Source: Pseudonocardiales bacterium
Lineage (GTDB): Bacteria; Actinomycetota; Actinomycetes; Mycobacteriales; Pseudonocardiaceae
Assembly: GCA_023252195.1 (NCBI GenBank)
Contig: JAHEXI010000001.1
Location: 62,001-126,000 of the forward strand
Reading direction: 5' to 3'
Length of the DNA: 64,000 nucleotides
In this document: positions 1 through 64,000 of the stretch, in pieces
How the letters are laid out: every line of letters starts with the position of its first letter
Position numbering within the stretch: position 1 is the first letter of the stretch
Notes under the pieces: generated by a model
Told to the model about the DNA's origin: nothing
Databases searched by the model: none
The model's input: only the letters and a program-made list of their open reading frames with translations
Made by a program: the position numbers and the translations under genes

Positions 1-719
1 TAGGAATCGCTCAGGTACGGATGGTGGCCGCGCACGCTTGGGATATAGCCGGCGCACTGCGCTCGGGATGCACCGCCGCGTTCATCCCGGGTGGTCACCA
101 CCGGGTCTGGCGGCAACCCGTAGACCTCCGGCTCGTCGAGCAGCAGGAAGAATGCGTCGTCGTCGCCGACGCCGTCCTGCGGATCACGTCCGTAGAGCCG
201 AGCGTCGGCGACCCCGGCCTCGTGCAGCCGGGCCAGCCGGGTGTCGGCCCGTTCCCGCAGCTCATCCAGCGGCCCGAACTGGATGGAGTTCGTCGGGCAG
301 GCCTTGGCGCAGGCCGGTTCCTGCCCGACGCTGAGCCGGTCGTAGCACAGCGTGCACTTCCACGCCCGACCGTCCTCTTTGCGCTGGTCGATGACCCCGT
401 AGGGGCACGCCGGGATGCAGTAGCCGTAGCCGTTGCAGATGTCCTCCTGCACCACGACGGTGCCGAACTCGGTGCGGAACAGCGACCCGGTGGGGCAGAC
501 GTCCAGGCAGGCCGCGTGCGTGCAGTGCTTGCACACGTCGCTGGCCATCAACCAGCGAAACTCCGAGCTCGGAAGGCAGCGTGCCGACGGCGCCCGACGC
601 CCCTGGGTGGATCGCGGGGGGCGAGCCCCCGCGTGCAGCACCCCTGGGTCCTGCGCGCCGATCGGCTTGCGTTGCTCGATGAATGCGACGTGGCTCCACG
701 TGCTCGCACCGAGTCCCTG
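1..719 (-). pseudogene. Formate dehydrogenase iron-sulfur (beta) subunit, decayed and cut by the window edge
   Basis: Read on the minus strand this frame gives WSHVAFIEQ, then WLMASDVCKHCTHAACLDVC, CPYGVID, WKCTLCYDRL and ACAKACPTNSIQFGPLDELR. These are the ferredoxin-type clusters of NAD-linked or membrane formate dehydrogenase beta subunits, which pass electrons from the catalytic subunit. The normal N-terminal cluster (CxGCKAC type) is missing: upstream of about 719 the frame stays open but resembles nothing. One cluster reads CNGYGYC instead of the family's CNGCGYC, so a cluster ligand is lost. After VVTTRD (about 75) the sequence also stops resembling the family, although the frame is open to the edge. 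Lost ligand plus missing N-terminus make a remnant likely. Confidence 0.75.
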
Positions 720-964
720 GCTGTTGCGTTCCCTTGCTCCAACAACTTCCGAATCTGGTCTCTCGTGGGCACGCGCTACCTCCTGCGGCTGCGAGGAACA
801 CTGCGGCTGACATACCTGCCGTGTAGTCGCGGAAACCTCGACCCATCGGTCGCGGGATCTGGTTGGTTGCGACTGTTCCGGGAAGTCCCGTCCTGGCAGA
901 CCGTCGGATCCAGCCCTGGCTCGGGAGCCTGAGACATGTTGGTTTCCGCGCTGCAGCTGCCCGG

Positions 965-1030
965 CCCCGATATGGAGACATATCGGGGTATTTGACGGTC
1001 TCGTTGCCCCGATATGTCTCCATATCGGGG
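965..1030. repeat. Nested palindrome: two 24-bp arms, each itself a hairpin
   Basis: Arms at 965-988 and 1007-1030 are exact reverse complements separated by 18 bp. Each arm is also a palindrome: CCCCGATATG, a 4-base loop (GAGA in one, TCTC in the other), then CATATCGGGG. The region can fold as one long stem or two short hairpins. It sits between the decayed formate dehydrogenase gene and the DUF305 gene. A terminator or a mobile-repeat origin are both possible. Confidence 0.8.
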
Positions 1031-1200
1031 TGGAATTCTTGGGTGACGCCACCCTGACCATCCAGTGAGCTGAATCGGGTGACGGTCAGGCTGGGTCGGC
1101 AAGGTGCGTTTTGTCGCCAAATGACAGCTATCCCGCGTTTTCCGACACCAGGCATCGGGCAAGGAACAGCGACAAGGTCGGCTGTACGCCGCCAACCGGC

Positions 1201-1812
1201 TCAGCTGGCGGCGAGCAGCTTGCGCATGTTGGCAATCTGCGCGATTTGATTGCGTTGGATCGAGGTGGCCACTTGCATGGCGTCGGGGTTGCGGCCGGCG
1301 GCCAGCTCGGTGGTGGCCATCTGCACGGCGCCCTGGTGATGGGCGATCATCAGCTGGAGAAACAGCCGGTCGAAGGTCGGTCCGTTGCTCTTGACCAGTT
1401 GGCTCATCTGCTGGTTGCTCATCATGCCGACGGTTGCCGCGCGGTCCATCCCACCCATGGCAGAGCCCCCGCCGGGATCGTTCTTAGCCGGGGGGGCGTG
1501 CCACGCTTGCAGCCAGCTGTTCAGCGTCGAGATCTCCCGATCTTGGTCGGTTGTAATCTGGGAAGCGAGATCGCGCACCTTGGTGTTGGCCGTCCTAGCC
1601 GGGACCAGCCCCGCCATGGTGATGGCCTGGCGGTGGTGCGGGATCATCTGCTGGGCGAAGGCGATGTCGGCGGCGTTGTGCGCGCTGTCGACGCTGGTTG
1701 CCGGCAGCGGGGCTCCGGCGGTGGGTTGGGTGCCCGTCGGGGCGCTGTTGCACGCGGCGGCGGTAAGCAAGGCGACCACGCCATATCCGGCCGCGCGCAA
1801 GACTCGCGTCAT
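1201..1812 (-). CDS. DUF305 family lipoprotein
   Basis: A 203-residue secreted protein. The N-terminus is basic then hydrophobic and ends in a lipobox-like LLTAAAC, so it is probably a lipoprotein on the outer face of the membrane. Two copies of the DUF305 signature are visible: FAQQMIPHHRQAITMA near residue 55 and FLQLMIAHHQGAVQMA near residue 150, with HH pairs and many Met residues. DUF305 proteins form four-helix bundles of the ferritin-like type and are often linked to copper or other metals. A linker rich in Gly and Met separates the repeats. It is monocistronic, with its promoter likely in the 1813-2009 gap it shares with the divergent gene. The metal role is inferred from the family. 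Confidence 0.85.
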   Translation of the reverse strand: MTRVLRAAGYGVVALLTAAACNSAPTGTQPTAGAPLPATSVDSAHNAADIAFAQQMIPHHRQAITMAGLVPARTANTKVRDLASQITTDQDREISTLNSWLQAWHAPPAKNDPGGGSAMGGMDRAATVGMMSNQQMSQLVKSNGPTFDRLFLQLMIAHHQGAVQMATTELAAGRNPDAMQVATSIQRNQIAQIANMRKLLAAS

Positions 1813-2009
1813 CGCAAGAGTCCTTTCGTGATCAGATCAAGAGTAGGCGCGGTACGCCGCCACGATCAACACCTAGCGTCTGTGCACGACGCCGGTCTGT
1901 GCTGGCGGACTACCGGAGCTAGACAGAAGGGTGAGTGAAGCAGAGGGAGGGCTATCACGCAGCGTAAGTCTGACGGCCACAGTGAGCGATCGAGGCGCCC
2001 CGTGGCACC

Positions 2010-2525
2010 ATGTCGCCCGTGACAGGCACGCAGCCCCGGACCGGCCGGCACGCCAAACCGGAACCACCGCCTGCGGTGCCCGCTGTCCCGCTGTCACCGG
2101 TAGAACTCCCGCAACTTGCCGATGCGTCGCTGGGCGAACTGGTCCGTGAGGCCGCGACACACTTCTCCACCTTGTTTCGCTCGGAGGTGGAGCTGGCCAA
2201 GGCGGAGGTGACCCGCGAGGTCCGCAAGGGCGTCAAGGGCAGCGTCTTTTTCGTCATCGCGTTGACGATCCTGCTCTTCAGCCTGTTTTTCCTGTTCATC
2301 ACGGTGGCTGAGGTGCTGGCCATCTGGCTACCGCAGTGGCTCGGGTTCGGCATCGTCTTCGGACTGATGTTGGCCGCTGCGGTGGGGTTCGCGCTGCTGG
2401 GCTGTCGCAGGATGCGCAGCATTCGCAAGCCTGAACGCACGATCAGCACCGTCCGCGACACCGGGGCGGCGCTGACTCGCCGGCGCAGCGCTGACGAACC
2501 CAGCGCTGACCCGCTCACGGAGTGA
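2010..2525 (+). CDS. Phage holin family / DUF1469-type membrane protein
   Basis: A 171-residue protein with a Pro-rich N-terminus, an amphipathic segment (LVREAATHFSTLFRSEVELA, about residues 47-66), then two transmembrane helices (about 80-103 and 108-130) and a charged tail. This is the layout of actinobacterial DUF1469/holin-superfamily III-like proteins, which are ordinary chromosomal membrane proteins of unknown role and not evidence of a prophage. Its stop overlaps the start of the next gene by 4 bp (GTGA), so the two are probably translated together. Confidence 0.8.
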   Translation: MSPVTGTQPRTGRHAKPEPPPAVPAVPLSPVELPQLADASLGELVREAATHFSTLFRSEVELAKAEVTREVRKGVKGSVFFVIALTILLFSLFFLFITVAEVLAIWLPQWLGFGIVFGLMLAAAVGFALLGCRRMRSIRKPERTISTVRDTGAALTRRRSADEPSADPLTE

Positions 2526-3445
2526 GTCGTCCGCCGGATCCCAGTTCGGTTCGGATTCCGGGACCGTGGACGCATCGCGAGATATCCGCCAACGGGATCA
2601 GGTTGCACGTGGCGGAGGCCGGAACGGGCCCGCTGGTGATCCTGCTGCACGGCTTCCCCGAGTTCTGGTGGTCTTGGCGTCACCAACTCCCGGCTCTGGC
2701 CGCTGCGGGGATGCGGGCCGTGGCGGTGGACCTGCGGGGTTACGGCGACTCGGACAAGCCCCCGCGAGGGTATGACCTGTGGACGCTGTCCGGCGATGTG
2801 GCGGGTCTGGTCCGGGCGCTCGGCGAGCGACAAGCTGACCTGGTCGGGCAGGACTGGGGCGGGGTCCTCGGTTGGACCACGGCCGCGCTGCACCCCCGGG
2901 TGGTGCGCTCGGTGACGGTGCTGGCCGCTGCCCATCCCCGGGCGATGGGCCAGGCGCTGCTGCGCGACTCGGCGCAGCGTTCGGCGGCCCGTTACCTAGC
3001 CACCTTCCAGGTCCCGTGGCTGCCCGAGCGCGACCTCGCCCGCGATGATGCGGTGCTGGTGGAAAACATCCTGCGTAGCGGGGCAGGCCCGCGATGGCGC
3101 GCATCGAGCGAGTTCACCGCGGCGGCCCGGCGCTACCGTGAGGCCATGCTGATCCCCGCAGCGGCGCACTGCGCACTGGAGTACTACCGGTGGGTCGGGC
3201 GCTCGCAGTTCCGCTTCGACGGGCGCCGGTTTTCCCGCGCGGTCGACCGGGTGGCGCGGGTGCCGGTGCTCCAACTGCACGGTGCCGATGATCCATACGT
3301 GCTGGAGCGCACCGCACGCCGCTCGGCTCGCTGGGCCGGCAACGGCTACCGCTACGAGGTGCTGCCTGGCGTCGGGCACTTCGTGGCGCAGGAAGCACCG
3401 GAGCGCACCACGGCACTACTCACCGAGTTCCTGCGCGGCCGATGA
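2522..3445 (+). CDS. Alpha/beta hydrolase, epoxide-hydrolase-like
   Basis: A 307-residue alpha/beta hydrolase. LLHGFPEFWWSWRHQLPAL near residue 38 is the oxyanion HG motif typical of epoxide hydrolases. LVGQDWGGVLGW near residue 107 carries the nucleophile elbow with Asp, as in epoxide hydrolases and haloalkane dehalogenases. The C-terminal VLPGVGHFVAQEAPE supplies the His, and LHGADDPY a likely acid. It is the middle gene of a three-gene chain with 4-bp overlaps at both ends. The substrate is unknown. The Asp nucleophile argues against an ordinary esterase. Confidence 0.85.
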   Translation: MSRPPDPSSVRIPGPWTHREISANGIRLHVAEAGTGPLVILLHGFPEFWWSWRHQLPALAAAGMRAVAVDLRGYGDSDKPPRGYDLWTLSGDVAGLVRALGERQADLVGQDWGGVLGWTTAALHPRVVRSVTVLAAAHPRAMGQALLRDSAQRSAARYLATFQVPWLPERDLARDDAVLVENILRSGAGPRWRASSEFTAAARRYREAMLIPAAAHCALEYYRWVGRSQFRFDGRRFSRAVDRVARVPVLQLHGADDPYVLERTARRSARWAGNGYRYEVLPGVGHFVAQEAPERTTALLTEFLRGR

Positions 3446-3693
3446 GCGGCGACGCGACCGACCCACCGCCGCCGGTGCTCGACCCGCGGCCGGCGTTGTC
3501 GTTCTACCGGGTCGAGCGCGGGCTGTCACAGACAGGGTTGGCAGCGAAACTCGGGGTATCACAGCCGTATGTTGCGCGGTTGGAGAGTGGTGATCAGTCA
3601 ACCACGCTGACCACGCTTGCGCGGCTCGCGCAGCGGCTTGGTCTGGAGTTCCACATCGACGTGACGCCGACGGACGTGCGCATGTCTGCGTGA
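3442..3693 (+). CDS. Small XRE-family HTH protein
   Basis: An 83-residue protein whose core (GLSQTGLAAKLGVSQPYVAR, residues about 28-47) is a lambda-repressor-type helix-turn-helix. A short tail ending in FHIDVTPTDVRMSA resembles HTH antitoxins of the HigA type. The start overlaps the hydrolase stop by 4 bp (ATGA), so it is co-translated with it. No toxin is visible next to it; downstream lie only fragments of an SDR and a MarR gene. It could be a free regulator or an antitoxin left without a partner. Confidence 0.7.
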   Translation: MSGDATDPPPPVLDPRPALSFYRVERGLSQTGLAAKLGVSQPYVARLESGDQSTTLTTLARLAQRLGLEFHIDVTPTDVRMSA

Positions 3694-3711
3694 GCGCCCA
3701 GCCGGACGAGA

Positions 3712-3912
3712 GGACGTTCGCCGTCACACCGCGCGGACCCAGCTCGCGGGCGAGGTCGATGTTCCACGAGGCGAGGGCCGCCTTGGCCGCGCCGTAGGCA
3801 CCGGCGCCCTTGTCTGCCGCGATCGAGCTGATGCTGATCACCGCGCCACCCTCGGTGAGCCAGTCGGCGACTACCGTGGTGATCAGCACCGCGGAAAGCA
3901 GATTGGACGCCG
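3712..3912 (-). pseudogene. Short-chain dehydrogenase/reductase fragment
   Basis: The minus strand encodes SAVLITTVVADWL, GGAVISISSIAADKGAGAYG and AAKAALASWNIDLARELGPR, followed by GVTANVLSSGWA. This is the middle of a classical SDR with the catalytic Ser and the YxxxK motif (YGAAK). There is no N-terminal Rossmann glycine motif and no C-terminal part, and the frame runs into unrelated sequence at both sides. It is a gene scrap abutting the MarR fragment on the other strand. Confidence 0.65.
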
Positions 3913-4049
3913 GGCACGCACTGGTCGAAAGCCTCGTCGACCAGGTCCTGCACCGGGAAGCCGAGCTGATCTCCAGCTTGGCGCCGCACCAGCGCGCCGC
4001 ACTGACCGACCTGCTGCGCCTGCTGCTCGATGACGTCGAGAACCGAGTC
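3907..4049 (+). pseudogene. MarR-family regulator C-terminal fragment
   Basis: The plus strand encodes DAGHALVESLVDQVLHREAE then LISSLAPHQRAALTDLLRLL and LDDVENRVG. This matches the last dimerisation helices of MarR regulators. The DNA-binding winged helix is absent, and the upstream part of the frame is antisense to the SDR fragment. With that fragment it suggests a deletion that joined pieces of a once divergent SDR/MarR pair. Confidence 0.5.
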
Positions 4050-4465
4050 GGTCACCACCGGCACACCCAAGTCGGGTCTCGCTAGTGCCCCCAGTGTTCG
4101 GCTTCAATGGTTCACCGCGCGCCGGGTACCGGGCTCTCGTTCAGTATCCAGGGGCGTAGTCGGATACGCCAGGCGGGTCCCGTGCGCTGCTGACCGACCT
4201 GCGGAGGATTCATCTGCGGCATCGGTGACCGGTGGTGCAAGCCAACAACTGACCGGCCAGGTCGGCACCGGAACCACCGTCCGGCTCCACATGCGGCTGC
4301 GGTAATCGCGGTCGGTTTCAGGCGCCACTCATGATCGCAGTTTCGGAAGAATGAGCCGCGGTGAGCGCGGCTGAATCTTCCCAACTCGCGATCATCAGCG
4401 ATCAGCGCGCGGTTGCTCTCGTCGTGTGGTGCGCGGTGAAGGACTGCCGGTCACCCCACGAGGCG
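4050..4465. other. No recognised gene
   Basis: Only short frames are present on both strands and none shows a convincing family motif. A plus frame ending near 4305 in TGTTVRLHMRLR faintly recalls the end of a sensor-kinase ATPase domain, but it is too short to call. No strong hairpin was found. Confidence 0.4.
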
Positions 4466-5302
4466 TCAGTACACGCCTCCTTCGGTCTGGTGATCGCTCA
4501 TGCTGGCTCGCAGGTTGTCGAGCGCTCGGCTTCTGGTGTCGGCATCGAGGTCGCGCACCATTGCGGCGTGCTGGCCGGAGATGAACCGGAAGGCGTCGTC
4601 GGGGTCGGGCCCGAAGTACAAGGTCTCACTCAGACCACGCAGCTGGACATCTTCGAACCCCTCCGACCTCAGCAGTGGCCGCACTCGGTCGGGGTCGTTC
4701 AGGGGGAACGGGCCCGGCGTCGGCGTGAGCAGGTCACGACCGGCAGCAAGAGCCTTGAAGAAGGCGATCTGCCATTCGTTGCGCTCGAACGGTTGCCAGG
4801 TCAGCAGGACGAGGCGCCCACCAGGGCGCATGGCCCGCGCGATATTGGTGAACGCGGTTGGGGCATCGCGGAAGAACATCGCACCGTGGCGGCTGATGAC
4901 GATAGTGAAACGGTGGTCAAGGAACGGGTGGACTTGGGCGTCGGCCTGGTGGAAGGCGACGTTTGCTACCTGCTCGCCGTCCGCCCGCTGGCGCGCAAGC
5001 TCGATCATGCGCGAGGAGAGGTCCACTCCGAATGCCGATCCAGCGGCGGCGCACCGCGCGGCGTCTCGGGTGACCTGGCCACTTCCACATCCGACGTCGA
5101 GCACCGTCTCGGTCGCGTCGATCGCCGCCGCAGCGAGGAACTGCTCGCGGTAGCCAGCGACGCCCTCGTCGAAGCGATCGGCACGCGCGGCCCAGTAAGC
5201 GCCCGCGTCGCCGTCCCAGGCGGCGAGCTGTTCGACGTTCGAGGGGTCGACCCACGCTCGTGCGCTCTCGGACAACTCGTTGACAAGTTCGTAGTCGCGC
5301 AC
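4466..5302 (-). CDS. Class I SAM-dependent methyltransferase
   Basis: A 278-residue protein with the SAM-binding motif I (VLDVGCGSGQVTRDAA, near residue 68), a following acidic strand end (FGVDLSSRM), and a motif IV region (HQADAQVHPF then FTIVISRHGAMFF). The C-terminal half (AMRPGGRLVLLTWQPFERNE) fits the UbiE/MenG-like Methyltransf_11/25 group of small-molecule methyltransferases. The substrate cannot be read from the sequence. It stands alone, divergent from the 2OG oxygenase gene, with about 108 bp for promoters. Confidence 0.85.
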   Translation of the reverse strand: MRDYELVNELSESARAWVDPSNVEQLAAWDGDAGAYWAARADRFDEGVAGYREQFLAAAAIDATETVLDVGCGSGQVTRDAARCAAAGSAFGVDLSSRMIELARQRADGEQVANVAFHQADAQVHPFLDHRFTIVISRHGAMFFRDAPTAFTNIARAMRPGGRLVLLTWQPFERNEWQIAFFKALAAGRDLLTPTPGPFPLNDPDRVRPLLRSEGFEDVQLRGLSETLYFGPDPDDAFRFISGQHAAMVRDLDADTRSRALDNLRASMSDHQTEGGVY

Positions 5303-5410
5303 GACACCAGGTTCTCAGGCACTGTGGGCGTGTAGTGCAACCGGTCGGCGCGGCGTGGGGTTGTGGTTCAGACAGGCACGGACACCCGGCGCACCGACGA
5401 GGAGATCGTG

Positions 5411-6133
5411 ATGAGCATCCGACCTGCGGAGTCCGAACTGCCCGCGCTGGCTGATCTCGACTGGTCGGCGTTGGAAGGACAGCTCGACGGCTCCGGCTTC
5501 GCCAGGACACCGCCGCTGCTGTCCCCCGAGCAGTGCGCCGAGCTGGTCGGCATGTTCGACGACGACGCCCGGTTTCGCGCCACCGTCGTGATGGCGCGGC
5601 ATGCCTTCGGTGAGGGCAGCTACCGGTACTTCGCTGATCCACTGCCGCCGCTGGTGCAGACCCTGCGCGAGCGCCTCTACCCGCCGTTGGCCGCTATCGC
5701 GAACCGGTGGGCGCAGCGCCTGGGTGAGCACCGGTTCCCCGAGACCCTCGACGGGCTGCTCGACGAGTGCGCCACGCTAGGCCAGCACAAACCCACGCCG
5801 CTGGTGCTGCGCTACGGCCCGGGTGGTTACAACTGCCTGCATCAGGACATCTACGGCGACCTGACGTTCCCGCTGCAGTTCCTCGTCATGCTCAGCAAGC
5901 CCGATGAGGACTTCACCGGTGGGGAGAGCGTGTTCGTCGAGCAGCGGCCGCGCCAGCAGTCCCGGCCGATGGTGGCCCGCCCCGGCCAGGGCCAGGCGGT
6001 GATCTTTCCGGTCCGACACCGACCCAAACAGGGCACCCGCGGATACCACCGGGTGCAGATGCGCCACGGCGTCAGCGCGGTGCACACCGGTGACCGCCAT
6101 GTGCTGGGCATCATCTTCCACAATGCCCGATGA
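5411..6133 (+). CDS. 2OG-Fe(II) oxygenase
   Basis: A 240-residue protein read from ATG 5411, which is preceded by GAGGAGATC as a ribosome site. CLHQDIYGDLTFPLQFLVML supplies the HxD iron ligands, and HRPKQGTRGYHRVQMRHGVS supplies the distal His and the Arg that binds 2-oxoglutarate. The whole resembles the 2OG oxygenases often encoded beside ada/ogt genes in actinobacteria. The sigma factor start lies inside its 3' end (11-bp overlap), and Ogt-Ada follows. The operon suggests a role in alkylation damage repair by oxidative demethylation; this is inference from the neighbours. Confidence 0.8.
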   Translation: MSIRPAESELPALADLDWSALEGQLDGSGFARTPPLLSPEQCAELVGMFDDDARFRATVVMARHAFGEGSYRYFADPLPPLVQTLRERLYPPLAAIANRWAQRLGEHRFPETLDGLLDECATLGQHKPTPLVLRYGPGGYNCLHQDIYGDLTFPLQFLVMLSKPDEDFTGGESVFVEQRPRQQSRPMVARPGQGQAVIFPVRHRPKQGTRGYHRVQMRHGVSAVHTGDRHVLGIIFHNAR

Positions 6134-6692
6134 CGAATTGTGCCTGGCCTTGGTCGCCGATCTGGACTCCGGTTTCGCCGACGTGGTCCGCACCCACGAA
6201 CGCGTGGTCTACTCGGTCGCGCTGCGGTTGAGCAGCCGCCCGGCGGACGCCGAAGATCTCGCCGCGGAGGCCTTCCTACGGGCCTACCAGGCGCTGCGCG
6301 GCTACCACAGCGATCGGATCGCCTCGCTGCGGTTGCGGCCGTGGCTCCTGACGATCGTTCGCAACACCGCCCGCAACGCCGCCCGTGACGCGGCCCGTCG
6401 ACCGGACCTACCGCCCGCGTTCGAGCCGGCGGAGCAGCCCGCTTGTGGAGCGAGTGTTGAGCAGCAGGTCGAACGCGACGACGTCGCGCGCGAACTTGGC
6501 GCGGTGCTCGCCCAGTTGCCTGAGGCTCAACGGGTGGCGGTGGTGCTGCGCCACGTCGTGGGCCTGCCCACCAGCGAGGTGGCCGAGGTGCTGGGCTGCC
6601 CGGACGGCACCGCGAAGTCACATATCTCCCGAGGATTACACCGATTACGAGCGCTGCTTACAGGCGGCGTAGCTGGAAGGACGGATCGATGA
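6123..6692 (+). CDS. ECF-type RNA polymerase sigma factor
   Basis: A 189-residue protein. Region 2 is AEDLAAEAFLRAYQALRGYH with RLRPWLLTIVRNTARNAARD; region 4 is AQLPEAQRVAVVLRHVVGLP then TSEVAEVLGCPDGTAKSHIS with the recognition helix. There is no region 1.1 or 3, as expected for ECF factors. ATG 6123 overlaps the upstream oxygenase by 11 bp, and the stop overlaps the Ogt start (ATGA). No anti-sigma factor is encoded next to it. Placement between two repair genes suggests it drives an alkylation response. Confidence 0.85.
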   Translation: MPDDELCLALVADLDSGFADVVRTHERVVYSVALRLSSRPADAEDLAAEAFLRAYQALRGYHSDRIASLRLRPWLLTIVRNTARNAARDAARRPDLPPAFEPAEQPACGASVEQQVERDDVARELGAVLAQLPEAQRVAVVLRHVVGLPTSEVAEVLGCPDGTAKSHISRGLHRLRALLTGGVAGRTDR

Positions 6693-7471
6693 TGTGCAAC
6701 GATCTCGACTCGATCACCGACGCGCTGGCCGGGCTCACCGCGCCCACCGCGCCCGGATTGGCGGACCGGATCTTCGGTAGTTGGCTGACCGCGCCCAGCC
6801 GGCTCGGTGCGGCGTTCGTCGCGTTCACCGGTGCTGGCGTGCAGTTCGTCCGGTCCGCTGAGTCGGTGCGCGGCGACGCCACCGTGTTCGCCGAGGCCTA
6901 CCGCGACCGGTTCGGCAGGCCGCTGCGCCCCGCCCACCGGGCACCTGCCAGGTTGTTGGTGGCTCTTCAACGTGCTCTTCAGGGGCGGCAGACCCCCGTG
7001 CGGCTGGACCTGCGCGGGTTGTCGGAGTTCGAACGTGACGTGCTCACCGCGACCAGCCGCATTCCGGCGGGCCAGACTCGCCCCTACGGCTGGGTCGCCC
7101 GGGAAGCCGGTCGGGCCCGTGCGGTGCGTGCGGTCGGCTCGGTGCTGGCCCGCAACCCGGTTCCGCTGCTGATCCCGTGCCACCGCGTGGTCCGGGCCGA
7201 CGGCCTGCTGGGCGACTACATGTTCGGCGCCGAGCATAAGGAACAGCTACTGCGCGCGGAGCAGGTAAACCTCGACGAAGTCGCTGCCCTCGCGCGGCAG
7301 GGCGTGTACTTCGTGGGCAGCAACACCACCGGCGTGGTGTGCTTTCCCACCTGCCACGACGCTCGCCGGATCACTCCGGCCCACCGGCACGGGTTTCGCA
7401 CGATCGGCACCGCGGTCGCGGCGGGTTACCGGCCGTGCCGCCACTGCCGTCCCACGACCGAGACGGTATAG
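6689..7471 (+). CDS. Methylated-DNA--cysteine methyltransferase fused to a C-terminal Ada zinc domain
   Basis: A 260-residue fusion. The first two thirds are an Ogt/MGMT domain: FERDVLTATSRIPAGQTRPY, then the active-site LIPCHRVV that takes the alkyl group from O6-alkylguanine. After about residue 195 comes an Ada-type zinc module: GVYFVGSNTTGVVCFPTCHD, then GFRTIGTAVAAGYRPCRHCR, with two Cys pairs that in E. coli Ada bind zinc and accept methyl from phosphotriesters. The order is the reverse of E. coli Ada (zinc domain first), and the AraC-type DNA-binding domain is missing. It is last in the oxygenase/sigma/ogt operon. Confidence 0.85.
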   Translation: MMCNDLDSITDALAGLTAPTAPGLADRIFGSWLTAPSRLGAAFVAFTGAGVQFVRSAESVRGDATVFAEAYRDRFGRPLRPAHRAPARLLVALQRALQGRQTPVRLDLRGLSEFERDVLTATSRIPAGQTRPYGWVAREAGRARAVRAVGSVLARNPVPLLIPCHRVVRADGLLGDYMFGAEHKEQLLRAEQVNLDEVAALARQGVYFVGSNTTGVVCFPTCHDARRITPAHRHGFRTIGTAVAAGYRPCRHCRPTTETV

Positions 7472-7521
7472 GTTGATCAGCTCGTCGTGCTGGTGCCGTC
7501 CAGGGGGGTGCGTCTTCCACC

Positions 7522-9015
7522 GTGCTCATCAACCGGCGCGCGTTTCTGCATACCGCTGGCCTCGGTGCGGCGGCGGCCACGCTGGCCGGCTGCGGTGGCA
7601 CGCAGACCACGTCGCCGCTGCACCAGGGAACCGCTGATCCGCCGATCGACTTTCGGGCGCTCGCTAGGAAGCTGCCTGGCCTGCTGATCACCCCGGAGCA
7701 ACCCGGCTATGACCTGGCGCGCCGGTCGTTCAACCCGCTGTTCGACAACCGGACGCCGGCCGCACTCGCCCAGTGCCGGCGCATCGAGGACGTGCAGGCG
7801 TGCGTGTCAGCCGCTGCTGCCGCTGGGGCGCCGATCGCGGCCCGCAGTGGTGGGCACAGCTACGCCGGCTACTCGACCCCGAACCGCGCACTGATCGTCG
7901 ACCTGTCCGGCATGTCCACCGTGGAAGTCAATGCCGATGGCACTGCGGTGATCGGGGCCGGTGCCCGGCTGATCGACGTCTACACCGCGCTCGCCGGTGC
8001 CGGGCGGTGCTTGCCGGCCGGTTCGTGTCCATCGGTCGGCATTGCTGGTCTGACGCTCGGCGGCGGGATCGGCGTGCTGTCCCGCAAGTACGGGTTGACC
8101 TGCGATCGGCTGGTGTCGGCGACCATGGTCACGGCGGACGGCATCGCACGCACGGTCTCGGCGTCGGCGCAGCCGGATCTGTTCTGGGCGTTGCGGGGCG
8201 GTGGCGGTGGCAACTTCGGCATCGTCACGTCATTCACCTTCGACACCGTTGTCGCGCCGCAGCTGGCCGTATTTCAGCTCGATTTCCCGGCGGGATCGGT
8301 GGCCGAGGTACTCGGCGGGTGGCAGCAGTGGATCGTCGACATGCCCGACGAGCTGTGGTCGAAATGCAACATCAGTGGCGGCAGCCCGTCGAGCTGCACG
8401 GTCATCGGCTGCTATGTCGGACCGGCCAGCGCGCTGAATCCGCTGCTCGCTGAGCTGATCCGCCGCACCGGAAACCAGCCGACGTCGCGCACCGTTGCCG
8501 AGTACGACTGTCTCGACGCGATGCGCTATTTCGCCGGGTGCGCGGACAAATCGACCGCGCAGTGCCACGACCAGGCCAGTGGTCGGCAGCGGAATCGCGA
8601 GGCGTTCGTGGCCACGTCGCGGATTGTGACCGAGCCGGTGGCCGACCCTGCCAAGATCGTCTCGGTGTTCGACGGCCGCCGGGTGTTCGTGCTGATCGAC
8701 GGACTCCGCGGTGCGGTCGGCCGGGTCCGATCGGCCGACACGGCGTTCCCGCACCGGGGGGCACTGGCCACCATGCAGATCTACCTGGGTACCTCCCCGG
8801 CCGGCCGGGCGGCTGCGACCGCGTCGATGTCCGAGATGCGCGACCAGTTGACCGGCATCCTCGGCGGCGGCGCATACGTCAACTACATCGACGCGGGCAT
8901 GCCGAACTGGGCGCAGGCCTACTACGGCGACAACCTGATGCGGTTGCGCCAGGTCGCACAGCGCTATGACCCCGGCCGGCTGTTCACCTTCCCTCAGGGC
9001 CTCACCACGGCGTGA
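7522..9015 (+). CDS. Secreted FAD-linked oxidase, BBE/VAO type
   Basis: A 497-residue protein starting at GTG 7522. The N-terminus NRRAFLHTAGLGAAA is a twin-arginine signal, and LAGC gives a lipobox, so it is likely exported folded and anchored. The FAD-binding PCMH domain shows ARSGGHSYAGYST, where His is the usual 8-alpha flavin attachment site, and LTLGGGIGVLSRKYGLTCDR. The second attachment Cys seen in bicovalent berberine-bridge enzymes is not evident. The C-terminus (VNYIDAGMPNWAQAYYGDN) is the BBE domain. The substrate is unknown, probably a sugar or small aromatic. Confidence 0.85.
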   Translation: MLINRRAFLHTAGLGAAAATLAGCGGTQTTSPLHQGTADPPIDFRALARKLPGLLITPEQPGYDLARRSFNPLFDNRTPAALAQCRRIEDVQACVSAAAAAGAPIAARSGGHSYAGYSTPNRALIVDLSGMSTVEVNADGTAVIGAGARLIDVYTALAGAGRCLPAGSCPSVGIAGLTLGGGIGVLSRKYGLTCDRLVSATMVTADGIARTVSASAQPDLFWALRGGGGGNFGIVTSFTFDTVVAPQLAVFQLDFPAGSVAEVLGGWQQWIVDMPDELWSKCNISGGSPSSCTVIGCYVGPASALNPLLAELIRRTGNQPTSRTVAEYDCLDAMRYFAGCADKSTAQCHDQASGRQRNREAFVATSRIVTEPVADPAKIVSVFDGRRVFVLIDGLRGAVGRVRSADTAFPHRGALATMQIYLGTSPAGRAAATASMSEMRDQLTGILGGGAYVNYIDAGMPNWAQAYYGDNLMRLRQVAQRYDPGRLFTFPQGLTTA

Positions 9016-9048
9016 TCGCCGCGCCGCTGGGCGTATGATCACGCCCCC

Positions 9049-9966
9049 ATGCGGCTCCTGAAACGCAGTGTCCTCACGGCCGTCGTCCTGGTGACGGTCG
9101 CTGTCTGCCCGGCCTGTGACCGCTCCTCGGGTTCGGCGAAGGATCCGCTGGCGGGGCGGGGCGCCGTCGAGAAGGTCCGCGGCGGTTTCATGTCCGCCGA
9201 AGGTCCAGTCTGGATCGCCTCGAAAGGCGTGCTGCTGTTCTCCGACGTACCCGCCAGCATGATCGACAAGTTGCAGCCACCCGACACCGTCACCGCCTAT
9301 CGGCTGCGGTCCGGCGAAGCGAACGGACTCGGGATCGACCCGCAGGGGCGGCTCATCGCGAGCGAGGGTGCCAACCGGCGGGTGTCGCGCACGCTGGCCG
9401 ACGGCACCATCGTGACGATGGCCGACCGCTGGCAGGGCAAGCGACTCAACTCGCCCAACGACAACATCACCCGCAGCGACGGCACCATCTACTTCACCGA
9501 TCCGCCCTACGGGCTCCCCCCGGGCCAGGCCCGCGAACTCGACTTCCAAGGTGTGTTCCGGGTGGATCCAGCGGGCACGCTGCACCTCGAGTCCAGCGAT
9601 ATGAACCGTCCCAACGGCGTGGCGCTGTCGCCGGACGAGAAGACGCTGTATGTGGACGACACTGCGGCTGGGCTGGTGCGCAAGTTCCCCGTCAGGCCTG
9701 ACGGCTCTCTGGGACCGCCCACCCTGTTCGTGCCTTCCACGGGTGGCGGAGGCGACGGGATGGCGGTGGACGACGCGGGAAACGTCTACGTGGCCACCGA
9801 CGGTGGCGTGCAGGTCTACCAGCCGAACGGCACCCTCTGGGGCACTATCATCCTGCCCGAAGTGCCCTCCAACTGCACCTTCGGCGGCCCCGACCGCAAG
9901 ACCCTCTACATCACCGCCAAGACATCCCTCTACCGCGTCGTTCTCACCGTCCCCGGACTTTCCTAG
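9049..9966 (+). CDS. SMP-30/gluconolactonase-like lipoprotein
   Basis: A 305-residue protein with a signal peptide and lipobox (VTVAVCPACD, Cys near residue 23). The rest is a six-bladed propeller of the SMP-30/Gluconolaconase/LRE family: GPVW near residue 55, RLNSPNDNITRSDGTIYFTD, and NGVALSPDEKTLYVDD. These carry the Glu, Asn and Asp that bind the divalent metal. Family members are lactonases for sugar acids or other esters. It follows the FAD oxidase by 33 bp. An oxidase making a lactone and a lactonase opening it is an attractive but unproven pairing. Confidence 0.8.
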   Translation: MRLLKRSVLTAVVLVTVAVCPACDRSSGSAKDPLAGRGAVEKVRGGFMSAEGPVWIASKGVLLFSDVPASMIDKLQPPDTVTAYRLRSGEANGLGIDPQGRLIASEGANRRVSRTLADGTIVTMADRWQGKRLNSPNDNITRSDGTIYFTDPPYGLPPGQARELDFQGVFRVDPAGTLHLESSDMNRPNGVALSPDEKTLYVDDTAAGLVRKFPVRPDGSLGPPTLFVPSTGGGGDGMAVDDAGNVYVATDGGVQVYQPNGTLWGTIILPEVPSNCTFGGPDRKTLYITAKTSLYRVVLTVPGLS

Positions 9967-10031
9967 CGCATTGCGCGGGCTCAGCGGGGTAAAACAGGGG
10001 CGAATAACCCCGCTGAGCCCGCGCAATGCGC
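9966..10031. terminator. Perfect 25-bp inverted repeat, likely terminator
   Basis: Arms 9966-9990 and 10007-10031 are exact reverse complements with a 16-base loop. The repeat begins at the last bases of the lactonase-like gene stop and ends 20 bp before the AlkB gene. Such a stem would terminate transcription without a U tract, as is common in high-GC actinobacteria. Confidence 0.7.
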
Positions 10032-10051
10032 GCCTACGGTAGGAGCGGCCG

Positions 10052-10732
10052 GTGAGTGAGCTGATTCCGCGTGGACGCCGCACGGTGGCACCCGGGGCGG
10101 TGCACCTGCCCGGGTGGCTGGATCTGCGGCAGCAACGCCGGCTCGTGGTGGCGTGCCGGCAGTGGGCGTCGGAGGGTCCCGGGATCCGCGCCGCATCGCT
10201 GCCCAACGGAGCGCGGATGTCGGTACGGACGGTGTGCCTGGGTTGGCACTGGTACCCCTACCGCTATTCGCGAACCCGTGACGACCAGGACGGCTCTGCA
10301 GTCACACCATTGCCTAGCTGGCTTGGCGATCTCGGTCGCCAAGCCGTGGCCGACGCTTATCTCGATGTGGACCGTGGCCGCAGCTACGCGCCCGACGTCG
10401 CACTGATCAACCACTACGACGCTGACGCCCGGATGGGGTTGCACCGCGACAACGACGAGAAGGTCCTCGAACCTGTCGTCTCGCTGTCGCTGGGCGCGGC
10501 TTGTGTGTTCCGGCTCGGCAACACCGACAATCGCGGCCGACCTTGGACCGATATCGAACTGCACTCCGGTGACCTGCTCGTCTTCGGTGAGCAGAGCCGG
10601 CTGGCCTACCACGGTATCCCCAAGCTGCTACCCGACGTCGAGATACCCGACATCGCCCTATCTCACGGCCGCCTCAACCTCACCCTGCGGGTCTCCGGAC
10701 TGGCGCCGCCTCGCATCCAGCAGGCTGAGTGA
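10052..10732 (+). CDS. alkB: AlkB-like 2OG-Fe(II) DNA/RNA demethylase
   Basis: A 226-residue protein of the usual AlkB length. YAPDVALINHYDADARMGLH supplies the HxD pair (HRD follows directly), and SRLAYHGIPKLLP with RLNLTLRVSG gives the third His and the two Arg residues of the RxNxTxR signature that bind 2-oxoglutarate. AlkB enzymes oxidise N1-methyladenine and N3-methylcytosine in nucleic acids. It starts at GTG 10052 just after the hairpin, so it probably has its own promoter. It complements the alkylation-repair operon at 5.4-7.5 kb. Confidence 0.9.
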   Translation: MSELIPRGRRTVAPGAVHLPGWLDLRQQRRLVVACRQWASEGPGIRAASLPNGARMSVRTVCLGWHWYPYRYSRTRDDQDGSAVTPLPSWLGDLGRQAVADAYLDVDRGRSYAPDVALINHYDADARMGLHRDNDEKVLEPVVSLSLGAACVFRLGNTDNRGRPWTDIELHSGDLLVFGEQSRLAYHGIPKLLPDVEIPDIALSHGRLNLTLRVSGLAPPRIQQAE

Positions 10733-10869
10733 CCCCAAGTTGCGGCAGGTGGGTGACGTTGTCGCCCGCTGGGTCGGCAAGCCCGCTTGCGGTGCGGATG
10801 CAGGCGGTAGTACTGAGTGCCCATGGAGGGTAGCCCCATTAGGTGGGGCAAGGAGCCTGTTGCGGCGAC

Positions 10870-11144
10870 TCAGCCGATCAGCATCAGGGGCTTGTCGCTG
10901 AGCCGCTCACCCAGGAGGTTGTCGAGTAGTTCGGGCAGGTTGGTTGGCAGGAGCTTGTCGTGGCAGTTCGCGGCGGGCGGCGGCGGTGAGGTCCTCTCCG
11001 TCGTCCAGGCCGCAGCCGGGCAGTTCTCACCTGTGGTGGCCGGGGTCGTCGGGGTCTCTGGCGTGGATGAGTAGGACCCGGGTCGAGGGGGTCGAGCAGC
11101 AGGACCCGGGCGCCGAGGCGCGGGGCCACCCTGGTGTGGGACAT
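10870..11144 (-). pseudogene. Nudix hydrolase remnant with nonsense and frameshifts
   Basis: From ATG 11144 the minus strand reads MSHTRVAPRLGARVLLLDPL. The frame then shifts and continues RVLLIHARDPDDPGHHR followed by TGA where homologues have Trp, then ELPGCGLDDGEDLTAAA. These are the conserved strands of a Nudix hydrolase leading into the Nudix box, which breaks off. The last 25 or so codons in another frame read KLLPTNLPELLDNLLGERLS and end at 10872; their origin is not recognised. At least two frameshifts and one stop make it non-functional. Upstream to about 11420 only scraps are visible. Confidence 0.6.
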
Positions 11145-11485
11145 GCGGGTGGGTCCTTCGTGCTGGTCGGAGGTGGCAGCCAGCACGAACGCCCGGGTCA
11201 GAACAGGGTTGGTTCCAGCCCGGGCTCGCTGGTTTGCCGCCGTGGCGGGGTGAGAGGTTAGCCGCGGTGTCGTCGCTGTCGTGGTCAGGCGCATGGCGAG
11301 TCCGGAGTGATCGGTCAGCCTCGATCCGTCCGTGAGAGCGTCCCTGGTCTGGTGGACGTAGTCACAGCCGTGGAGCAGCCGGCAGGAGCTGGGCGCAGCA
11401 GTGGGCGTGGTCGTAGCGGTAGCCGAGGTCGGGCCGTCGCGCCCAGCTGTGCCCGACGCGATTAGGCACGCCCCAGACCAAAGGT

Positions 11486-11538
11486 TGGGCTTTTCCTGGG
11501 CATGTGCTTCACTGCCAAGCGTGCCCAGAAAAAGCCCA
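11486..11538. promoter_or_regulatory. Inverted repeat spanning the start codon of the cassette's first gene
   Basis: Arms 11486-11502 (TGGGCTTTTCCTGGGCA) and 11522-11538 (TGCCCAGAAAAAGCCCA) match at 16 of 17 positions, with a 19-base spacer. The right arm contains most of the GTG start codon at 11521-11523 and the first codons. It could be an operator for a regulator of the cassette or an RNA hairpin that hides the start. Confidence 0.6.
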
Positions 11539-12414
11539 GTCGCGGGTGAGGTGGCCGCAGGTCTGCGACGGCTGATCAAGGAGGGGTTGCCGGTGACCCC
11601 GTCGAGGGCGGACGCGGCTTTGCTGGAACTGCGGGGAATCGTGGCCCGGGCGGTGGACCCAGCCGACGATGCCAGCCTCACGGCGGCCCTCAATGGCACC
11701 TTGCGGGGGCTGCTGGCCCGGTTCCCGGACGTCCGCTACGCCTCGGCCGCGCGGGCGTTGTTCGGGCTGCCGCCGGCTGGGCCGGGTCAGAATCTCACCG
11801 TTCGCCGTGATCTGGCCGCTGCCGAGGCCGGTCATGAGGTGCACCACTTCCGCAAGCGAGTCGAACCCAAGCTGGTCGAGAGACTCGCCTGGGAGCTGCT
11901 TGCCGACGCCGACCGGTTCACCCGCACTCCGATGATCGCACCCCGGCTCGCTTCGGCGAGTGGGCGGCAACCCATCCTGGCCGACCCGTTCGCTTGGGAG
12001 GTGACCGAGCACGAGGAACAATTAAGCAAGCTGTGGTCGGCGCTCTACGCCGCCCGCGCCGAGTTGCTCGCGGTCGAGCGGCTGGTCAGTCTACGGGCCA
12101 GCCGGATCGAGTTGACCCACGCCGCGGTGACCGCGGCCTGGCGCTGGGCCGCCGCCCGCGCGGAGGCGATCAGCTACACCAGCGCTTACACCCAGGAGAT
12201 GGCGGTGGACCAGCTGATCACGTTGGCGGGCTGGATACCGGTGTTGACCGAGGCGCAGGCCTCGCGGCTGACCGAGGCCGCCGTCGGCGGCGCTCACCGC
12301 GAGCAGTTCGTGCACGCCCTGCACAACGAGACCGGCCTGGGCGACGCCTGGATCGACGGTCTCCTCAACCCGCTTCCCATCGGCACCTCAGACGAGAACG
12401 GACAACCGCAGTGA
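11521..12414 (+). CDS. Helical protein of unknown function, first gene of the aaRS-like/ASCH cassette
   Basis: A protein of about 297 residues from GTG 11521. It is rich in Ala, Leu and Arg and looks all-helical with no membrane segment. Notable stretches are RADAALLELRGIVARAVDPA, LNGTLRGLLARFPDVRYASA, LWSALYAARAELLAVERLVS and AAVTAAWRWAAARAEA. I do not recognise a named domain. A truncated copy of residues about 160-215 is found at 34425-34600, so this is a gene with paralogues. The stop overlaps the next start by 4 bp. It may be a nucleic-acid-binding or partner protein for the downstream enzymes. Confidence 0.7.
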   Translation: MPRKSPVAGEVAAGLRRLIKEGLPVTPSRADAALLELRGIVARAVDPADDASLTAALNGTLRGLLARFPDVRYASAARALFGLPPAGPGQNLTVRRDLAAAEAGHEVHHFRKRVEPKLVERLAWELLADADRFTRTPMIAPRLASASGRQPILADPFAWEVTEHEEQLSKLWSALYAARAELLAVERLVSLRASRIELTHAAVTAAWRWAAARAEAISYTSAYTQEMAVDQLITLAGWIPVLTEAQASRLTEAAVGGAHREQFVHALHNETGLGDAWIDGLLNPLPIGTSDENGQPQ

Positions 12415-13016
12415 CCACCACCAACCCCGACCTGACTGCCGCCCTCGACGCGGCATCCACCGCCGACCCACGCCGCTATGTCATCACCGGAGGTCCCTCA
12501 TCCGGCAAGGACGACTTGATCGAGGCCGTCCACGCAGCCGGAATCCCCTGCATGACCGAGGAACCCGGTCGGGAGATCTACCGCAAGCACCGCGAGCGCC
12601 TGGGCCGGCACCTGCGCCGGGAGGACCGACGCGAGTACTCCCTGGAAGTGCTCGAGGCGTTCATCGCCGAGTACACCGGCCACAAACACGGCATCAGGTT
12701 CTACAACCGGGGCATCCCGGATGGCTTCGGCTGGGAAGGATTCTTCGGCCTGCGACCCACCCCACAACTGGAGGAGGCCACGCGCCTGTATCGCTACGAC
12801 ACGGTCTTCGTGCTCGACCCGCTGGACACCTTCGAGGACCCCGACGACATCGTCTGGGCCAAGGACCGGGAAATCCGCCGCGTTCACGAGCTGATCGTGC
12901 AGGGCTACTACGACACCGGCTACGAACCAGTGTTCGTCGCCCCCGACTCCGCCGCCGCCCGGCTGGACCTCATCTGCGCCAACCTGCGCCTTCCCAAACC
13001 CAGCCGAGGAGCGTGA
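12411..13016 (+). CDS. P-loop ATPase/kinase-like protein with altered Walker A
   Basis: A 201-residue protein from GTG 12411. RRYVITGGPSSGKDDLIEAV is a P-loop like those of the AAA_28/NadR-type kinases (FVITGGPGSGKTT), but the residue after the Lys is Asp instead of Ser/Thr, which normally binds magnesium. CMTEEPGREIYRKH and YNRGIPDGFGWEGFFGL fit the lid and substrate region of that group, and YRYDTVFVLDPLDTF a Walker B strand. It is coupled to genes on both sides by GTGA overlaps. It may be a phosphotransferase with unusual metal use, or a binding protein that has lost catalysis. Confidence 0.75.
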   Translation: MTTTNPDLTAALDAASTADPRRYVITGGPSSGKDDLIEAVHAAGIPCMTEEPGREIYRKHRERLGRHLRREDRREYSLEVLEAFIAEYTGHKHGIRFYNRGIPDGFGWEGFFGLRPTPQLEEATRLYRYDTVFVLDPLDTFEDPDDIVWAKDREIRRVHELIVQGYYDTGYEPVFVAPDSAAARLDLICANLRLPKPSRGA

Positions 13017-13966
13017 CCACGATGGCCGCACCGAACCGCACTGCACCGAATCGCCCTGGGAGACCGTCGTTGCTGCTATCGCCGAACAGCGTGCTGGCGA
13101 ACGCGCTGCTGCGCACCATTGATCTCCTCCGGCCCCGCGTGCATGCAGCGCGACCGGCGCGGATCGAGTTCGTGGTTGGCACCCAGATCAACGGCGCGCC
13201 ACACCTCGGGACGAACCTGGTGCAGACTGCTGCGTTCCTGCTCGCCAAGACCGCCCGCCGCGAATTCTCCATTGACACCGTCGTCCGCTTCGGCGCACTG
13301 GACAACGCCCCACACGAGGTCGTACTCGACCCCGAGACGCACCACGCCTACCAGCAGACGTACTACCACGCGCTGGGCAAGGACCAGGTCGCCGCGCTGA
13401 TCGACACCTATTACACGCAGTTTTTCAATTCCCTGTCCGAGGCCACCGACACCGACTACGTGGTGGAGACGTACACAGACCAGCAGGCCACCCCTGGGTT
13501 CCGCGCGGAGTTCCTGCGCACCCTGGAGCGGCTGGAAAGCCTCCGCTGGTGGATGGCGCCCTCACACGGCACCGTGCACATCCGCATCCCGTGTCCCGGG
13601 TGCGGGTGGGCGGAAAAGCGCGCCGACCGAACCAAGCTCGCCCGCCTCGACGAGGACGGCGCCACGTTCACCGCGGTCTGCCTCGATCACGGCAGCTACG
13701 AAACCCACATCGACCCTGAGGACGATCAGCCCTACCTCGACCTCGCCACCCTCTATCGCAACCTGGTCAAGGAACGCGCGCTTGGCCGGGACGGCGACAC
13801 GCTGCATGTAGATGATGAAGGGCGGCGACTGGGTCTTCGGCTGCCAACTCGTCGACGGCGCTCTCGGCGCACTCGCCACCCCGGCAGCGCAGATGCCGAC
13901 GCGGATCTTCACGCCCCAGGTGCTCGCGCCGACCGGGGCGAAGCTGTCCAAGTCGTTGCTGCGTGA
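13013..13966 (+). CDS. Class I lysyl-tRNA-synthetase-like protein, N-terminal half (frame continues in 13812-14510)
   Basis: A Rossmann catalytic core like class I LysRS (LysK type). RIEFVVGTQINGAPHLGTNL holds a HIGH-like HLGT motif, RFGALDNAPHEV follows, and IPCPGCGWAEKRADRTKL with AVCLDHGSY is the zinc module found in that synthetase. Homology runs to LVKERALGRDGDTLHV at about 13810. There the frame is lost: removing one A from GTAGATGATGAAG would join it smoothly to the next frame (VMMKGGDWVFGCQLVDGALG). The remaining in-frame tail to 13966 is Arg-rich and unlike the family. GTG 13013 overlaps the previous stop by 4 bp. It could be a recent frameshift, a sequencing error or a recoding site. 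Confidence 0.75.
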   Translation: MTTMAAPNRTAPNRPGRPSLLLSPNSVLANALLRTIDLLRPRVHAARPARIEFVVGTQINGAPHLGTNLVQTAAFLLAKTARREFSIDTVVRFGALDNAPHEVVLDPETHHAYQQTYYHALGKDQVAALIDTYYTQFFNSLSEATDTDYVVETYTDQQATPGFRAEFLRTLERLESLRWWMAPSHGTVHIRIPCPGCGWAEKRADRTKLARLDEDGATFTAVCLDHGSYETHIDPEDDQPYLDLATLYRNLVKERALGRDGDTLHVDDEGRRLGLRLPTRRRRSRRTRHPGSADADADLHAPGARADRGEAVQVVAA

Positions 13967-14510
13967 ACAGGGCAACGGCGCCCTGCCTCCCGACGTCGAG
14001 CCCTGGATGCTCGACACCACCACCTGGCCCGACGGCACCGATGACTACGTCGACGCCCTGGTCTGGCTGGTCGGCGAACTGCTCACCGATCCCAAACACT
14101 TCTTCCGTTCGTTCACCGTCAAAGAGCTCGGCCGACTGATGACCGCACGCCCCACCGAACCCGCCGCCCGCGCCCACGAGATGGGCATCTACAAGCGCTA
14201 CTTCGACCTCATCGCCACCGGCCGCAAGACCACCGAAATCCGGGTAAACGACTCCAGTCGCAAAAAGATCAAGGAAGGCTCGCTGATCCGGTTCCGCTGC
14301 CAAGGTGACCAGATCCTCACCCGCGTCACCCGCATCGTCCGATACACCAGCTTCGACGAGATGTTCGACCACGAATCCGTCACCTCAGTCAACCCACTCG
14401 CCACCCGCGACGAGCAGCTGGCCAACATCCGCCAGATCTATCCACCCGAGCGCGAAGCCCTCGGCGTCCTGGCCATCGGCATCGAGCTGGTCGACCTACC
14501 ACCGATATGA
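13812..14510 (+). CDS. Class I LysRS-like C-terminal half fused to an ASCH domain
   Basis: A 232-residue frame starting at two Met codons. Residues 1-100 continue the synthetase core: KGGDWVFGCQLVDGALG, then APTGAKLSKSLLREQGNGAL with the KMSKS-type loop KLSKS that grips ATP. The long C-terminal anticodon-binding domain of class I LysRS is absent. In its place, from about residue 118, is an ASCH domain: GIYKRYFDLIATGRKTTEIR, SLIRFRCQGDQILTRVTRIV, ending ALGVLAIGIELV. ASCH domains are PUA-like and bind RNA or nucleotides. The fusion suggests an aminoacyl-adenylate enzyme acting on something other than ordinary tRNA anticodons. Confidence 0.75.
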   Translation: MMKGGDWVFGCQLVDGALGALATPAAQMPTRIFTPQVLAPTGAKLSKSLLREQGNGALPPDVEPWMLDTTTWPDGTDDYVDALVWLVGELLTDPKHFFRSFTVKELGRLMTARPTEPAARAHEMGIYKRYFDLIATGRKTTEIRVNDSSRKKIKEGSLIRFRCQGDQILTRVTRIVRYTSFDEMFDHESVTSVNPLATRDEQLANIRQIYPPEREALGVLAIGIELVDLPPI

Positions 14511-14772
14511 CGAGTACCCGACTGGCTGGTTCTTGTTCACCCCCGAACCTGCTCATCGCCGAACTGCTCCATGGATGCCTACTGATCACCGAGCGAGCCG
14601 CCGACGCCGCCCTCGAAGGACGCCTACCCGGCAGGAACCTGCTGCGGAACGCATTCGCTGAGGCGACCCCACCGACCAGCGTTCGGTCACGCCCTCACGG
14701 ACGAGCCGGGCAGCCCTCGACCCCCGGCCTGACGATTGAGGTGAGGCGGCACTGCTCGTCGTGGGGCGTGGG
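14511..14772. other. No convincing gene after the cassette
   Basis: An ATG at 14507 overlaps the ASCH stop by 4 bp and opens a frame (MTSTRLAGSCSPPNLLIAEL, then HGCLLITERAADAALEGRLP) that could be the start of a further cassette gene. It runs on into sequence antisense to the DUF397 gene and shows no known domain. I read it as a truncated or decayed gene of unknown identity. Confidence 0.3.
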
Positions 14773-15003
14773 TCAGCGGGGGTCGAATCGGCCTCGCTTG
14801 ATCTCGCGGAGGAATGCCGGCATGTCGGGTACCAGGAGCACCGGGCCTGCGGGGTTCTTGCTGTCCCGGATCGCACCTGGTGTGTGCGCCAGTTCCACGC
14901 AGTTGTTATCTGCCCCACTGTGGCTGGATTTCCGCCAGGCCAGTTCGACGCAGTTGTCTTGTGGGCCGCTGTGGCTGGATTTCCGCCAGCGCATCTCGGT
15001 CAT
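14773..15003 (-). CDS. DUF397 protein with a duplicated motif
   Basis: A 76-residue protein. The DUF397 hallmark WRKSSHSG...NCVELA occurs twice in tandem: WRKSSHSGPQDNCVELA then WRKSSHSGADNNCVELA. A typical tail follows (GAIRDSKNPAGPVLLVPDMP, then AFLREIKRG). A single copy is usual, so this one has an internal duplication. DUF397 proteins are found next to XRE/DUF5753 regulators in actinobacteria and are thought to act with them as an antitoxin-like or signalling pair. It overlaps the regulator stop by 4 bp, so the two are co-translated. Confidence 0.85.
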   Translation of the reverse strand: MTEMRWRKSSHSGPQDNCVELAWRKSSHSGADNNCVELAHTPGAIRDSKNPAGPVLLVPDMPAFLREIKRGRFDPR

Positions 15004-15851
15004 GTCGCAGCCTCCAATTCGTGAGCTGTCCGGGTGATGAGGCTGAGCGAGTCGGCCGGACTCATCGCCAGCTGGTGGATCTTGTCCACCGCGGACTTGT
15101 AGTCAGCCACGTCGTCCGGCTCGGACACGAACGCGCCCGTCCGGTAGTGCGCGAGCAGGACGATGGACGGCGCGCCGTCGAAGTCGTAGAGCACGAACGG
15201 TCCCAGCAGGCCCGGGTGCCAGCCCTGGGAGGATCGGACGACCTGAATGGTGATCGTGTTCGACTCGGCGAGCTTGACCAGGTGGCGGAGCTGGTCGGCC
15301 ATCACCCGAGGCCCGCCGATCAGCTCGTGCAGAGCGGCCTCGCCGAGCAGCGCGGTCAGCCGGACAGGGTTGCTGCGCGTGACGACGTCGCGCCGTCCCA
15401 TCCGCACCAGCACCCCCGCTTCGACCTCCCCAGGGGGAAGAGCGTCGCCACTGATGATCGCTCGCGCGTAGTCGGAGGTCTGGAGCAGGCCGGTGACGAG
15501 GTGCGGCGACCAGTCGGTGATCGCCGCGGCGGCCCGTTCACACTCCATGGTCCCGGCGAGCTGCTGGGAGATGCCGGGGATGCCGACGGTCAGCCAGTCC
15601 TGGTCACCCGCGTGCCGGCCCAGAGCGAGGATGGCTTCCCGGTCGTCGCCGGTCACGCCGATCGCGGTGAGGTAGCTGGCGACGTCCTCCAGGCGCGGCA
15701 CCCGCTTGCTGGTCTCCCAGTACGAGACCACGGAGTGTGCGGTGCCGAGCCGGCGGGCGACCTCGCGCACGCTGACCTTGGCCGCCTCGCGCGCTTGGCG
15801 AAGCGCTCCGGCTAGTGCCCGGGCGCGGGGTGCGCCACCGGGTTCGGTCAC
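15000..15851 (-). CDS. XRE HTH / DUF5753 transcriptional regulator
   Basis: A 283-residue protein. The N-terminal helix-turn-helix is AKVSVREVARRLGTAHSVVS (residues about 20-40). The rest is the DUF5753 domain: VTGLLQTSDYARAIISGDAL, TRSNPVRLTALLGEAALHEL and the closing ADYKSAVDKIHQLAMSPADS. These regulators come with DUF397 partners and are abundant in Streptomyces and Pseudonocardiales. The divergent spacer holds a perfect palindrome (15908-15947) that is a natural binding site for it. Confidence 0.9.
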   Translation of the reverse strand: MTEPGGAPRARALAGALRQAREAAKVSVREVARRLGTAHSVVSYWETSKRVPRLEDVASYLTAIGVTGDDREAILALGRHAGDQDWLTVGIPGISQQLAGTMECERAAAAITDWSPHLVTGLLQTSDYARAIISGDALPPGEVEAGVLVRMGRRDVVTRSNPVRLTALLGEAALHELIGGPRVMADQLRHLVKLAESNTITIQVVRSSQGWHPGLLGPFVLYDFDGAPSIVLLAHYRTGAFVSEPDDVADYKSAVDKIHQLAMSPADSLSLITRTAHELEAAT

Positions 15852-15907
15852 GCCACAACTCTAGTCGACCGCGCCGGTCACGCACGGTCCGCCGACCAGC
15901 AAGTTGC

Positions 15908-15947
15908 ATTTCGGTCGCGACCAATGCATACTGGTCGCGACCGAAAT
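15908..15947. promoter_or_regulatory. Palindromic operator in the divergent spacer
   Basis: Arms ATTTCGGTCGCGACCA (15908-15923) and TGGTCGCGACCGAAAT (15932-15947) are exact reverse complements with an 8-base spacer. Each arm holds the 10-bp palindrome GGTCGCGACC, and the two centres are 20 bp apart, about two helical turns. This would suit two regulator dimers bound side by side. It sits between the XRE regulator and the small plus-strand genes. Confidence 0.75.
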
Positions 15948-15993
15948 TAGTGCTGTGTTCTCGGTGGTCTGAACTGTACTCCGGAGGGCTGGC

Positions 15994-16206
15994 GTGGCTG
16001 AGGGCACTGACTGGTCGGTCGGATGTGAAGACGTGGTTGGCCGGTCCCGGCTGGTGGTTGTCGGTATGGCCGACCGCCGCGTGTTACTGCGCACCCCGCC
16101 CGGAGAGATCGCGATCATGACCTGGACCGCGACCGAAGAGCTGCGCCGGCTGCTGGCTTTCGCGGTCGCGAAGGTGCTCAACGATGAGACCACTCGACCA
16201 GACTGA
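15994..16206 (+). CDS. Small protein of unknown function
   Basis: A 70-residue frame from GTG 15994. SRLVVVGMADRRVLLRTPPG then EIAIMTWTATEELRRLLAFA suggest a beta hairpin followed by a helix. Such short genes commonly lie opposite XRE/DUF5753 regulators. It is the first of four tiny genes reading away from the operator at 15908-15947. No family name can be given. Confidence 0.55.
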   Translation: MAEGTDWSVGCEDVVGRSRLVVVGMADRRVLLRTPPGEIAIMTWTATEELRRLLAFAVAKVLNDETTRPD

Positions 16207-16218
16207 GGAGTTGATCAC

Positions 16219-16440
16219 ATGATCCCGGCGCCGCGGTATCGAGTTGAGGCCGCCGAAAGGAGCGTCGAGATGGTCGGCACCTGTCCAGCCGACCGTGTTC
16301 TCACCCCTGCACAGGCGCTGGTCGAGGTGTTCCTGACCAACGCCGACCGGGGTCGCAACGCGGAAAACGACGTTCTCGTGGAGGAGCTGCTAAGACGACG
16401 GCGGGCGATCCAGGCACTCGCCAACCCCACCGGGCGATGA
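16219..16440 (+). CDS. Small protein of unknown function
   Basis: A 73-residue frame starting at ATG 16219. After a basic start it is mainly helical (LTPAQALVEVFLTNADRGRN, VLVEELLRRRRAIQALANP). It follows the previous small gene by 12 bp and overlaps the next by 4 bp (ATGA), which supports real translation. Function unknown. Confidence 0.5.
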   Translation: MIPAPRYRVEAAERSVEMVGTCPADRVLTPAQALVEVFLTNADRGRNAENDVLVEELLRRRRAIQALANPTGR

Positions 16441-16661
16441 CCACCGTGACCGCTGAGCAATCGCACCGGTTCGCCCTCACGGGCGCGGATCGTGAGGGCC
16501 GCAACCGGACGATCATCCTGTGGCGAGAGTCGGATCTCGTCGATGGCCGCGTGCTGCGCCGGGTGGTGATCACGGTGGACGCCACGGTGAACACCGCGAC
16601 GGTGCTGACGGGTTCCCAAACCGTCGCGGTGGCGACCGCGTTGCGGGCGGCTGCCCCGTGA
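16437..16661 (+). CDS. Small protein of unknown function
   Basis: A 74-residue frame from ATG 16437. The sequence alternates short strands (RFALTGADREGRNRTIILWR, LRRVVITVDATVNTATVLTG), suggesting a small beta-rich fold. Overlaps of 4 bp with the genes before and after place it in a translationally coupled chain. Function unknown. Confidence 0.5.
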   Translation: MTTVTAEQSHRFALTGADREGRNRTIILWRESDLVDGRVLRRVVITVDATVNTATVLTGSQTVAVATALRAAAP

Positions 16662-16813
16662 CCGCCCCGATCCCCGTGCCGCCGCCGCGGTTCCCCCACG
16701 AGATTCCGGCTGGCCGTCGGTCGAGCAGTTGCTCCCCGGCGCTTCCTCCCGGCGGCCAGCCGGATCCCATCACCGCAGATGTCGCCTTGCCGGCCGGCGG
16801 GACCACGTCGTGA
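16658..16813 (+). CDS. Very short Pro-rich frame
   Basis: A 51-residue frame from GTG 16658, overlapping the previous stop by 4 bp (GTGA). It is rich in Pro, Ser and Gly (APIPVPPPRFPHEIPAGRRS). Coupling to the chain is the only argument for it; composition alone would not support a gene. The roughly 250 bp after it hold only the likely promoter of the carboxylase operon. Confidence 0.3.
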   Translation: MTAPIPVPPPRFPHEIPAGRRSSSCSPALPPGGQPDPITADVALPAGGTTS

Positions 16814-17062
16814 TCGCCCGGCAGTCACTGTGGCCAGTCTATGACCGTTGGTCGGAGTGTTCCCAGATTCGGGTTCACCGCCGCAGTTTGTGACGGCGAG
16901 TTCTGAGATCCCCCGGCTGGCGCCGGTTGAGCGCGAGCGAACCCCGACGCTACGGCTCCCGGCGGCCGGCCGGGCCCCATATTTTCGGACCAGCCCGCTG
17001 AATGCGCCGGCGGGCGGTTGAGGGGGATAACGTGGTGATGGAGGGGGAAGGGGGGCGACGAC

Positions 17063-18610
17063 TTGGCTGGGAGTGCCGCGCACCACGCGCCGGCGCATGC
17101 GGTACTGGTCGCCGAGCTAGCCGAGCGGCTCGCGAAAGCTCAGTTGGGCGGGTCGGCGAGGGCGCGGCAGCGGCATGTCGAGCGCGGCAAGCTGTTGCCC
17201 CGCGACCGGGTCGACTCGCTGGTGGACCCGTCGAGCCCGTTCCTGGAACTGTCCCCGCTCGCGGCCACCGGCATGTACGGCGACGAGGCCCCCGCCGCGG
17301 GGATCATCACCGGGATCGGCCGAGTGGCCGGGCGGGAATGCGTGATCGTCGCCAACGACGCGACGGTCAAGGGCGGCACCTATTACCCGATAACGGTGAA
17401 GAAACACCTGCGCGCCCAAGAGGTGGCGCTGCACAACCGGCTACCGTGCATCTACCTCGTCGACTCCGGTGGGGCCTACCTGCCCGAGCAGGATCAGGTG
17501 TTCCCTGACCGGGAGCACTTCGGGCGGATCTTCTACAACCAGGCGACGATGTCCGCACGCGGGATCCCGCAGATTGGGGCGGTGCTGGGGTCCTGTACTG
17601 CGGGCGGCGCCTACGTGCCGGCGATGAGCGACCAGGCGGTGATCGTTCGCAACCAGGGCACGATCTTCCTCGGCGGGCCGCCGTTGGTCGCCGCGGCCAC
17701 CGGCGAGGTGGTGACCGCCGAGGAACTCGGCGGGGCCGAGCTGCACGCCCGGGTCTCCGGGGTCACCGATCACCTTGCCGACGACGACGCCCATGCGTTG
17801 CGGATCGTCCGCTCCATCGTCGGCACCCTCGGGCCCCGCCCGCCCCGGCCGTGGGAGGTCATCGCCACCGAGGAGCCTTCCGTGGACGGGAATTACGACG
17901 TGGTGCCGGTGGACTCGCGCACCTCCTACGATGTCCGCGAGGTGATCGCCCGGATCGTCGATGGGTCTCGTTTCGACGAGTTCAAAGCCGAATACGGCGC
18001 CACGCTGGTCACCGGTTTCGCCCGGCTGCACGGTCATCCAGTGGGCATTGTTGCCAACAACGGGATCCTGTTCAGCGAGTCTGCACTCAAAGGTGCGCAT
18101 TTCATCGAGCTGTGCGACCAGCGCGGCGTTCCGCTGGTGTTCCTGCAGAACATCTCCGGTTTTATGGTGGGCCGGGAATATGAGGCCGGCGGCATCGCGA
18201 AACACGGTGCGAAAATGGTCACCGCGGTCGCGACCACGCGGGTACCCAAGCTGACCGTCATCATCGGTGGCTCATTCGGCGCCGGCAATTACGCCATGTG
18301 TGGCCGAGCGTACTCGCCACGGTTTCTCTTCATGTGGCCCAATGCGCGGATCTCCGTAATGGGCGGTGAGCAGGCGGCCACGGTCCTCGGTGCCGTCCGG
18401 GGTGCGCACGACCCGGAAGGCGATGTGGCTTTCGCGCAGCGCATCCGTGATCAGTACGAACACCAGGGCAACCCCTACTACTCGACGGCCCGGCTATGGG
18501 ACGACGGGGTGATCGACCCGGCGGACACCCGGATGGTGCTCGGGTTGGCGCTGTGCGCCTGCGCCAACGCCCCGCTTGAGCCCAGCCGCTTCGGCATCTT
18601 CCGGATGTGA
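17063..18610 (+). CDS. Acyl-CoA carboxylase carboxyltransferase, methylcrotonyl-CoA carboxylase beta type
   Basis: A 515-residue protein from TTG 17063, which has a purine-rich ribosome site upstream (GGGGGAAGGGGGG). [35 protein letters not shown] and [14 protein letters not shown] are typical of MCC beta chains, and [20 protein letters not shown] is the second oxyanion motif. The enzyme transfers CO2 from carboxybiotin to an acyl-CoA, in leucine breakdown 3-methylcrotonyl-CoA. The stop overlaps the biotin carboxylase start by 4 bp, giving equal expression of the two subunits. A geranyl-CoA or other branched substrate cannot be excluded. Confidence 0.88.
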
Positions 18611-20580
18611 GCGGCATGTTCCATACCGTGCTGGTGGCCAATCGCGGCGAGATCGCGGTCCGGGTGATCCGCACGCTGCGCGCGATGGGCTTGCGCTCAG
18701 TGGCCGTGTACAGCGACGCTGACGCTGGCGCTCGGCACGTCCGCGACGCCGACGTCGCCATCCGGATCGGTCCAGCACCGGCCGCTGCGAGCTATCTGTC
18801 CGTCGACGCGATCCTCGACGCCGCCGCCCGCACCGGCGCGCAGGCCGTGCACCCCGGCTACGGGTTCCTGTCGGAGAACGCCGCCTTCGCCCGGGCCCTC
18901 GCTCGCGCCGGACTGATCTTCGTCGGACCGCCGGCCGCGGCCATCGAGGCGATGGGCGACAAGATCCGGGCCAAGTCGACGGCGGCGGCCGCGGGCATCC
19001 CGGTGATCCCGGGCAGCGACGGCCGGGCCTGCGACGATGACGCGTTGGCCGTCGCGGCCGACGCGCTGGGCTACCCGGTGCTGCTCAAACCGTCCGCCGG
19101 CGGTGGCGGCAAAGGGCTGCGTGTGGTGTGCCGCGCGCAGGACCTGCGCGAGGCCATCTCCAGCACCCGCCGGGAGGCCCGCGGCGCCTTCGGCGACGAC
19201 ACGCTGCTCGTCGAACGGTTCATCGGCACCGCGCGGCACATCGAGATCCAAGTGCTGGCCGACGCGCACGGCGCGGTAGTCCATCTTGGTGAGCGCGAGT
19301 GCAGCCTGCAGCGGCGGCATCAGAAGATCGTCGAAGAATCGCCGTCGGTACTGCTCGATGCTGTGACCCGAACCCGGATGGGTCAGTGCGCGGTGGCCGT
19401 CGCGAAGGCCGTGGGATACACCGGCGCAGGCACGGTCGAGTTCATCGTGCCGGCGGATACCCCAGATCAGTTCTTCTTCCTGGAGATGAACACCCGGTTG
19501 CAGGTCGAGCACCCGGTCACTGAGCTCGTCACCGGTATGGACCTGGTCGCCTACCAACTGCGGATCGCCGCGGGGGAGCCGCTCGGGTTGCGCCAGGACG
19601 ACGTCGCCGCGGACGGCCACGCGGTGCAGGCGCGGATCTACGCCGAAGATCCCGCCAATGGGTTCCTTCCCACCGGAGGGCGCGTTCTCCAGCTCCGGGA
19701 ACCCGCGGGTGTTCGCATCGACTCCGGGCTGCGGGTCGGCGACACCGTGAGCAGCGACTACGACCCGATGCTGGCCAAGGTCATCGCGCACGGTCCGGAT
19801 CGGGACACCGCGCTGCGCCGGCTGGACGCCGCGTTGGCCCAGATCAGCATCCTGGGCGTGGGCACCAACGTGGCGTTCCTGCGCGGCCTGCTCGCTGATG
19901 CTGACGTGCAGGCCGGAAAGCTGGACACCGGACTGGTTGAGCGTCGAAAGACGCGCAGCGCATCGCTGCCGCGGGACGTGCTCGCCGCGGCCGCACTGCG
20001 TGCGCTGCTGGCATTGGAACCCACCGGACCGGTGGTGGATCCGTTCGCGCTGCCCGGCGGCTGGCGGATAGGCGAGCCCGCCTGGACCCGTTGGCGGATG
20101 CAGGCCAGCGGGTCCGAACCGGTCGAGGTCCGAACCCGGGGCCGGGCCGCCACCGCCGAGCTCGTAGTCGGCGAAGGCGCCCCGAGCCGCGCGTCGGCCT
20201 GGTGGGATGACGGGGACCTGATCGTCACGCTTGATCAGATCACCCGTCGCTACACCTGCGCGGTCGACGGCGCTGCGGTGTGGTTTGGCCGTGACGGGCA
20301 CAGCTGGGAGCTGCACGAGCAGCAGCCCCTCGACGCCGCGCGACGCCCCGAGCAGGACGCCGCCGGGACGGTGCACGCGCCGATGCCCGGCACCATCATC
20401 GCCGTCGACGTCGCTGAGGGTCAGCAGGTCACTGCAGGCGCCCGGCTACTCGTGCTCGAAGCGATGAAGATGGAGCATGTGCTCACCGCGCCGATCGACG
20501 GCGTGGTTCGAGAGCTGCGCGCCCGCCCCGGAACCACCGTCGAGCGCGACACGGTGCTGCTGACGCTCGTGAGTGCGTAA
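18607..20580 (+). CDS. Acyl-CoA carboxylase biotin carboxylase/BCCP subunit, MCC alpha type
   Basis: A 657-residue protein with an ATP-grasp biotin carboxylase domain ([20 protein letters not shown] at the start; the Gly-rich lid [35 protein letters not shown] at the active site). A linker follows, then a C-terminal biotinyl domain with [14 protein letters not shown], in which the Lys carries biotin. It makes carboxybiotin for the preceding carboxyltransferase. A perfect 23-bp inverted repeat covers its last codons and stop. Confidence 0.9.
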
Positions 20581-20612
20581 CAGTGTTAGAACACTGTTAC
20601 GCACTCACGAGC
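20565..20612. terminator. Perfect 23-bp inverted repeat over the carboxylase stop codon
   Basis: Arms 20565-20587 and 20590-20612 are exact reverse complements with only two bases between. The left arm includes the last codons and TAA of the biotin carboxylase gene. The right arm ends 22 bp before the acyl-CoA dehydrogenase ATG on the same strand. It probably ends or reduces transcription between the genes, or separates their mRNAs by processing. Confidence 0.7.
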
Positions 20613-20634
20613 ACCCGACCGAAGGGAGGGCGCA

Positions 20635-21774
20635 ATGCTTAGCGAGGAGCACGCGGCGCTGCGGGCTACCGTCGAGGAGTTCGCCCGCAAGGAGGTCGCC
20701 CCGGTCATCGCGGATCTCTACGAGCACGACACCTTCCCTTATGCGTTGGTCGCGAAGATGGGTGCGATGGGATTGTTCGGGTTGCCATTCCCCGAGGAGT
20801 ACGGCGGGATGGGCGGTGACTATTTCGCCCTGTGCCTGGCGCTGGAGGAACTGGCGCGGGTGGACTCGTCGGTGGCCATCACCCTGGAAGACAGTGTGTC
20901 GCTGGGCGCGATGCCGATCTTCCGGTACGGCACCGGGGAGCAGAAGCAGCGCTGGCTGCCGGAGCTATGCACTGGCCAACGGCTCGGGGCCTTCGGTCTT
21001 ACCGAGCCCGGTGGGGGATCCGACGCGGGCGCTACCCGCACCACCGCTCGCTGCGAGGGAGACGAGTGGGTGATCAATGGGTCCAAGGCATTCATCACCA
21101 ATTCGGGCACCGACGTCACCTCTGTGGTCACCGTCACCGCGATCACCGGTGTCAGCGGTGGCCGCAAGGAGATCTCTACCATCATGGTCCCCGCCGGGCA
21201 CCCTGGCTTCACGGTCTCTGCGAACTACTCCAAAGTCGGCTGGCGGTGCTCGGACACCCGTGGGCTGTTCTTCGACGACTGCCGGGTGCCGCTGAGCAAC
21301 CTACTCGGCGAGCGCGGCCGAGGTTATGCACAGTTCCTGGCCATCCTCGATGAGGGTCGCATCGCGATCGCAGCGCTGGGGGTAGGTCTGGCCCAGGGCT
21401 GCATTGACGAATGCGTGTCCTACGCTCAGCAGCGGCACGCCTTTGGCCACGCCATCGGTAGCTATCAGGCAATCCAGTTCAAGATTGCCGATATGGAAAC
21501 CCGGGCACACGCTGCCCGGCTGACCTACTACCATGCGGCCGAGCGGATGCTGCGCGGCGAACCGTTCAAGAAAGAGGCCGCGATTGCGAAGCTGGTCTCC
21601 TCGAATGCGGCGATGGACAACGCCCGCGACGCCACCCAAGTCTTCGGCGGGTACGGATTCATGAACGAGTATCCGGTGGCCCGCTTCTACCGCGACGCCA
21701 AGGTCCTAGAGATCGGTGAAGGCACCAGCGAGGTCCAACGCATCCTCATCGCCCGCCACCTAGGCGTGGGCTGA
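20635..21774 (+). CDS. Acyl-CoA dehydrogenase
   Basis: A 379-residue protein with the full family layout. FGLTEPGGGSDAGATRTTAR binds FAD and substrate, KAFITNSGTDVTSVVTVTAI follows, GRIAIAALGVGLAQGCIDEC begins the C-terminal helices, and KVLEIGEGTSEVQRILIARH contains the catalytic Glu in the usual place. Next to an MCC-type carboxylase it would fit isovaleryl-CoA dehydrogenase or another branched-chain enzyme of leucine breakdown. The position of the Glu is the short-chain type rather than the one typical of isovaleryl-CoA dehydrogenase, so the exact substrate stays open. Confidence 0.88.
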   Translation: MLSEEHAALRATVEEFARKEVAPVIADLYEHDTFPYALVAKMGAMGLFGLPFPEEYGGMGGDYFALCLALEELARVDSSVAITLEDSVSLGAMPIFRYGTGEQKQRWLPELCTGQRLGAFGLTEPGGGSDAGATRTTARCEGDEWVINGSKAFITNSGTDVTSVVTVTAITGVSGGRKEISTIMVPAGHPGFTVSANYSKVGWRCSDTRGLFFDDCRVPLSNLLGERGRGYAQFLAILDEGRIAIAALGVGLAQGCIDECVSYAQQRHAFGHAIGSYQAIQFKIADMETRAHAARLTYYHAAERMLRGEPFKKEAAIAKLVSSNAAMDNARDATQVFGGYGFMNEYPVARFYRDAKVLEIGEGTSEVQRILIARHLGVG

Positions 21775-21785
21775 TCCCGTCCACA

Positions 21786-21851
21786 CCGCGTTCTGGATGC
21801 AGACCGCGGTAAATCGGGGTTCGGCAACTGCAGTCTGCATCCAGAACGCGG
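21786..21851. terminator. 19-bp inverted repeat between convergent genes
   Basis: Arms CCGCGTTCTGGATGCAGAC (21786-21804) and GTCTGCATCCAGAACGCGG (21833-21851) match perfectly. They lie between the dehydrogenase stop and the end of the decayed PIN toxin gene, so the repeat could terminate transcription from both sides. Confidence 0.65.
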
Positions 21852-21858
21852 GAAAGGT

Positions 21859-22280
21859 TCAAGCGGGGTCGAAGGTGCGGACGCCGGGGAATCGGGCGAA
21901 GCTGCGGTCGGCGGTCGCGATCCGGCAACCGTGGGCGCGGGCGAGCGCGGCCAGTAACGCGTCCGGCACCAGGTTGCCGCGCAGACCACGGTCCTGCTCG
22001 ACCAGACGTTCGAGCTCAGTCCATGCCGCATCGCTTGACGGCAGCCAGCGGGCTCGTTGTGCTCCACGAATTCGCGCAATGAACTCCAGTGCCGTCGGCA
22101 TCGGGCCGGGTCGCCGAAAATCCTCGGGTTGGTGACGAGCCGGACCATTCCGGCGAGCACGGTGTCGTGCAGCTCGTCAGCGCCCGCGACCATGGCGGCC
22201 AGCCAGGCTGCGTAGCGCTCGTGCTGCTCGGCCTCCCGGCGAAACGATTACACCAGGATGTTGACGTCCGGCAGGATCAC
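21859..22280 (-). pseudogene. PIN-domain (VapC-like) toxin with nonsense codon and frameshift
   Basis: From GTG 22280 the minus strand reads VILPDVNILV then TAA (22248-22250), where homologues have Tyr or Ala, then SFRREAEQHERYAAWLAAMV and AGMVRLVTNPRIFGDPA. Near 22101 the frame shifts and continues PTALEFIARIRGAQRARWLP and NLVPDALLAALARAHGCRIA, closing with TADRSFARFPGVRTFDPA. These carry the acidic residues of a VapC ribonuclease (DVN, D of PDA, AD). One stop and one frameshift mean no functional toxin. Confidence 0.8.
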
Positions 22281-22452
22281 GCGTGTCGGTCCTCGTCGAG
22301 GGCTCTCCATACCGCGTCACGATCGCCCAGATCGACGAAGATGCGCCCGGCCGGGTGCCCATAGGCAGGCAGCGGTTCGGGTGCGGCGGGGGCAGGGGAC
22401 GTCCTGCTTTTGCAGCACCAGCCGCAGGCCGCTCTTCGAGGGTCTTGGCCAC
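22277..22452 (-). pseudogene. Antitoxin partner of the PIN toxin, apparently frameshifted
   Basis: The end of this frame reads LPAYGHPAGRIFVDLGDRDA then VWRALDEDRHA, and its TGA overlaps the toxin GTG by 4 bp (GTGA), the usual arrangement of an antitoxin-toxin operon. Upstream a GTG at 22452 begins VAKTLEERPAAGA in a different frame. No single frame joins the two. I infer a decayed antitoxin; its family is not clear. Confidence 0.4.
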
Positions 22453-22492
22453 GGTACGCTTGCAGTTCGGATGCGGGCGGCAGGAGGTGGCC

Positions 22493-23563
22493 GTGAGCGT
22501 GAACTATGTGGCCAGACCGTGGGAGAACCGCCTGTTCCGGCGGTGTCGCCGAGCCTGGGACTTCGGCGCGCGGGAACGGAAGGACTACGAGCGGATCGAG
22601 CCGGCGCAGGTGTTCGACCTCGGCGAAGCGATCCACGACGCGCTCGACGTTTACTATTTCCCCGGCATGTGGGACTGGAACCGGGCGATCGTGCGGCCGC
22701 TGGCCGTCGCCGGCTTCGAGAAGTCGATGCGCCGGCAGCGCGATGCTTACACCCAGATCCGGGACTTATCCGCTGACCAGGTCCAGGACTGGGAGCAGCA
22801 GCTGGAGCTGGGCAGCGGCATACTCCAGCGCTATTTCGAATGGGCCAGTGATGTCGACCGTTTCACTCCGATCCAGGTCGCCTCGCAGTTCGACATCGCT
22901 TTGCCCGACCCAGCCGACCCGGGCAATGGTTTGATCACCCCGGATGGTCGGCCACTGCAATTCCGGGTGCGGATCGACTTGGTGGTGATCGACGACCATG
23001 AGTTGTACTGGCTGGTCGAGCACCGGATCGTCACCGGTCTGCAGTGGCCGGAGCTTGACCAGCTGCGGCTCGACGAGCAGGCGCTGACCCGGAGCTGGGC
23101 GTGGCAGCTGCACTTTCTGGCCCAACTCGAAGGCACCATCCACAACGAGCTGCGCGCCGCAGTGCCGGCCGCAGGCAAGCCCAAGATCAACGTGCGGGCG
23201 GTGCCGGGGCCTGGTGGGATCACGACACAGCGGACCACCGAGTCCTTCCGCCGCACCCACATCCCGCGGGCTGAGCTGGAAATCGCCCGGCACGGCACCG
23301 CCATAGCGCTGGAAATTCAGGATATGACGGATCCGGCACTGCGGATGTACCCGAACCCGTCCTGGGAGAACTGTTCGACCTGCGCCTACCGGTCGCCGTG
23401 CCTGGCAATAACCCAAGGTATCGATGAACGCCCGATCCTTGATGCGTCCTATCGCAAGCGGGTTAGCGGAGACTTCGAACTCGGGCGGTTGGGATCGGTG
23501 TGGGGGTTCGTGCCCGAGATCCACCGGGTCGCGGAGTACCGGCCTCCTGGTGCGGGCCAGTAA
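22493..23563 (+). CDS. PD-(D/E)XK-type nuclease-like protein with a C-terminal Cys cluster
   Basis: A 356-residue protein from GTG 22493, preceded by AGGAGGT as a strong ribosome site. NYVARPWENRLFRRCRRAWD is typical of the first helix of RecB/AddB/Cas4-like nucleases. FRVRIDLVVIDDHELYWLVE gives a D...E-type core strand pair, though the usual ExK is replaced by VEHRIV. DEQALTRSWAWQLHFLAQLE is the QxxxY-like helix region. Near the end NCSTCAYRSPCLAI provides Cys residues as in iron-sulfur RecB-like nucleases. It is followed after 5 bp by an EEP nuclease gene. Whether it still cuts DNA is uncertain because the catalytic Lys is not obvious. Confidence 0.65.
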   Translation: MSVNYVARPWENRLFRRCRRAWDFGARERKDYERIEPAQVFDLGEAIHDALDVYYFPGMWDWNRAIVRPLAVAGFEKSMRRQRDAYTQIRDLSADQVQDWEQQLELGSGILQRYFEWASDVDRFTPIQVASQFDIALPDPADPGNGLITPDGRPLQFRVRIDLVVIDDHELYWLVEHRIVTGLQWPELDQLRLDEQALTRSWAWQLHFLAQLEGTIHNELRAAVPAAGKPKINVRAVPGPGGITTQRTTESFRRTHIPRAELEIARHGTAIALEIQDMTDPALRMYPNPSWENCSTCAYRSPCLAITQGIDERPILDASYRKRVSGDFELGRLGSVWGFVPEIHRVAEYRPPGAGQ

Positions 23564-23568
23564 CGCCG

Positions 23569-24300
23569 GTGCGCATTCGGGTGGTGAGCTGGAACGTCGA
23601 TTCCCGGCCGACCGGACTGCTGGACGCCAAGGTCGAGCTGCTACGCCGGCTGCAACCTGACCTGGTGCTGCTCCAGGAGATCGGCCGGTCGGTCTACCGC
23701 GCGCTGCTGCCGCACCCGTCCGCGCACGAGCGGATGCACCGCAAGACCAGGCAGTTCTCCTGGGGTGCGCTGTCCACTGACCTGTGCAAGCCGCGGGCCA
23801 GCGAGTACCGGCTGGGATGCGCCGTGCTAGGGGTTTCGGGCACAGCGCTGATCGATGCCGAGGTGCTGGATCAGGCACCGTTTGACATCAGCGAGCCGGC
23901 GCGGCCCGGGTTCTTGTGGCGGACGGTGGCGGCCCAAGTGGCATTGTCCACCGGCGACCTGCTGACCGTATGCAGTTTCCACGGACGCCAGCCATCTGGG
24001 GTGCCCGCTGTCGCACTACAGCAGGCGTTTCACGCTGGGATCGCTAGCTGGCTCACTGATCTGCCCGGCCCGGTCATCTTCGGCATCGACGCTGGTCCCC
24101 GGGTACCCGACAGCGCCGATCCGCTATTGGGTCCAGGCCCGGCTCACCACCTGAACCACGTGCTCAACGCCGACGACGACCACCTGTGGGCCACCCCCGA
24201 TTTCACGGTGCTCGACGTCCAGCGCGTGGCCGACGACGCGGCGGCTGCGGGCAGCGACCACGCCCTGCTGCTCGCGGACCTGGACCTGCCCACTCCGTAG
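23569..24300 (+). CDS. Endonuclease/exonuclease/phosphatase (EEP) family protein
   Basis: A 243-residue protein from GTG 23569. RIRVVSWNVDSRPTGLLDAK at the start and DLVLLQEIG near residue 35 hold the Asn and Glu that bind metal in the exonuclease III/DNase I fold. FHGRQP and VIFGIDAGPR correspond to the middle strands, where Asp-Asn is usual, and GSDHALLLADL is the SDH motif. It is in one operon with the PD-(D/E)XK-like gene (5-bp gap). EEP enzymes act on nucleic acids or on phosphodiesters and lipids. The partner points to DNA. Confidence 0.75.
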   Translation: MRIRVVSWNVDSRPTGLLDAKVELLRRLQPDLVLLQEIGRSVYRALLPHPSAHERMHRKTRQFSWGALSTDLCKPRASEYRLGCAVLGVSGTALIDAEVLDQAPFDISEPARPGFLWRTVAAQVALSTGDLLTVCSFHGRQPSGVPAVALQQAFHAGIASWLTDLPGPVIFGIDAGPRVPDSADPLLGPGPAHHLNHVLNADDDHLWATPDFTVLDVQRVADDAAAAGSDHALLLADLDLPTP

Positions 24301-24689
24301 GCGGCCTGCTGATCGTTGCTGGACCGGCACCACAGCCAACCACTCATCGAATCTTCGGCGATGACCTCAAGCCCCTCGCCGGCTCGGGTCGGCAGCTCGG
24401 TCGTGTCGTACGCCCGTTGCACGACGGCCGGCACTGACGGCTGGGACAGGTGCCGTGCCGGTACCATCCCGCGCCGCCCGGTGCGGTGATGCCATCGCCC
24501 CTCGACACCTGTCGGCACCGGTCGTCGTACCAAGCCGCTGATGGCCGTGAACTCGACACCCCGGACGTTTCAAGCCGCGAAAAACGTCGGTGCCGTCGAG
24601 TTCACGGCACTGAGCGGCCGCATCCGCCGGGAGGTGGTCGGCGAAGCCGGTGCGATCTGATTGCTGAGCGCAACCGTGCGTGGCAAGTC
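24301..24689. other. Mostly non-coding; possible SH3-like frame on the minus strand
   Basis: On the minus strand a frame from about 24438 reads AYDTTELPTRAGEGLEVIAE then DSMSGWLWCRSSN, which recalls bacterial SH3-like repeats. It then runs antisense into the EEP gene, so a truncated fragment is likelier than a gene. The only firm element is the palindromic repeat at 24544-24608. Confidence 0.3.
24544..24608. repeat. Dispersed palindromic repeat, copy A
   Basis: Outer arms GCCGTGAACTCGAC (24544-24557) and GTCGAGTTCACGGC (24595-24608) pair perfectly. An inner stem pairs GACGTTT (24564-24570) with AAACGTC (24582-24588) around a loop beginning CAAG. The same plan and related sequence occur at 48310-48372 and 53528-53587, so this is one copy of a small repeat family and not a private terminator. 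Confidence 0.75.
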
Positions 24690-26133
<1,444 letters not shown>

Positions 26134-26141
<8 letters not shown>

Positions 26142-29100
26142 GCGCCGCCTCCATGATCGCCTCGTCGACGTCCCGGCCGTCTCGCTGCGCCGCCGCTTGA
26201 GCAGCCAGCACCCGCTTGAAGTCCTTGGGCATGACCTTGCCGAACCGATCCACCGCCGCGTCCCAGTCGGCTAGCAGCGCATAGGCCACGGCAGAGCCGG
26301 TCTCGGCGTGGTGCCGTGCCACCGCATCGGCCAGGGAGGCCCGGTCCTCGTCAGTCAGCGGGTCTAGGTCGACCATCTCCGGGTTGACCCGTTGGGTGGG
26401 CAGGTCGAGTACATAGGCGACCCCGCCGGACATCCCCGCCGCGAAGTTGCGACCGATCGACCCGAGCACCACCACCCGGCCACCGGTCATGTACTCGCAG
26501 CCGTGATCACCGACGCCCTCGACGACGGCCAGCGCACCGGAGTTGCGCACGCAGAAGCGTTCGCCGACTATCCCACGCAGAAACAGTTCCCCGGATGTCG
26601 CGCCGTAGAGGATCACGTTGCCGGCGATGATGTTGTGCTCTGCGGTGAACTGTGCGTCGGGGTGCGGGCGGACGGTGATCCGCCCACCGGACAGGCCCTT
26701 GCCGACGTAGTCGTTGGCGTCGCCGACCAGCCGCAGGGTGATCCCGCGTGGCAGGAACGCCCCGAAGGACTGGCCGGCCGATCCGGTCAGGGTGATGTCG
26801 ATGGTGTTGTCCGGCAGCCCGGCACCACCCCAGCGGCGGGTCAGGTGAGAGCCCAGCATGGTGCCCACCGTGCGGTTGACGTTGCGCACCGGCAGGTCCA
26901 GTCGAACCGGTTCCCCGCCGTCCAGTGCTCCTTCGCACAGCTGGATCAGGGTGTTGTCCAACGCCTTGTCCAGCCCGTGGTCCTGCTCCCTGGTCCGGTG
27001 CCGCGGCGCTTCCGGGTCCATATCCGACGGCAGGTGCAGGATCGGCGACAGGTCGAGCCCGGCGGCTTTCCAGTGCTCGATCGCCGGGCGGGTGTCCAGC
27101 ATCTCGGTGCGCCCGATGGCCTCCTCCAGGGTTCGGAACCCCAGCGCCGCCAGGTACTCGCGGACCTGCTGAGCGATGAACTGGAAGAAATTGACCACGT
27201 ACTCGGCTTTACCGGTGAACTTCGCGCGCAGCACCGGGTTCTGAGTGGCCACCCCGACCGGGCAGGTGTCCAGATGGCAGACCCGCATCATGATGCAACC
27301 CGAGACCACCAGCGGGGCGGTGGCGAAGCCGTACTCCTCGGCGCCCAGCAATGCGGCGATCACGACGTCGCGACCGGTTTTGAGCTGGCCGTCGGTCTGC
27401 ACGACGATCCGGTCCCGCAGCTTGTTGGCGATCAGCGTCTGCTGGGTCTCGGCCAGCCCCAGCTCCCAGGGCGTGCCGGCATGCTTGATCGACGACAGCG
27501 GCGAGGCGCCGGTGCCGCCGTCGTGCCCGGAGATGAGCACCACGTCGGAGTACGCCTTGGCCACCCCGGCGGCCACCGTGCCGACGCCGACCTCGGACAC
27601 CAGTTTGACGTGCACGCGGGCCTGCGGGTTGGCGTTCTTCAGATCGTGGATCAGCTGTTTGATGTCCTCGATGGAGTAGATGTCGTGGTGCGGCGGCGGC
27701 GAGATCAGCCCCACTCCGGGGGTGGAGTACCGGGTCTTGGCGATCCACGGGTAGACCTTGGTTCCGGGTAGTTGGCCGCCCTCGCCAGGCTTGGCGCCCT
27801 GCGAGATCTTGATCTGCAGGTCGTCGGCGTTGACCAGGTACTCGCTGGTTACGCCGAACCGACCGGAGGCCACCTGCTTGATCGCCGAGCGGCGCAGGTC
27901 CCCATTGGCATCGCGGGTGTAGCGGTCGGCGTCCTCGCCGCCCTCACCGGTGTTGGACTTGCCACCCAGCCGGTTCATCGCGATCGCCAACGTCTCGTGC
28001 ATCTCCTTGGAGATCGAACCGTAGGAGATAGCGCCGGTGGCGAACCGCTTGACTATGGACTCGACCGCCTCCACTTCCTCAATAGGCACCTTTGGGCGCA
28101 GGCCCTCGCGGAAGGCGAACAGCCCGCGCAGGGTCATCAGCCGCTGCGACTGATCGTCGACCAGCCGGGTGTAGTCCTTGAACACCTCGTAGCGGCCCGC
28201 CCGGGTGGAGTGCTGCAACTTGAACACCGTGGCGGGGTTGAAAACATGCGCTTCGCCCTCGCGACGCCACTGGTAGTCGCCGCCGACCGTGAGCTCCCGG
28301 TGCGGGGCGCGCACCCCGTCGGGGGGGAAGGCGTGGAGATGGAGTATCGCCACCTCGTCGGCCAGCGTGTCGAAGCCGACCCCGCCGAGCCGGGAGGTGG
28401 TGCCGGTGAAGCACGAGTCGATCACCTCCGGCCCGAGCCCGATCGCCTCGAAGGTCTGCGCGCCGGTGTAGGAAGCCACGGTGGACACGCCCATCTTCGA
28501 CATCGTCTTGCGGACGCCCTTGCCCAGTGCCTTGATCAGGTTGCCGGTGGCGGTCCGGGCGTCGATGCCGCCCAGCAGGCCCCGGTCGGCGAGGTCCTCC
28601 ACGGTGGCCATCGCTAGGTAGGGATTGACCGCCGCTGCCCCATAGCCGATCAGCAGTGCGACGTGATGCACTTCGCGGGCGTCCGCCGCCTCAACAATCA
28701 GACCCACCTGGGTACGGGTCTTCTCCCGCACCAGGTGGTGGTGCACCGCTCCGGTAAGCAGCAGGGACGGGATCGACGCATGATCGGCGTCCACTCCCCG
28801 GTTCGACAGCACGATCAGCCGGGCGCCGTCCTCGACGGCTTCGGCCACCTCGACGCAGATCTCGTTGAGCCGGCTCACCAGTGCCTGCCCACCGCCGTTC
28901 ACTTTGTAAACGCCCCGGACCGTGACGGCCTGGTATTCCGGCTGGTCGCCGTCGTCGTTGACGTGGACGATCTTGGCGAGCTCGTCGTTGTCCAGCACCG
29001 GGAACGGCAGCACGATCCGCCGGCAGGAGTCCGCGGTGGCCGCCAGCAGGTTGGGCTGCGCACCGAGCTGCGCTTGCAGCGAGGTCACCAGCTCCTCCCG

Positions 29101-30708
29101 GATCGCGTCCAGCGGCGGGTTCGTGACCTGGGCGAACAGTTGGGTGAAGTAGTCGAACAGCGGCCGGGAGTGCTGCGAGAACGGCGCCAGCGGCGCGTCA
29201 TTGCCCATCGACCCGATCGGCTCCGCGCCGGTGCGGGCCATCGGCGCCAGGAGTATCCCGAGCTCCTCCTGGGTGTATCCCAGTGTCTGCTGGCGGCGGA
29301 CCAGCGAGGCGTGGGTGTGCACCTCGCGCTCGCGCTCGGGCAGGTCCGCCAGCCGGGTCAGCCCCTTGGCGACCCAGTCGGCATAGGGGTGCGCGGCGGC
29401 GAGCCGGCCCTTGATCTCGTCGTCGCCGACGATCCGGCCGGCCGCGGTGTCGGCCAGGAACATCCGGCCCGGTTCCAGCCGTCCCTTGCGCACCACCGTG
29501 GTGGGGTCGATGTCGAGCACCCCGACCTCACTGGCCAGCACTACCAGGCCGTCCTCGGTGACCCAGTAGCGGGCCGGGCGCAGGCCGTTGCGGTCCAGCA
29601 CGGCGCCGATCACGGTGCCGTCAGTGAACGCGACCAGGGCGGGGCCGTCCCACGGCTCCATCAGCGTGGAGTGAAACTCATAGAACGCCCGGCGCGCCGG
29701 GTCCATCTCGGTGTGGTTCTCCCACGCCTCCGGGATCATCATCAGCACCGCGTGCGGCATCGAGCGGCCGCCCAGGTGCAGCAGTTCGAGCACCTCGTCG
29801 AAGGACGCGGAGTCGCTGGCGTCCGGGGTGGCGATCGGGTACAGCCGATCCAGATCACCGGGGATGAGGTCGGTGGCAAGTCGGCTCTCCCGGGCGCGCA
29901 TCCAGTTCCGGTTGCCGCGCAACGTGTTGATCTCACCGTTGTGCGCGACGAACCGGTACGGGTGCGCCAGCGGCCAGGACGGGAAGGTGTTGGTGGAGAA
30001 CCGGGAGTGCACCAGTCCCAGTGAGCTGGTGACCCGCTCGTCGGACAGGTCGGGGTAGAAGCTCACCAGCTGCTCTTCGGTGAGCATTCCCTTGTAGACG
30101 ATCGTGCGCCCGGACAGGCTGGGGAAGTAGACGTCGAGGTCGTGCTCGGCGCGTTTGCGCACGCAGTACACCCGCCGCTCCAGTTCCATCCCGGTCTCGT
30201 GCCCGGTCTCTGGGCTGGCTAGGAACAGTTGCTGGAAGCGGGGCATCGCCGAGCGGGCTGTCGGTCCGACTCCCTCAGGCTGCACCGGCAGCTGCCGCCA
30301 ACCCAGTACCCTCATGCCCTCCTGCACCGCGATGTCCTCGACGGCGGCCATCACGGCGGCCTCCGCTGTGTCGTCGTCCGGGAGGAAGGCGGTGCCGACC
30401 GCGTACCGACCCGGTTGCGGCAACTCGAAGTCGACGACCTGCCGGAAGAAGCCGTCGGGCACCTGGATCAGAATGCCGGCGCCGTCACCGGTGTCGGGCT
30501 CCCCGCCGCGAGCGCCCCGGTGTTCGAGGTTGCGCAACGCAGTGAGAGCCTTCTGCACGATTCCGTGATCGCGGCGGCCGGCGAGGTCTGCCACGAAAGC
30601 CACGCCGCAGGCGTCGTGCTCATAGGCGGGGTCGTACAGACCGGCTGCCGGACGTCCACTGTTCGACCGTCGAGGATTCGATCCTGCAGGCAGGTAGGTA
30701 GCGGTCAC
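26134..30708 (-). CDS. gltB: Glutamate synthase large (alpha) subunit
   Basis: About 1524 residues from GTG 30708. That start is chosen because GGGAGG sits 5 bases upstream; a start 54 bp further up is also open. [11 protein letters not shown] near the N-terminus holds the Cys nucleophile of the class II glutaminase, which is exposed after propeptide removal. The FMN synthase domain shows [14 protein letters not shown] and the 3Fe-4S motif [20 protein letters not shown]. The C-terminal GltB/GXGXG domain reads [13 protein letters not shown]-type repeats (here [20 protein letters not shown]). It is a central enzyme of nitrogen assimilation, in an operon with gltD. Confidence 0.96.
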
Positions 30709-31077
30709 AAGCACCTCCCGTCGTCTCGATTGGGTTGATACACGCATCGGGACGACGTGCACCCATCTGCGGTGACCCTCAGGTTACCGCAGCGGATTAC
30801 CCAGCCGTTATCTCTTCTGGCCGACGGCCTCGCCGCCAGAGCGCCGATTGACTTCGCCGCCACAGGGATTGACGGCAACTTTCTTCCCAAATTGCCACCT
30901 GCGGCACGTCCGCATCGCATGCACACACTCCCCGGTGGGATATATGTGATAAATGTGACGGTGAAGCTGACGGGCGGTCGCCGAAGATGCCCGACGATGT
31001 TTGCGGGCGGAGTAGAGCGTCGTCGATGCTGGGACGGCTGGCCGAGTGGCGGGCAGCGGGGAAGGGGCACGGCAGCA
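30709..31077. promoter_or_regulatory. Divergent intergenic region between gltB and the TenA-like gene
   Basis: No gene is evident here. The region is less GC-rich than its surroundings around 30880-30965 (for example GGGATATATGTGATAAATGT), fitting promoters for the two divergent genes. No binding site can be assigned with confidence. Confidence 0.45.
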
Positions 31078-31731
31078 ATGGACGCGCAGGCGCTGTGCGC
31101 TGGGATCCGGCAGGGTCTGACCGACGTCGAGGACCGCATCAAGGGCAATTCGTGGCTCACGGAGCTAGTGTCCGGGCGGCTGTCCACCGAGGCGCTGCGC
31201 GCCTTCGCGGGCGAGCAGCTCCAGATCATTCCCAGCGATCTGCGCAGCTTCGAGGTGCTCAGCCAGCGGTTTGACACCGATCCAGCTCATGGCTACTTGG
31301 CGGGGATGGCGACCGGAGAACGAGCCGCCTTGTCGGCCCTGGATGCCTTCGCTACCGCGGTCGGGCTAGCCGGCTCGGTGCGCGAGAGCTACGAGCCGCT
31401 GCCCGGTTGCCAGGTCTACCCGTCCTACGTGGCTCGGCTGGCCCGAGACGGCACTCCGGCTGAGATCGCGGGCGCGTTCGTGGTGAACCTGGACGCCTGG
31501 GGCACCTGCTGTGCGCGGATGGCCGACGCCCTGCCCCGCGCATACCAGCTCGAGAGCGAGGACTGCGCCTTCTTCGCGCATTTCGCCGGTCCGACGACGG
31601 AACTGGAGCGAATCAGCCTGGAGGTGATCGACGCGGGGCTTGTCGAGGGTGTCGATCCGGCCAGGATCGCCCGGGCGGCGAGACTGCTGCAAGCATACGA
31701 GCTGCTCTTCTGGGACAGTCTTCCGCGCTGA
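31078..31731 (+). CDS. TenA/PqqC-like helical protein
   Basis: A 217-residue protein from ATG 31078. RLSTEALRAFAGEQLQIIPS, VNLDAWGTCCARMADALPRA and DCAFFAHFAGPTTELERISL match the heme-oxygenase-like seven-helix bundle of TenA/THI-4 proteins. TenA hydrolyses thiamine breakdown products, but many actinobacterial relatives have unknown roles. The usual TenA Cys-Tyr pattern is not clear here, so only the fold is asserted. It stands alone, divergent from gltB. Confidence 0.7.
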   Translation: MDAQALCAGIRQGLTDVEDRIKGNSWLTELVSGRLSTEALRAFAGEQLQIIPSDLRSFEVLSQRFDTDPAHGYLAGMATGERAALSALDAFATAVGLAGSVRESYEPLPGCQVYPSYVARLARDGTPAEIAGAFVVNLDAWGTCCARMADALPRAYQLESEDCAFFAHFAGPTTELERISLEVIDAGLVEGVDPARIARAARLLQAYELLFWDSLPR

Positions 31732-31856
31732 GGTCGGATGATGACGCATCCGGCGGGGGTAGCGTCGTCCCCCGTCGCCCGTCTGGGTGCACAATCACCC
31801 CCAACCGGGTACTCACCGGACCATCGGTGGCTCGCCGAGAAAGGATGCGTGGTCGG

Positions 31857-32723
31857 ATGGATGACCGTCGGTTGCTGTTGGTGCATGCCCATCCCGACGA
31901 TGAGTCGTCCATGACCGGCGCAACGATGGCCGGATACGCGCGGCAGGGCGCCACCGTTGTCCTGGTGACCTGTACCCGTGGCGAGCTGGGCGAGATCGTC
32001 GCGCCCGATCTTGCCGGGTTGCGCGAAGTCGATCCCGACGGGCTCGGTCTGCACCGGGAAGCCGAACTGGCTGAGGCGCTGACCGCGTTGGGCACCGCGC
32101 GGCAGCACTGGCTGGGCGGTTGCGGTCGCTGGCGCGACAGCGGGATCCCTGCCACCGAGGACCCGGCGGCCTTTGCCTGCGCCGACCTCGACGAGGCGAT
32201 CCGGGCGATGGTCGGGATCCTGCGCACCGAGTGTCCACAGGTGGTGGTGACCTACGACGCCGATGGCGGGTACGGGCACCCGGACCACGTCCAGGCCAAC
32301 CGGGTGACCATGGCCGCGTTGGATCCCGCTGCTGACCCCCGCTTCGCGCCGGAGCTGGGCGTGCCGTGGCGGGTGGCGAAGGTCTACTGGATGACGTTGT
32401 CGCGCAGGCTGATCCAGACCGCGGTGCAGGCTGGGGTGCTGTCGTCGATGGAGATCGTGCCCAACTCGCTGCCCGACGAGGAGATCACCGCGGTGCTGGA
32501 CGGGCGGGCATACCTGGACAGCAAGGTCGCCGCGCTGCGGGCGTATCGCAGTCAGGTGGATCTGCAGAACGGGATATTCGCCATGCTCACCCAAGTCCCC
32601 GAGTTCGCGATGGAGAGCTACCTGTTGGTCCGCGGTGAGCGGGGACCGGGCTCGGGACCGTACAACTGGGAGGACGATCTGTTCGCCGGTCTGGCGGGTC
32701 TGCGCGTGGCAGATTCCGGATGA
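31857..32723 (+). CDS. mshB: Mycothiol biosynthesis deacetylase MshB
   Basis: A 288-residue PIG-L/LmbE enzyme from ATG 31857, chosen because AAGGA lies 11 bases upstream. VHAHPDDESSMTGATMAGYA (zinc His, Asp and the general base) and YDADGGYGHPDHVQANRVTM (second zinc His) are the MshB motifs, and WMTLSRRLI with EFAMESYLLVRG matches actinobacterial MshB. The enzyme removes acetate from GlcNAc-inositol to give GlcN-Ins, the third step of mycothiol synthesis. Its stop overlaps a small Nudix gene by 4 bp. It supports the actinobacterial identity of the window. Confidence 0.92.
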   Translation: MDDRRLLLVHAHPDDESSMTGATMAGYARQGATVVLVTCTRGELGEIVAPDLAGLREVDPDGLGLHREAELAEALTALGTARQHWLGGCGRWRDSGIPATEDPAAFACADLDEAIRAMVGILRTECPQVVVTYDADGGYGHPDHVQANRVTMAALDPAADPRFAPELGVPWRVAKVYWMTLSRRLIQTAVQAGVLSSMEIVPNSLPDEEITAVLDGRAYLDSKVAALRAYRSQVDLQNGIFAMLTQVPEFAMESYLLVRGERGPGSGPYNWEDDLFAGLAGLRVADSG

Positions 32724-33265
32724 GCCCTCCGGAGGAGATTCAGGGTGCGTTGCGGGGCCTCCGGCGGCGCGGCGTCAGGCGGTGGGGGTCCCGCCAGGCC
32801 GTCGTGGTTGTCACCGTCGTCACTATCGGCGGTGGTCCCGCCGTGCTACTCACCCGGCGCGCCGGTGCGCATTCTGCGGAGTTCGCGCTGCCGGGTGGAC
32901 GGACGGATCGCTGGGAGTCAGCGTCCTCGGCGGGCCGCCGCCGGCTCACCGAGGAGTTCGGGATGCGACTGCCACCGGAATCGGTGCTCGGGTTGCTCGA
33001 CGACTACGTCACACACACCAGGCTCGTGATCACGCCAGTCGTGCTCTGGGCTGGCGAGCAGGCGCCCGCGGCGGGAGTCCTCGCCGTCCCGTTCGCCGAC
33101 CTCGACGTCGAACCGGTGTTCGTGGCGAGTTCGGAATCTGATCGTCCGATGATCCGCCTGCCGCTGCACGGCGGCTGGTTGCACGCCCCGACGGCCGCCG
33201 TCCTGCACCAGTTCCGCGAGGTCGTCCTGCACCGCCGCCGTCATAGCCGCATCGCGGCTACGTGA
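32720..33265 (+). CDS. Nudix hydrolase with an imperfect Nudix box
   Basis: A 181-residue protein. FALPGGRTDRWESASSAGRR then RLTEEFGM align with the Nudix box Gx5Ex7REUxEExGU, but the first Glu of REUxEE is Arg here (RRLTEE). The last two Glu residues are kept. PVVLWAGEQ and the C-terminal part resemble CoA/ADP-ribose pyrophosphatase relatives. ATGA overlap with mshB makes it co-translated. Activity may be reduced or the substrate unusual. Confidence 0.75.
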   Translation: MSPPEEIQGALRGLRRRGVRRWGSRQAVVVVTVVTIGGGPAVLLTRRAGAHSAEFALPGGRTDRWESASSAGRRRLTEEFGMRLPPESVLGLLDDYVTHTRLVITPVVLWAGEQAPAAGVLAVPFADLDVEPVFVASSESDRPMIRLPLHGGWLHAPTAAVLHQFREVVLHRRRHSRIAAT

Positions 33266-33302
33266 GTGGCAACCGGTGCTGGAGCACTCAACGCCACTCA
33301 CG
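33261..33302. terminator. Double hairpin between Nudix gene and xthA
   Basis: CGTGAGTGGC (33261-33270) pairs with GCCACTCACG (33293-33302), and inside it GTGCT pairs with AGCAC. The outer arm contains the TGA of the Nudix gene. It fits a factor-independent terminator without a U tract. Confidence 0.6.
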
Positions 33303-33345
33303 ACCAGCCGGTGTAGCGCCGCCGGTCGGGCGATAGCGTGGGCGG

Positions 33346-34197
33346 GTGCGGGTGGCGACGTGGAATGTGAACTCGGTGCGTTCGCGGATGCCCCGGTTGT
33401 TGCCTTGGTTGGACGAGCGGGTGCCGGACGTGGTGTGCCTGCAGGAGACCAAGCTGCCCGCGGACGCCTTCGACGAGCTGGTTCGTCCTGCGCTGACTGA
33501 GCGCGGGTACGCCGTCGCCCACCACGGCGACGGCCGGTGGAACGGGGTGGCGATTGCCTCCCGGGTCGGTTTGGACGACGTCGTCGCCGGGCTCCTCGAC
33601 GAACCCGCCAATCCGGTGGGCCAGCTTCCCGGTCCGGAGGCCCGTGCGGTGTCCGCGACCTGCGCAGGATTGCGGGTGATCTCGGTGTACGTGCCCAACG
33701 GCCGCACTCCCGAGGACCCGCACTACCAATACAAGCTGCACTGGCTGGCCGCGCTGCGCGCCACCGTCGCCGCCGGAGATCCTGCGGTGACTGTGGTCTG
33801 TGGTGACATGAACGTGGCCCCCACCGACGACGATGTCTACAACGCGGCCGCGTTCGCAACCTCGACCCACGTCACACCCCCGGAACGCGACGCCCTGCGC
33901 GCCCTGGCGCTGCACGACGTGGTGCGGGAACGCTGGCCCGCCGAGCGGATCTTCACCTACTGGGACTACCGCGCCGGTATGTTCCACACCGACCGCGGGA
34001 TGCGGATCGACCTGATCCTGGCCGGTGCGGCAGTCGCGCCGCGGGCGTGCGCCGCGTGGGTGGACCGTCATGCCCGCAAGGGCACCGGTCCCAGTGACCA
34101 CGCGCCGGTGATCGTGGACTTCGACGACGCGCCCGACGGCGACTGCGGCCCGATGGTCCCGCCCCCGTCAGCGTCTCGCAGCAGTTCGCGGCGCTGA
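33346..34197 (+). CDS. xthA: Exodeoxyribonuclease III
   Basis: A 283-residue EEP nuclease. RVATWNVNSVRSRMPRLL at the start, VVCLQETKLPADAF (metal Glu), NGRTPEDPHYQYKLHWLAAL, VVCGDMNVAPTDDDVYN (Asp-x-Asn) and GTGPSDHAPVIVD (catalytic SDH) are the exonuclease III motifs in order. It repairs abasic sites and trims 3' ends. The natural C-terminus should be soon after VIVDFDD. The last 22 residues run into the neighbouring Phd remnant and are probably a read-on caused by rearrangement. Confidence 0.92.
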   Translation: MRVATWNVNSVRSRMPRLLPWLDERVPDVVCLQETKLPADAFDELVRPALTERGYAVAHHGDGRWNGVAIASRVGLDDVVAGLLDEPANPVGQLPGPEARAVSATCAGLRVISVYVPNGRTPEDPHYQYKLHWLAALRATVAAGDPAVTVVCGDMNVAPTDDDVYNAAAFATSTHVTPPERDALRALALHDVVRERWPAERIFTYWDYRAGMFHTDRGMRIDLILAGAAVAPRACAAWVDRHARKGTGPSDHAPVIVDFDDAPDGDCGPMVPPPSASRSSSRR

Positions 34198-34355
34198 TCT
34201 TTCGCGCATCGGGTGTGGGCCACGCCGTGCTGCGGGAGACGATCGCCATCCTGTCCGACTCCTCGGCGGTCGAGGACATCCGGCAGGCAGAGCAAGACGT
34301 CCTTGCCGAAGGGCTGCGCGACTCGATGCTCTCGCGCCCGTCCGCCACCGCGTGA
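34168..34355 (+). pseudogene. Phd/YefM antitoxin remnant
   Basis: A frame without start codon reads VSVSQQFAALIFRASGVGHA, RETIAILSDSSAVEDIRQAE and QDVLAEGLRDSMLS. The second and third stretches are the C-terminal, toxin-binding part of Phd/YefM antitoxins. The first keeps a trace of the N-terminal dimer domain, with the middle deleted. It overlaps the end of xthA in another frame. Its TGA overlaps the GTG of a RelE scrap, preserving the old operon order. Confidence 0.6.
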
Positions 34356-34424
34356 CACACCGTTGGACGATCGAGCTCACCGGCCCAGCCCGACGAGCAC
34401 TCGAAGCAAACCTTCCCGAGCCGG
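34351..34424 (+). pseudogene. RelE/ParE toxin N-terminal fragment
   Basis: From GTG 34351: VTHRWTIELTGPARRALEAN then LPEP, the first strand and helix of a RelE-type ribonuclease. After about 24 codons homology stops abruptly and the DNA becomes a copy of part of the 11521-12414 gene. The overlap GTGA with the Phd remnant supports the identity. Confidence 0.6.
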
Positions 34425-34600
34425 GTCGCCGAGCGCGAGGAGCAGCTGACCCGGTCGTGGTCGGCGATCTACGCCGCTCGCGTTGAGCTGCTTGCCGTCG
34501 AACGGCTGATCAGCCTAGACGTCGCCCGGGCGGAAATCATCACCACGGCGGTGACCGCGGCCTGGCGGTGGGCCGCCGCGGCGATGGCGATCAGGGCGGC
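34425..34600 (+). pseudogene. Truncated copy of the cassette's first gene (11521-12414 family)
   Basis: Plus-strand codons read VAEREEQLTRSWSAIYAARV, ELLAVERLISLDVA and AVTAAWRWAAAA. The intact gene at 11521 has VTEHEEQLSKLWSALYAARA, ELLAVERLVSLRAS and AVTAAWRWAAAR at the same spacing. Similarity covers about 58 codons with no start and no end. It is joined directly to the RelE scrap. This is a recombination scar showing that the cassette once had, or sat near, a second copy. Confidence 0.75.
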
Positions 34601-35145
34601 CACGATCGGTATCGCGGTCCAGGCGATGGCGAAGTCGCGTAGCGTCTTGTGGCATGGTCGTGGTCCTCGCCCGGGCCGGCAGCCGGGCTGTGGCCTGTCA
34701 GGCGCATGTCGCGGCGGGCTCGCTGTTGGTGGTGCAGCAGGCGGCCGAGGGCGCGGGTCCGATCGGTGCCGTAGGTGACCGAGTCGGCCTTCACAGCGTA
34801 GACCTCCCAGGGTTCTTGACCAGGTCCATGGATCCACACCTTGTCCTGCACCGCATAGCCGCAGGTCGTGTTGTCCTCGGTGAGCGTGTCCAGGCCTGCC
34901 CCGGTGAGCCGTTTCGTGGCGGCATTGACCTCGTCGGAGGAGTCAACCTCGACACCGAGGTGATCCATCACGGTGGCCTGTCCGGGCTGCCCTTCCAGGA
35001 GCACGAGCTTCAGCGGTGGTTCGGGGATGGCGAAGTTGGCGTAGCCGGGGCGGCGCTTGGCCAGCGCCACGCCGAACAGCGTTGAGTAGAACTCGATCGA
35101 GGTCTCCAGGTCGGCTACCCGTAGGGCGAGTTGGACGCGGGACAT
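34591..35145 (-). CDS. ArsI/CadI-like VOC family protein
   Basis: A 184-residue vicinal-oxygen-chelate protein from ATG 35145, with AGGAGG just upstream. MSRVQLALRVADLETSIEFY, YANFAIPEPPLKLVLLEGQP, LGVEVDSSDEV and QDKVWIHGPGQEPWEVYAVK give the His and Glu metal ligands of the ArsI group, which cleaves the C-As bond of organoarsenicals. ArsI needs a Cys pair (TTCCYA); here it is TTCGYA, one Cys replaced by Gly. The last 40 or so residues are poorly conserved and overlap the recombination scar. It is divergent from arsR. Confidence 0.8.
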   Translation of the reverse strand: MSRVQLALRVADLETSIEFYSTLFGVALAKRRPGYANFAIPEPPLKLVLLEGQPGQATVMDHLGVEVDSSDEVNAATKRLTGAGLDTLTEDNTTCGYAVQDKVWIHGPGQEPWEVYAVKADSVTYGTDRTRALGRLLHHQQRARRDMRLTGHSPAAGPGEDHDHATRRYATSPSPGPRYRSWPP

Positions 35146-35223
35146 GTTTCCTCCTTGGTTTGATAAATGTCGAATTATGTGGTCGAGATTGCCGTTAGAT
35201 TCGACTCCTGTCAAGATAGATAA
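35146..35223. promoter_or_regulatory. Divergent arsI/arsR promoter region
   Basis: This 78-bp spacer is AT-rich for the window. GATAAATGTCG (35161-35171) recurs as GATAAATGCCG (35218-35228), which includes the arsR start, and a TTGA/TCAA pair flanks the centre. These are plausible ArsR-binding half-sites controlling both directions, with arsenite relieving repression. The exact site is inferred. Confidence 0.5.
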
Positions 35224-35595
35224 ATGCCGAAGCAAAGTGCGCTTGTGGACGTCGAGCCGGTGGTGTTCTGCTGCTCGCCGGTGACTCGCCGGCCGTTGTC
35301 CGCAGAGGAGGCCGCGGAGTTGGCCCGAGTGTTCAAGGCGGTGGGTGACCCGGTGCGGCTGCGATTGCTGAGTCTGATCGCCGCACACGCCGGCGGGGAG
35401 GCCTGCGTGTGTGATCTGGCCGGGGCATTCGATCTGTCGGGTCCGACGATTTCGCATCACCTCAAGGTGCTGCGAGAGGCGGGGTTGATCGAAGGTGAGC
35501 GGCGGGCCACCTGGATCTACTACCGGGTCCGCCCGCAACTGCTGCGCCAGCTCTCCGACGTGTTGGTCCCGGACCCGGCAGGGGTCCTTGCGTGA
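35224..35595 (+). CDS. arsR: ArsR-family metalloregulator
   Basis: A 123-residue winged-helix repressor. VFKAVGDPVRLRLLSLIAAH then EACVCDLAGAFDLSGPTISH and HLKVLREAGLIEGERRATWI are the ArsR signature. CCSP near the N-terminus and the EACVCDL Cys pair are likely arsenite ligands. It overlaps the acr3 start by 4 bp and should repress its own operon and the divergent arsI. Confidence 0.92.
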   Translation: MPKQSALVDVEPVVFCCSPVTRRPLSAEEAAELARVFKAVGDPVRLRLLSLIAAHAGGEACVCDLAGAFDLSGPTISHHLKVLREAGLIEGERRATWIYYRVRPQLLRQLSDVLVPDPAGVLA

Positions 35596-36680
35596 CGGTC
35601 ACCGTGAGCCGGCCCCCAGCAGGCGTCGTAGGACGGCTGTCCACTCTGGACCGGTTTCTCCCGGTGTGGATCCTGGCCGCGATGGCGCTGGGCCTGGCCG
35701 CCGGGCGACTGATCCCCGGCTTTGGTCGGGCCCTGGATGCGGTCCAGGTCGCCGGGATCTCGCTACCGATAGCGGTGGGGCTGCTGGCGATGATGTACCC
35801 GGTGCTGGCCAAGGTCCGCTACGACCGCCTGGACACTGTCACCCGGGACCGGCGGCTGCTGGTGCCCTCGTTGCTGCTCAACTGGGTCCTGGGCCCGGCG
35901 CTGATGTTCACCCTGGCCTGGATGCTGCTGCCGGATCTGCCCGCCTACCGCACCGGACTGATCATCGTTGGACTCGCCCGGTGCATCGCCATGGTCATCA
36001 TCTGGAACGACCTAGCCGGCGGGGACCGGGAAGCCGCCGCCGTGCTGGTCGCACTGAACTCGGTGTTCCAGGTACTCGCCTTCGCCGGTCTGGGCTGGTT
36101 CTACCTGGTCGTCCTACCCCGTTGGCTCGGCCTGGACACCGCCGCGCTGGACGTGTCCAGCTGGGCGATCGCCCGCTCGGTGCTGGTGTTCCTCGGCATC
36201 CCGCTCCTGGCCGGGTACCTGAGTCGCCGCCTGGGTGAACGGGCCAAGGGCCGGGACTGGTACGAGACCAGGTTCCTACCCAAGGTCGGGCCGGTGGCAC
36301 TTTACGGGCTGCTGTTCACCATCGTGGTCCTCTTCGCCCTGCAAGGCGGGCAGGTCATCAGCCACCCGCTGGACGTCGCCCGCATCGCGCTGCCCCTGCT
36401 CGCTTACTTCGCGATCATGTGGGCTGGCTCCTTCGCCTTGGGCGAGGCCGTCGGCCTGAACTACGAACGCTCGACCACGCTGGCGTTCACCGCCGCCGGT
36501 AACAACTTCGAGCTGGCCATCGCCGTCGCCATCGCCACCTTCGGCGCCACCAGCGGTCAAGCCCTGGCCGGAGTCGTCGGCCCGCTGATCGAGGTCCCCG
36601 TTCTGGTCGGGCTGGTCTACGTCGCGCTGGCCGCCCGCCGCCGGTTCAGCGCCGCATCCGCACCCATCCAGCATCGGTGA
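35592..36680 (+). CDS. acr3: ACR3-type arsenite efflux permease
   Basis: A 362-residue integral membrane protein with about ten hydrophobic helices. LLNWVLGPALMFTLAWMLLP, RTGLIIVGLARCIAMVIIWN (the conserved Cys that is needed for arsenite transport) and FTAAGNNFELAIAVAIATFG (helix-break motif) are the ACR3 signatures. It exports arsenite made by ArsC. The start overlaps arsR by 4 bp, and arsC follows after 45 bp. Confidence 0.95.
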   Translation: MTVTVSRPPAGVVGRLSTLDRFLPVWILAAMALGLAAGRLIPGFGRALDAVQVAGISLPIAVGLLAMMYPVLAKVRYDRLDTVTRDRRLLVPSLLLNWVLGPALMFTLAWMLLPDLPAYRTGLIIVGLARCIAMVIIWNDLAGGDREAAAVLVALNSVFQVLAFAGLGWFYLVVLPRWLGLDTAALDVSSWAIARSVLVFLGIPLLAGYLSRRLGERAKGRDWYETRFLPKVGPVALYGLLFTIVVLFALQGGQVISHPLDVARIALPLLAYFAIMWAGSFALGEAVGLNYERSTTLAFTAAGNNFELAIAVAIATFGATSGQALAGVVGPLIEVPVLVGLVYVALAARRRFSAASAPIQHR

Positions 36681-36725
36681 CCACTGATGGCACACCTAGC
36701 CGCCACCATGATCCAAGGAGCCACC

Positions 36726-37133
36726 GTGTCCACCACACCCGAGGTGCTGTTCGTCTGCGTCCACAACGCCGGCCGCTCCCAGATGGCCGCCGCGTTGTTG
36801 CACCACCACGCCGTAGGTGCGGTCACCGTTCGCTCCGCTGGCTCCGCTCCAGCTCAGGAGATCAACTCAGCAGTGGTCGAGTCGATGCGGGAGCTGGGCA
36901 TCGACATTCGCCAGGAGTTCCCAAAGCCGCTGACCCACGAGACCGTCCAAGCCGCCGACGTGGTGATCACGATGGGCTGTGGCGACGCCTGTCCGGTCTA
37001 CGCCGGCAAGCGCTACCTCAACTGGGACCTGACCGACCCCGCCGGCAAGACCATCGAGCAGATCCGCCCGATCCGCAATGAGATCGATCGCCGCGTCCGT
37101 GAGCTGCTCGCTGAGCTGGCCCCGGCCATCTGA
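36726..37133 (+). CDS. arsC: Arsenate reductase, LMW-phosphatase type
   Basis: A 135-residue protein from GTG 36726, with AAGGAG about 7 bases upstream. VLFVCVHNAGRSQMAAALLH contains the CX5R phosphatase loop, and TMGCGDACPVYAGKRYLNWD carries two further Cys and the catalytic Asp. The family is coupled to thioredoxin or, in mycothiol-using actinobacteria, to mycothiol and mycoredoxin. It reduces arsenate to arsenite for export by ACR3. Confidence 0.92.
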   Translation: MSTTPEVLFVCVHNAGRSQMAAALLHHHAVGAVTVRSAGSAPAQEINSAVVESMRELGIDIRQEFPKPLTHETVQAADVVITMGCGDACPVYAGKRYLNWDLTDPAGKTIEQIRPIRNEIDRRVRELLAELAPAI

Positions 37134-37454
37134 GCACGCCTGCCCAACCGCTCAGCAGCAGCCGGTCGTCGCGTTGCCTCCGGCCGTCGTCAGCCCGGAC
37201 ACCGCCCGGCGCACCATCGAGGCGGGCTCGGTGGGAGTCGGCGGCGCCGTCTGTGGGGCACAGTCGAACAGTGGCGCGGTTGGGCTCCGGCGCTGTACCG
37301 CTGGGCGACCACAGTCTCCACGTCAGTGGGGCTGGATAACGAAGGCATCGCGGTCTCCCCGCGACCGTAGGGTGCCCCCCGGGGGGTAATACGTGATGGC
37401 CTAGCCAGCGGTTCGGCTTCTGGCGTGATCGGCGCGGCGGTGGCGTGCCCGCTG
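37134..37454. other. No recognised gene
   Basis: Short frames only. The perfect palindrome CCCCCCGGGGGG lies near 37375. The region lies between the end of the arsenic operon and the end of cbbX, which are convergent. Confidence 0.4.
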
Positions 37455-38453
37455 CTAACCGGTCGTTGTTTCGTCGGTGGACTCGGCGAAGACCCGGCTG
37501 CCGAGGAAATCCTCCGGCTTCAAGGTGGTGAGCTCGTCGCGACCGACGGCTTCGTCGGTCGTCATCATCCGGCTCGCGTGCCGCAGCCGGGCCCGCTCGA
37601 TCGCATTGCGCACGCTACGAGCGTTGGCGAACCGCGGTTGTCCCTTGCGGCGGTCGAGGTATTCCCGGAAGGTCTTCGCGGCCTTCGGGGTGAAGCTGTA
37701 GCCCTCCGCCTGCATCATCAGCTTCCCGATGCCCTCCAGCTCATCGAGCGTGTAGTCGGGGAAATCGATGTGGTGCGCGATCCGCGAGCTCATTCCGGGG
37801 TTGGACACGAAAAAGGAGTCCATCCGGTCTTTGTATCCGGCGAGAATCACCACCAGATCCTCCCGGTGGTTCTCCATCACCTGCAGCAGGATCTCGATGG
37901 ACTCCTGTCCGTAGTCGCGCTCGTTGTCCGCGCGGTACAGGTAGTAGGCCTCATCGATGAACAGCACACCGCCCATTGCCCGTTTGAGGACTTCTTTCGT
38001 CTTTGGTGCGGTATGCCCGACATACTGGCCGACCAGATCGTCGCGCGTTACCGAGACCAGATGCCCGCGGCGTAGGTAACCCAGCCGGTGCAGCATGTCG
38101 GCCATCCGCATCGCCACGGTAGTCTTACCGGTGCCCGGGCTCCCGGTGAAGCTCATGTGCAGGTTCGGCCGGGAGGTGGACAGCCCGAAACGGCTGCGAG
38201 CCCGATCGACGAGCAGCAGCGCGGCGATCTCACGAATCCGGTTCTTGACCGGTGCGAGGCCGACCAGTTCGGCGTCCAAGGAGTTGAAGACCTCGTCGAT
38301 TCCGGTCTCCGCGCGCTCCTCGGCGAGACTGATCCTGGCGTCCGGCGGCAGCGTCTTCTTTTCCTCGGCGGGTTCCTCGGCTGCCCCCTTCCCGGCCGCA
38401 TTGCGGCCGGGAGAGGCCATTCCGAACCCGATGCGAGCGGGTGACTCGCTCAT
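37455..38453 (-). CDS. cbbX: Red-type Rubisco activase CbbX
   Basis: A 332-residue AAA+ ATPase. [20 protein letters not shown] is Walker [21 protein letters not shown] is Walker B, and [18 protein letters not shown] carries the sensor and arginine-finger region. CbbX pulls on the C-terminus of the Rubisco large subunit to release inhibitory sugar phosphates and is activated by ribulose bisphosphate. The N-terminal 50 or so residues are a charged, Ala-rich extension. It overlaps cbbS by 4 bp, completing cbbL-cbbS-cbbX. Confidence 0.95.
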
Positions 38454-38878
38454 TGCTGCCCGTTGTACCGGCGGCCGGGTGGCGCGTCGGCGGCGTAGGG
38501 ATGCAATGTGTAGTGGATGGTGCGGTCGTGAGCGTCCTGGCGGTCCAGTCGGAAGCCGGGCTCATCAGACGGCCGCTGCACGATAAAGGACAGCGCGACC
38601 GTCTGCTTGCCGTAATTGGCGTTGTAGGCGTTGAGCCTGATGTAGTGCTCAGGCTTGGCCTTGCGGCAGGCGTTGACCTCGGCGAGCACCCCCGCCGCGT
38701 CGGCCAAGTCGAACATCGGCAGCCCCCACATGTCCCAGTAGACGTTACGCGGATGTGGGTCGTCGGTGAACTCCACCGAGCAGGGCCATTTGTTGTCCAG
38801 GGCGTACTGGATCTGTGCGGTGATCTCGGCGTCGGTCAGGTCCGGCAGGAACGAAAACGTTCCTTGGGTGATTCGCAT
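38450..38878 (-). CDS. cbbS: Rubisco small subunit, red type
   Basis: A 142-residue protein. [40 protein letters not shown] and [20 protein letters not shown] are the conserved Rubisco small-subunit blocks. The C-terminal extension ([20 protein letters not shown]) is the beta hairpin that marks the red-type form IC/ID enzymes. It lies 25 bp downstream of cbbL. Confidence 0.95.
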
Positions 38879-38903
38879 TATCGGCTCCCTAAATCAATCC
38901 GAC

Positions 38904-40471
<1,568 letters not shown>

Positions 40472-41446
40472 ATGACTGAGTCCCGATTGCGCACGCTGGT
40501 CGCGCTGGCCGCCACCGGGTCGGTGCGGGGTGCGGCAAGCCGCCTGACGGTCACTGAGTCCGCGGTGTCGGCCTCGATCGGAGCGCTGGCCCGCGAACTC
40601 GGAGTGCCTCTCGTGGAGCCAGTGGGCCGCGGAATCCGGCTGACCGCGTCCGGCGTCGTCTATGCCCGATACGCCCGCCAGGTCCTGGGGTTGCTCGACG
40701 AGGGTGCGGCGGCTGCGGTCCAGGAACTCGACCCGGAACGGGGCCGGCTCCGGCTCGCCGCGGTCACCACCGCAGGGGAACACCTACTGCCCGCGCTGTT
40801 GGTCGAGTTCCGTCGGCGTCACCCCAGAGTCGCGCTGGCGCTGGAGGTGGCCCCCAGCGCGCAGGTGTGGGACCTGGTCAGCGCGCACGAAGTCGACCTG
40901 GTTATCGCCGGACGGCCGCCCTCGGGAGTAGATGCTCATGTGGTCGCCACCAAGCCCAATGAGCTGGTGGTCGCGGCGGCACCGTCGGTCGCCGAAGCGT
41001 TCGACTGGACCAGCACCCCATGGTTGCTGCGCGAGCAGGGCTCAGCCACCCGCACCAGAGTCGAGACCTATCTGAAATCGCAACACGTCGCACCACCTCG
41101 CCTGGTGCTGGGATCCAACGGCGCCGTAGTGGCCGGCGCGGTAGCCGAGCTCGGTTGCGCGCTGGTCTCCCGGGACGCCATCGCTGAGCTGCTGTCCGAC
41201 GGGCGACTGGTCACGGTACCTATGCCGGGGACCCCGCTACTCCGGCCGTGGCATGCGGTCGCCGGTACGTACTCGGGCGCCTCGACCGCCCTGTTCGTCG
41301 AACACCTGCACGCGTCCGGGTGGCGACCCTGTGCAACCGTCCCCCCACCGGATCCACCCACTGGGGGACGTGCGCGGCAGCGGTCCGGGCCTAGGCTCGG
41401 TGGCGGCGGCGTGGACTGGCCCGTCGCCGTGGAGGGAGGGCCATGA
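40472..41446 (+). CDS. cbbR: LysR-family regulator, CbbR-like
   Basis: A 324-residue LysR protein from ATG 40472. The N-terminal HTH is ATGSVRGAASRLTVTESAVS. The effector-binding part shows RLRLAAVTTAGEHLLPALLV and DLVIAGRPPSGVDAHVV. Its place divergent from cbbL supports CbbR, the activator of Rubisco operons. Its stop overlaps the aldolase start (ATGA), so regulator and aldolase are coupled. The last 40 residues are Pro/Gly-rich and non-conserved. Confidence 0.85.
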   Translation: MTESRLRTLVALAATGSVRGAASRLTVTESAVSASIGALARELGVPLVEPVGRGIRLTASGVVYARYARQVLGLLDEGAAAAVQELDPERGRLRLAAVTTAGEHLLPALLVEFRRRHPRVALALEVAPSAQVWDLVSAHEVDLVIAGRPPSGVDAHVVATKPNELVVAAAPSVAEAFDWTSTPWLLREQGSATRTRVETYLKSQHVAPPRLVLGSNGAVVAGAVAELGCALVSRDAIAELLSDGRLVTVPMPGTPLLRPWHAVAGTYSGASTALFVEHLHASGWRPCATVPPPDPPTGGRARQRSGPRLGGGGVDWPVAVEGGP

Positions 41447-42423
41447 TCGAGGCGCTGCACGGAACCGCTCGAGCGATGGTGAGCCGGCCGCGCGGCATTC
41501 TCGCGGCCGACGAGAGCATCGGCACCATGTCCTCCCGGCTGGAGAAGGTCGGGGTTGCGGCGACCGCGGACAACCGGCGGGACTACCGCGAGATGTTGGT
41601 GACCACCCCTGAGCTGCATGAGGGAATCAGCGGGGTGATCCTCTCCGACGAGACCTTCAACCAGAAGCTCAGCGACGGGAACACCTTCCCGCTGGCCGTC
41701 CACGCACTGAACATCCTGCCGGGAATCAAGGTCGATACCGGTGCGAAAGACCTGGCTTTGTCACCCGGTGAGAAGATCACCGAGGGCCTCGACGGGCTAC
41801 GCGAAAGGCTCCGGGACTACGTCTCGCGGGGCGCCCGGTTCGCGAAGTGGCGTGCGGTGATCACGATCGGTGAGGGCCGGCCGACCGAGCGGGCGCTGCG
41901 GGCCAATGCGCACGCGCTGGCACGGTACGCGGCACTGTGCCAGGAGTCGGTCCTGGTGCCGATCGTCGAGCCTGAAGTGCTGATGGACGGCGACCACACC
42001 ATCGAGCGGTGCGCCGAAGTGACCCGCGCGGCCCTGGAGTATCTACTCGCGGAACTGGACGACGCCGGGGTGGATCTGGCCGGCACTGTGCTCAAGCCCA
42101 ACATGGTCGTGCCCGGCACGACGTCAGGCCAGCAGGCCAGCCCCGAGGAGATCGCCGAGGCGACAGTGACAACGCTGCGGGCGGTGTTGCCCGAGACGTT
42201 GGCCGGAGTGGCCTTCCTCTCCGGTGGTCAGTCGCCTGAGGTGGCGACCGCGAACCTGGCCGCGATGCAGAAACACGAGACACCATGGCCGCTGACCTTC
42301 TCCTTCGGCCGGGCGTTGGTCGATCCGGCACTGAAGGCGTGGCACGGAGATTCGGCACTCATCTCGGCGGGCCAGCAGGCACTGGCCGGACGGGTGCAAC
42401 CCAACTCAGCCGCGGTGGCCTGA
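41443..42423 (+). CDS. Class I fructose-bisphosphate aldolase
   Basis: A 326-residue protein. PRGILAADESIGTMSSRLEK and VILSDETFNQKLSDG at the start, VPIVEPEVLMDGDHTIERCA, and GTVLKPNMVVPGTTSGQQAS, whose Lys forms the Schiff base, are class I aldolase motifs. GVAFLSGGQSPEVATANLAA binds the phosphate. It would serve the Calvin cycle and gluconeogenesis. It is translationally coupled to cbbR by an ATGA overlap, an uncommon pairing that ties it to carbon fixation. Confidence 0.93.
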   Translation: MIEALHGTARAMVSRPRGILAADESIGTMSSRLEKVGVAATADNRRDYREMLVTTPELHEGISGVILSDETFNQKLSDGNTFPLAVHALNILPGIKVDTGAKDLALSPGEKITEGLDGLRERLRDYVSRGARFAKWRAVITIGEGRPTERALRANAHALARYAALCQESVLVPIVEPEVLMDGDHTIERCAEVTRAALEYLLAELDDAGVDLAGTVLKPNMVVPGTTSGQQASPEEIAEATVTTLRAVLPETLAGVAFLSGGQSPEVATANLAAMQKHETPWPLTFSFGRALVDPALKAWHGDSALISAGQQALAGRVQPNSAAVA

Positions 42424-42442
42424 CACTTAACGACTGCGACAC

Positions 42443-43102
42443 CTAAAGGAACAGACCCTCGCGCAACGCGGTTGCCACCGCCGCCGCCCGATCGGTCACG
42501 GCCAGCTTCCGGTAGATGCCCCGAACGTGGCTCTTGACGGTCTCCTCACCGACCAGTAATTCGGTGGCGATGGTCCGGTTGGACGAGCCGCTGACTATCA
42601 GCGAAAGCACCTCGCTTTCCCGCGGGGTGAGTCCGAGGTGTGCGCCGGGCCAGTATCCGCCAGCCCGCAGGCGGTCGGTGGACGCTCCGGCTCGGGCACT
42701 GAGACCCGCGTCGACGACCACGTCACCGGCGTGCACCCGTCGCAGTTGCTCGACTAGCTCCGGCCCGTCGATGCGCTTGAGAAGGTAGCCCGCCGCGCCG
42801 GCCTGCATGGCTTGGAACAGGTACTGCTCGTCGTCGTAGACGGTGAGCAGTACGACCCGGCGTCCGGGCGAGTCGGCGATGAGTTCGCGGCACAGGTCCA
42901 GCCCGCTCTCCCCGCCCAGTCGCACGTCGGCGAGGACGACGTCGGGGTCGAGCCCAGCTACTACCCGCCGTGCTGTCGCCGCGTCCGCGGCTTCGCCGAC
43001 CACCCGGACCTGTCCAGCAAAGCGACTGAGCATCGCCTTGAGACCGGTGCGCACCATCTCATGGTCATCGACGAGGACCACGCGGAGCGGCTGGCCTTCC
43101 AT
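42443..43102 (-). CDS. NarL/LuxR-type response regulator
   Basis: A 219-residue protein: receiver domain (RVVLVDDHEMVRTGLKAMLS with the acidic pocket, DPDVVLADVRLG with the phosphorylated Asp, LLTVYDDEQYLFQAMQAGAA) and a C-terminal LuxR HTH (LTPRESEVLSLIVSGSSNRT then IATELLVGEETVKSHVRGIY). No histidine kinase is next to it, so it is an orphan. It lies between the aldolase and phosphoribulokinase genes on the opposite strand and may or may not regulate them. Confidence 0.9.
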   Translation of the reverse strand: MEGQPLRVVLVDDHEMVRTGLKAMLSRFAGQVRVVGEAADAATARRVVAGLDPDVVLADVRLGGESGLDLCRELIADSPGRRVVLLTVYDDEQYLFQAMQAGAAGYLLKRIDGPELVEQLRRVHAGDVVVDAGLSARAGASTDRLRAGGYWPGAHLGLTPRESEVLSLIVSGSSNRTIATELLVGEETVKSHVRGIYRKLAVTDRAAAVATALREGLFL

Positions 43103-43241
43103 ATGCCGAGTGTAATCGGGTTATCCCCTCACCTTTCCCTCCAGGAGGGGACGCCTGGCCGCGGCAGCGTGCTTACCGTCAAGCGCGGCCTATCGAGGCT
43201 TGCGGGGCCTTGCGGGGCCGTGCGAAGAAAAGGGGTGTGTC

Positions 43242-44180
43242 GTGCCCGACAAATTGTTGCGAATGGAGCGGGCTGGCTCCAACACATCGCGGCCGGTGAT
43301 GCTCGGGATCGCCGGCGACAGCGCGGCCGGGAAGACCACGCTGACCCAAGGGTTGGTGGACGCACTGGGCGCCGATCGAATCACGGCCCTGTGTGTGGAT
43401 GACTACCATCGCTATGATCGCCAGGAACGCAAGGGGCTGCCATTTACGGCACTGCACCCGGACTGCAATTACGTGCAGATCATGGAACAGCACCTGCAGC
43501 TACTGGCGACTGGGCAGCCAGTCCTCAAACCGGTCTACGATCATGACACCGGCCAGCTCACTCGGCCCCAACTCATCGAGCCCACCGAGTTCGTGATCGT
43601 CGAGGGCCTGCTACCGCTGTGCACCCGGCTGGCCCAGGCGTGCTTCGACATCAGCGTCTACCTGGACCCGCCGGAGCACATCCGCCGCGACTGGAAGGTC
43701 GAGCGCGATACCAGCAAGCGTGGGTATAGCCCTGAGCAGGTGCTGGCTGAGCTCGACAAGCGAGAGCCCGAGTCCGACAAGTTCATCCGTCCGCAACGGT
43801 CCGCCGCCGATATCGTGGTTCGGTTCGGCCCCATCGAGGGGCGCCAGGACCCGCCGGACACCCCGCTGTCGGCTGAGCTGACGCTGCGACCGACGATCCG
43901 CCACCCCGACCTCACCGGAGTGTTCCGCGAGTCCGACCGGCGCGCTATGCACCTCAAGCTCAAGCGTGACGAGGACGGCAGGCCGGTGGAGGGCCTGCAT
44001 GTGCACGGGTATGTGCCTCGGGAGGAGAGCCGGCTGTTGGAGAAGGCGATCTGGGCGGAGCTTGGCACCGAGTCGGAGCTGCCAGTCTCGCTGGGCCATA
44101 TCGGCGACGGCACCCGCAGCGAGCCGCTGGCGATCACCCAGCTGCTGCTGCTTTACCACATGCTCGACTCAGTTCGCTGA
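43242..44180 (+). CDS. prkB: Phosphoribulokinase
   Basis: A 312-residue protein from GTG 43242 (ribosome site AAAAGGGG). [20 protein letters not shown] is the P-loop. [20 protein letters not shown] and [20 protein letters not shown] carry the catalytic acid and ribulose-5-phosphate contacts, and [20 protein letters not shown] is Walker B. It makes ribulose bisphosphate for Rubisco, so the window encodes both unique enzymes of the Calvin cycle. It overlaps the end of the convergent ArsA-like gene by 12 bp. Confidence 0.93.
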
Positions 44181-45389
44181 GGAGCCGGTCAGCGGCGCTG
44201 ACGCGGGATCGTTCACGGCCGACCGCTTCCCGGCGAGCAGCCGGCCGATTCGGCGCAGTTCCGGAAGATCGTGCACGTCGACGGCCAGCGCTGGCACCGC
44301 GACCACCGCGACCGCCGGATGCGCCCGGCGAAACCGGGCCAGCAGCCGGCGTTCCCGCTGGGCCAGGGCGACCCGGTCGGCGTGTAACCGCAGGACTGCC
44401 GCGGCCAGCGGCCCAGAGGAGTCGGGCGCAGTGGAGTCGCCAGTTGGGCCCGCTCGTTCCACGGTCTCAGCCACTGTCTCGGCGCGGGCAGCCGGAAGGT
44501 CGGCGAGCACCGGATGTGTACGGTTGAGTACCAGCCCCGCCAGGGGCATCGACTCGGTGGCCAATCGGTCGACGAAGTAGGCCGCCTCGCGGACCGCGTC
44601 GGTCTCCGGAGTCGCAATCACCACGAACTGTGTTCCGGGGGCGCGGAGCAACTCGTAGGTTGCGGTGGCGCGTTCCCGGAACCCGCCGAACATGGTGTCG
44701 AAAGCCTGCACGAACGCCGACGCGTCAGCCAGCATCTGGCCGCCCAGGATCGTCGAGATCGCCCTGGTGAACAGCCCGAAGCCGGCACCCACCAGGCGCC
44801 GGACGCCGCGGCCGCCGGCCCGCGCCGGCGCCGACAGCAGCCGGATCATCCGCCCGTCCAGAAATGACGACAACCGCTGCGGAGCGTCCAGAAAATCCAG
44901 CGCGGACCGCGAAGGCGGCGTGTCGACCACGACGAGATCCCATAGCCGCGCCGCGACCAGCTGTCCTAGCTTCTCCATCGCCATGTACTCCTGGGTTCCG
45001 GAGAACGACGTGGAGATGGCCTGATAGAAGGGGTTGGCGATGATGTGCGCGGCCCGCTCCGGGCTGGCGTGCGCCTGCACCATCTCATCGAAGGTGCGGC
45101 GCATGTCCAGCATCATCGCGTGCAGCTGCCCACCGGCTGCCTCGATCTCCGCGGTCGGGGCCACCAGGCGAGGATTGTTGGTCAGCTCCGGTAGGCCCAG
45201 CGACTGAGCGAGGCGTCGGGCCGGGTCGATGGTGAGTACCACCACTGATCGGCCTCGCTCGGCTGACCGCAGCGCGAGCGCCGCCGCCGTCGTCGTCTTG
45301 CCCACGCCCCCCGCGCCGCAGCACACCACCACTCGGGTGGCGCGATTGTCCAGCAGCGCGTCGATATCGAGCGGAGTCGGCGTTCTCAT
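44169..45389 (-). CDS. ArsA/Get3-family ATPase (Rv3680-like)
   Basis: A 406-residue protein. [20 protein letters not shown] is the deviant P-loop with the signature Lys, [20 protein letters not shown] is the switch I region, and [20 protein letters not shown] is switch II. It lacks the arsenite-binding Cys of ArsA. The mycobacterial counterpart forms a pair with the preceding gene (Rv3679) and is linked to membrane-protein or stress functions. It overlaps its partner by 4 bp, so the two are likely a heteromer. Confidence 0.85.
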
Positions 45390-46381
45390 CGCACGCCCTG
45401 CGCGCGGAGCGCTTCGGCGAGCTCGTAAATCCCGCCGAGATCCACTCCATCACCCCCGGGTTCGGTCAGCTCGGGTAGTTCGATCAGCGGCATGCCGGCG
45501 TCGGCGAGTCTGGCCCGGGCGTGGTGCTCGGCGTCCACCCGCAGCGCATGTTCCACGGTTTCGGCGACCAGGCCGTCTAGCACGGCCGGTTCCAGATCCA
45601 GCCCGGCGGCGAGCAACCCGGCGCGGACCCGGTCAGCATGGACCTGTCCGTTGACCGCGGCCGTCACCGACTGGGCGGGCAGCCGAGATGGTCGCGCCCG
45701 GTTGACCAGCACGGCGCCCGGACGCAGATCCGCCAGGTCCAGCTCCGCGACGGTGTCCAGGGTTTCGGCCACCGGCATGTCCTCCAGCAGGGTGACCACG
45801 TGTACCGCCGTGTCCGCGGAGTGCAGCAGCCTTACCACCCCCTTGCTCTGATTGTGGATCGGACCGACCTTGGCCAGGTCGGCCATTGCCCTGGTGACGT
45901 CGAGAAACCGCACCACCCGCCCGGTCGGCGGGGCGTCGAGCACCACTGCGTCGTAGGTCCGCACCCCATTGGCCGCCCGGGTCGTGGCCTCCTTCACCTT
46001 GCCAGTGAGCAGGACGTCGCGCAGCCCCGGCGCCAGCGTGGTGGCAAACTCGATCGCGCCCATCCGGCGCAGGGTCCGCGCCGCGAAGCCCAGGTTGTAG
46101 AACATCGTGAAGTAGTCCAGCAGGGCTTCCTCGGCATCCACCGCCAGCGCCCGAACTTCGCCACCACCGGGGGCGACCGCGATGCGCCGCTCCTGATAGG
46201 GCAACGGCGGGATGTCGAAGAGGTGCGCGATGCCTTGGCGTCCCTCGACTTCCACCAGCAGTGTTCGACCGCCCCCGCTGGCCAGCGCCACCGCCAGCGC
46301 AGCGGCTACCGTCGTTTTGCCCGTCCCGCCCTTGCCGGTGACCACGTGCAGGCGAGCCCGGACCAGCTCATCGGACCACAT
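45386..46381 (-). CDS. ArsA/Get3-family ATPase (Rv3679-like)
   Basis: A 331-residue protein. [20 protein letters not shown] is the P-loop, [20 protein letters not shown] the switch I region, and [20 protein letters not shown] switch II. Order and orientation relative to its partner match Rv3679-Rv3680 of M. tuberculosis. Upstream, where mycobacteria continue directly to a short DUF4177 gene, a group II intron remnant now intervenes, which may have changed its promoter context. Confidence 0.85.
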
Positions 46382-46943
46382 ACCGTGAGCCTAGGCGGCT
46401 GCTCCGGCAGCTTCAGTGCACCGCCGGATCCGCCGGCGAGTTCTGCCTAGCTACCGACGGCCCATGATCGCGGTTTGTGGTGTGCCACGAGCATGCAGGG
46501 AGGTTCGGATGTAGAGGTCTGAGGCTTCGTGTGTGGTGCTGTGCTGGTGATGGAGGTGAACCCTTCGGGATCGCTTTGCAGGGGGAGGTTCTAAACCACC
46601 GTATGCTGCTGCGTCCGTTAACGGCGGTTCGTGGTGAGCGGCACGGAAAAGGCGCACGTGTGAGTGCGTCAGGTGTGGATCGAGAAGATGAGCGGAAGCG
46701 AACTGTCAGTGGACGTGTCGAAACCCATTCAGTTGACATCAAAACCGGGTCGGCTCCATATCCCGGGATGAGTCTGGGAGATACCCGTTTACTGCCCAGG
46801 CGGTGTCCGGCATACAGGCAGCATGAGCCCGATCCAGGCTCTCGTATGGAACGTGTGAAGGTGTCGCCCCGAAACTGTTGCCGGGGAATTGTTCGGTAGC
46901 GAGAGGGAGTGCCTCAAGCGGCAGAAACCGCGAGGGGTTGAGT

Positions 46944-47549
46944 ACCCAGGTCCAGTTCGAACGGTATTGTGATGACGTCGTGGTGCACGCCACCAGCTAC
47001 GAACAGGCGGTGAAGGTTCGCGAGGCCATCGCGCACCGGTTGGCGGAGTTCGGGTTGGAGCTGCACCCGGATAAAACCCGCATCGTCTACTGCAAGGACG
47101 GCGACCGACGTGGCCAATATCCGGTCACGTCGTTTACGTTTTTGGGGTATGACTTCCGGCCCCGGCGGGCCACGGGCAAAACCGGGACATTGTTCACCGG
47201 TTATCTGCCCGCGGTCAGCAAGGCCGCCAAGAAGAAGATCGGTAACCAGATCCGCACTTGGCGGCTGGGTCGGCGCAGCGGGTCCACCCTCCAACACCTG
47301 GCCCGACTGATCAACCCAGTCGTGACCGGCTGGGTCAACTTCTACGGGCGCTTCTACCGCTCCGAGTTGACCAACCTCCTTCATCGCCTCAACCGTCATC
47401 TCCTGCGGTGGGCGTGTCACCAACACAAAGGGCTGGGCCACCGCAAAGCCAGACGACGACTCGCCGAGGTCGCCCGCGCGTACCCCGGCCTGTTCGCCCA
47501 CCGGAAAGCCGGTGCCTACCCCGTCGGCTGGGCGACGGGAGCCGTGTGA
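46944..47549 (+). pseudogene. Group II intron reverse transcriptase/maturase, C-terminal part
   Basis: The frame begins within the finger-palm region: ERYCDDVVVHATSYEQAVKV contains the catalytic YxDD box, GLELHPDKTRIVYCKD and FTFLGYDFRPR follow, then the maturase X domain LARLINPVVTGWVNFYGRFY and HRLNRHLLRWACHQHKGLGH. Blocks 0-4 of the reverse transcriptase are missing; the upstream codons in this frame do not resemble them. It ends right at domain V of the intron RNA. Confidence 0.8.
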
Positions 47550-47572
47550 CGCGAGAGCGTCACGCACGGTTC
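47539..47572 (+). ncRNA. Group II intron domain V hairpin
   Basis: GAGCCGTGTGACGC, GAGA, GCGTCACGCACGGTTC folds as a 34-base hairpin with a two-base bulge and GNRA-type loop, as in domain V of bacterial group II introns (GAGCCGTATGC...GTACGGTTC). It overlaps the last codons of the maturase, as is usual. Confidence 0.8.
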
Positions 47573-47684
47573 GCCTGCGGCACACAAACCGTGATCAAGC
47601 CAGCAGCCTGCTGCGTCCACGCCGATGCGAGCGGGTAACAGTGGCTCGGCAATTCCACTGGAGGAGCAGCCGTAGGCTGCGCCC

Positions 47685-47840
47685 ATGACCACTTGGGAGT
47701 ACGCGACCGTGCCGCTGTTGACCCATGCCACCAAGCAGATCCTCGACCAATGGGGAGCTGACGGCTGGGAGCTGGTCACCGTCACGCCGGGGCCGACGGG
47801 GGAGCAGCTGGTGGCCTATCTCAAGCGCCAGAAGCAGTGA
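47685..47840 (+). CDS. DUF4177 protein
   Basis: A 51-residue protein. TTWEYATVPLLTHATKQILD then QWGADGWELVTVTPGPTGEQ and LVAYLKRQKQ match the short DUF4177 proteins, named for the WEY and GWELV motifs. It corresponds to Rv3678A in the mycobacterial block. Its stop overlaps the ridA start by 4 bp. Function unknown. Confidence 0.85.
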   Translation: MTTWEYATVPLLTHATKQILDQWGADGWELVTVTPGPTGEQLVAYLKRQKQ

Positions 47841-48292
47841 GCTGGTCGGCCCGGCTGGGCGAACTCGGGTTGCTGTTGCCGGCGGTGGCGATCCCCGCCG
47901 GGGTGTACCTGCCCGCGGTGCGTAACGGGTCCCTGGTATTCACCGCTGGCCAGTTACCGCTGGTCGATGGGACGTTGGCGGCTACCGGAAAGCTCGGGGC
48001 CGAGATCGGCACTGAGCAAGGTCAGCAGCTGGCCCGAGTCTGTGTGCTCAACGCGCTGGCGGCGGTGGACGGCCTGGTCGGACTCGACGCGATGGTCCGG
48101 GTGGTGAAGGTGGTGGGGTTTGTCGCCTCCGCACCCGGCTTCACCGCGCAGCCCGCCGTGCTCAACGGCGCGTCTGAGCTGCTCGGCGCGGTGTTCGGCG
48201 AGGCTGGTATGCATGCCCGGTCCGCAGTCGGCGTCGCCGAGCTACCGCTGGGCGCTCCCGTTGAAATCGAACTGATCGTCGAGGTGTCCTGA
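47837..48292 (+). CDS. RidA-family protein
   Basis: A 151-residue protein of the YjgF/RidA fold, YabJ-like branch. RNGSLVFTAGQLPLVDGTLA, NALAAVDGLVGLDAMVRVVK, FTAQPAVLNGASELLGAVFG and GMHARSAVGVAELPLGAPVE are conserved, and the Arg in HARSAVGVAELP is the residue that binds the carboxylate of enamine/imine substrates in RidA. It corresponds to Rv3678c. The metallo-beta-lactamase gene that follows in mycobacteria is missing; a palindromic repeat lies there instead. Confidence 0.88.
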   Translation: MSWSARLGELGLLLPAVAIPAGVYLPAVRNGSLVFTAGQLPLVDGTLAATGKLGAEIGTEQGQQLARVCVLNALAAVDGLVGLDAMVRVVKVVGFVASAPGFTAQPAVLNGASELLGAVFGEAGMHARSAVGVAELPLGAPVEIELIVEVS

Positions 48293-48309
48293 CCTGCATG
48301 ATCGAGGTA

Positions 48310-48372
48310 GTCGTGAACTCGACGTCACCGACCTTCCAAGTCACGAAACGTCGGTAGTGTCGAGTTCACGAC
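48310..48372. repeat. Dispersed palindromic repeat, copy B
   Basis: Outer arms GTCGTGAACTCGAC (48310-48323) and GTCGAGTTCACGAC (48359-48372) are perfect. An inner stem pairs ACCGAC (48327-48332) with GTCGGT (48350-48355), with TTCCAAG in the loop. It shares CGTGAACTCGAC and the ACGAAACGTCGGT-type stretch with copy A at 24544-24608. It lies between the convergent ridA and crp genes. Confidence 0.75.
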
Positions 48373-48401
48373 GCTACCGACAATGTGGGCCGGAGATGCT
48401 G

Positions 48402-49076
48402 TTAGCGGGCGCGGCGGGCCAGGCGCGCGGGCTCGAGGATGAGCACGCTTTTGCCTTCCAAGCGCAGCCAGCCTCGCCCAGCGAAGTCCGCGAGCGCCTT
48501 GTTCACCGTTTCCCGGGACGCTCCGACCAGCTGGGCGATCTCCTCCTGGGTGAGATCATGGGTCACTCGAAGCATGCCGGCCTCCTGAGTGCCGAAGTCA
48601 TGCGCGAGCTGCAGCAACGCCTTGGCTACCCGTCCTGGGACATCCGTGAAGATCAGGTCGGCGAGCATGTTGTTGGTGCGGCGCAGCCGACGAGCGATCA
48701 CCCGAAGCAGTTGCTCGGCGATCTCTGGCCGCTTGGTGATCCACTCTCGCAGCGCAACGCGGTCCATGCTGACGGCTTTGACCTCCGTCACCGTGGTAGC
48801 CGTCGATGTCCGTGGTCCTGGATCGAAGATCGAAAGCTCACCGAACATGTCCGAAGGTCCGAAGACCGCGAGCAGGTTCTCCCGGCCGTCAGCTGACTTC
48901 CGCCCGATCTTGACCTTGCCTGACTGGATGATGTACAGGCGATCACCCAGTTCACCCTCGGCGAAGATGACATGGGCTCGAGGAAAGCTGACCGGTTCCA
49001 GGGCGGTTCTCAGCGCGTCGACTGCCGAAGGGTCGACTCCCTGGAAGATGCCGGCCGTGGCCAAGGGGTCGGTCAC
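48402..49076 (-). CDS. crp: Crp/Fnr-family global regulator
   Basis: A 224-residue protein from GTG 49076. [20 protein letters not shown] and [20 protein letters not shown] are the cyclic-nucleotide-binding beta roll (the FGELS phosphate cassette is present). [20 protein letters not shown] is the DNA-binding helix-turn-helix. It corresponds to Rv3676, the cAMP receptor protein of mycobacteria, and has the same neighbours. It ends 30 bp after repeat copy B. Confidence 0.92.
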
Positions 49077-49148
49077 CGTGTTCCTCCAACTGACCCGGGC
49101 GCCGTCACAGCTCGTGCTCCAATGCCGCCGATAACGTTGGGTTGGAGT

Positions 49149-49436
49149 CTAAGGCCGTTGGCGGGCGCGGCGGGACGTGACTAGGCCGAAGCTGCGTGAA
49201 GCAGTTCCGTTGGGTACCCCGATGTCGGGTATCCGGCGCAATCGGAACAGTTCCAGCGCGCGACCGATGCCACTGCGGAACAGTGCCCGCACCTCGTCAG
49301 GTCGAGCGGCTTGGAGGAACTCCTCGACCTCGTTCTCTTGCACAGTGAGGTGGCGCAGGCGGCTTTCCAGCCGCTCCATCCCGAGCGCGAAGAACATCAG
49401 CAACACTGGGACGGCAGCAACGAACCAGACGGTCAT
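49149..49436 (-). CDS. Small membrane protein (Rv3675-like)
   Basis: A 95-residue protein with one N-terminal transmembrane helix ([20 protein letters not shown], residues 3-22) and a charged cytosolic part ([20 protein letters not shown]). Its place between crp and nth is the same as that of the small membrane protein Rv3675 in mycobacteria. Function unknown. Confidence 0.7.
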
Positions 49437-49575
49437 GGTGCCGGGGATCCTGCCTTATCAGCCGACCGGATGCTCGCTGGGGGTCGCGTGTTGGGCGTGT
49501 GGCCCGGTCCGGCTTGGGTTAGGCCAGCATGAGGCTGGACGACGAGGATCGGCGGCGGCTCCGTACCCTGTGGGA

Positions 49576-50388
49576 GTGCCAGCTCGATCGCGCCGGTCCT
49601 TCGCTGCGGAGAGCCATCTCGCGTTGGTTCGGCGAGCCCGCCGGATGGATCGCGTGCTGGCCGCCGCCTACCCAGACGCGCACTGCGAACTGAACTTCCA
49701 GACGCCGCTGCAGCTCGCCGTCGCCACCATCTTGTCGGCGCAGACCACCGACAAACGGGTCAACGAGACCACGCCTGCGCTGTTCGCCCGGTACCCCGCC
49801 GCCAGCGACTATGCGGGCGCCGATCGCGATGAGTTGGAGAATCTGATCCGATCCACCGGGTTCTACCGGAACAAGGCGACGTCGCTGATCGGGCTCGGTG
49901 CGGCCCTGGTCGAGCGGTTCGGCGGCGAGTTGCCCGATACGCTGGCTGACCTGGTCACCCTGCCGGGTATCGGGCGCAAGACCGCCAACGTGATCCTCGG
50001 CAATGCCTTCGGCGTCCCCGGTGTCACCGTCGACACCCATGTCGGGCGACTGGTGCGCCGATGGGGTTGGACTCAGCACGATGATCCGGTGAAGGTTGAG
50101 CACGCGATCGGCGAGCTCATTCCGAAACGGGACTGGACCATCCTGTCCCATCGGGTGATCTTCCACGGACGCCGAGTGTGCCACTCTCGCCGACCGGCCT
50201 GCGGGGTATGCCCGCTGGCTGCGGACTGCCCCTCCTATGGACTCGGCCCTACCGAGCCCGGGATTGCGGCCATGTTGCTGCGTGGGCCCGAGGCGCCGCA
50301 CCTGCTGGCGATGGCCGGCCTGCCCCCCGACCTGGCCGTCGGCCCTGGGGCGACAGTCGGTGTCGCGGCTCCTGGGCCGATCCGGTGA
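49576..50388 (+). CDS. nth: Endonuclease III
   Basis: A 270-residue protein from GTG 49576. [40 protein letters not shown] (helix-hairpin-helix with the catalytic Lys), [16 protein letters not shown] (catalytic Asp) and [17 protein letters not shown] (4Fe-4S ligands, C-x6-C-x2-C-x5-C) are all present. It removes oxidised pyrimidines and nicks abasic sites. The C-terminal extension of about 45 residues past the cluster is longer than in E. coli. It overlaps the TlpA-like gene by 4 bp. Confidence 0.95.
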
Positions 50389-51044
50389 AGCCTGCGCTGC
50401 GCTGGGTGCTGGTGACGGCGTTGCTGGCGTCCGCGCTCTTCGTAGCACTGTTGCCGCTAACCTCCGGGCCTCAGCGCGCGCCAACGACCGATTCCGCGCA
50501 GCTCGGTCAACCGGCTCAGCCCGCAGCCGAGCCGCCGCCGCCCAGCATCGAGCAGCTAAGGTCCCGGGCGGCTCTGCAGCCTTGCCCGGCCACACAGTCC
50601 GGCACCACCCGCGGGCCGCTATCCGGCGTGGTGCTGCCCTGCCTAGGGCAGGAGGGGACGGTCGACGTGGGGGCCGCACTGGCCGGGCGTCCGGCGTTAC
50701 TCAACCTGTGGGGGCCGCTGTGCCAACCGTGTACCCAGGAACTGCCGGCGCTGGCCGCCTATGCCGCCGAGCCTGGTGCGGTGCCCGTGCTCGGTGTCGA
50801 GGTCCAGGGGCTGCCCGAAGGGGCGCTTGACCTGCTTCACGCGCTGAACGTGCACTACCCGTCGGTGAGCGATCCCGACGGCCGGCTGCGCGCCGCGCTG
50901 AGCGCCCCGCCGGTACTGCCGCTGACCTATCTGGTGTCCGCCGACGGCCAGGTCAGCCAGGTCAACCCGCCAGAGGTGCTGCGTAGCCCGCAGCAGGTGC
51001 GTGCTGTCGTGGCGCGCTACCTCGGTCCCGGAGCGGACGGATGA
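50385..51044 (+). CDS. Membrane-anchored TlpA/thioredoxin-like protein
   Basis: A 219-residue protein from GTG 50385. One N-terminal helix ([19 protein letters not shown]) anchors it with the rest outside the cell. After a Pro-rich linker the thioredoxin fold shows [20 protein letters not shown] with a CQPC active site, and a cis-Pro region ([15 protein letters not shown]). It corresponds to Rv3673c. It is coupled to nth and to the following Nudix gene by 4-bp overlaps. Confidence 0.88.
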
Positions 51045-51775
51045 CGGGGCCGATCGGAACGGGGGCCGCTGGGACGGACCCGCTGGAAACTGGGCCGCTG
51101 GTCGACCCCACGTCGCTGCCCGGCTGGCTGGATCCGCTGGTACGGCGTACCGCCGAGATCGGCCCCGGTGATCTGGGCCGGATCCCGGTGCCACGGGTGG
51201 GCGGCCGACCGGCCGCTGTGTTGGTGCTCTTAGCCGAGGACTCCCGTACCGGTGAGCCGGATGTACTGCTTCAGGTGCGCTCGCCGGCCCTGTCCTCGCA
51301 CCCGGGTCAGGTCTGCTTCCCCGGCGGAGCGGTGGAGGATGGCGACGCCGGTCCGGTTGCGACGGCGCTGCGAGAGGCCGTCGAGGAGGTCGGGATCCAC
51401 GCCGACGATGTGCGCCCGGTTGCGGTGCTGCCGCAGCAGTACGTGCCGCCGTCGAATTTTGTCGTCACGCCGGTGCTGGGTTATTGGGAGCGGCCCGGAG
51501 CGGTGGCTCCGGTGGATCATCGGGAGACCGTTGCGGTCGCCAGGGTGCTGCTGCGGGTGCTTGCGGACCCACCGAACCGGCTGATCGTGCGCGGGCCCAG
51601 CGGGTACCTGTACCCCGCGTTCGTGGTACCTGGGATGCTCGTCTGGGGGTTCACCGGCGGGTTGCTGGCCGCACTGTTGACAATGGGCGGTTGGGCACAG
51701 CCCTGGGAGCCGGCGGCTGAGTACGACCTGGACGTCGCAAGGCGGCTGGCCGAGCGGACCGAGGTGATCCGGTGA
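51041..51775 (+). CDS. Nudix hydrolase, CoA pyrophosphatase-like (Rv3672c-like)
   Basis: A 244-residue protein. VCFPGGAVEDGDAGPVATAL then REAVEEVGI is the Nudix box with the REUxEE Glu residues intact. VLLQVRSPALSSHPGQVCFP matches the CoA-diphosphatase signature upstream of the box. Place and overlaps match Rv3672c, between the TlpA-like gene and marP. Confidence 0.85.
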   Translation: MTGPIGTGAAGTDPLETGPLVDPTSLPGWLDPLVRRTAEIGPGDLGRIPVPRVGGRPAAVLVLLAEDSRTGEPDVLLQVRSPALSSHPGQVCFPGGAVEDGDAGPVATALREAVEEVGIHADDVRPVAVLPQQYVPPSNFVVTPVLGYWERPGAVAPVDHRETVAVARVLLRVLADPPNRLIVRGPSGYLYPAFVVPGMLVWGFTGGLLAALLTMGGWAQPWEPAAEYDLDVARRLAERTEVIR

Positions 51776-52959
51776 ACTGGGTGGATGTGCTGGTGCTGGT
51801 GCTGGCGCTGCTCGCCGGAATCTCCGGTGCCCGGCAGGGGATGGTCACCGCGGCTGCGTCGTTCATCGGTGTGCTGACCGGGGCAGTGATCGGTGTGCGC
51901 ATTGCGCCCTCGCTGATCGAGGGCTACCAAAGCCCAGAAGCCCGGGTTGCACTCGGAGTGTCAATCGTCATCGTGCTCATCGCGATCGGTGAGATGCTCG
52001 GTGTCTTGCTGGGTCGGGCGGTTCAGCGCCGGATCGACGCGGAGGCGCTGCGCCAGCTGGACAGCTTCCTGGGCGCCGTGGTGCAGGGCATCGCGGCTCT
52101 GGTGGTCGCCTGGCTGGTGGCCCTGCCGCTGTCGAAATCGTCGGTCTATACCGGGCTGACCGGGGCGGTGCGGGACTCGTCGGTGCTGCGAATCGTGGAC
52201 ACAGTCATGCCCAACGTGCTGCGTGATCTACCCTCCGAGCTGACCAGATTGTTAGATGTCTCCGGGTTCCCCGACGTGCTCGCGCCGTTCTCGCCTACCC
52301 CGATTACTGATGTCGGGCCGGCGGATCCGGTGCTGCTCAACAGCCCGGTGGTGCGGCAGGCCAAGTCCAGCGTGCTGAAGGTCCGCGGCCGGGCGCGCTC
52401 CTGCTCCCGGGCGCTGGAGGGTAGCGGTTTCGTGGTGGCGCCCCAGCGGGTGATCACCAATGCGCACGTCGTCGCCGGTACCGACCAGGTCCAGGTGGAG
52501 ATATCTCCGAACAACACGTTGGACGCCGAGGTGGTGAGCTATGACCCGGAGGTCGACGTCGCGATCCTGAAGGTCCCTGGGTTGCGGGCGCCGGTGCTGC
52601 CGCTGGCCCCGAAGCCGGCCATCTCAGGGTTGAGTGGTCTGGTGCTCGGCTACCCGCTGGATGGGCCCTACACGGCCTCTGCCGCTCGGGTTCGGGACCG
52701 CATCCACCTGCGTGGCCCGGACATCTACAACGCGTCGACCGTGGTCCGCAATGTCTACACGGTCCGCGCCGTAGTACGCAGCGGGAACTCCGGTGGTCCG
52801 CTGCTCGATGGCTCCGGCCAAGTACTCGGCTTGGTGTTCGGAGCGGCAGTCGACAACGACGAGACCGGGTTCGTGCTCGCCGATGACGAGATCGCCGACG
52901 ACGTCGCTGCTGCACCGAGCCGAAACACCGAAGTGTCCACCGGCAGCTGCGCCTCATGA
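51772..52959 (+). CDS. marP: Periplasmic serine protease MarP
   Basis: A 395-residue protein. Four N-terminal transmembrane helices of the CvpA type (from WVDVLVLVLALLAGISGARQ to IAALVVAWLVALPLS) are followed by a chymotrypsin-like domain: RVITNAHVVAGTDQVQV (His), YDPEVDVAILKVPG (Asp) and VRSGNSGGPLLDGSGQVLGL (Ser). A Cys pair in the protease part (the first in RARSCSRALEG) fits the redox-controlled disulfide of MarP. In M. tuberculosis it is needed for acid resistance and cell-wall hydrolase processing. Confidence 0.92.
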   Translation: MNWVDVLVLVLALLAGISGARQGMVTAAASFIGVLTGAVIGVRIAPSLIEGYQSPEARVALGVSIVIVLIAIGEMLGVLLGRAVQRRIDAEALRQLDSFLGAVVQGIAALVVAWLVALPLSKSSVYTGLTGAVRDSSVLRIVDTVMPNVLRDLPSELTRLLDVSGFPDVLAPFSPTPITDVGPADPVLLNSPVVRQAKSSVLKVRGRARSCSRALEGSGFVVAPQRVITNAHVVAGTDQVQVEISPNNTLDAEVVSYDPEVDVAILKVPGLRAPVLPLAPKPAISGLSGLVLGYPLDGPYTASAARVRDRIHLRGPDIYNASTVVRNVYTVRAVVRSGNSGGPLLDGSGQVLGLVFGAAVDNDETGFVLADDEIADDVAAAPSRNTEVSTGSCAS

Positions 52960-52963
52960 GCAG

Positions 52964-53419
52964 CTAGGGCCGCCCCCCAAGCTGGCCGCCGAACTGCGTC
53001 GCGCACTGTTGCACCGTCGCCGGATCCCCGGCGGACTGCTCGAGGCACTGCTGGTATTCGCGGCCGGCTGGCGAGTTGATGAGCAGAATCAGCCCGATTG
53101 CGATGAGCAGGCCGATGATGCCCAGCACTACCCCGGCGAGCGAAAGGCCCCCGTTGGTCGCCTCGCCTCGCTTGGCCCGGCCCCGGCCGAGTAATCCGAA
53201 GATCAGCGCGAGGATGCCGAAGACGATGCCGCCGAGGACCGTCCAGGACAGCACCAGCGCGAGTATCCCGAGCACCAGGGCGGCGACCCCGAAGCCGTTG
53301 CGGGGCTGGCCCGGCGGCGTGCCGTCACCGCGACCGTTGCCATACCCAGTGGGGTTCGCGCCGTAACTCACGGGCGGGCGGTACTGGTCGCCGTCTCGTG
53401 GATTCACCGGCCCGGTCAT
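52964..53419 (-). CDS. DUF4190 membrane protein
   Basis: A 151-residue protein with a Pro/Gly/Tyr-rich cytosolic N-terminus and two hydrophobic helices (GVAALVLGILALVLSWTVLG and SLAGVVLGIIGLLIAIGLIL) separated by a basic stretch (RGRAKRGEATNGG). This is the DUF4190 plan. A short Cys-containing C-terminus follows (CLEQSAGDPATVQQCATQFG). It is convergent with marP, with only 4 bp between the stops. Confidence 0.85.
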   Translation of the reverse strand: MTGPVNPRDGDQYRPPVSYGANPTGYGNGRGDGTPPGQPRNGFGVAALVLGILALVLSWTVLGGIVFGILALIFGLLGRGRAKRGEATNGGLSLAGVVLGIIGLLIAIGLILLINSPAGREYQQCLEQSAGDPATVQQCATQFGGQLGGRP

Positions 53420-53527
53420 CCCTCACCTCACCTGATCGGCGTCCTCGTCCCGATGATGATCGCACCGATGCCCCCGACACGCAGCACCTCAGCCTCCGCT
53501 GCCGGGCGATTAAGCAGCCCTAGGGCC

Positions 53528-53587
53528 CCCGAACTCCACAGCGGCGCTGTTCAAGCTCGGCCCAACAGCTCTACGGTGGAGTTCGGG
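53528..53587. repeat. Dispersed palindromic repeat, copy C
   Basis: Outer arms CCCGAACTCCAC (53528-53539) and GTGGAGTTCGGG (53576-53587), inner arms GCTGTT (53546-53551) and AACAGC (53564-53569), loop CAAGCTCGGCCC. It follows the two-stem plan of copies A and B, with GAACTC in the outer stem and TTCAAG leading into the loop, but is more diverged. Confidence 0.6.
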
Positions 53588-53618
53588 AGGCGCAGCGCAC
53601 CCGGGGGGTCAGCGAGGG

Positions 53619-54116
53619 ATGATGCGTGCGGCGTTGGTGGTGGCTGCGGTGGGGATGCTCGGCGTTGCCTGCGCACCGCAGGGCGTGGTGGCCGACGCGA
53701 GAACGGTCGACATGTGCACCATTTTGACCGACGCCGAGCTGAGCAAACTCGGTGTCCGGCCGGACACCCGCGAGACGGTGGATCAGTTCGGTTCGGTCGG
53801 CTGCGAGTGGGTAGGTAAGCCCGTCAGATTCAGCCTTGAACGCGATAAGGAAACCGTCGCGTCCTACCGGACCCGTCCGCGTGGCCCGTCGTTCATCACC
53901 TTCACGGAGAACGCGGTGAACGGCCGCGCTGGACTGACCTTTGCGGTAGACCGGGACGGCGGCACCGACTGCGAACAGCTGATGGATGGTGGCTCGGTAT
54001 CGCTGGTGGTGCACGTGGCGTCGACGCTGAGCCCGGATGGTCATCGGATCGATTCGTGCCCTGAGGCGTTGCGGATCGCGCAGCTGATCGAGCCTCGGTT
54101 GCCGAGAGCCTCGTAG
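53619..54116 (+). CDS. DUF3558-type lipoprotein
   Basis: A 165-residue protein from ATG 53619. AALVVAAVGMLGVACAPQGV is a signal peptide with lipobox (GVAC). VDMCTILTDAELSKLGVRPD, GSVGCEWVGKPVRFSLER and DGHRIDSCPEALRIAQLIEP match the Cys-linked layout of DUF3558 lipoproteins of actinobacteria. It is exported and of unknown function. Confidence 0.8.
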   Translation: MMRAALVVAAVGMLGVACAPQGVVADARTVDMCTILTDAELSKLGVRPDTRETVDQFGSVGCEWVGKPVRFSLERDKETVASYRTRPRGPSFITFTENAVNGRAGLTFAVDRDGGTDCEQLMDGGSVSLVVHVASTLSPDGHRIDSCPEALRIAQLIEPRLPRAS

Positions 54117-54125
54117 GCTCGGCAG

Positions 54126-55196
54126 ATGGACTACCGCAGCCTTGGATGCACCGGAATGCAAGTCAGCCCGCTGTGTCTGGGGGCGATGATGTTCGGCGCG
54201 TGGGGCGAACCCGATCATCAGACGTCGATCGGGATCATCCACCGCGCGCTGGACGCCGGCATCAACTTCATCGACACCGCCGACGTCTACTCACAGGGTG
54301 AGTCGGAGGTCATCGTCGGCGAAGCGCTGGCCGGTGGCCGCCGTGACGGCGTGATCCTCGCTACCAAGTTCCATGCCCAGATGGGCGTACCGGTGGACGC
54401 TGCCTTCGGTCAACGGGGCGCAGGCGACCCGAACAAGCGCGGCAACTCCCGCCGCTGGATCGTCCAGGAGGTGGACAACAGCCTCCGGCGGCTGGGCACC
54501 GACTGGATCGACCTCTACCAGGTGCACCGGCCGGATCCCGATACCGACGTCGAGGAGACCCTCTCCGCGCTCACCGACCTGCAGCGTCAGGGCAAGATCC
54601 GGGCGTTCGGCTCGTCGACCTTCCCGGCGCACCAGATCGTCGAGGCGCAGTGGACGGCGCAGCAGCGGGCGCTGGGCCGGTTCGTGACCGAGCAGCCGCC
54701 GTACTCCCTGCTCGTCCGCGGCGTCGAGGCGGACGTGCTGCCGGTGGCGCAGCGCTATGGGATGGGTGTCCTGCCGTGGAGCCCGCTGGCCGGCGGGTGG
54801 CTCACCGGTAAGTACCGCAAGGGCCAGGACGCGCCGACATCGCGGCGTTCCCAACGCATACCCGCTCGCTACGACCTGTCCAACCCCGACAACCAGCGCA
54901 AGCTCGACGCCGCCGACGCCTTGGCCGGGCTTGCCGAACAGGCCGGCATCTCCCTGATCCACCTGGCGCTCGCCTTCGTGAGCCAGCACCCCGCCGTGAC
55001 GGCACCGATCATCGGCCCACGCACGATGCAACACCTGGAGTCGCAGCTCGGCGCCGTCGACGTCACGCTGTCCCCTGACGTGCTGGACCGCATCGACGAG
55101 ATCGTCGCGCCCGGCGTCACCCTGTCGCGTCCCGACGCAGGCTATCTACCACCCGCCCTAACTGATCCCTTCCTGCGCCGCCGCCGCACCACCTGA
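54126..55196 (+). CDS. Aldo/keto reductase
   Basis: A 356-residue TIM-barrel protein. INFIDTADVYSQGESEVIVG holds the catalytic Asp and Tyr, ILATKFHAQMG the Lys, and WIDLYQVHRPDPDTDVEETL the His. FTALAGGW-type cofactor contacts appear as VLPWSPLAGGWLTGKYRKGQ, with PIIGPRTMQHLESQLGAVDV near the end. It reduces carbonyls with NADPH. It starts 9 bp after the lipoprotein stop, possibly in one transcript. Confidence 0.92.
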   Translation: MDYRSLGCTGMQVSPLCLGAMMFGAWGEPDHQTSIGIIHRALDAGINFIDTADVYSQGESEVIVGEALAGGRRDGVILATKFHAQMGVPVDAAFGQRGAGDPNKRGNSRRWIVQEVDNSLRRLGTDWIDLYQVHRPDPDTDVEETLSALTDLQRQGKIRAFGSSTFPAHQIVEAQWTAQQRALGRFVTEQPPYSLLVRGVEADVLPVAQRYGMGVLPWSPLAGGWLTGKYRKGQDAPTSRRSQRIPARYDLSNPDNQRKLDAADALAGLAEQAGISLIHLALAFVSQHPAVTAPIIGPRTMQHLESQLGAVDVTLSPDVLDRIDEIVAPGVTLSRPDAGYLPPALTDPFLRRRRTT

Positions 55197-55215
55197 CCCC
55201 CGTCACGCCCAACCG

Positions 55216-55274
55216 CCATTCGGAGCCGAATGGGCTTTTGCGGCGACTCCAGCGCTCCATTCGGAGCCGAACGG
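55216..55274. repeat. Two copies of a short palindrome after the aldo/keto reductase gene
   Basis: CCATTCGGAGCCGAATGG (55216-55233) is a perfect palindrome with an AG loop. A second copy CCATTCGGAGCCGAACGG lies at 55257-55274. The two can also pair with each other in most positions, the same nested design as at 965-1030. It sits between convergent genes and may terminate both. Confidence 0.6.
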
Positions 55275-55293
55275 CGATTGCTCTGGCGCGGGC

Positions 55294-56022
55294 TCACGTG
55301 TTGCGCACGACGTGGAAAGCCTCGGCGAGACGGCCTGTGGGTAGGGCTGCGGCGGCGGTGTTCGGCTCGATCCGCTCCCGCATCTCGGTTGCTAGTCGGT
55401 CGCGGTGGCCGGTCTGACTGCGGTGGGCGCGAAGGGCCGCGATCTTCTGATCGAAGGTGTCAGTGATGTCAACGAAGTGGTTGGGCGCTGTTCCGTTCAG
55501 CAGCCAGATCTCCTCTACCGTCCACGGCTCCAGCGCCTCGTGATCGAGCAGTGTGCGGTGGGCGAAGGCGTTGCCTGCGTCGGGGTAGGCGGCCGTCAAT
55601 GCGACTTCGCCGGTCGCCCGGTGGTCGATGTGGCAACTCGTGCGAAACCGGGACCAGTTCCATTCCGGGCTCCACGTCAGCAGCCTTCGGGGTCGCACCT
55701 GGCGAATCACCCGCACGATCTCGCGGCGAAGCTCGACGCCCTGGACGATAGTGCCCTCAGCGAGGCCCAGAAACCTGACATCATGGACACCGAGGATGCG
55801 CGCCGCTGCCTGCTGGTCGCAGCGTCGGATCCGTGGGATGTCCGCGCGCGGCACTGCGGCGTCGAACCCACCAGCGTCGCCGTCAGTGAGAACCAGGTAG
55901 GTCACCACGATCCCGGTGGCGGACCAGCACGCCACGGTGCCACCCGCCCAAAAGTCAGCGTCATCAGGATGCGCAACAACGACCAGTGCACGCTCAACGT
56001 CGTCGTCCGCCAGAACGTCCAC
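55294..56022 (-). CDS. PIG-L/LmbE family deacetylase
   Basis: A 242-residue protein. ALVVVAHPDDADFWAGGTVA carries the zinc His-Asp-Asp, and SCHIDHRATGEVALTAAYPD the second His site (HIDH). FVDITDTFDQKIAALRAHRS is the C-terminal helix shared with the paralogue at 61831-62559. Such enzymes act on GlcNAc or mycothiol conjugates. The motif is HPDDAD where MshB has HPDDES, closer to Mca-like enzymes. The substrate is unknown. Confidence 0.85.
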   Translation of the reverse strand: MDVLADDDVERALVVVAHPDDADFWAGGTVACWSATGIVVTYLVLTDGDAGGFDAAVPRADIPRIRRCDQQAAARILGVHDVRFLGLAEGTIVQGVELRREIVRVIRQVRPRRLLTWSPEWNWSRFRTSCHIDHRATGEVALTAAYPDAGNAFAHRTLLDHEALEPWTVEEIWLLNGTAPNHFVDITDTFDQKIAALRAHRSQTGHRDRLATEMRERIEPNTAAAALPTGRLAEAFHVVRNT

Positions 56023-56026
56023 GAGA

Positions 56027-56170
56027 TCACTCCATCGAAAGGCCTGTCGTCACGCTCGCGGTCATGTCGTATTCTCCTGCCGAGCGTCGTTCGCTGGCTT
56101 CCAGCGCTTCGACGACTGCTGGGAACTCGTTGAGCGCGGCGCTCAGCACCCGCGTCGCTGGCGGGTCCGG
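56027..56170 (-). pseudogene. Gene end upstream of the PIG-L gene, unrecognised
   Basis: A minus frame reads ATRVLSAALNEFPAVVEALE then ASERRSAGEYDMTASVTTGL and stops 4 bp before the PIG-L start. It looks like the C-terminus of a real protein (amphipathic helix, normal codon use) whose upstream part is missing. It was probably the preceding operon member. Family not identified. Confidence 0.35.
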
Positions 56171-56289
56171 TTGGTGACGATGTCGCGGGGTATCCGCTCT
56201 CTTCTGGGGCGGCCAGGAACGTGCCACGCGGTGCCCGCGTTATTCTGCCCTCCGCGGGTGTCAAGCGTCGAGGACTGGACCGGAGGATC

Positions 56290-56532
56290 ATGGAAGCAGT
56301 CACCATCGAGGAAATTGCTGATCTGCTCGTCAACATCGGCCTCGACGAAGGTTGCGACTATAACGACCAGACTATTCAGCCAGTTCTGGATACTGCATGG
56401 AGCGGTCACGGTTATGGTGAATGGAATCCTGCTATCGGTTGCATAGTGGAGTTGCTCAAAAAGAAGATAACCGATGACGAATTCACCATACTCCGACACC
56501 TCGTGGTACAGCGTATGACGTGCGAGGAGTAG
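56290..56532 (+). CDS. Small protein of unknown function in an AT-richer patch
   Basis: An 80-residue frame from ATG 56290, with GGAGG immediately upstream. AVTIEEIADLLVNIGLDEGC, NDQTIQPVLDTAWSGHGYGE and IVELLKKKITDDEFTILRHL look like a compact helical protein with normal acidic/hydrophobic balance. Codons such as AAA, AAG, ATA and GAA make it less GC-rich than its surroundings, so it may have been acquired together with the RiPP/APH remnants next to it. No family recognised. Confidence 0.5.
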   Translation: MEAVTIEEIADLLVNIGLDEGCDYNDQTIQPVLDTAWSGHGYGEWNPAIGCIVELLKKKITDDEFTILRHLVVQRMTCEE

Positions 56533-56688
56533 TGTCGAGTGGCTCGATATGGAAGCTGGTGATGAGTTCGCGCGCAGTCGCCTCGTGCGCCGCCGCAGCA
56601 CTTCATACAAGATGCTCAGAGGTCCCGATGATGGACCGTGGCCGCACTGCCGTTCACGTTCTGGTCAGCGGCGATGACGACCTCTCCG

Positions 56689-57303
56689 TCAATCACCAAG
56701 CCACGTGTTGAGGCGTGCCAAGTCGGCCAGCAACAGCCGGCCCTCCCGGGCCGCTCCACACGTTGGCCACGCCGAGTCTATAACCCGTGCGGTATCGTTG
56801 ATCAGGACGTTGAGCGGGTCGAGGTCGGTGTGCAACAGAGTGTCACTTTGCAGAGCCGATGTGTCGTCCATATAAGGAGACCAGCGTTGTTCGGCCCGTT
56901 TCAACGGTAGCTGCGGGCACGTTACTTCGCTGATCAGTCGAATCGCTGCGACAACCTTAGGGAGATCGTCCGATCCAGGTGAGTAATCTGGGTGCCGACC
57001 TTCGATGTGTTCGAAGGCCAGGATGTTCCATCCTTCGGTCTCAATATGCCACAGTAGTCGAGGAGTGACCTGAGCGACATACGGGTTGATCATCGCTTCC
57101 ATCTGCTGCGTCCAGACTCGAGGATTGTCGCTGCGCAGACCCTTGATGAAGATTTTGTTGGTGGAGGTGTGCAGTACCGTAGTAATCTCGGAGTTGAAAC
57201 CTTCCAACACTGTCTGGGCGCTCAGCACGGGACCGGCCTTTTTTCGAACGGCGCTGCGGATGCCCTCGGATAGGTCCTCCCAGTGGGTATGCGTGATCAA
57301 CAC
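56689..57303 (-). CDS. Aminoglycoside phosphotransferase (APH)-family protein, C-terminally shortened
   Basis: About 204 residues from GTG 57303, with GGGGAAGA upstream. NSEITTVLHTSTNKIFIKGL is the N-lobe strand with the ATP Lys, GWNILAFEHIEGRHPDYSPG the hinge, and LLHTDLDPLNVLINDTARVI then DSAWPT the catalytic loop and metal Asp of the APH/choline kinase fold. After this the usual C-terminal helices are cut to CGAAREGRLLLADLARLNTW and a stop. It lies directly downstream of a RiPP precursor gene on the same strand, so it may phosphorylate the peptide or confer self-protection. Shortening may mean it is decaying. Confidence 0.7.
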   Translation of the reverse strand: MLITHTHWEDLSEGIRSAVRKKAGPVLSAQTVLEGFNSEITTVLHTSTNKIFIKGLRSDNPRVWTQQMEAMINPYVAQVTPRLLWHIETEGWNILAFEHIEGRHPDYSPGSDDLPKVVAAIRLISEVTCPQLPLKRAEQRWSPYMDDTSALQSDTLLHTDLDPLNVLINDTARVIDSAWPTCGAAREGRLLLADLARLNTWLGD

Positions 57304-57326
57304 AGATCTTCCCCGTCCATGCTCGC

Positions 57327-57369
57327 GAAGGGCCGCCCTACCCCAGCATGGGATCCGCGACGGCCCTTC
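57327..57369 (-). terminator. Hairpin between the precursor peptide and APH genes
   Basis: GAAGGGCCG (57327-57335) pairs with CGGCCCTTC (57361-57369). It lies between the precursor stop (57380) and the APH start (57303) on the same strand, where a partial terminator would make far more precursor than enzyme, a usual device in peptide operons. Confidence 0.55.
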
Positions 57370-57379
57370 TCGGTGATGC

Positions 57380-57511
57380 TCAGTACGGCTGGTCGTCGCC
57401 AGCATTGCAGCCGCACTTGGACGACTCGACGAGTGCATCCAAGTCCTCGACGAAGACGATCTCATCGGTCTCGACGGGCCACGGCGCGATCTCCACCGGG
57501 ACGGGTGCCAT
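57380..57511 (-). CDS. Candidate RiPP precursor peptide
   Basis: A 43-residue peptide from ATG 57511, with GGGGAGG 8 bases upstream. The first 30 residues (PVPVEIAPWPVETDEIVFVE then DLDALVES) are acidic and hydrophobic like a leader. The end is SKCGCNAGDDQPY, a compact CGC core with an acidic tail. It is directly preceded on the same strand by the C-terminal SPASM-like part of a radical SAM protein and followed by an APH-family gene. The size, the split composition and the neighbours make it a likely ribosomally made, enzyme-modified peptide. The maturation type (thioether or other) is not known. Confidence 0.6.
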   Translation of the reverse strand: MAPVPVEIAPWPVETDEIVFVEDLDALVESSKCGCNAGDDQPY

Positions 57512-57528
57512 GCTCACGACCTCCCCTC

Positions 57529-57815
57529 TCAGTGTTGGCAGTACGTGGACAGTGGTGCCTTCGCCTTGCGGTACAGCGTCACAAGCGGCATGCACGTCCC
57601 GCATGTGCCGCTCACGGTGCAGCCGGTGCAACCACCCTGACGAAGCAGCAGGGAGTCGGCGACCGCGCCGAGGCGGCGCAGTCCCTCAACCCCTTCCTCC
57701 ATCAGTCAGCGGGATCTGGGGATCTCGACCCACCTTGCACATGCTGGCCAGACCGTGCGGGTCCACATGAAAGAACGTATGACCGGCGTTGCAACCGGTG
57801 AACGCCGCGAACGAT
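57529..57815 (-). pseudogene. Radical SAM peptide maturase, C-terminal SPASM-like remnant
   Basis: The minus strand reads FAAFTGCNAGHTFFHVDPHG and LASMCKVGRDPQIPLT in one frame. After a shift near 57710 it continues LMEEGVEGLRRLGAVADSLL, LRQGGCTGCTVSGTCGTCMP and LVTLYRKAKAPLSTYCQH. Cys spacing matches the auxiliary iron-sulfur (SPASM) part of radical SAM enzymes that modify peptides. The SAM-binding CxxxCxxC domain is missing; beyond about 57815 the DNA belongs to an acetyltransferase pseudogene on the other strand. The stop lies 17 bp before the precursor start. Confidence 0.65.
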
Positions 57816-58301
57816 CCGCCGCGAGGCCTACGCTGCCGACAACGCCAGCAAGGACGCCTTCGCCAGCGAACGCGCGTTCATGCAGCGCTTCGACGCTTAC
57901 ACGTCGCGCTCGGAGTTCGATCTCGTCATCGCCTATCACGGTAGTGAACCGATCGGACAAACCTGGGGATGGCCGCTGACGCCCGATACCGCCTGGTGGG
58001 GCAACCTCATCAGCGAACTTGAGCCCGGGTTCACCGTCGAGGATGGGCACCGGACTTTCGCCCTGTCGGAACTTATGGTCCGGCAGCGTTGGACCGGGCA
58101 CGGTGTCGCCCACGCACTCATGACGAACTGCTACAACGCCGGGGCGAGACTCGTGCAACCTTGCTTGTCCGGCCCGAGAACACCACGGCCTACGGGGCAT
58201 ACACCCGATGGGGATGGCGGCCAGTGGCGCAGTTGCGCCCAAGCTGGCCGGACGCGCCCCTGATGGACGTGCTGATCATGCCATTGCCCCTCGCGAGGTA
58301 A
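57808..58301 (+). pseudogene. GNAT acetyltransferase, frameshifted
   Basis: The plus strand reads REAYAADNASKDAFASERAF, MQRFDAYTSRSEFDLVIAYH, GWPLTPDTAWWGNLISELEP and LSELMVRQRWTGHGVAHAL, the last being the acetyl-CoA-binding motif A. Near 58120 the frame shifts to HDELLQRRGETRATLLVRPE, NTTAYGAYTRWGWRPVAQLR and ends at 58301. There is no clear start. One frameshift and the missing N-terminus make it a remnant. Confidence 0.7.
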
Positions 58302-58327
58302 CTGCGCGAGACATCGCCGATAAGGTT

Positions 58328-58708
58328 CTATGTCGCCGGGTCCTGTTTGATCGAGATATCCAGTGTGCCGGGGTTCGATATCGCTGAGGCACGTGCCTGA
58401 CCCAACACGACCTGCCGGAGCACTTCGAGCGCCTCGGCAGCAGTGGTGATGGTGGGTTCCACCGGCTGGTCGTCGAGGAACGCCACAACGAGCTCGCGGA
58501 TCAACGCCGATGGTGCTGATCCGCGAGCCGCCGCTGCGCGCCGCAGCTGTTCCAGCCGATCTACCGGGATGCGCACCGAGTAGACCTGGCTCGGATCCTT
58601 TTCTCGCCGTGTCTTCCGGCGAGCGCTGAGAGGGACCGTATCCTCCCGTTCCAGCTCCGCTTCCTCGGCGAGAGCGCGCAAGGTCTGGTCGAGGTCCGTG
58701 TCACTCAT
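58328..58708 (-). CDS. Ribbon-helix-helix antitoxin-like protein (BrnA-like)
   Basis: A 126-residue protein from ATG 58708. The N-terminus is acidic (TDLDQTLRALAEEAELERED). YSVRIPVDRLEQLRRAAAAR then GSAPSALIRELVVAFLDDQP is a ribbon-helix-helix DNA-binding domain. A helical C-terminus follows. Its start overlaps the upstream gene by 8 bp, typical of a toxin-antitoxin pair in which the toxin comes first. Confidence 0.7.
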   Translation of the reverse strand: MSDTDLDQTLRALAEEAELEREDTVPLSARRKTRREKDPSQVYSVRIPVDRLEQLRRAAAARGSAPSALIRELVVAFLDDQPVEPTITTAAEALEVLRQVVLGQARASAISNPGTLDISIKQDPAT

Positions 58709-58979
58709 CGGGTTCCTCCCAGTAGATCCGTCGTTGGTGCCGTCCGGCAAACCATGCACTCACAACCAGCCAACTTCCGGCAGGCGGTGCCATGGCAGGC
58801 ACCAGATATACGACCAGGACAGCGCCGCGTGGGTCGCCGTCCGCAGCCGGGCACGATGGCGACAGACCGATGACCCGAATCGACAGTCCGGTACGGCTCC
58901 TGCCGTCGTCCACCAGGGCTCGGGGGTCGAGGGCGGCTTCGACCGCCCAGGACGGCTCGATGTCGACCTCGTAGGGCAT
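58701..58979 (-). CDS. BrnT-like toxin candidate
   Basis: A 92-residue protein. SIRVIGLSPSCPAADGDPRG, AVLVVYLVPAM and GSWLVVSAWFAGRHQRRIYW fit the strand-strand-helix end of BrnT ribonuclease toxins (R..IGLS..G.LLVVVYT...IRIISAR.A.RRERR.Y), with a longer loop. The N-terminal BrnT motif (FEWDxxK) is weak: YEVDIEPSWAVEAALDPRAL. The gene order toxin-then-RHH is that of brnTA. Identity is tentative; an unrelated small toxin with the same architecture is possible. Confidence 0.5.
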   Translation of the reverse strand: MPYEVDIEPSWAVEAALDPRALVDDGRSRTGLSIRVIGLSPSCPAADGDPRGAVLVVYLVPAMAPPAGSWLVVSAWFAGRHQRRIYWEEPDE

Positions 58980-59152
58980 ACCCGTCCGCTGCCGCCGTGC
59001 AAGGTGCCGCTCTTGGTCCGGGCCGACCTCAACGGCCTCGATGGGCAGTTCGTCGTACGGAATGCCGTCGTATCCATCGGTGACCAGCCGCGTTCGGCGA
59101 GGCCAGTGCTGGAGCTGCGCGGACGCTAGATGTGCGACGGCGGTATCTCCAT

Positions 59153-59807
59153 CTAGGTGTTCGAGCCAAATTCCACGACTTCAACGAGGTCGGCCGCCGT
59201 TAGGCGCTGCTCAGCATCGGCTCGACCCCACTCGTCGAAGCGGACGCCCTCGGCCTCCAGGACTTTCCGAGGATCGTCAGTTCGTTCTGGATCCGGCCAA
59301 CGGAAATCCGGCGAGATGTGGCCACTGAGCTTCAGCAGGCGATGGGCGTTGGGCACGGTCACAGTGGCAAGCCGAGCGCCGACGGCTACCTGGTGCGATC
59401 CGATCACGGCCGCGACATCCGAGTAGCTGGTCCACCGTCCAGCCGGCAGCGACGCGAGTACCTGGTTCATGAGCGTCCAGCGCGGGCCTGGAATCGAGGT
59501 AGTCACCGACTCGTCCGGGCCCGGCCAGATCGACACGATCCGCTTGCCCAGCGTCCGGCCTCGCGCCTGGATCTCAGCACGTCCCCATCCCGAGGCGCCG
59601 GCGATCTCACGATTCATCGCCAGACCACTGTCGGCGAGCAGCTTCTTCTTCGCGTGGAAGCTGTCGTTGGACAGCTTGGCGTTGTACGCGGTGAGGGGGA
59701 GGTTGCCGAGCGTGTGCACCAGTGAGGCGTGTATCTCGTCGGGAGTTTCAAGGAGTTCACCAGGACGGCGTCTTCACCAACTCCTCCAGCCGCGGATCGA
59801 CTGTCAC
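59153..59807 (-). pseudogene. GmrSD-type (DUF262/DUF1524) restriction-like protein fused to an alkyltransferase-like domain, internally deleted
   Basis: From GTG 59807 (AAGGTGAG upstream) about 16 codons read VTVDPRLEELVKTPSW and stop. In another frame ELLETPDEIHASLVHTLGNL, PLTAYNAKLSNDSFHAKKKL and GRAEIQARGRTLGKRIVSIW are the end of the DUF1524 HNH nuclease domain. Then WTLMNQVLASLPAGRWTSYS, DVAAVIGSHQVAVGARLATV, VPNAHRLLKLSGHISPDFRW and GRADAEQRLTAADLV are an alkyltransferase-like domain lacking the PCHR Cys (VPNAHR). The DUF262 domain and the HNH core are deleted. It is a dead anti-phage or DNA-modification gene with an unusual domain fusion. Confidence 0.65.
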
Positions 59808-60049
59808 CGCTCACCTTTCGCACTGGGCACGGGCCGGGACGGTAACAGGACGAGCGGTGCCGGGACGGGCCTATGTCCAGACCGACGGTCGATCATGCAG
59901 CGTTCACCTATGTCACTCGTCGCGTCACGTCCTTCTTGTTCATCGTGAACAGGGCGGCCCGCGTTGCAGTCGTCCTGGCCATGCCACGGGCCTCGCCACG
60001 CCGGGTCAGTCACGGGCTGATCGGTTGATGCGGCCCTAGGCTTGTCTCG

Positions 60050-60451
60050 ATGACGTCGAACTCAAGCGCCCGCCGGCCCACCGCAGCCGCTGGGCTGGTC
60101 GTCTTGCTCACCAGCACCGGAGTGCTGCACTTCGCGGCGCCTGCGTCGTTCGACTCGATCGTCCCCGAGCAGCTGCCCGGCGCGGCCCGCATCTGGACCC
60201 ATCTGTCCGGGGTGGCTGAACTGCTGGTCGCGGCGCTGATCGCGGTACCGCGCACACGCCGGCTCGGTGGTTTGCTTGCCGCGCTGCTGTTCGTCGCGGT
60301 GTTCCCGGCCAACGTGAAGATGGCGATCGACTGGTCCGACCGGCCGGTCTGGATGCGCGCGCTGGCCTATGGGCGGTTGCCGCTACAGATTCCGCTGGTG
60401 CTGTGGGCAGTACTCGTCTACCGTCGCGCCGCGGCCAGACGCGGCCAGTAA
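60050..60451 (+). CDS. DoxX-like membrane protein
   Basis: A 133-residue protein with four hydrophobic helices (AAGLVVLLTSTGVLHFAAPA; GVAELLVAALIAVP; LGGLLAALLFVAVFPANVKM; LPLQIPLVLWAVLVYRR). Length, helix spacing and the FAAPASFDSIVP and FPANVKMAID motifs match small DoxX/YphA-type proteins. Its function is unclear; DoxX relatives are linked to thiol stress in mycobacteria. Confidence 0.8.
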   Translation: MTSNSSARRPTAAAGLVVLLTSTGVLHFAAPASFDSIVPEQLPGAARIWTHLSGVAELLVAALIAVPRTRRLGGLLAALLFVAVFPANVKMAIDWSDRPVWMRALAYGRLPLQIPLVLWAVLVYRRAAARRGQ

Positions 60452-60659
60452 CACGCCGAACCGGCGCTGCGATAACAGGAGTAACGGCAGCCGCCGATTG
60501 CGCGGGCGCACGCCGCTCGCCGCTCGTCGTCCGCTGGGGCTCGCCCCACGACTGCGCAGCACGTCAGTTTTTGACCGCTTGTCGCGCCGGTTCCCGCACC
60601 GGGCGCAAGCGACACTCCGCCGCAGGTGCGCCGTTTGCTGCCGCCGTGGCCCTACCGTT

Positions 60660-60800
60660 ACTTTCCGTCGGTCGCAGATCACGATCTGGTCGCGAGCAGG
60701 TGTCGCTCCGGTGTCCCGAGCCGGAACGGCTGCAGTCCCGCCCCACGCACCAGATCCCGGCGCGGAAGGGACCTACAGTTGGCGCGTCACCGCTCTCCAC
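60660..60800 (+). promoter_or_regulatory. Possible ydaO-type (c-di-AMP) riboswitch leader
   Basis: A leader of about 330 bp without a gene precedes the transglycosylase gene. It contains GGCTGCAGTCCCGCC and later GGAAGGGACCTACAGTTGGC, which recall the GCTGAATCC and GGGGGACCCAAC cores of actinobacterial ydaO riboswitches found upstream of cell-wall hydrolases. The match is imperfect and the secondary structure was not computed. Confidence 0.3.
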
Positions 60801-61660
60801 GCGGCTGTCGGCAGCATCCGGCGTCGGTGTTCCCCTCCACACCCGACTCCAAACCTCGCGGCACGCATCGCGTGCCCCGGCCAGGTCCGGCACTACGGGG
60901 TCGCGCGGTGACGGCAGCGGTTGCCGCTGGTGCTCTGGCCGTCGCAGGTCATTCGATGCACGCCGCGACAGCTGTGGCATCCGAGCAGGTCGCCGACGTC
61001 GCGCCGGCCGCTGTGACCGGTCCATCCTTGGAACCCGAGATTCTGCAGGTCGGCCTGCCGCGTGACGCCGCAAGCGGAGTATCAGCGCTGCGCCGCGCTG
61101 TCGAGCGGGCGGACCGGACGACGGCCTACCAGGAGGCCGTGCGAAACCGTCTTGGACAGCCTTATCAAGCCGGCAACAGCCACAGCCTAGACGGTTGGAT
61201 CGCCAAGGCTCTCGGACTGATGGGACTGCCGCAGGCCCTCGCACCCGGCGTCAAGTCGATCATCATGCACGAATCCGGCGGCAATCCCAACGCGATCAAC
61301 AACTGGGACAGCAACGCCGCGGCGGGCAACCCTTCGCAAGGCCTCATGCAGACCATCCCCAACACTTTCAGAGCCTGCGTGCTACCCAGCCTGGCCAGCC
61401 GATCGATCACCGATCCGGTGGCCAACATCACCGCCGGGATCCGCAGCATGATCGCCCATCACGGCATCGGCGTCGTGATGGCCGGTGGTCGGCGCGACGC
61501 CCGTGGCAACTACATCGGCTACGGCGGCGCGGGCTGCTCGTCCTATGACCTCAGCGAGTACGCCTCTCAGCTACGCAGCCTGTGGACCGATGAGCCACTG
61601 CCGGTCCAGGCGGCGGCTCGTTACAAAGCGGCTTCCGAAACCGTGCCCGCGGCCCAGTGA
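60779..61660 (+). CDS. Secreted lytic transglycosylase (SLT domain)
   Basis: A 293-residue protein from TTG 60779 (GGAAGGG about 8 bases upstream). The N-terminus is basic (ARHRSPRGCRQHP), then VTAAVAAGALAVAGHSMHAA is a signal segment. The C-terminal domain GVKSIIMHESGGNPNAINNW, AAAGNPSQGLMQTIPNTFRA and PVANITAGIRSMIAHHGIGV is a soluble lytic transglycosylase fold with the catalytic Glu in HESGGNP. It cuts peptidoglycan glycan strands. The exact start is uncertain; GTG 60907 would also give a signal peptide. Confidence 0.85.
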   Translation: MARHRSPRGCRQHPASVFPSTPDSKPRGTHRVPRPGPALRGRAVTAAVAAGALAVAGHSMHAATAVASEQVADVAPAAVTGPSLEPEILQVGLPRDAASGVSALRRAVERADRTTAYQEAVRNRLGQPYQAGNSHSLDGWIAKALGLMGLPQALAPGVKSIIMHESGGNPNAINNWDSNAAAGNPSQGLMQTIPNTFRACVLPSLASRSITDPVANITAGIRSMIAHHGIGVVMAGGRRDARGNYIGYGGAGCSSYDLSEYASQLRSLWTDEPLPVQAAARYKAASETVPAAQ

Positions 61661-61720
61661 TCACGATTTGTGTGCGTTGCGCGACATGCCGTGTCGTTCT
61701 CAGCACCCAAAACGTGATCA
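61658..61720. terminator. Nested hairpins after the transglycosylase gene
   Basis: TGATCACG (61658-61665, including the TGA stop) pairs with CGTGATCA (61713-61720), the flanking bases also pair in part, and inside CGACA (61682-61686) pairs with TGTCG (61692-61696). It probably terminates the transglycosylase transcript. Confidence 0.6.
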
Positions 61721-61830
61721 TGCTCGGTGATCAGCCCATCAGCGCCGTCAGCGCATCGCCGCGCACCTCAGGGAAGGCTGCCAAGATCGTGGACGTTGCC
61801 AGCTGGTGACGCCGACGTGAGGAGAGTGCC

Positions 61831-62559
61831 GTGCCAGCTGAGCAGGCGCAGCCAGTGCAACGAATCCTGGTAGTCGCGGCCCATCCAGACGACGTGGACT
61901 TCGGATCCGCCGGCACGATCGTGACCTGGACCGACGCGGGCCTCGAGGTGTCCTACTGCATCGCGACCGACGGTGACGCCGGGGGTTTCGACCCAGCAGT
62001 GCCCCGCTCGGCGATCGCCGGTATCCGGCGGGATGAGCAGCGCAAGGCGGCCGCCGCCGTGGGCGTCACGGATGTCGAGTTCCTCGGCTACCCCGACGGC
62101 CAGCTGGTCGTGAGCATTGCACTGCGGCGCGACATCACCCGCGTCATCCGCCGGGCTCGCCCGGACCGCATGGTGGTCCCGTCCCCGGAACGTGACCTGC
62201 GCAACGTCTACGGCAGCCATCCCGACCACCAGGCGACTGGTGAAGCCGCCCTGTGCGCGATCTACCCGGATGCCCGCAACCCGTACGCCCATCCCGAACT
62301 GATCGTCGAAGAGGGCCTGGAGGCACACACCGTGCCCGAGGTCTGGGTGACGAGCCCCAACGACCGGGCCGACCATTACGTCGACATCACCGACACGTTC
62401 GACCGCAAAATCGCGGCACTGCGCGCTCACGCCAGCCAGACGGCGCACATGACGGGGTTGGAGGAGCGGATGCGAGGCTGGGGATCCCTGCAAGCCAAGG
62501 CCGCGGGGCTGCCGGACGGTCGGCTGGCCGAGGGCTACCTCGTGCTCGACACCCGCTGA
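61831..62559 (+). CDS. PIG-L/LmbE family deacetylase, Mca-like
   Basis: A 242-residue protein from GTG 61831. RILVVAAHPDDVDFGSAGTI gives the zinc His-Asp-Asp and NVYGSHPDHQATGEAALCAI the second His. YVDITDTFDRKIAALRAHAS matches the paralogue at 55294-56022 almost exactly. Mca-type enzymes cleave mycothiol conjugates during detoxification. MshB at 31857 is more distant. It is convergent with the following hydrolase gene and overlaps it by 25 bp. Confidence 0.88.
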   Translation: MPAEQAQPVQRILVVAAHPDDVDFGSAGTIVTWTDAGLEVSYCIATDGDAGGFDPAVPRSAIAGIRRDEQRKAAAAVGVTDVEFLGYPDGQLVVSIALRRDITRVIRRARPDRMVVPSPERDLRNVYGSHPDHQATGEAALCAIYPDARNPYAHPELIVEEGLEAHTVPEVWVTSPNDRADHYVDITDTFDRKIAALRAHASQTAHMTGLEERMRGWGSLQAKAAGLPDGRLAEGYLVLDTR

Positions 62560-63350
62560 TGAGGTTGCTCGTGGTCGCTGCCGGTGAGCAGGACGTGAGC
62601 CACCAGCTCGGGATTGTCGTTCATCGGGACGTGCCCGCAGCCGGGCAGCCGCAGCAGCCGGACGTGCGGGATCAACCGGATGACGGATTCGCCCCGTGGC
62701 CGCCGCATCAACCAGTCTCGCGACCCCCACGCGATGGTCACCGGCACGTCGGGCACCTGACCAGCAAAGATGATCTTGTCGCCGGCTGCCAGGCTGGGGC
62801 TGAAGCCCACCCCGCCGATCATCGCCTGCATGTCGTCGAGCAGCACCTGCGGCTCGAGCAGGTCGGGACGGCCAAACAGGAGACCGCACATGAGGGTGCG
62901 CCCGGCCGCCGACCGGGACAACCGGTGCGCGAGCTTCGGGGGCATCCATCGCGCGGTGCGGTGAATCGACCGGATCATGCATAGCGATACCCGCCGCCCC
63001 ATCGGGCTCCACAGCCCCGCTGGGGACAGCGCCGTCGCGCTGCTGACCATCCCCTGCTGGGCGAGCACAAGGGAGACCAAGCCACCCATCGAGTTTCCCG
63101 CCACGTGCGGCCGGTCCAGCCCGAGGTCGGAGAAGAACTCCTTGAGCACGATCACCGCGGTGTCCAGCTCGTAGGATAGGTGGTCGGGCAGCGGAGGGGA
63201 CTCGCCGAATCCCGGGAAATCCACCGAAAAGACCTCGCGGTGCTTGGCCAACCGCTCCTCAACCGGGAGCCACGCTTGCCGACGGTGCCCAGCCCCGTGC
63301 AGCAAGACGAGCGGCGGTCCCGCGCCGCACCGGTTGTATGCCAGCTCCAT
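62535..63350 (-). CDS. Alpha/beta hydrolase
   Basis: A 271-residue protein. PLVLLHGAGHRRQAWLPVEE is the oxyanion region, HVAGNSMGGLVSLVLAQQG the nucleophile elbow (Ser), VTIAWGSRDWL the acid and LPGCGHVPMNDNPELVAHVL the His. Esterase, lipase or C-C hydrolase activities are all possible. It stands alone, convergent with the Mca-like gene and divergent from hrpA. Confidence 0.88.
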   Translation of the reverse strand: MELAYNRCGAGPPLVLLHGAGHRRQAWLPVEERLAKHREVFSVDFPGFGESPPLPDHLSYELDTAVIVLKEFFSDLGLDRPHVAGNSMGGLVSLVLAQQGMVSSATALSPAGLWSPMGRRVSLCMIRSIHRTARWMPPKLAHRLSRSAAGRTLMCGLLFGRPDLLEPQVLLDDMQAMIGGVGFSPSLAAGDKIIFAGQVPDVPVTIAWGSRDWLMRRPRGESVIRLIPHVRLLRLPGCGHVPMNDNPELVAHVLLTGSDHEQPHQRVSSTR

Positions 63351-63401
63351 CCCGCCACTGTATCGGCTTGTAACCCGCCAGTAACTAGTGCTCTAGGGTA
63401 G

Positions 63402-64000
63402 GTGACCATCGTGGGAGAATCGTCAACCGACCTGCGCGTCGCCCGTCGGGTGGCTGCGGTGCCGCCGATCCGCTATCCGCAGGTGTTGCCGATCAGCCAG
63501 CACATCGGCGAGATCGCCGCGGCGATCCGGGACCATCAGGTGGTGGTGATCGCCGGGGAGACCGGCTCGGGCAAGACCACCCAGATCCCCAAGATCTGCC
63601 TGGAGCTGGGCCGCGGGGTCCGCGGCACCATCGGGCATACCCAGCCGCGCAGACTGGCAGCGCGTACGGTAGCCGAGCGCATCGCCGAGGAGCTGGAGGT
63701 CCCGATCGGTGGTGTGGTCGGCTGGAAGGTGCGGTTCACCGATCGGGTATCCGAGAACACCCTGGTCAAGCTGATGACCGACGGCATCCTGCTGGCCGAG
63801 ATCCAGTCCGATTCGCTGTTGCGGCAGTACGACACGCTGATCATCGACGAGGCCCACGAACGCTCGCTGAACATCGATTTCATTCTGGGCTACCTCAAGC
63901 AGCTGCTGCCTCGTCGGCCCGACCTACGACTGATCATCACCTCGGCGACCATCGACCCCGAGCGGTTCTCCCGGTACTTCGACGGTGCACCGGTGATCGA
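63402..64000 (+). CDS. hrpA: ATP-dependent RNA helicase HrpA (partial, runs off the window)
   Basis: About 199 residues visible from GTG 63402 (GTG 63411 is an alternative). [40 protein letters not shown] (Walker A), [20 protein letters not shown] (motif Ia), [20 protein letters not shown] (DEAH box) and [20 protein letters not shown] (SAT motif) are the DEAH helicase motifs in order. Full HrpA proteins are about 1300 residues, so most of the gene lies beyond the edge. Confidence 0.93.

Follow-up and report, generated by a model that had tools for sequence, protein, structure and literature searches.

In a 64,000-nucleotide stretch of a Pseudonocardiales genome, hereafter the window, we identified a mobile accessory cassette in damaged form; its constant unit is a synthetase-like core paired with a PUA-like RNA- or nucleotide-binding domain, ASCH. 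The core is assigned to class I, subclass Ib (LysRS-I/GluRS-like), carries no anticodon-binding domain, is joined to ASCH and is regarded as a putative activating enzyme. Our preferred reading, plausible without being probable, is that of a putative amino-acid-activating enzyme, with ASCH selecting the acceptor to be acylated, and not a LysRS of protein synthesis. The cassette and a relic of another copy occupy the following positions.

11486..11502, + strand: operator-like element, upstream one of two inverted 17-nt arms (sequence)
11522..11538, - strand: operator-like element, downstream arm in inverted orientation; overlaps the start codon of orf1 (sequence)
11521..12414, + strand: orf1, all-helical protein, GTG start, set by alignment with relatives
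12411..13016, + strand: AAA_28 P-loop protein (PF13521, E 1.9e-23), with a GTGA overlap at either end
13013..13807, + strand: 5' portion of the synthetase-like core (class I), with PHLGT, CPGC and CLDH
13199-13213, + strand: HIGH-like motif PHLGT, read from the sequence
13592-13603, + strand: zinc-type CxxC pair, CPGC, read from the sequence
13679-13690, + strand: zinc-type CxxH pair, CLDH, read from the sequence
13800..13812, + strand: +1 frame break, placed by alignment with intact relatives
13812..14180, + strand: 3' portion of the core, read in the shifted frame, with GGDW and KLSKS (13941-13955)
14181..14510, + strand: ASCH domain and gene end (PF04266, E 2.9e-13)
34401..34592, + strand: orf1 fragment, relic of another cassette copy (profile match at contig positions 96401-96592, E 1.2e-20)

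The helical reading frame, the P-loop gene and the synthetase-like gene described in an earlier note are real, as are the GTGA overlaps that join them (12411-12414 and 13013-13016), yet the synthetase gene is split in the window. The earlier note treated core and ASCH as a single open gene by merging two frames: up to about 13800 the core reads in one frame, from 13812 onward in the +1 frame, and the open frame of the 5' part runs on to 13966 out of register. Because the gene is continuous through the break point in three aligned relatives, the copy in the window must be frame-shifted within its core; the intact relatives encode proteins of 491-496 aa. The break lies between the zinc-type motif and KLSKS, away from the domain border, and may be a mutation or an assembly error, two origins that are indistinguishable. 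It was rejected as the core/ASCH border, being near core residue 265 while stand-alone cores end near residue 370. Programmed frameshifting was likewise rejected for the window protein, by comparison with relatives only, as the three aligned ones need no shift. Relative to the intact same-genus copy L173, dN/dS is 0.18 before the break and 0.15 after it; relative to the intact relative L003 the values are 0.12 and 0.21. Both halves are thus under purifying selection, which counts against chance reading frames.

The AlphaFold model of L003 (pLDDT 87.5, pTM 0.86) predicts the catalytic fold of class I, and together with the motif counts it shows the HIGH and KMSKS signatures of that class. In a PDB fold search with this model, class I LysRS (1irx) was the best match (E 1.6e-9), bearing out the LysRS-type core of the earlier note, though the superposition is loose (TM-score 0.45 by query and 0.44 by target; 9% identity and an rmsd of 10.4 across 419 columns). 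The other core matches were led by GluRS, and the fold hits also included PyrN and BshC; the top match in a viral-library fold search was a 511-residue protein (E 7.6e-10). The HIGH-like, zinc and KLSKS motifs read previously are confirmed at the positions above, and P-H-x-G-T, GAKxxKS and C..C / C..H are all invariant in a 30-row alignment. Counted anywhere in 101 core ORFs, the patterns PH.GT, GAK[LIVM][SA]KS, C..HG and CP-C occur in 99, 101, 101 and 94, respectively. The anticodon domain is indeed missing, with ASCH in its place: in the predicted model a core of ~370 residues is followed by ASCH, and many stand-alone cores measure 366-376 aa.

Sequence similarity of the core to LysRS is almost gone. 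Pfam names no synthetase family for the actinobacterial core at E 5, and the window pieces and three intact relatives have no PF01921 match in the profile search. A HMMER profile of the core finds nothing in the PDB even at E 10. Among hhalign templates for LysRS-I, Cys/MshC, GluRS and MetRS, GluRS (2.5e-4) scores better than LysRS (2.2e-3), but these are weak P-values from shallow templates (Neff 1.0-2.6) whose depth is too low to decide among them. The distant Macrococcus homologue L025, detected by tblastn (E 3e-18), matches PF01921 (tRNA-synt_1f) at E 2.5e-5 and 23.8 bits, below the cut-off of 27; its Pantoea counterpart L024 has no such match.

The core shares with class I LysRS (PF01921; 1irx) the predicted catalytic fold and the way its HIGH-like, zinc-type and KMSKS-like motifs follow one another, but differs in its low identity, its mobility and the ASCH domain that replaces the anticodon domain. 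An ordinary LysRS was rejected on the missing anticodon domain, on the lack of a PF01921 match exceeding the cut-off in the window pieces, three intact relatives, L024 and L025, and on a separate PF01921 gene (391 bits, 725-residue open frame) in G485, a genome that also has a core-ASCH pair. A supplementary or drug-resistant LysRS would fit the LysRS-I-like fold but is very improbable given the missing anticodon domain and the separate gene in G485; PF01921 also finds nothing in the genome of the window. The His and Trp of the LysRS motifs GxDH and WxVDWPxRW have a role in lysine binding; in an alignment by eye, their counterparts in the cassette are GGDW and LATLYRN. The last residue of the HIGH motif is Thr, as against Asn in Streptomyces LysRS-I. 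Specificity for lysine is unsupported.

The window ASCH domain matches PF04266 with 50.8 bits (cut-off 21.2) over residues 124-227 of ORF 13812-14510. We gathered 118 loci, 80 of which are the best 80 of at least 191 found with two peptide patterns. Seven have no core ORF at E 1e-10 (L005, L006, L007, L016, L019, L020, L105), and ten were set aside: the window (L001, L014, L017), duplicates (L009-L012, L018, L027, with L009 a repeat of the decayed L004) and L004 itself. The 101 loci kept still include identical or near-identical pairs (e.g. L013/L115, L031/L032). ASCH lies directly downstream of the core in 99 of them (86 ATGA overlaps, 11 fusions, 2 short gaps), a near-obligate coupling. A conserved neighborhood, searched for in other genomes, is therefore present as the core-ASCH pair, and no ordinary full-length LysRS was seen among the homologues. 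The three-gene cassette of the earlier note was found as a unit in one clade of fused pairs; the partner that is constant across loci is ASCH. Our literature search found no paper on the pair.

The K..E.R signature of ASCH is kept in 99 of 99 domains (95 by pattern, 4 by reading the strings). The nearest solved ASCH folds are PH0355 (2z0t, 39% identity) and PF0455 (1s04, 34%), which differ in being chains of ~110 residues without a synthetase core and are titled as a hypothetical protein or by locus name. The N4-acetylcytidine amidohydrolase YqfB has the ASCH fold and equal spacing of active-site Lys and Arg, but of its triad Lys21-Thr24-Glu74, with Arg26, the nucleophile Thr24 position, placed by the Lys/Arg spacing, is Glu in all 99 cassette domains. 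The core and ASCH of the fused protein L003 match the phage families PHROG 35625 'tRNA synthetase' (E 2.1e-124) and PHROG 19935 'RNA-binding protein' (E 1.6e-27), in a library that gives names only.

Core-ASCH pairs are carried by Streptomyces contigs, plasmids and phages. The phages Picard and Mojorita carry the pair; in Picard a 371-residue core and a 119-residue ASCH are separate small genes located ahead of a serine integrase. Relaxase and recombinase genes lie near some loci, and in the genus of the window the cassette is found at differing sites, patchy and often decayed, with one locus (L176) having it at the site orthologous to the 34.4 kb relic. This distribution would suit a module of phage-host conflict, be it defence, counter-defence or addiction, with core-ASCH charging, mis-charging or marking a tRNA or some other RNA. 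We consider such a module unlikely, as mobility is common to many non-defence genes and PADLOC gave no convincing match for the four window pieces (best E 0.033). The latter absence is weak evidence. The earlier proposal of a defence pathway is unsupported.

The distant members lack ASCH and are located beside biosynthetic-type genes: two ATP-grasp proteins with an MFS transporter close by in Macrococcus; a methyltransferase, a LOG-type protein, a DMT transporter and a Ham1-type pyrophosphatase in Pantoea. Their context, which suggests that the wider family is engaged in small-molecule chemistry, counts against the preferred reading. A tRNA-independent ligase of the MshC or PyrN kind, joining an amino acid to a small amine or alcohol while ASCH binds a nucleotide-like metabolite or regulates, would fit this context and the PyrN and BshC fold matches. 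MshC and the MetRS-like domain of PyrN/Spb40 share the class I synthetase-like core, and MshC has no ASCH and is not known to have a partner domain. PyrN, which functions without tRNA, has a cupin partner and no ASCH. Such a ligase is possible but rather doubtful, since the upstream clusters tallied in actinobacterial loci hold no constant biosynthetic partner and the sole constant partner seen is the PUA-like ASCH domain. Cupin and lysine N-hydroxylase, which lie next to or are fused with PyrN-type MetRS-like hydrazine synthetases, were not named among the neighbor-cluster representatives given to Pfam in a search that was not family-specific; the ORFs in these clusters were picked by composition, a method that overlooks small genes.

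Of 82 loci tallied, 60 have regulator-like genes no more than 4.2 kb upstream; the remaining loci of the 101 were 15 whose upstream DNA was too short and 4 in minus-strand orientation. Among the 60, 22 fall in clusters that match an HTH or GntR family, and 38 in clusters assigned to HTH by eye or below the cut-off. They would agree with a regulator that binds RNA or a metabolite and retains the synthetase fold without its catalytic activity, but the invariant ATP-binding motifs and the selection on both halves make it highly unlikely.

The helical ORF and the AAA_28 subfamily were found with only one clade of fused pairs, in a ~3-kb unit that includes the operator-like element. The orf1 product, conserved in this clade, is, as noted earlier, a helical protein of no known family: it has no Pfam match at E 1 and no PADLOC or PHROG family, its model is mostly helix (pLDDT 75, pTM 0.47), and its PDB fold search gave nothing below E 0.001. 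Strong orf1 matches occur in 3 of 298 genomes, each with a core. The P-loop protein is confirmed as AAA_28 (83.9 bits, cut-off 27). The Walker A consensus is GxxxxGK[ST]; the window protein reads GGPSSGKD, and the motif ends in GK[DE] in 12 of 12 aligned sequences, so that the kinase activity implied by a kinase-like partner is unsupported. The operator-like arms are 94% complementary and 19 nt apart; their pattern has 2 matches in the window versus 0.11 expected, and genome-wide the exact pattern is confined to the two arms. The RNA fold of 11483-11545 has -36.2 kcal/mol (z -4.9). By eye, the element precedes orf1 in all 10 loci whose upstream DNA is readable, a count that leaves out the truncated loci L003 and L118 as well as L002, L008, L013 and L010 (no usable upstream DNA or no orf1).

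Under the preferred reading of an activating enzyme with an ASCH-chosen acceptor, intact copies may carry out an amino-acid-attaching reaction. The HxGT and KLSKS motifs would convert ATP and an amino acid to an aminoacyl-adenylate. With less confidence, the acyl group might then pass to a nucleic acid or nucleotide selected by ASCH in place of the anticodon domain, and in this clade the AAA_28 protein might prepare or sense a nucleotide-type acceptor; most tentatively, orf1 could control a private operator. The separate Picard genes open the choice of acceptor by ASCH to testing with two proteins. It is a fairly unlikely extension that aminoacylation outside translation is widespread and mobile, with an ASCH-chosen acceptor (an RNA, DNA base or nucleotide, possibly modified), and benefits plasmids and temperate phages. 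A synthetase-type core that has ASCH instead of an anticodon domain, with translational coupling of the two at almost all loci examined, and that travels on phages and plasmids is suggestive of a chemistry that attaches amino acids outside protein synthesis.

Scanning genome_contigs, which covers 84,980 species, yielded at least 191 relatives, of which the best 80 were used. From these and from further genomic, plasmid, phage and viral-contig loci, 101 loci with the class I synthetase-like catalytic domain (hereafter the core) were examined. ASCH follows directly 3' of the core in 99 of the 101 loci, the exceptions being Pantoea and Macrococcus, so the conserved neighborhood that the earlier note had proposed to look for is present in other genomes. 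The core/ASCH junction is an ATGA overlap in 86 loci, a fusion in 11 and a short gap in two. The K..E.R motif of ASCH is retained in 99 of 99 sequences, and therefore the position of the YqfB catalytic residue, which the available text of PMC6972931 gives as Thr24, is occupied throughout by Glu.

Among the listed titles of open-licence papers that combine ASCH with tRNA synthetase, LysRS, Streptomyces or integrative elements, or that treat LysRS paralogues in prophage or defence, none concerned the core-ASCH pair. The accessible portion of PMC7641849, on the contexts of ASCH and EVE, contains 'synthetase' once, inside a reference; PMC12945691 and PMC1475646, as far as their accessible portions go, concern aaRS-like biosynthetic enzymes and LysRS distribution, respectively. 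Both families of the pair are already known in PHROGs, under bare names only.

The window genome (4.74 Mb in 48 contigs) carries the following cassette and relics:

11521-14510, three genes coupled by GTGA overlaps, in the order orf1 (helical protein, 11521-12414), AAA_28 P-loop protein (12411-13016), synthetase-like gene with ASCH (13013-14510)
34401-34592, orf1 fragment as a relic of another copy, at the site where the same-genus genome G804 carries a cassette
contig 41, 174548-174718, short relic of the ASCH 3' end only, as also at locus L178

In reading core and ASCH as one open gene, the earlier note had merged two frames: the core runs in one frame to ~13800, and the +1 frame from 13812 encodes the rest, including KLSKS and ASCH. 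Three relatives (L002, L003, L008) are continuous through the site of this break. In comparison with L173, an unbroken copy from the same genus, dN/dS is 0.34 for orf1, 0.085 for AAA_28, 0.18 for the 5' part of the core and 0.15 for its 3' part with ASCH; these values indicate purifying selection before as well as after the break, which is thus recent or an assembly error. The earlier observation was half right, the genes being real but broken in the window copy. Just 3' of the cassette lies an HTH/DUF5753 regulator gene (15000-15851, minus strand); comparable regulators occur near some core loci, but such genes are common in actinobacteria.

The orf1 gene and the window-type AAA_28 subfamily were found where the pair is fused. 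Ten fused loci of the window type fall on one side of a branch with support 82/89 in a midpoint-rooted tree, in which a long branch leads to the distant pair; they come from Pseudonocardiaceae, Actinomadura, a Streptomyces plasmid, an actinobacterial MAG and two viral contigs. The eleventh fusion (L084) groups with the Streptomyces loci. Two scans of 298 genomes from the order, apparently the same draw, gave seven genomes with a core match and five with an orf1 match. Strong orf1 matches are confined to the window genome, G255 and G271, all of which also have a core. Those of G036 and G045 are weak and limited to the N-terminal part; in G259 and G219 the core is decayed and orf1 gave no match, and the core matches of G007 and G095 are marginal (E 4e-4 to 8e-4). 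The fused profile matched 4 of 396 genomes of the phylum. Plasmid records with orf1 are the same three that carry the fused cassette; AAA_28 occurs in ten, these three at 66% identity or more and the other seven, absent among core matches, at 27-34%. Among viral contigs, orf1 and AAA_28 occur only in the two holding the cassette, and phage records gave no orf1 match. In 12 of 12 AAA_28 sequences, an acidic residue follows the Walker A Lys (GK[DE] versus GK[ST]), so kinase activity is not to be assumed. On the Amycolatopsis sp. AA4 plasmid (L021, 8001-9476), the fused frame is open, yet the gene table (incomplete by design) gives only the ASCH end.

Some cassette match was found in 8 of 11 same-genus genomes, and none in G796, G799 and G803. 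In G800 the copy is intact; its DNA matches the window at 94% over 11471-14505 but at no other point of the 12 kb retrieved. The copy of G802 is intact but diverged and that of G797 is broken, whereas the G804 copy has an internal deletion and occupies the site that corresponds by orthology to window 34.43-34.73 kb. ASCH 3' ends alone remain in contig 41 of the window genome and in G795, and G801 and G798 show diverged ASCH matches. The unit that moves, or is exchanged, comprises the putative operator and the three genes; no terminal repeats were seen by eye at its ends. Exonuclease III-like and glyoxalase-like genes (named by eye) flank the 34401-34592 relic.

The putative operator is a 17-nt inverted pair, TGGGCTTTTYCTGGGCA, that flanks and overlaps the orf1 start. 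Its exact pattern occurs in the whole genome only there; one mismatch adds one further site, and a reversed control pattern gives three. Exact matches were found in 9 of 178 loci, and the element can be seen by eye 5' of orf1 in all ten loci whose upstream DNA is readable. Six of them (window, L173, L021, L115, L116, L176) have it inverted across the start codon region, three diverged loci (L022, L174, L175) have direct repeats of it, and L035 has it once, with a partial inverted arm. Since the second arm is partly coding, some of this conservation may be at the protein level. A predicted RNA hairpin (z -4.9) is possible as well. Read as an operator, such a private site suggests a regulator encoded within the cassette, for which orf1 is, by exclusion, the candidate.

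The actinobacterial core gave no synthetase match in Pfam, NCBIfam or a PDB search with a 30-sequence profile. The unbroken fusion protein of L003, modelled with AlphaFold (pLDDT 87.5, pTM 0.86), has class I LysRS 1irx as its best PDB fold match (E 1.6e-9, 9% identity), with a TM-score of only 0.45 and an rmsd of 10.4 across a long alignment; GluRS, ArgRS, MetRS, CysRS, PyrN and BshC come next, and the C-terminal part matches the archaeal ASCH proteins 2z0t and 1s04. The earlier interpretation was likewise half right: its LysRS-type fold and ASCH are borne out, and the neighborhood is conserved. At the sequence level there is a bridge, the Macrococcus plasmid homologue (E 3e-18), which matches tRNA-synt_1f at 23.8 bits where the cut-off is 27; the homologue from Pantoea gave no such match. 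Profile-profile comparison with shallow templates was weak, GluRS slightly ahead of LysRS-I. We therefore call the core subclass Ib, LysRS-I-like, and do not claim lysine specificity. Where Streptomyces LysRS-I has WxVDWPxRW and GxDH, whose Trp and His bind lysine, the window core has LATLYRN and GGDW (aligned by eye). Two proteins in a viral structure library resemble the core: R4T703 from Halogranum tailed virus 1, named 'lysine--tRNA ligase' and 375 residues long, and A0A345MNG5, a viral protein of 511 residues without a name. Contig 5 of the window genome (260929-261795) holds a third CysRS/MshC-like (PF01406) gene of ~400 aa beside two stronger matches; similar matches occur in same-genus genomes.

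The HxGT and KLSKS motifs would form an adenylate, and the acyl group might then be passed to an acceptor held by ASCH. That the core is a dead enzyme is a reading against which its invariant ATP motifs speak. A strong rival is a tRNA-independent enzyme with a small acceptor, for which PyrN, described in the available text of PMC8664883 as a class I aaRS-like domain that needs no tRNA, is a precedent; it stays strong because of the neighbors of the distant homologues:

Pantoea plasmid (L024), 7234-11014, methyltransferase, synthetase-like core, LOG-type protein, DMT transporter, Ham1-type pyrophosphatase
Macrococcus plasmid (L025), 5503-9417, two ATP-grasp proteins, synthetase-like core, small unknown protein; MFS transporter nearby

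The Pantoea run looks like a nucleotide-type metabolite pathway.

Three phage records match, two of them Picard, where the pair is named 'tRNA synthetase' and 'RNA binding protein' and immediately precedes a serine integrase. Neighbor clusters of the Streptomyces loci include a relaxase (16 loci), a ParA-type ATPase, a serine recombinase and, just below cut-off, a MobC-like protein (one member of each tested). Upstream DNA of 4.2 kb or more was available for 82 loci, of which 69 have at least one labelled upstream family and 13 none. The families are methyltransferase (27) and the c2 regulator-like protein (25), HATPase (23), c9 HTH (9), the c14 HTH-like protein (7) with DUF218 (9) and WbqC (8), c36 HTH (5) with HD phosphohydrolase (4), GntR (4) and others. 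Regulator-like genes lie upstream in 60 of the 82; the HTH or GntR label is backed by Pfam for clusters c6, c9, c36 and c17 (22 loci), and that of 38 loci rests on HTH_31 below cut-off (c14) or was given by eye, with no HTH match (c2, c29). The upstream context is thus a loose association, in contrast to ASCH. Recurrent groups 5' of the core in Streptomyces (e.g. L046, L065, L092) join a regulator-like gene, in some cases with an HTH label given by eye, to methyltransferase, DUF218 and WbqC, or HD phosphohydrolase. The interest lies, more than in the window copy, in a widespread, mobile and near-obligate pair of an aaRS core and ASCH.
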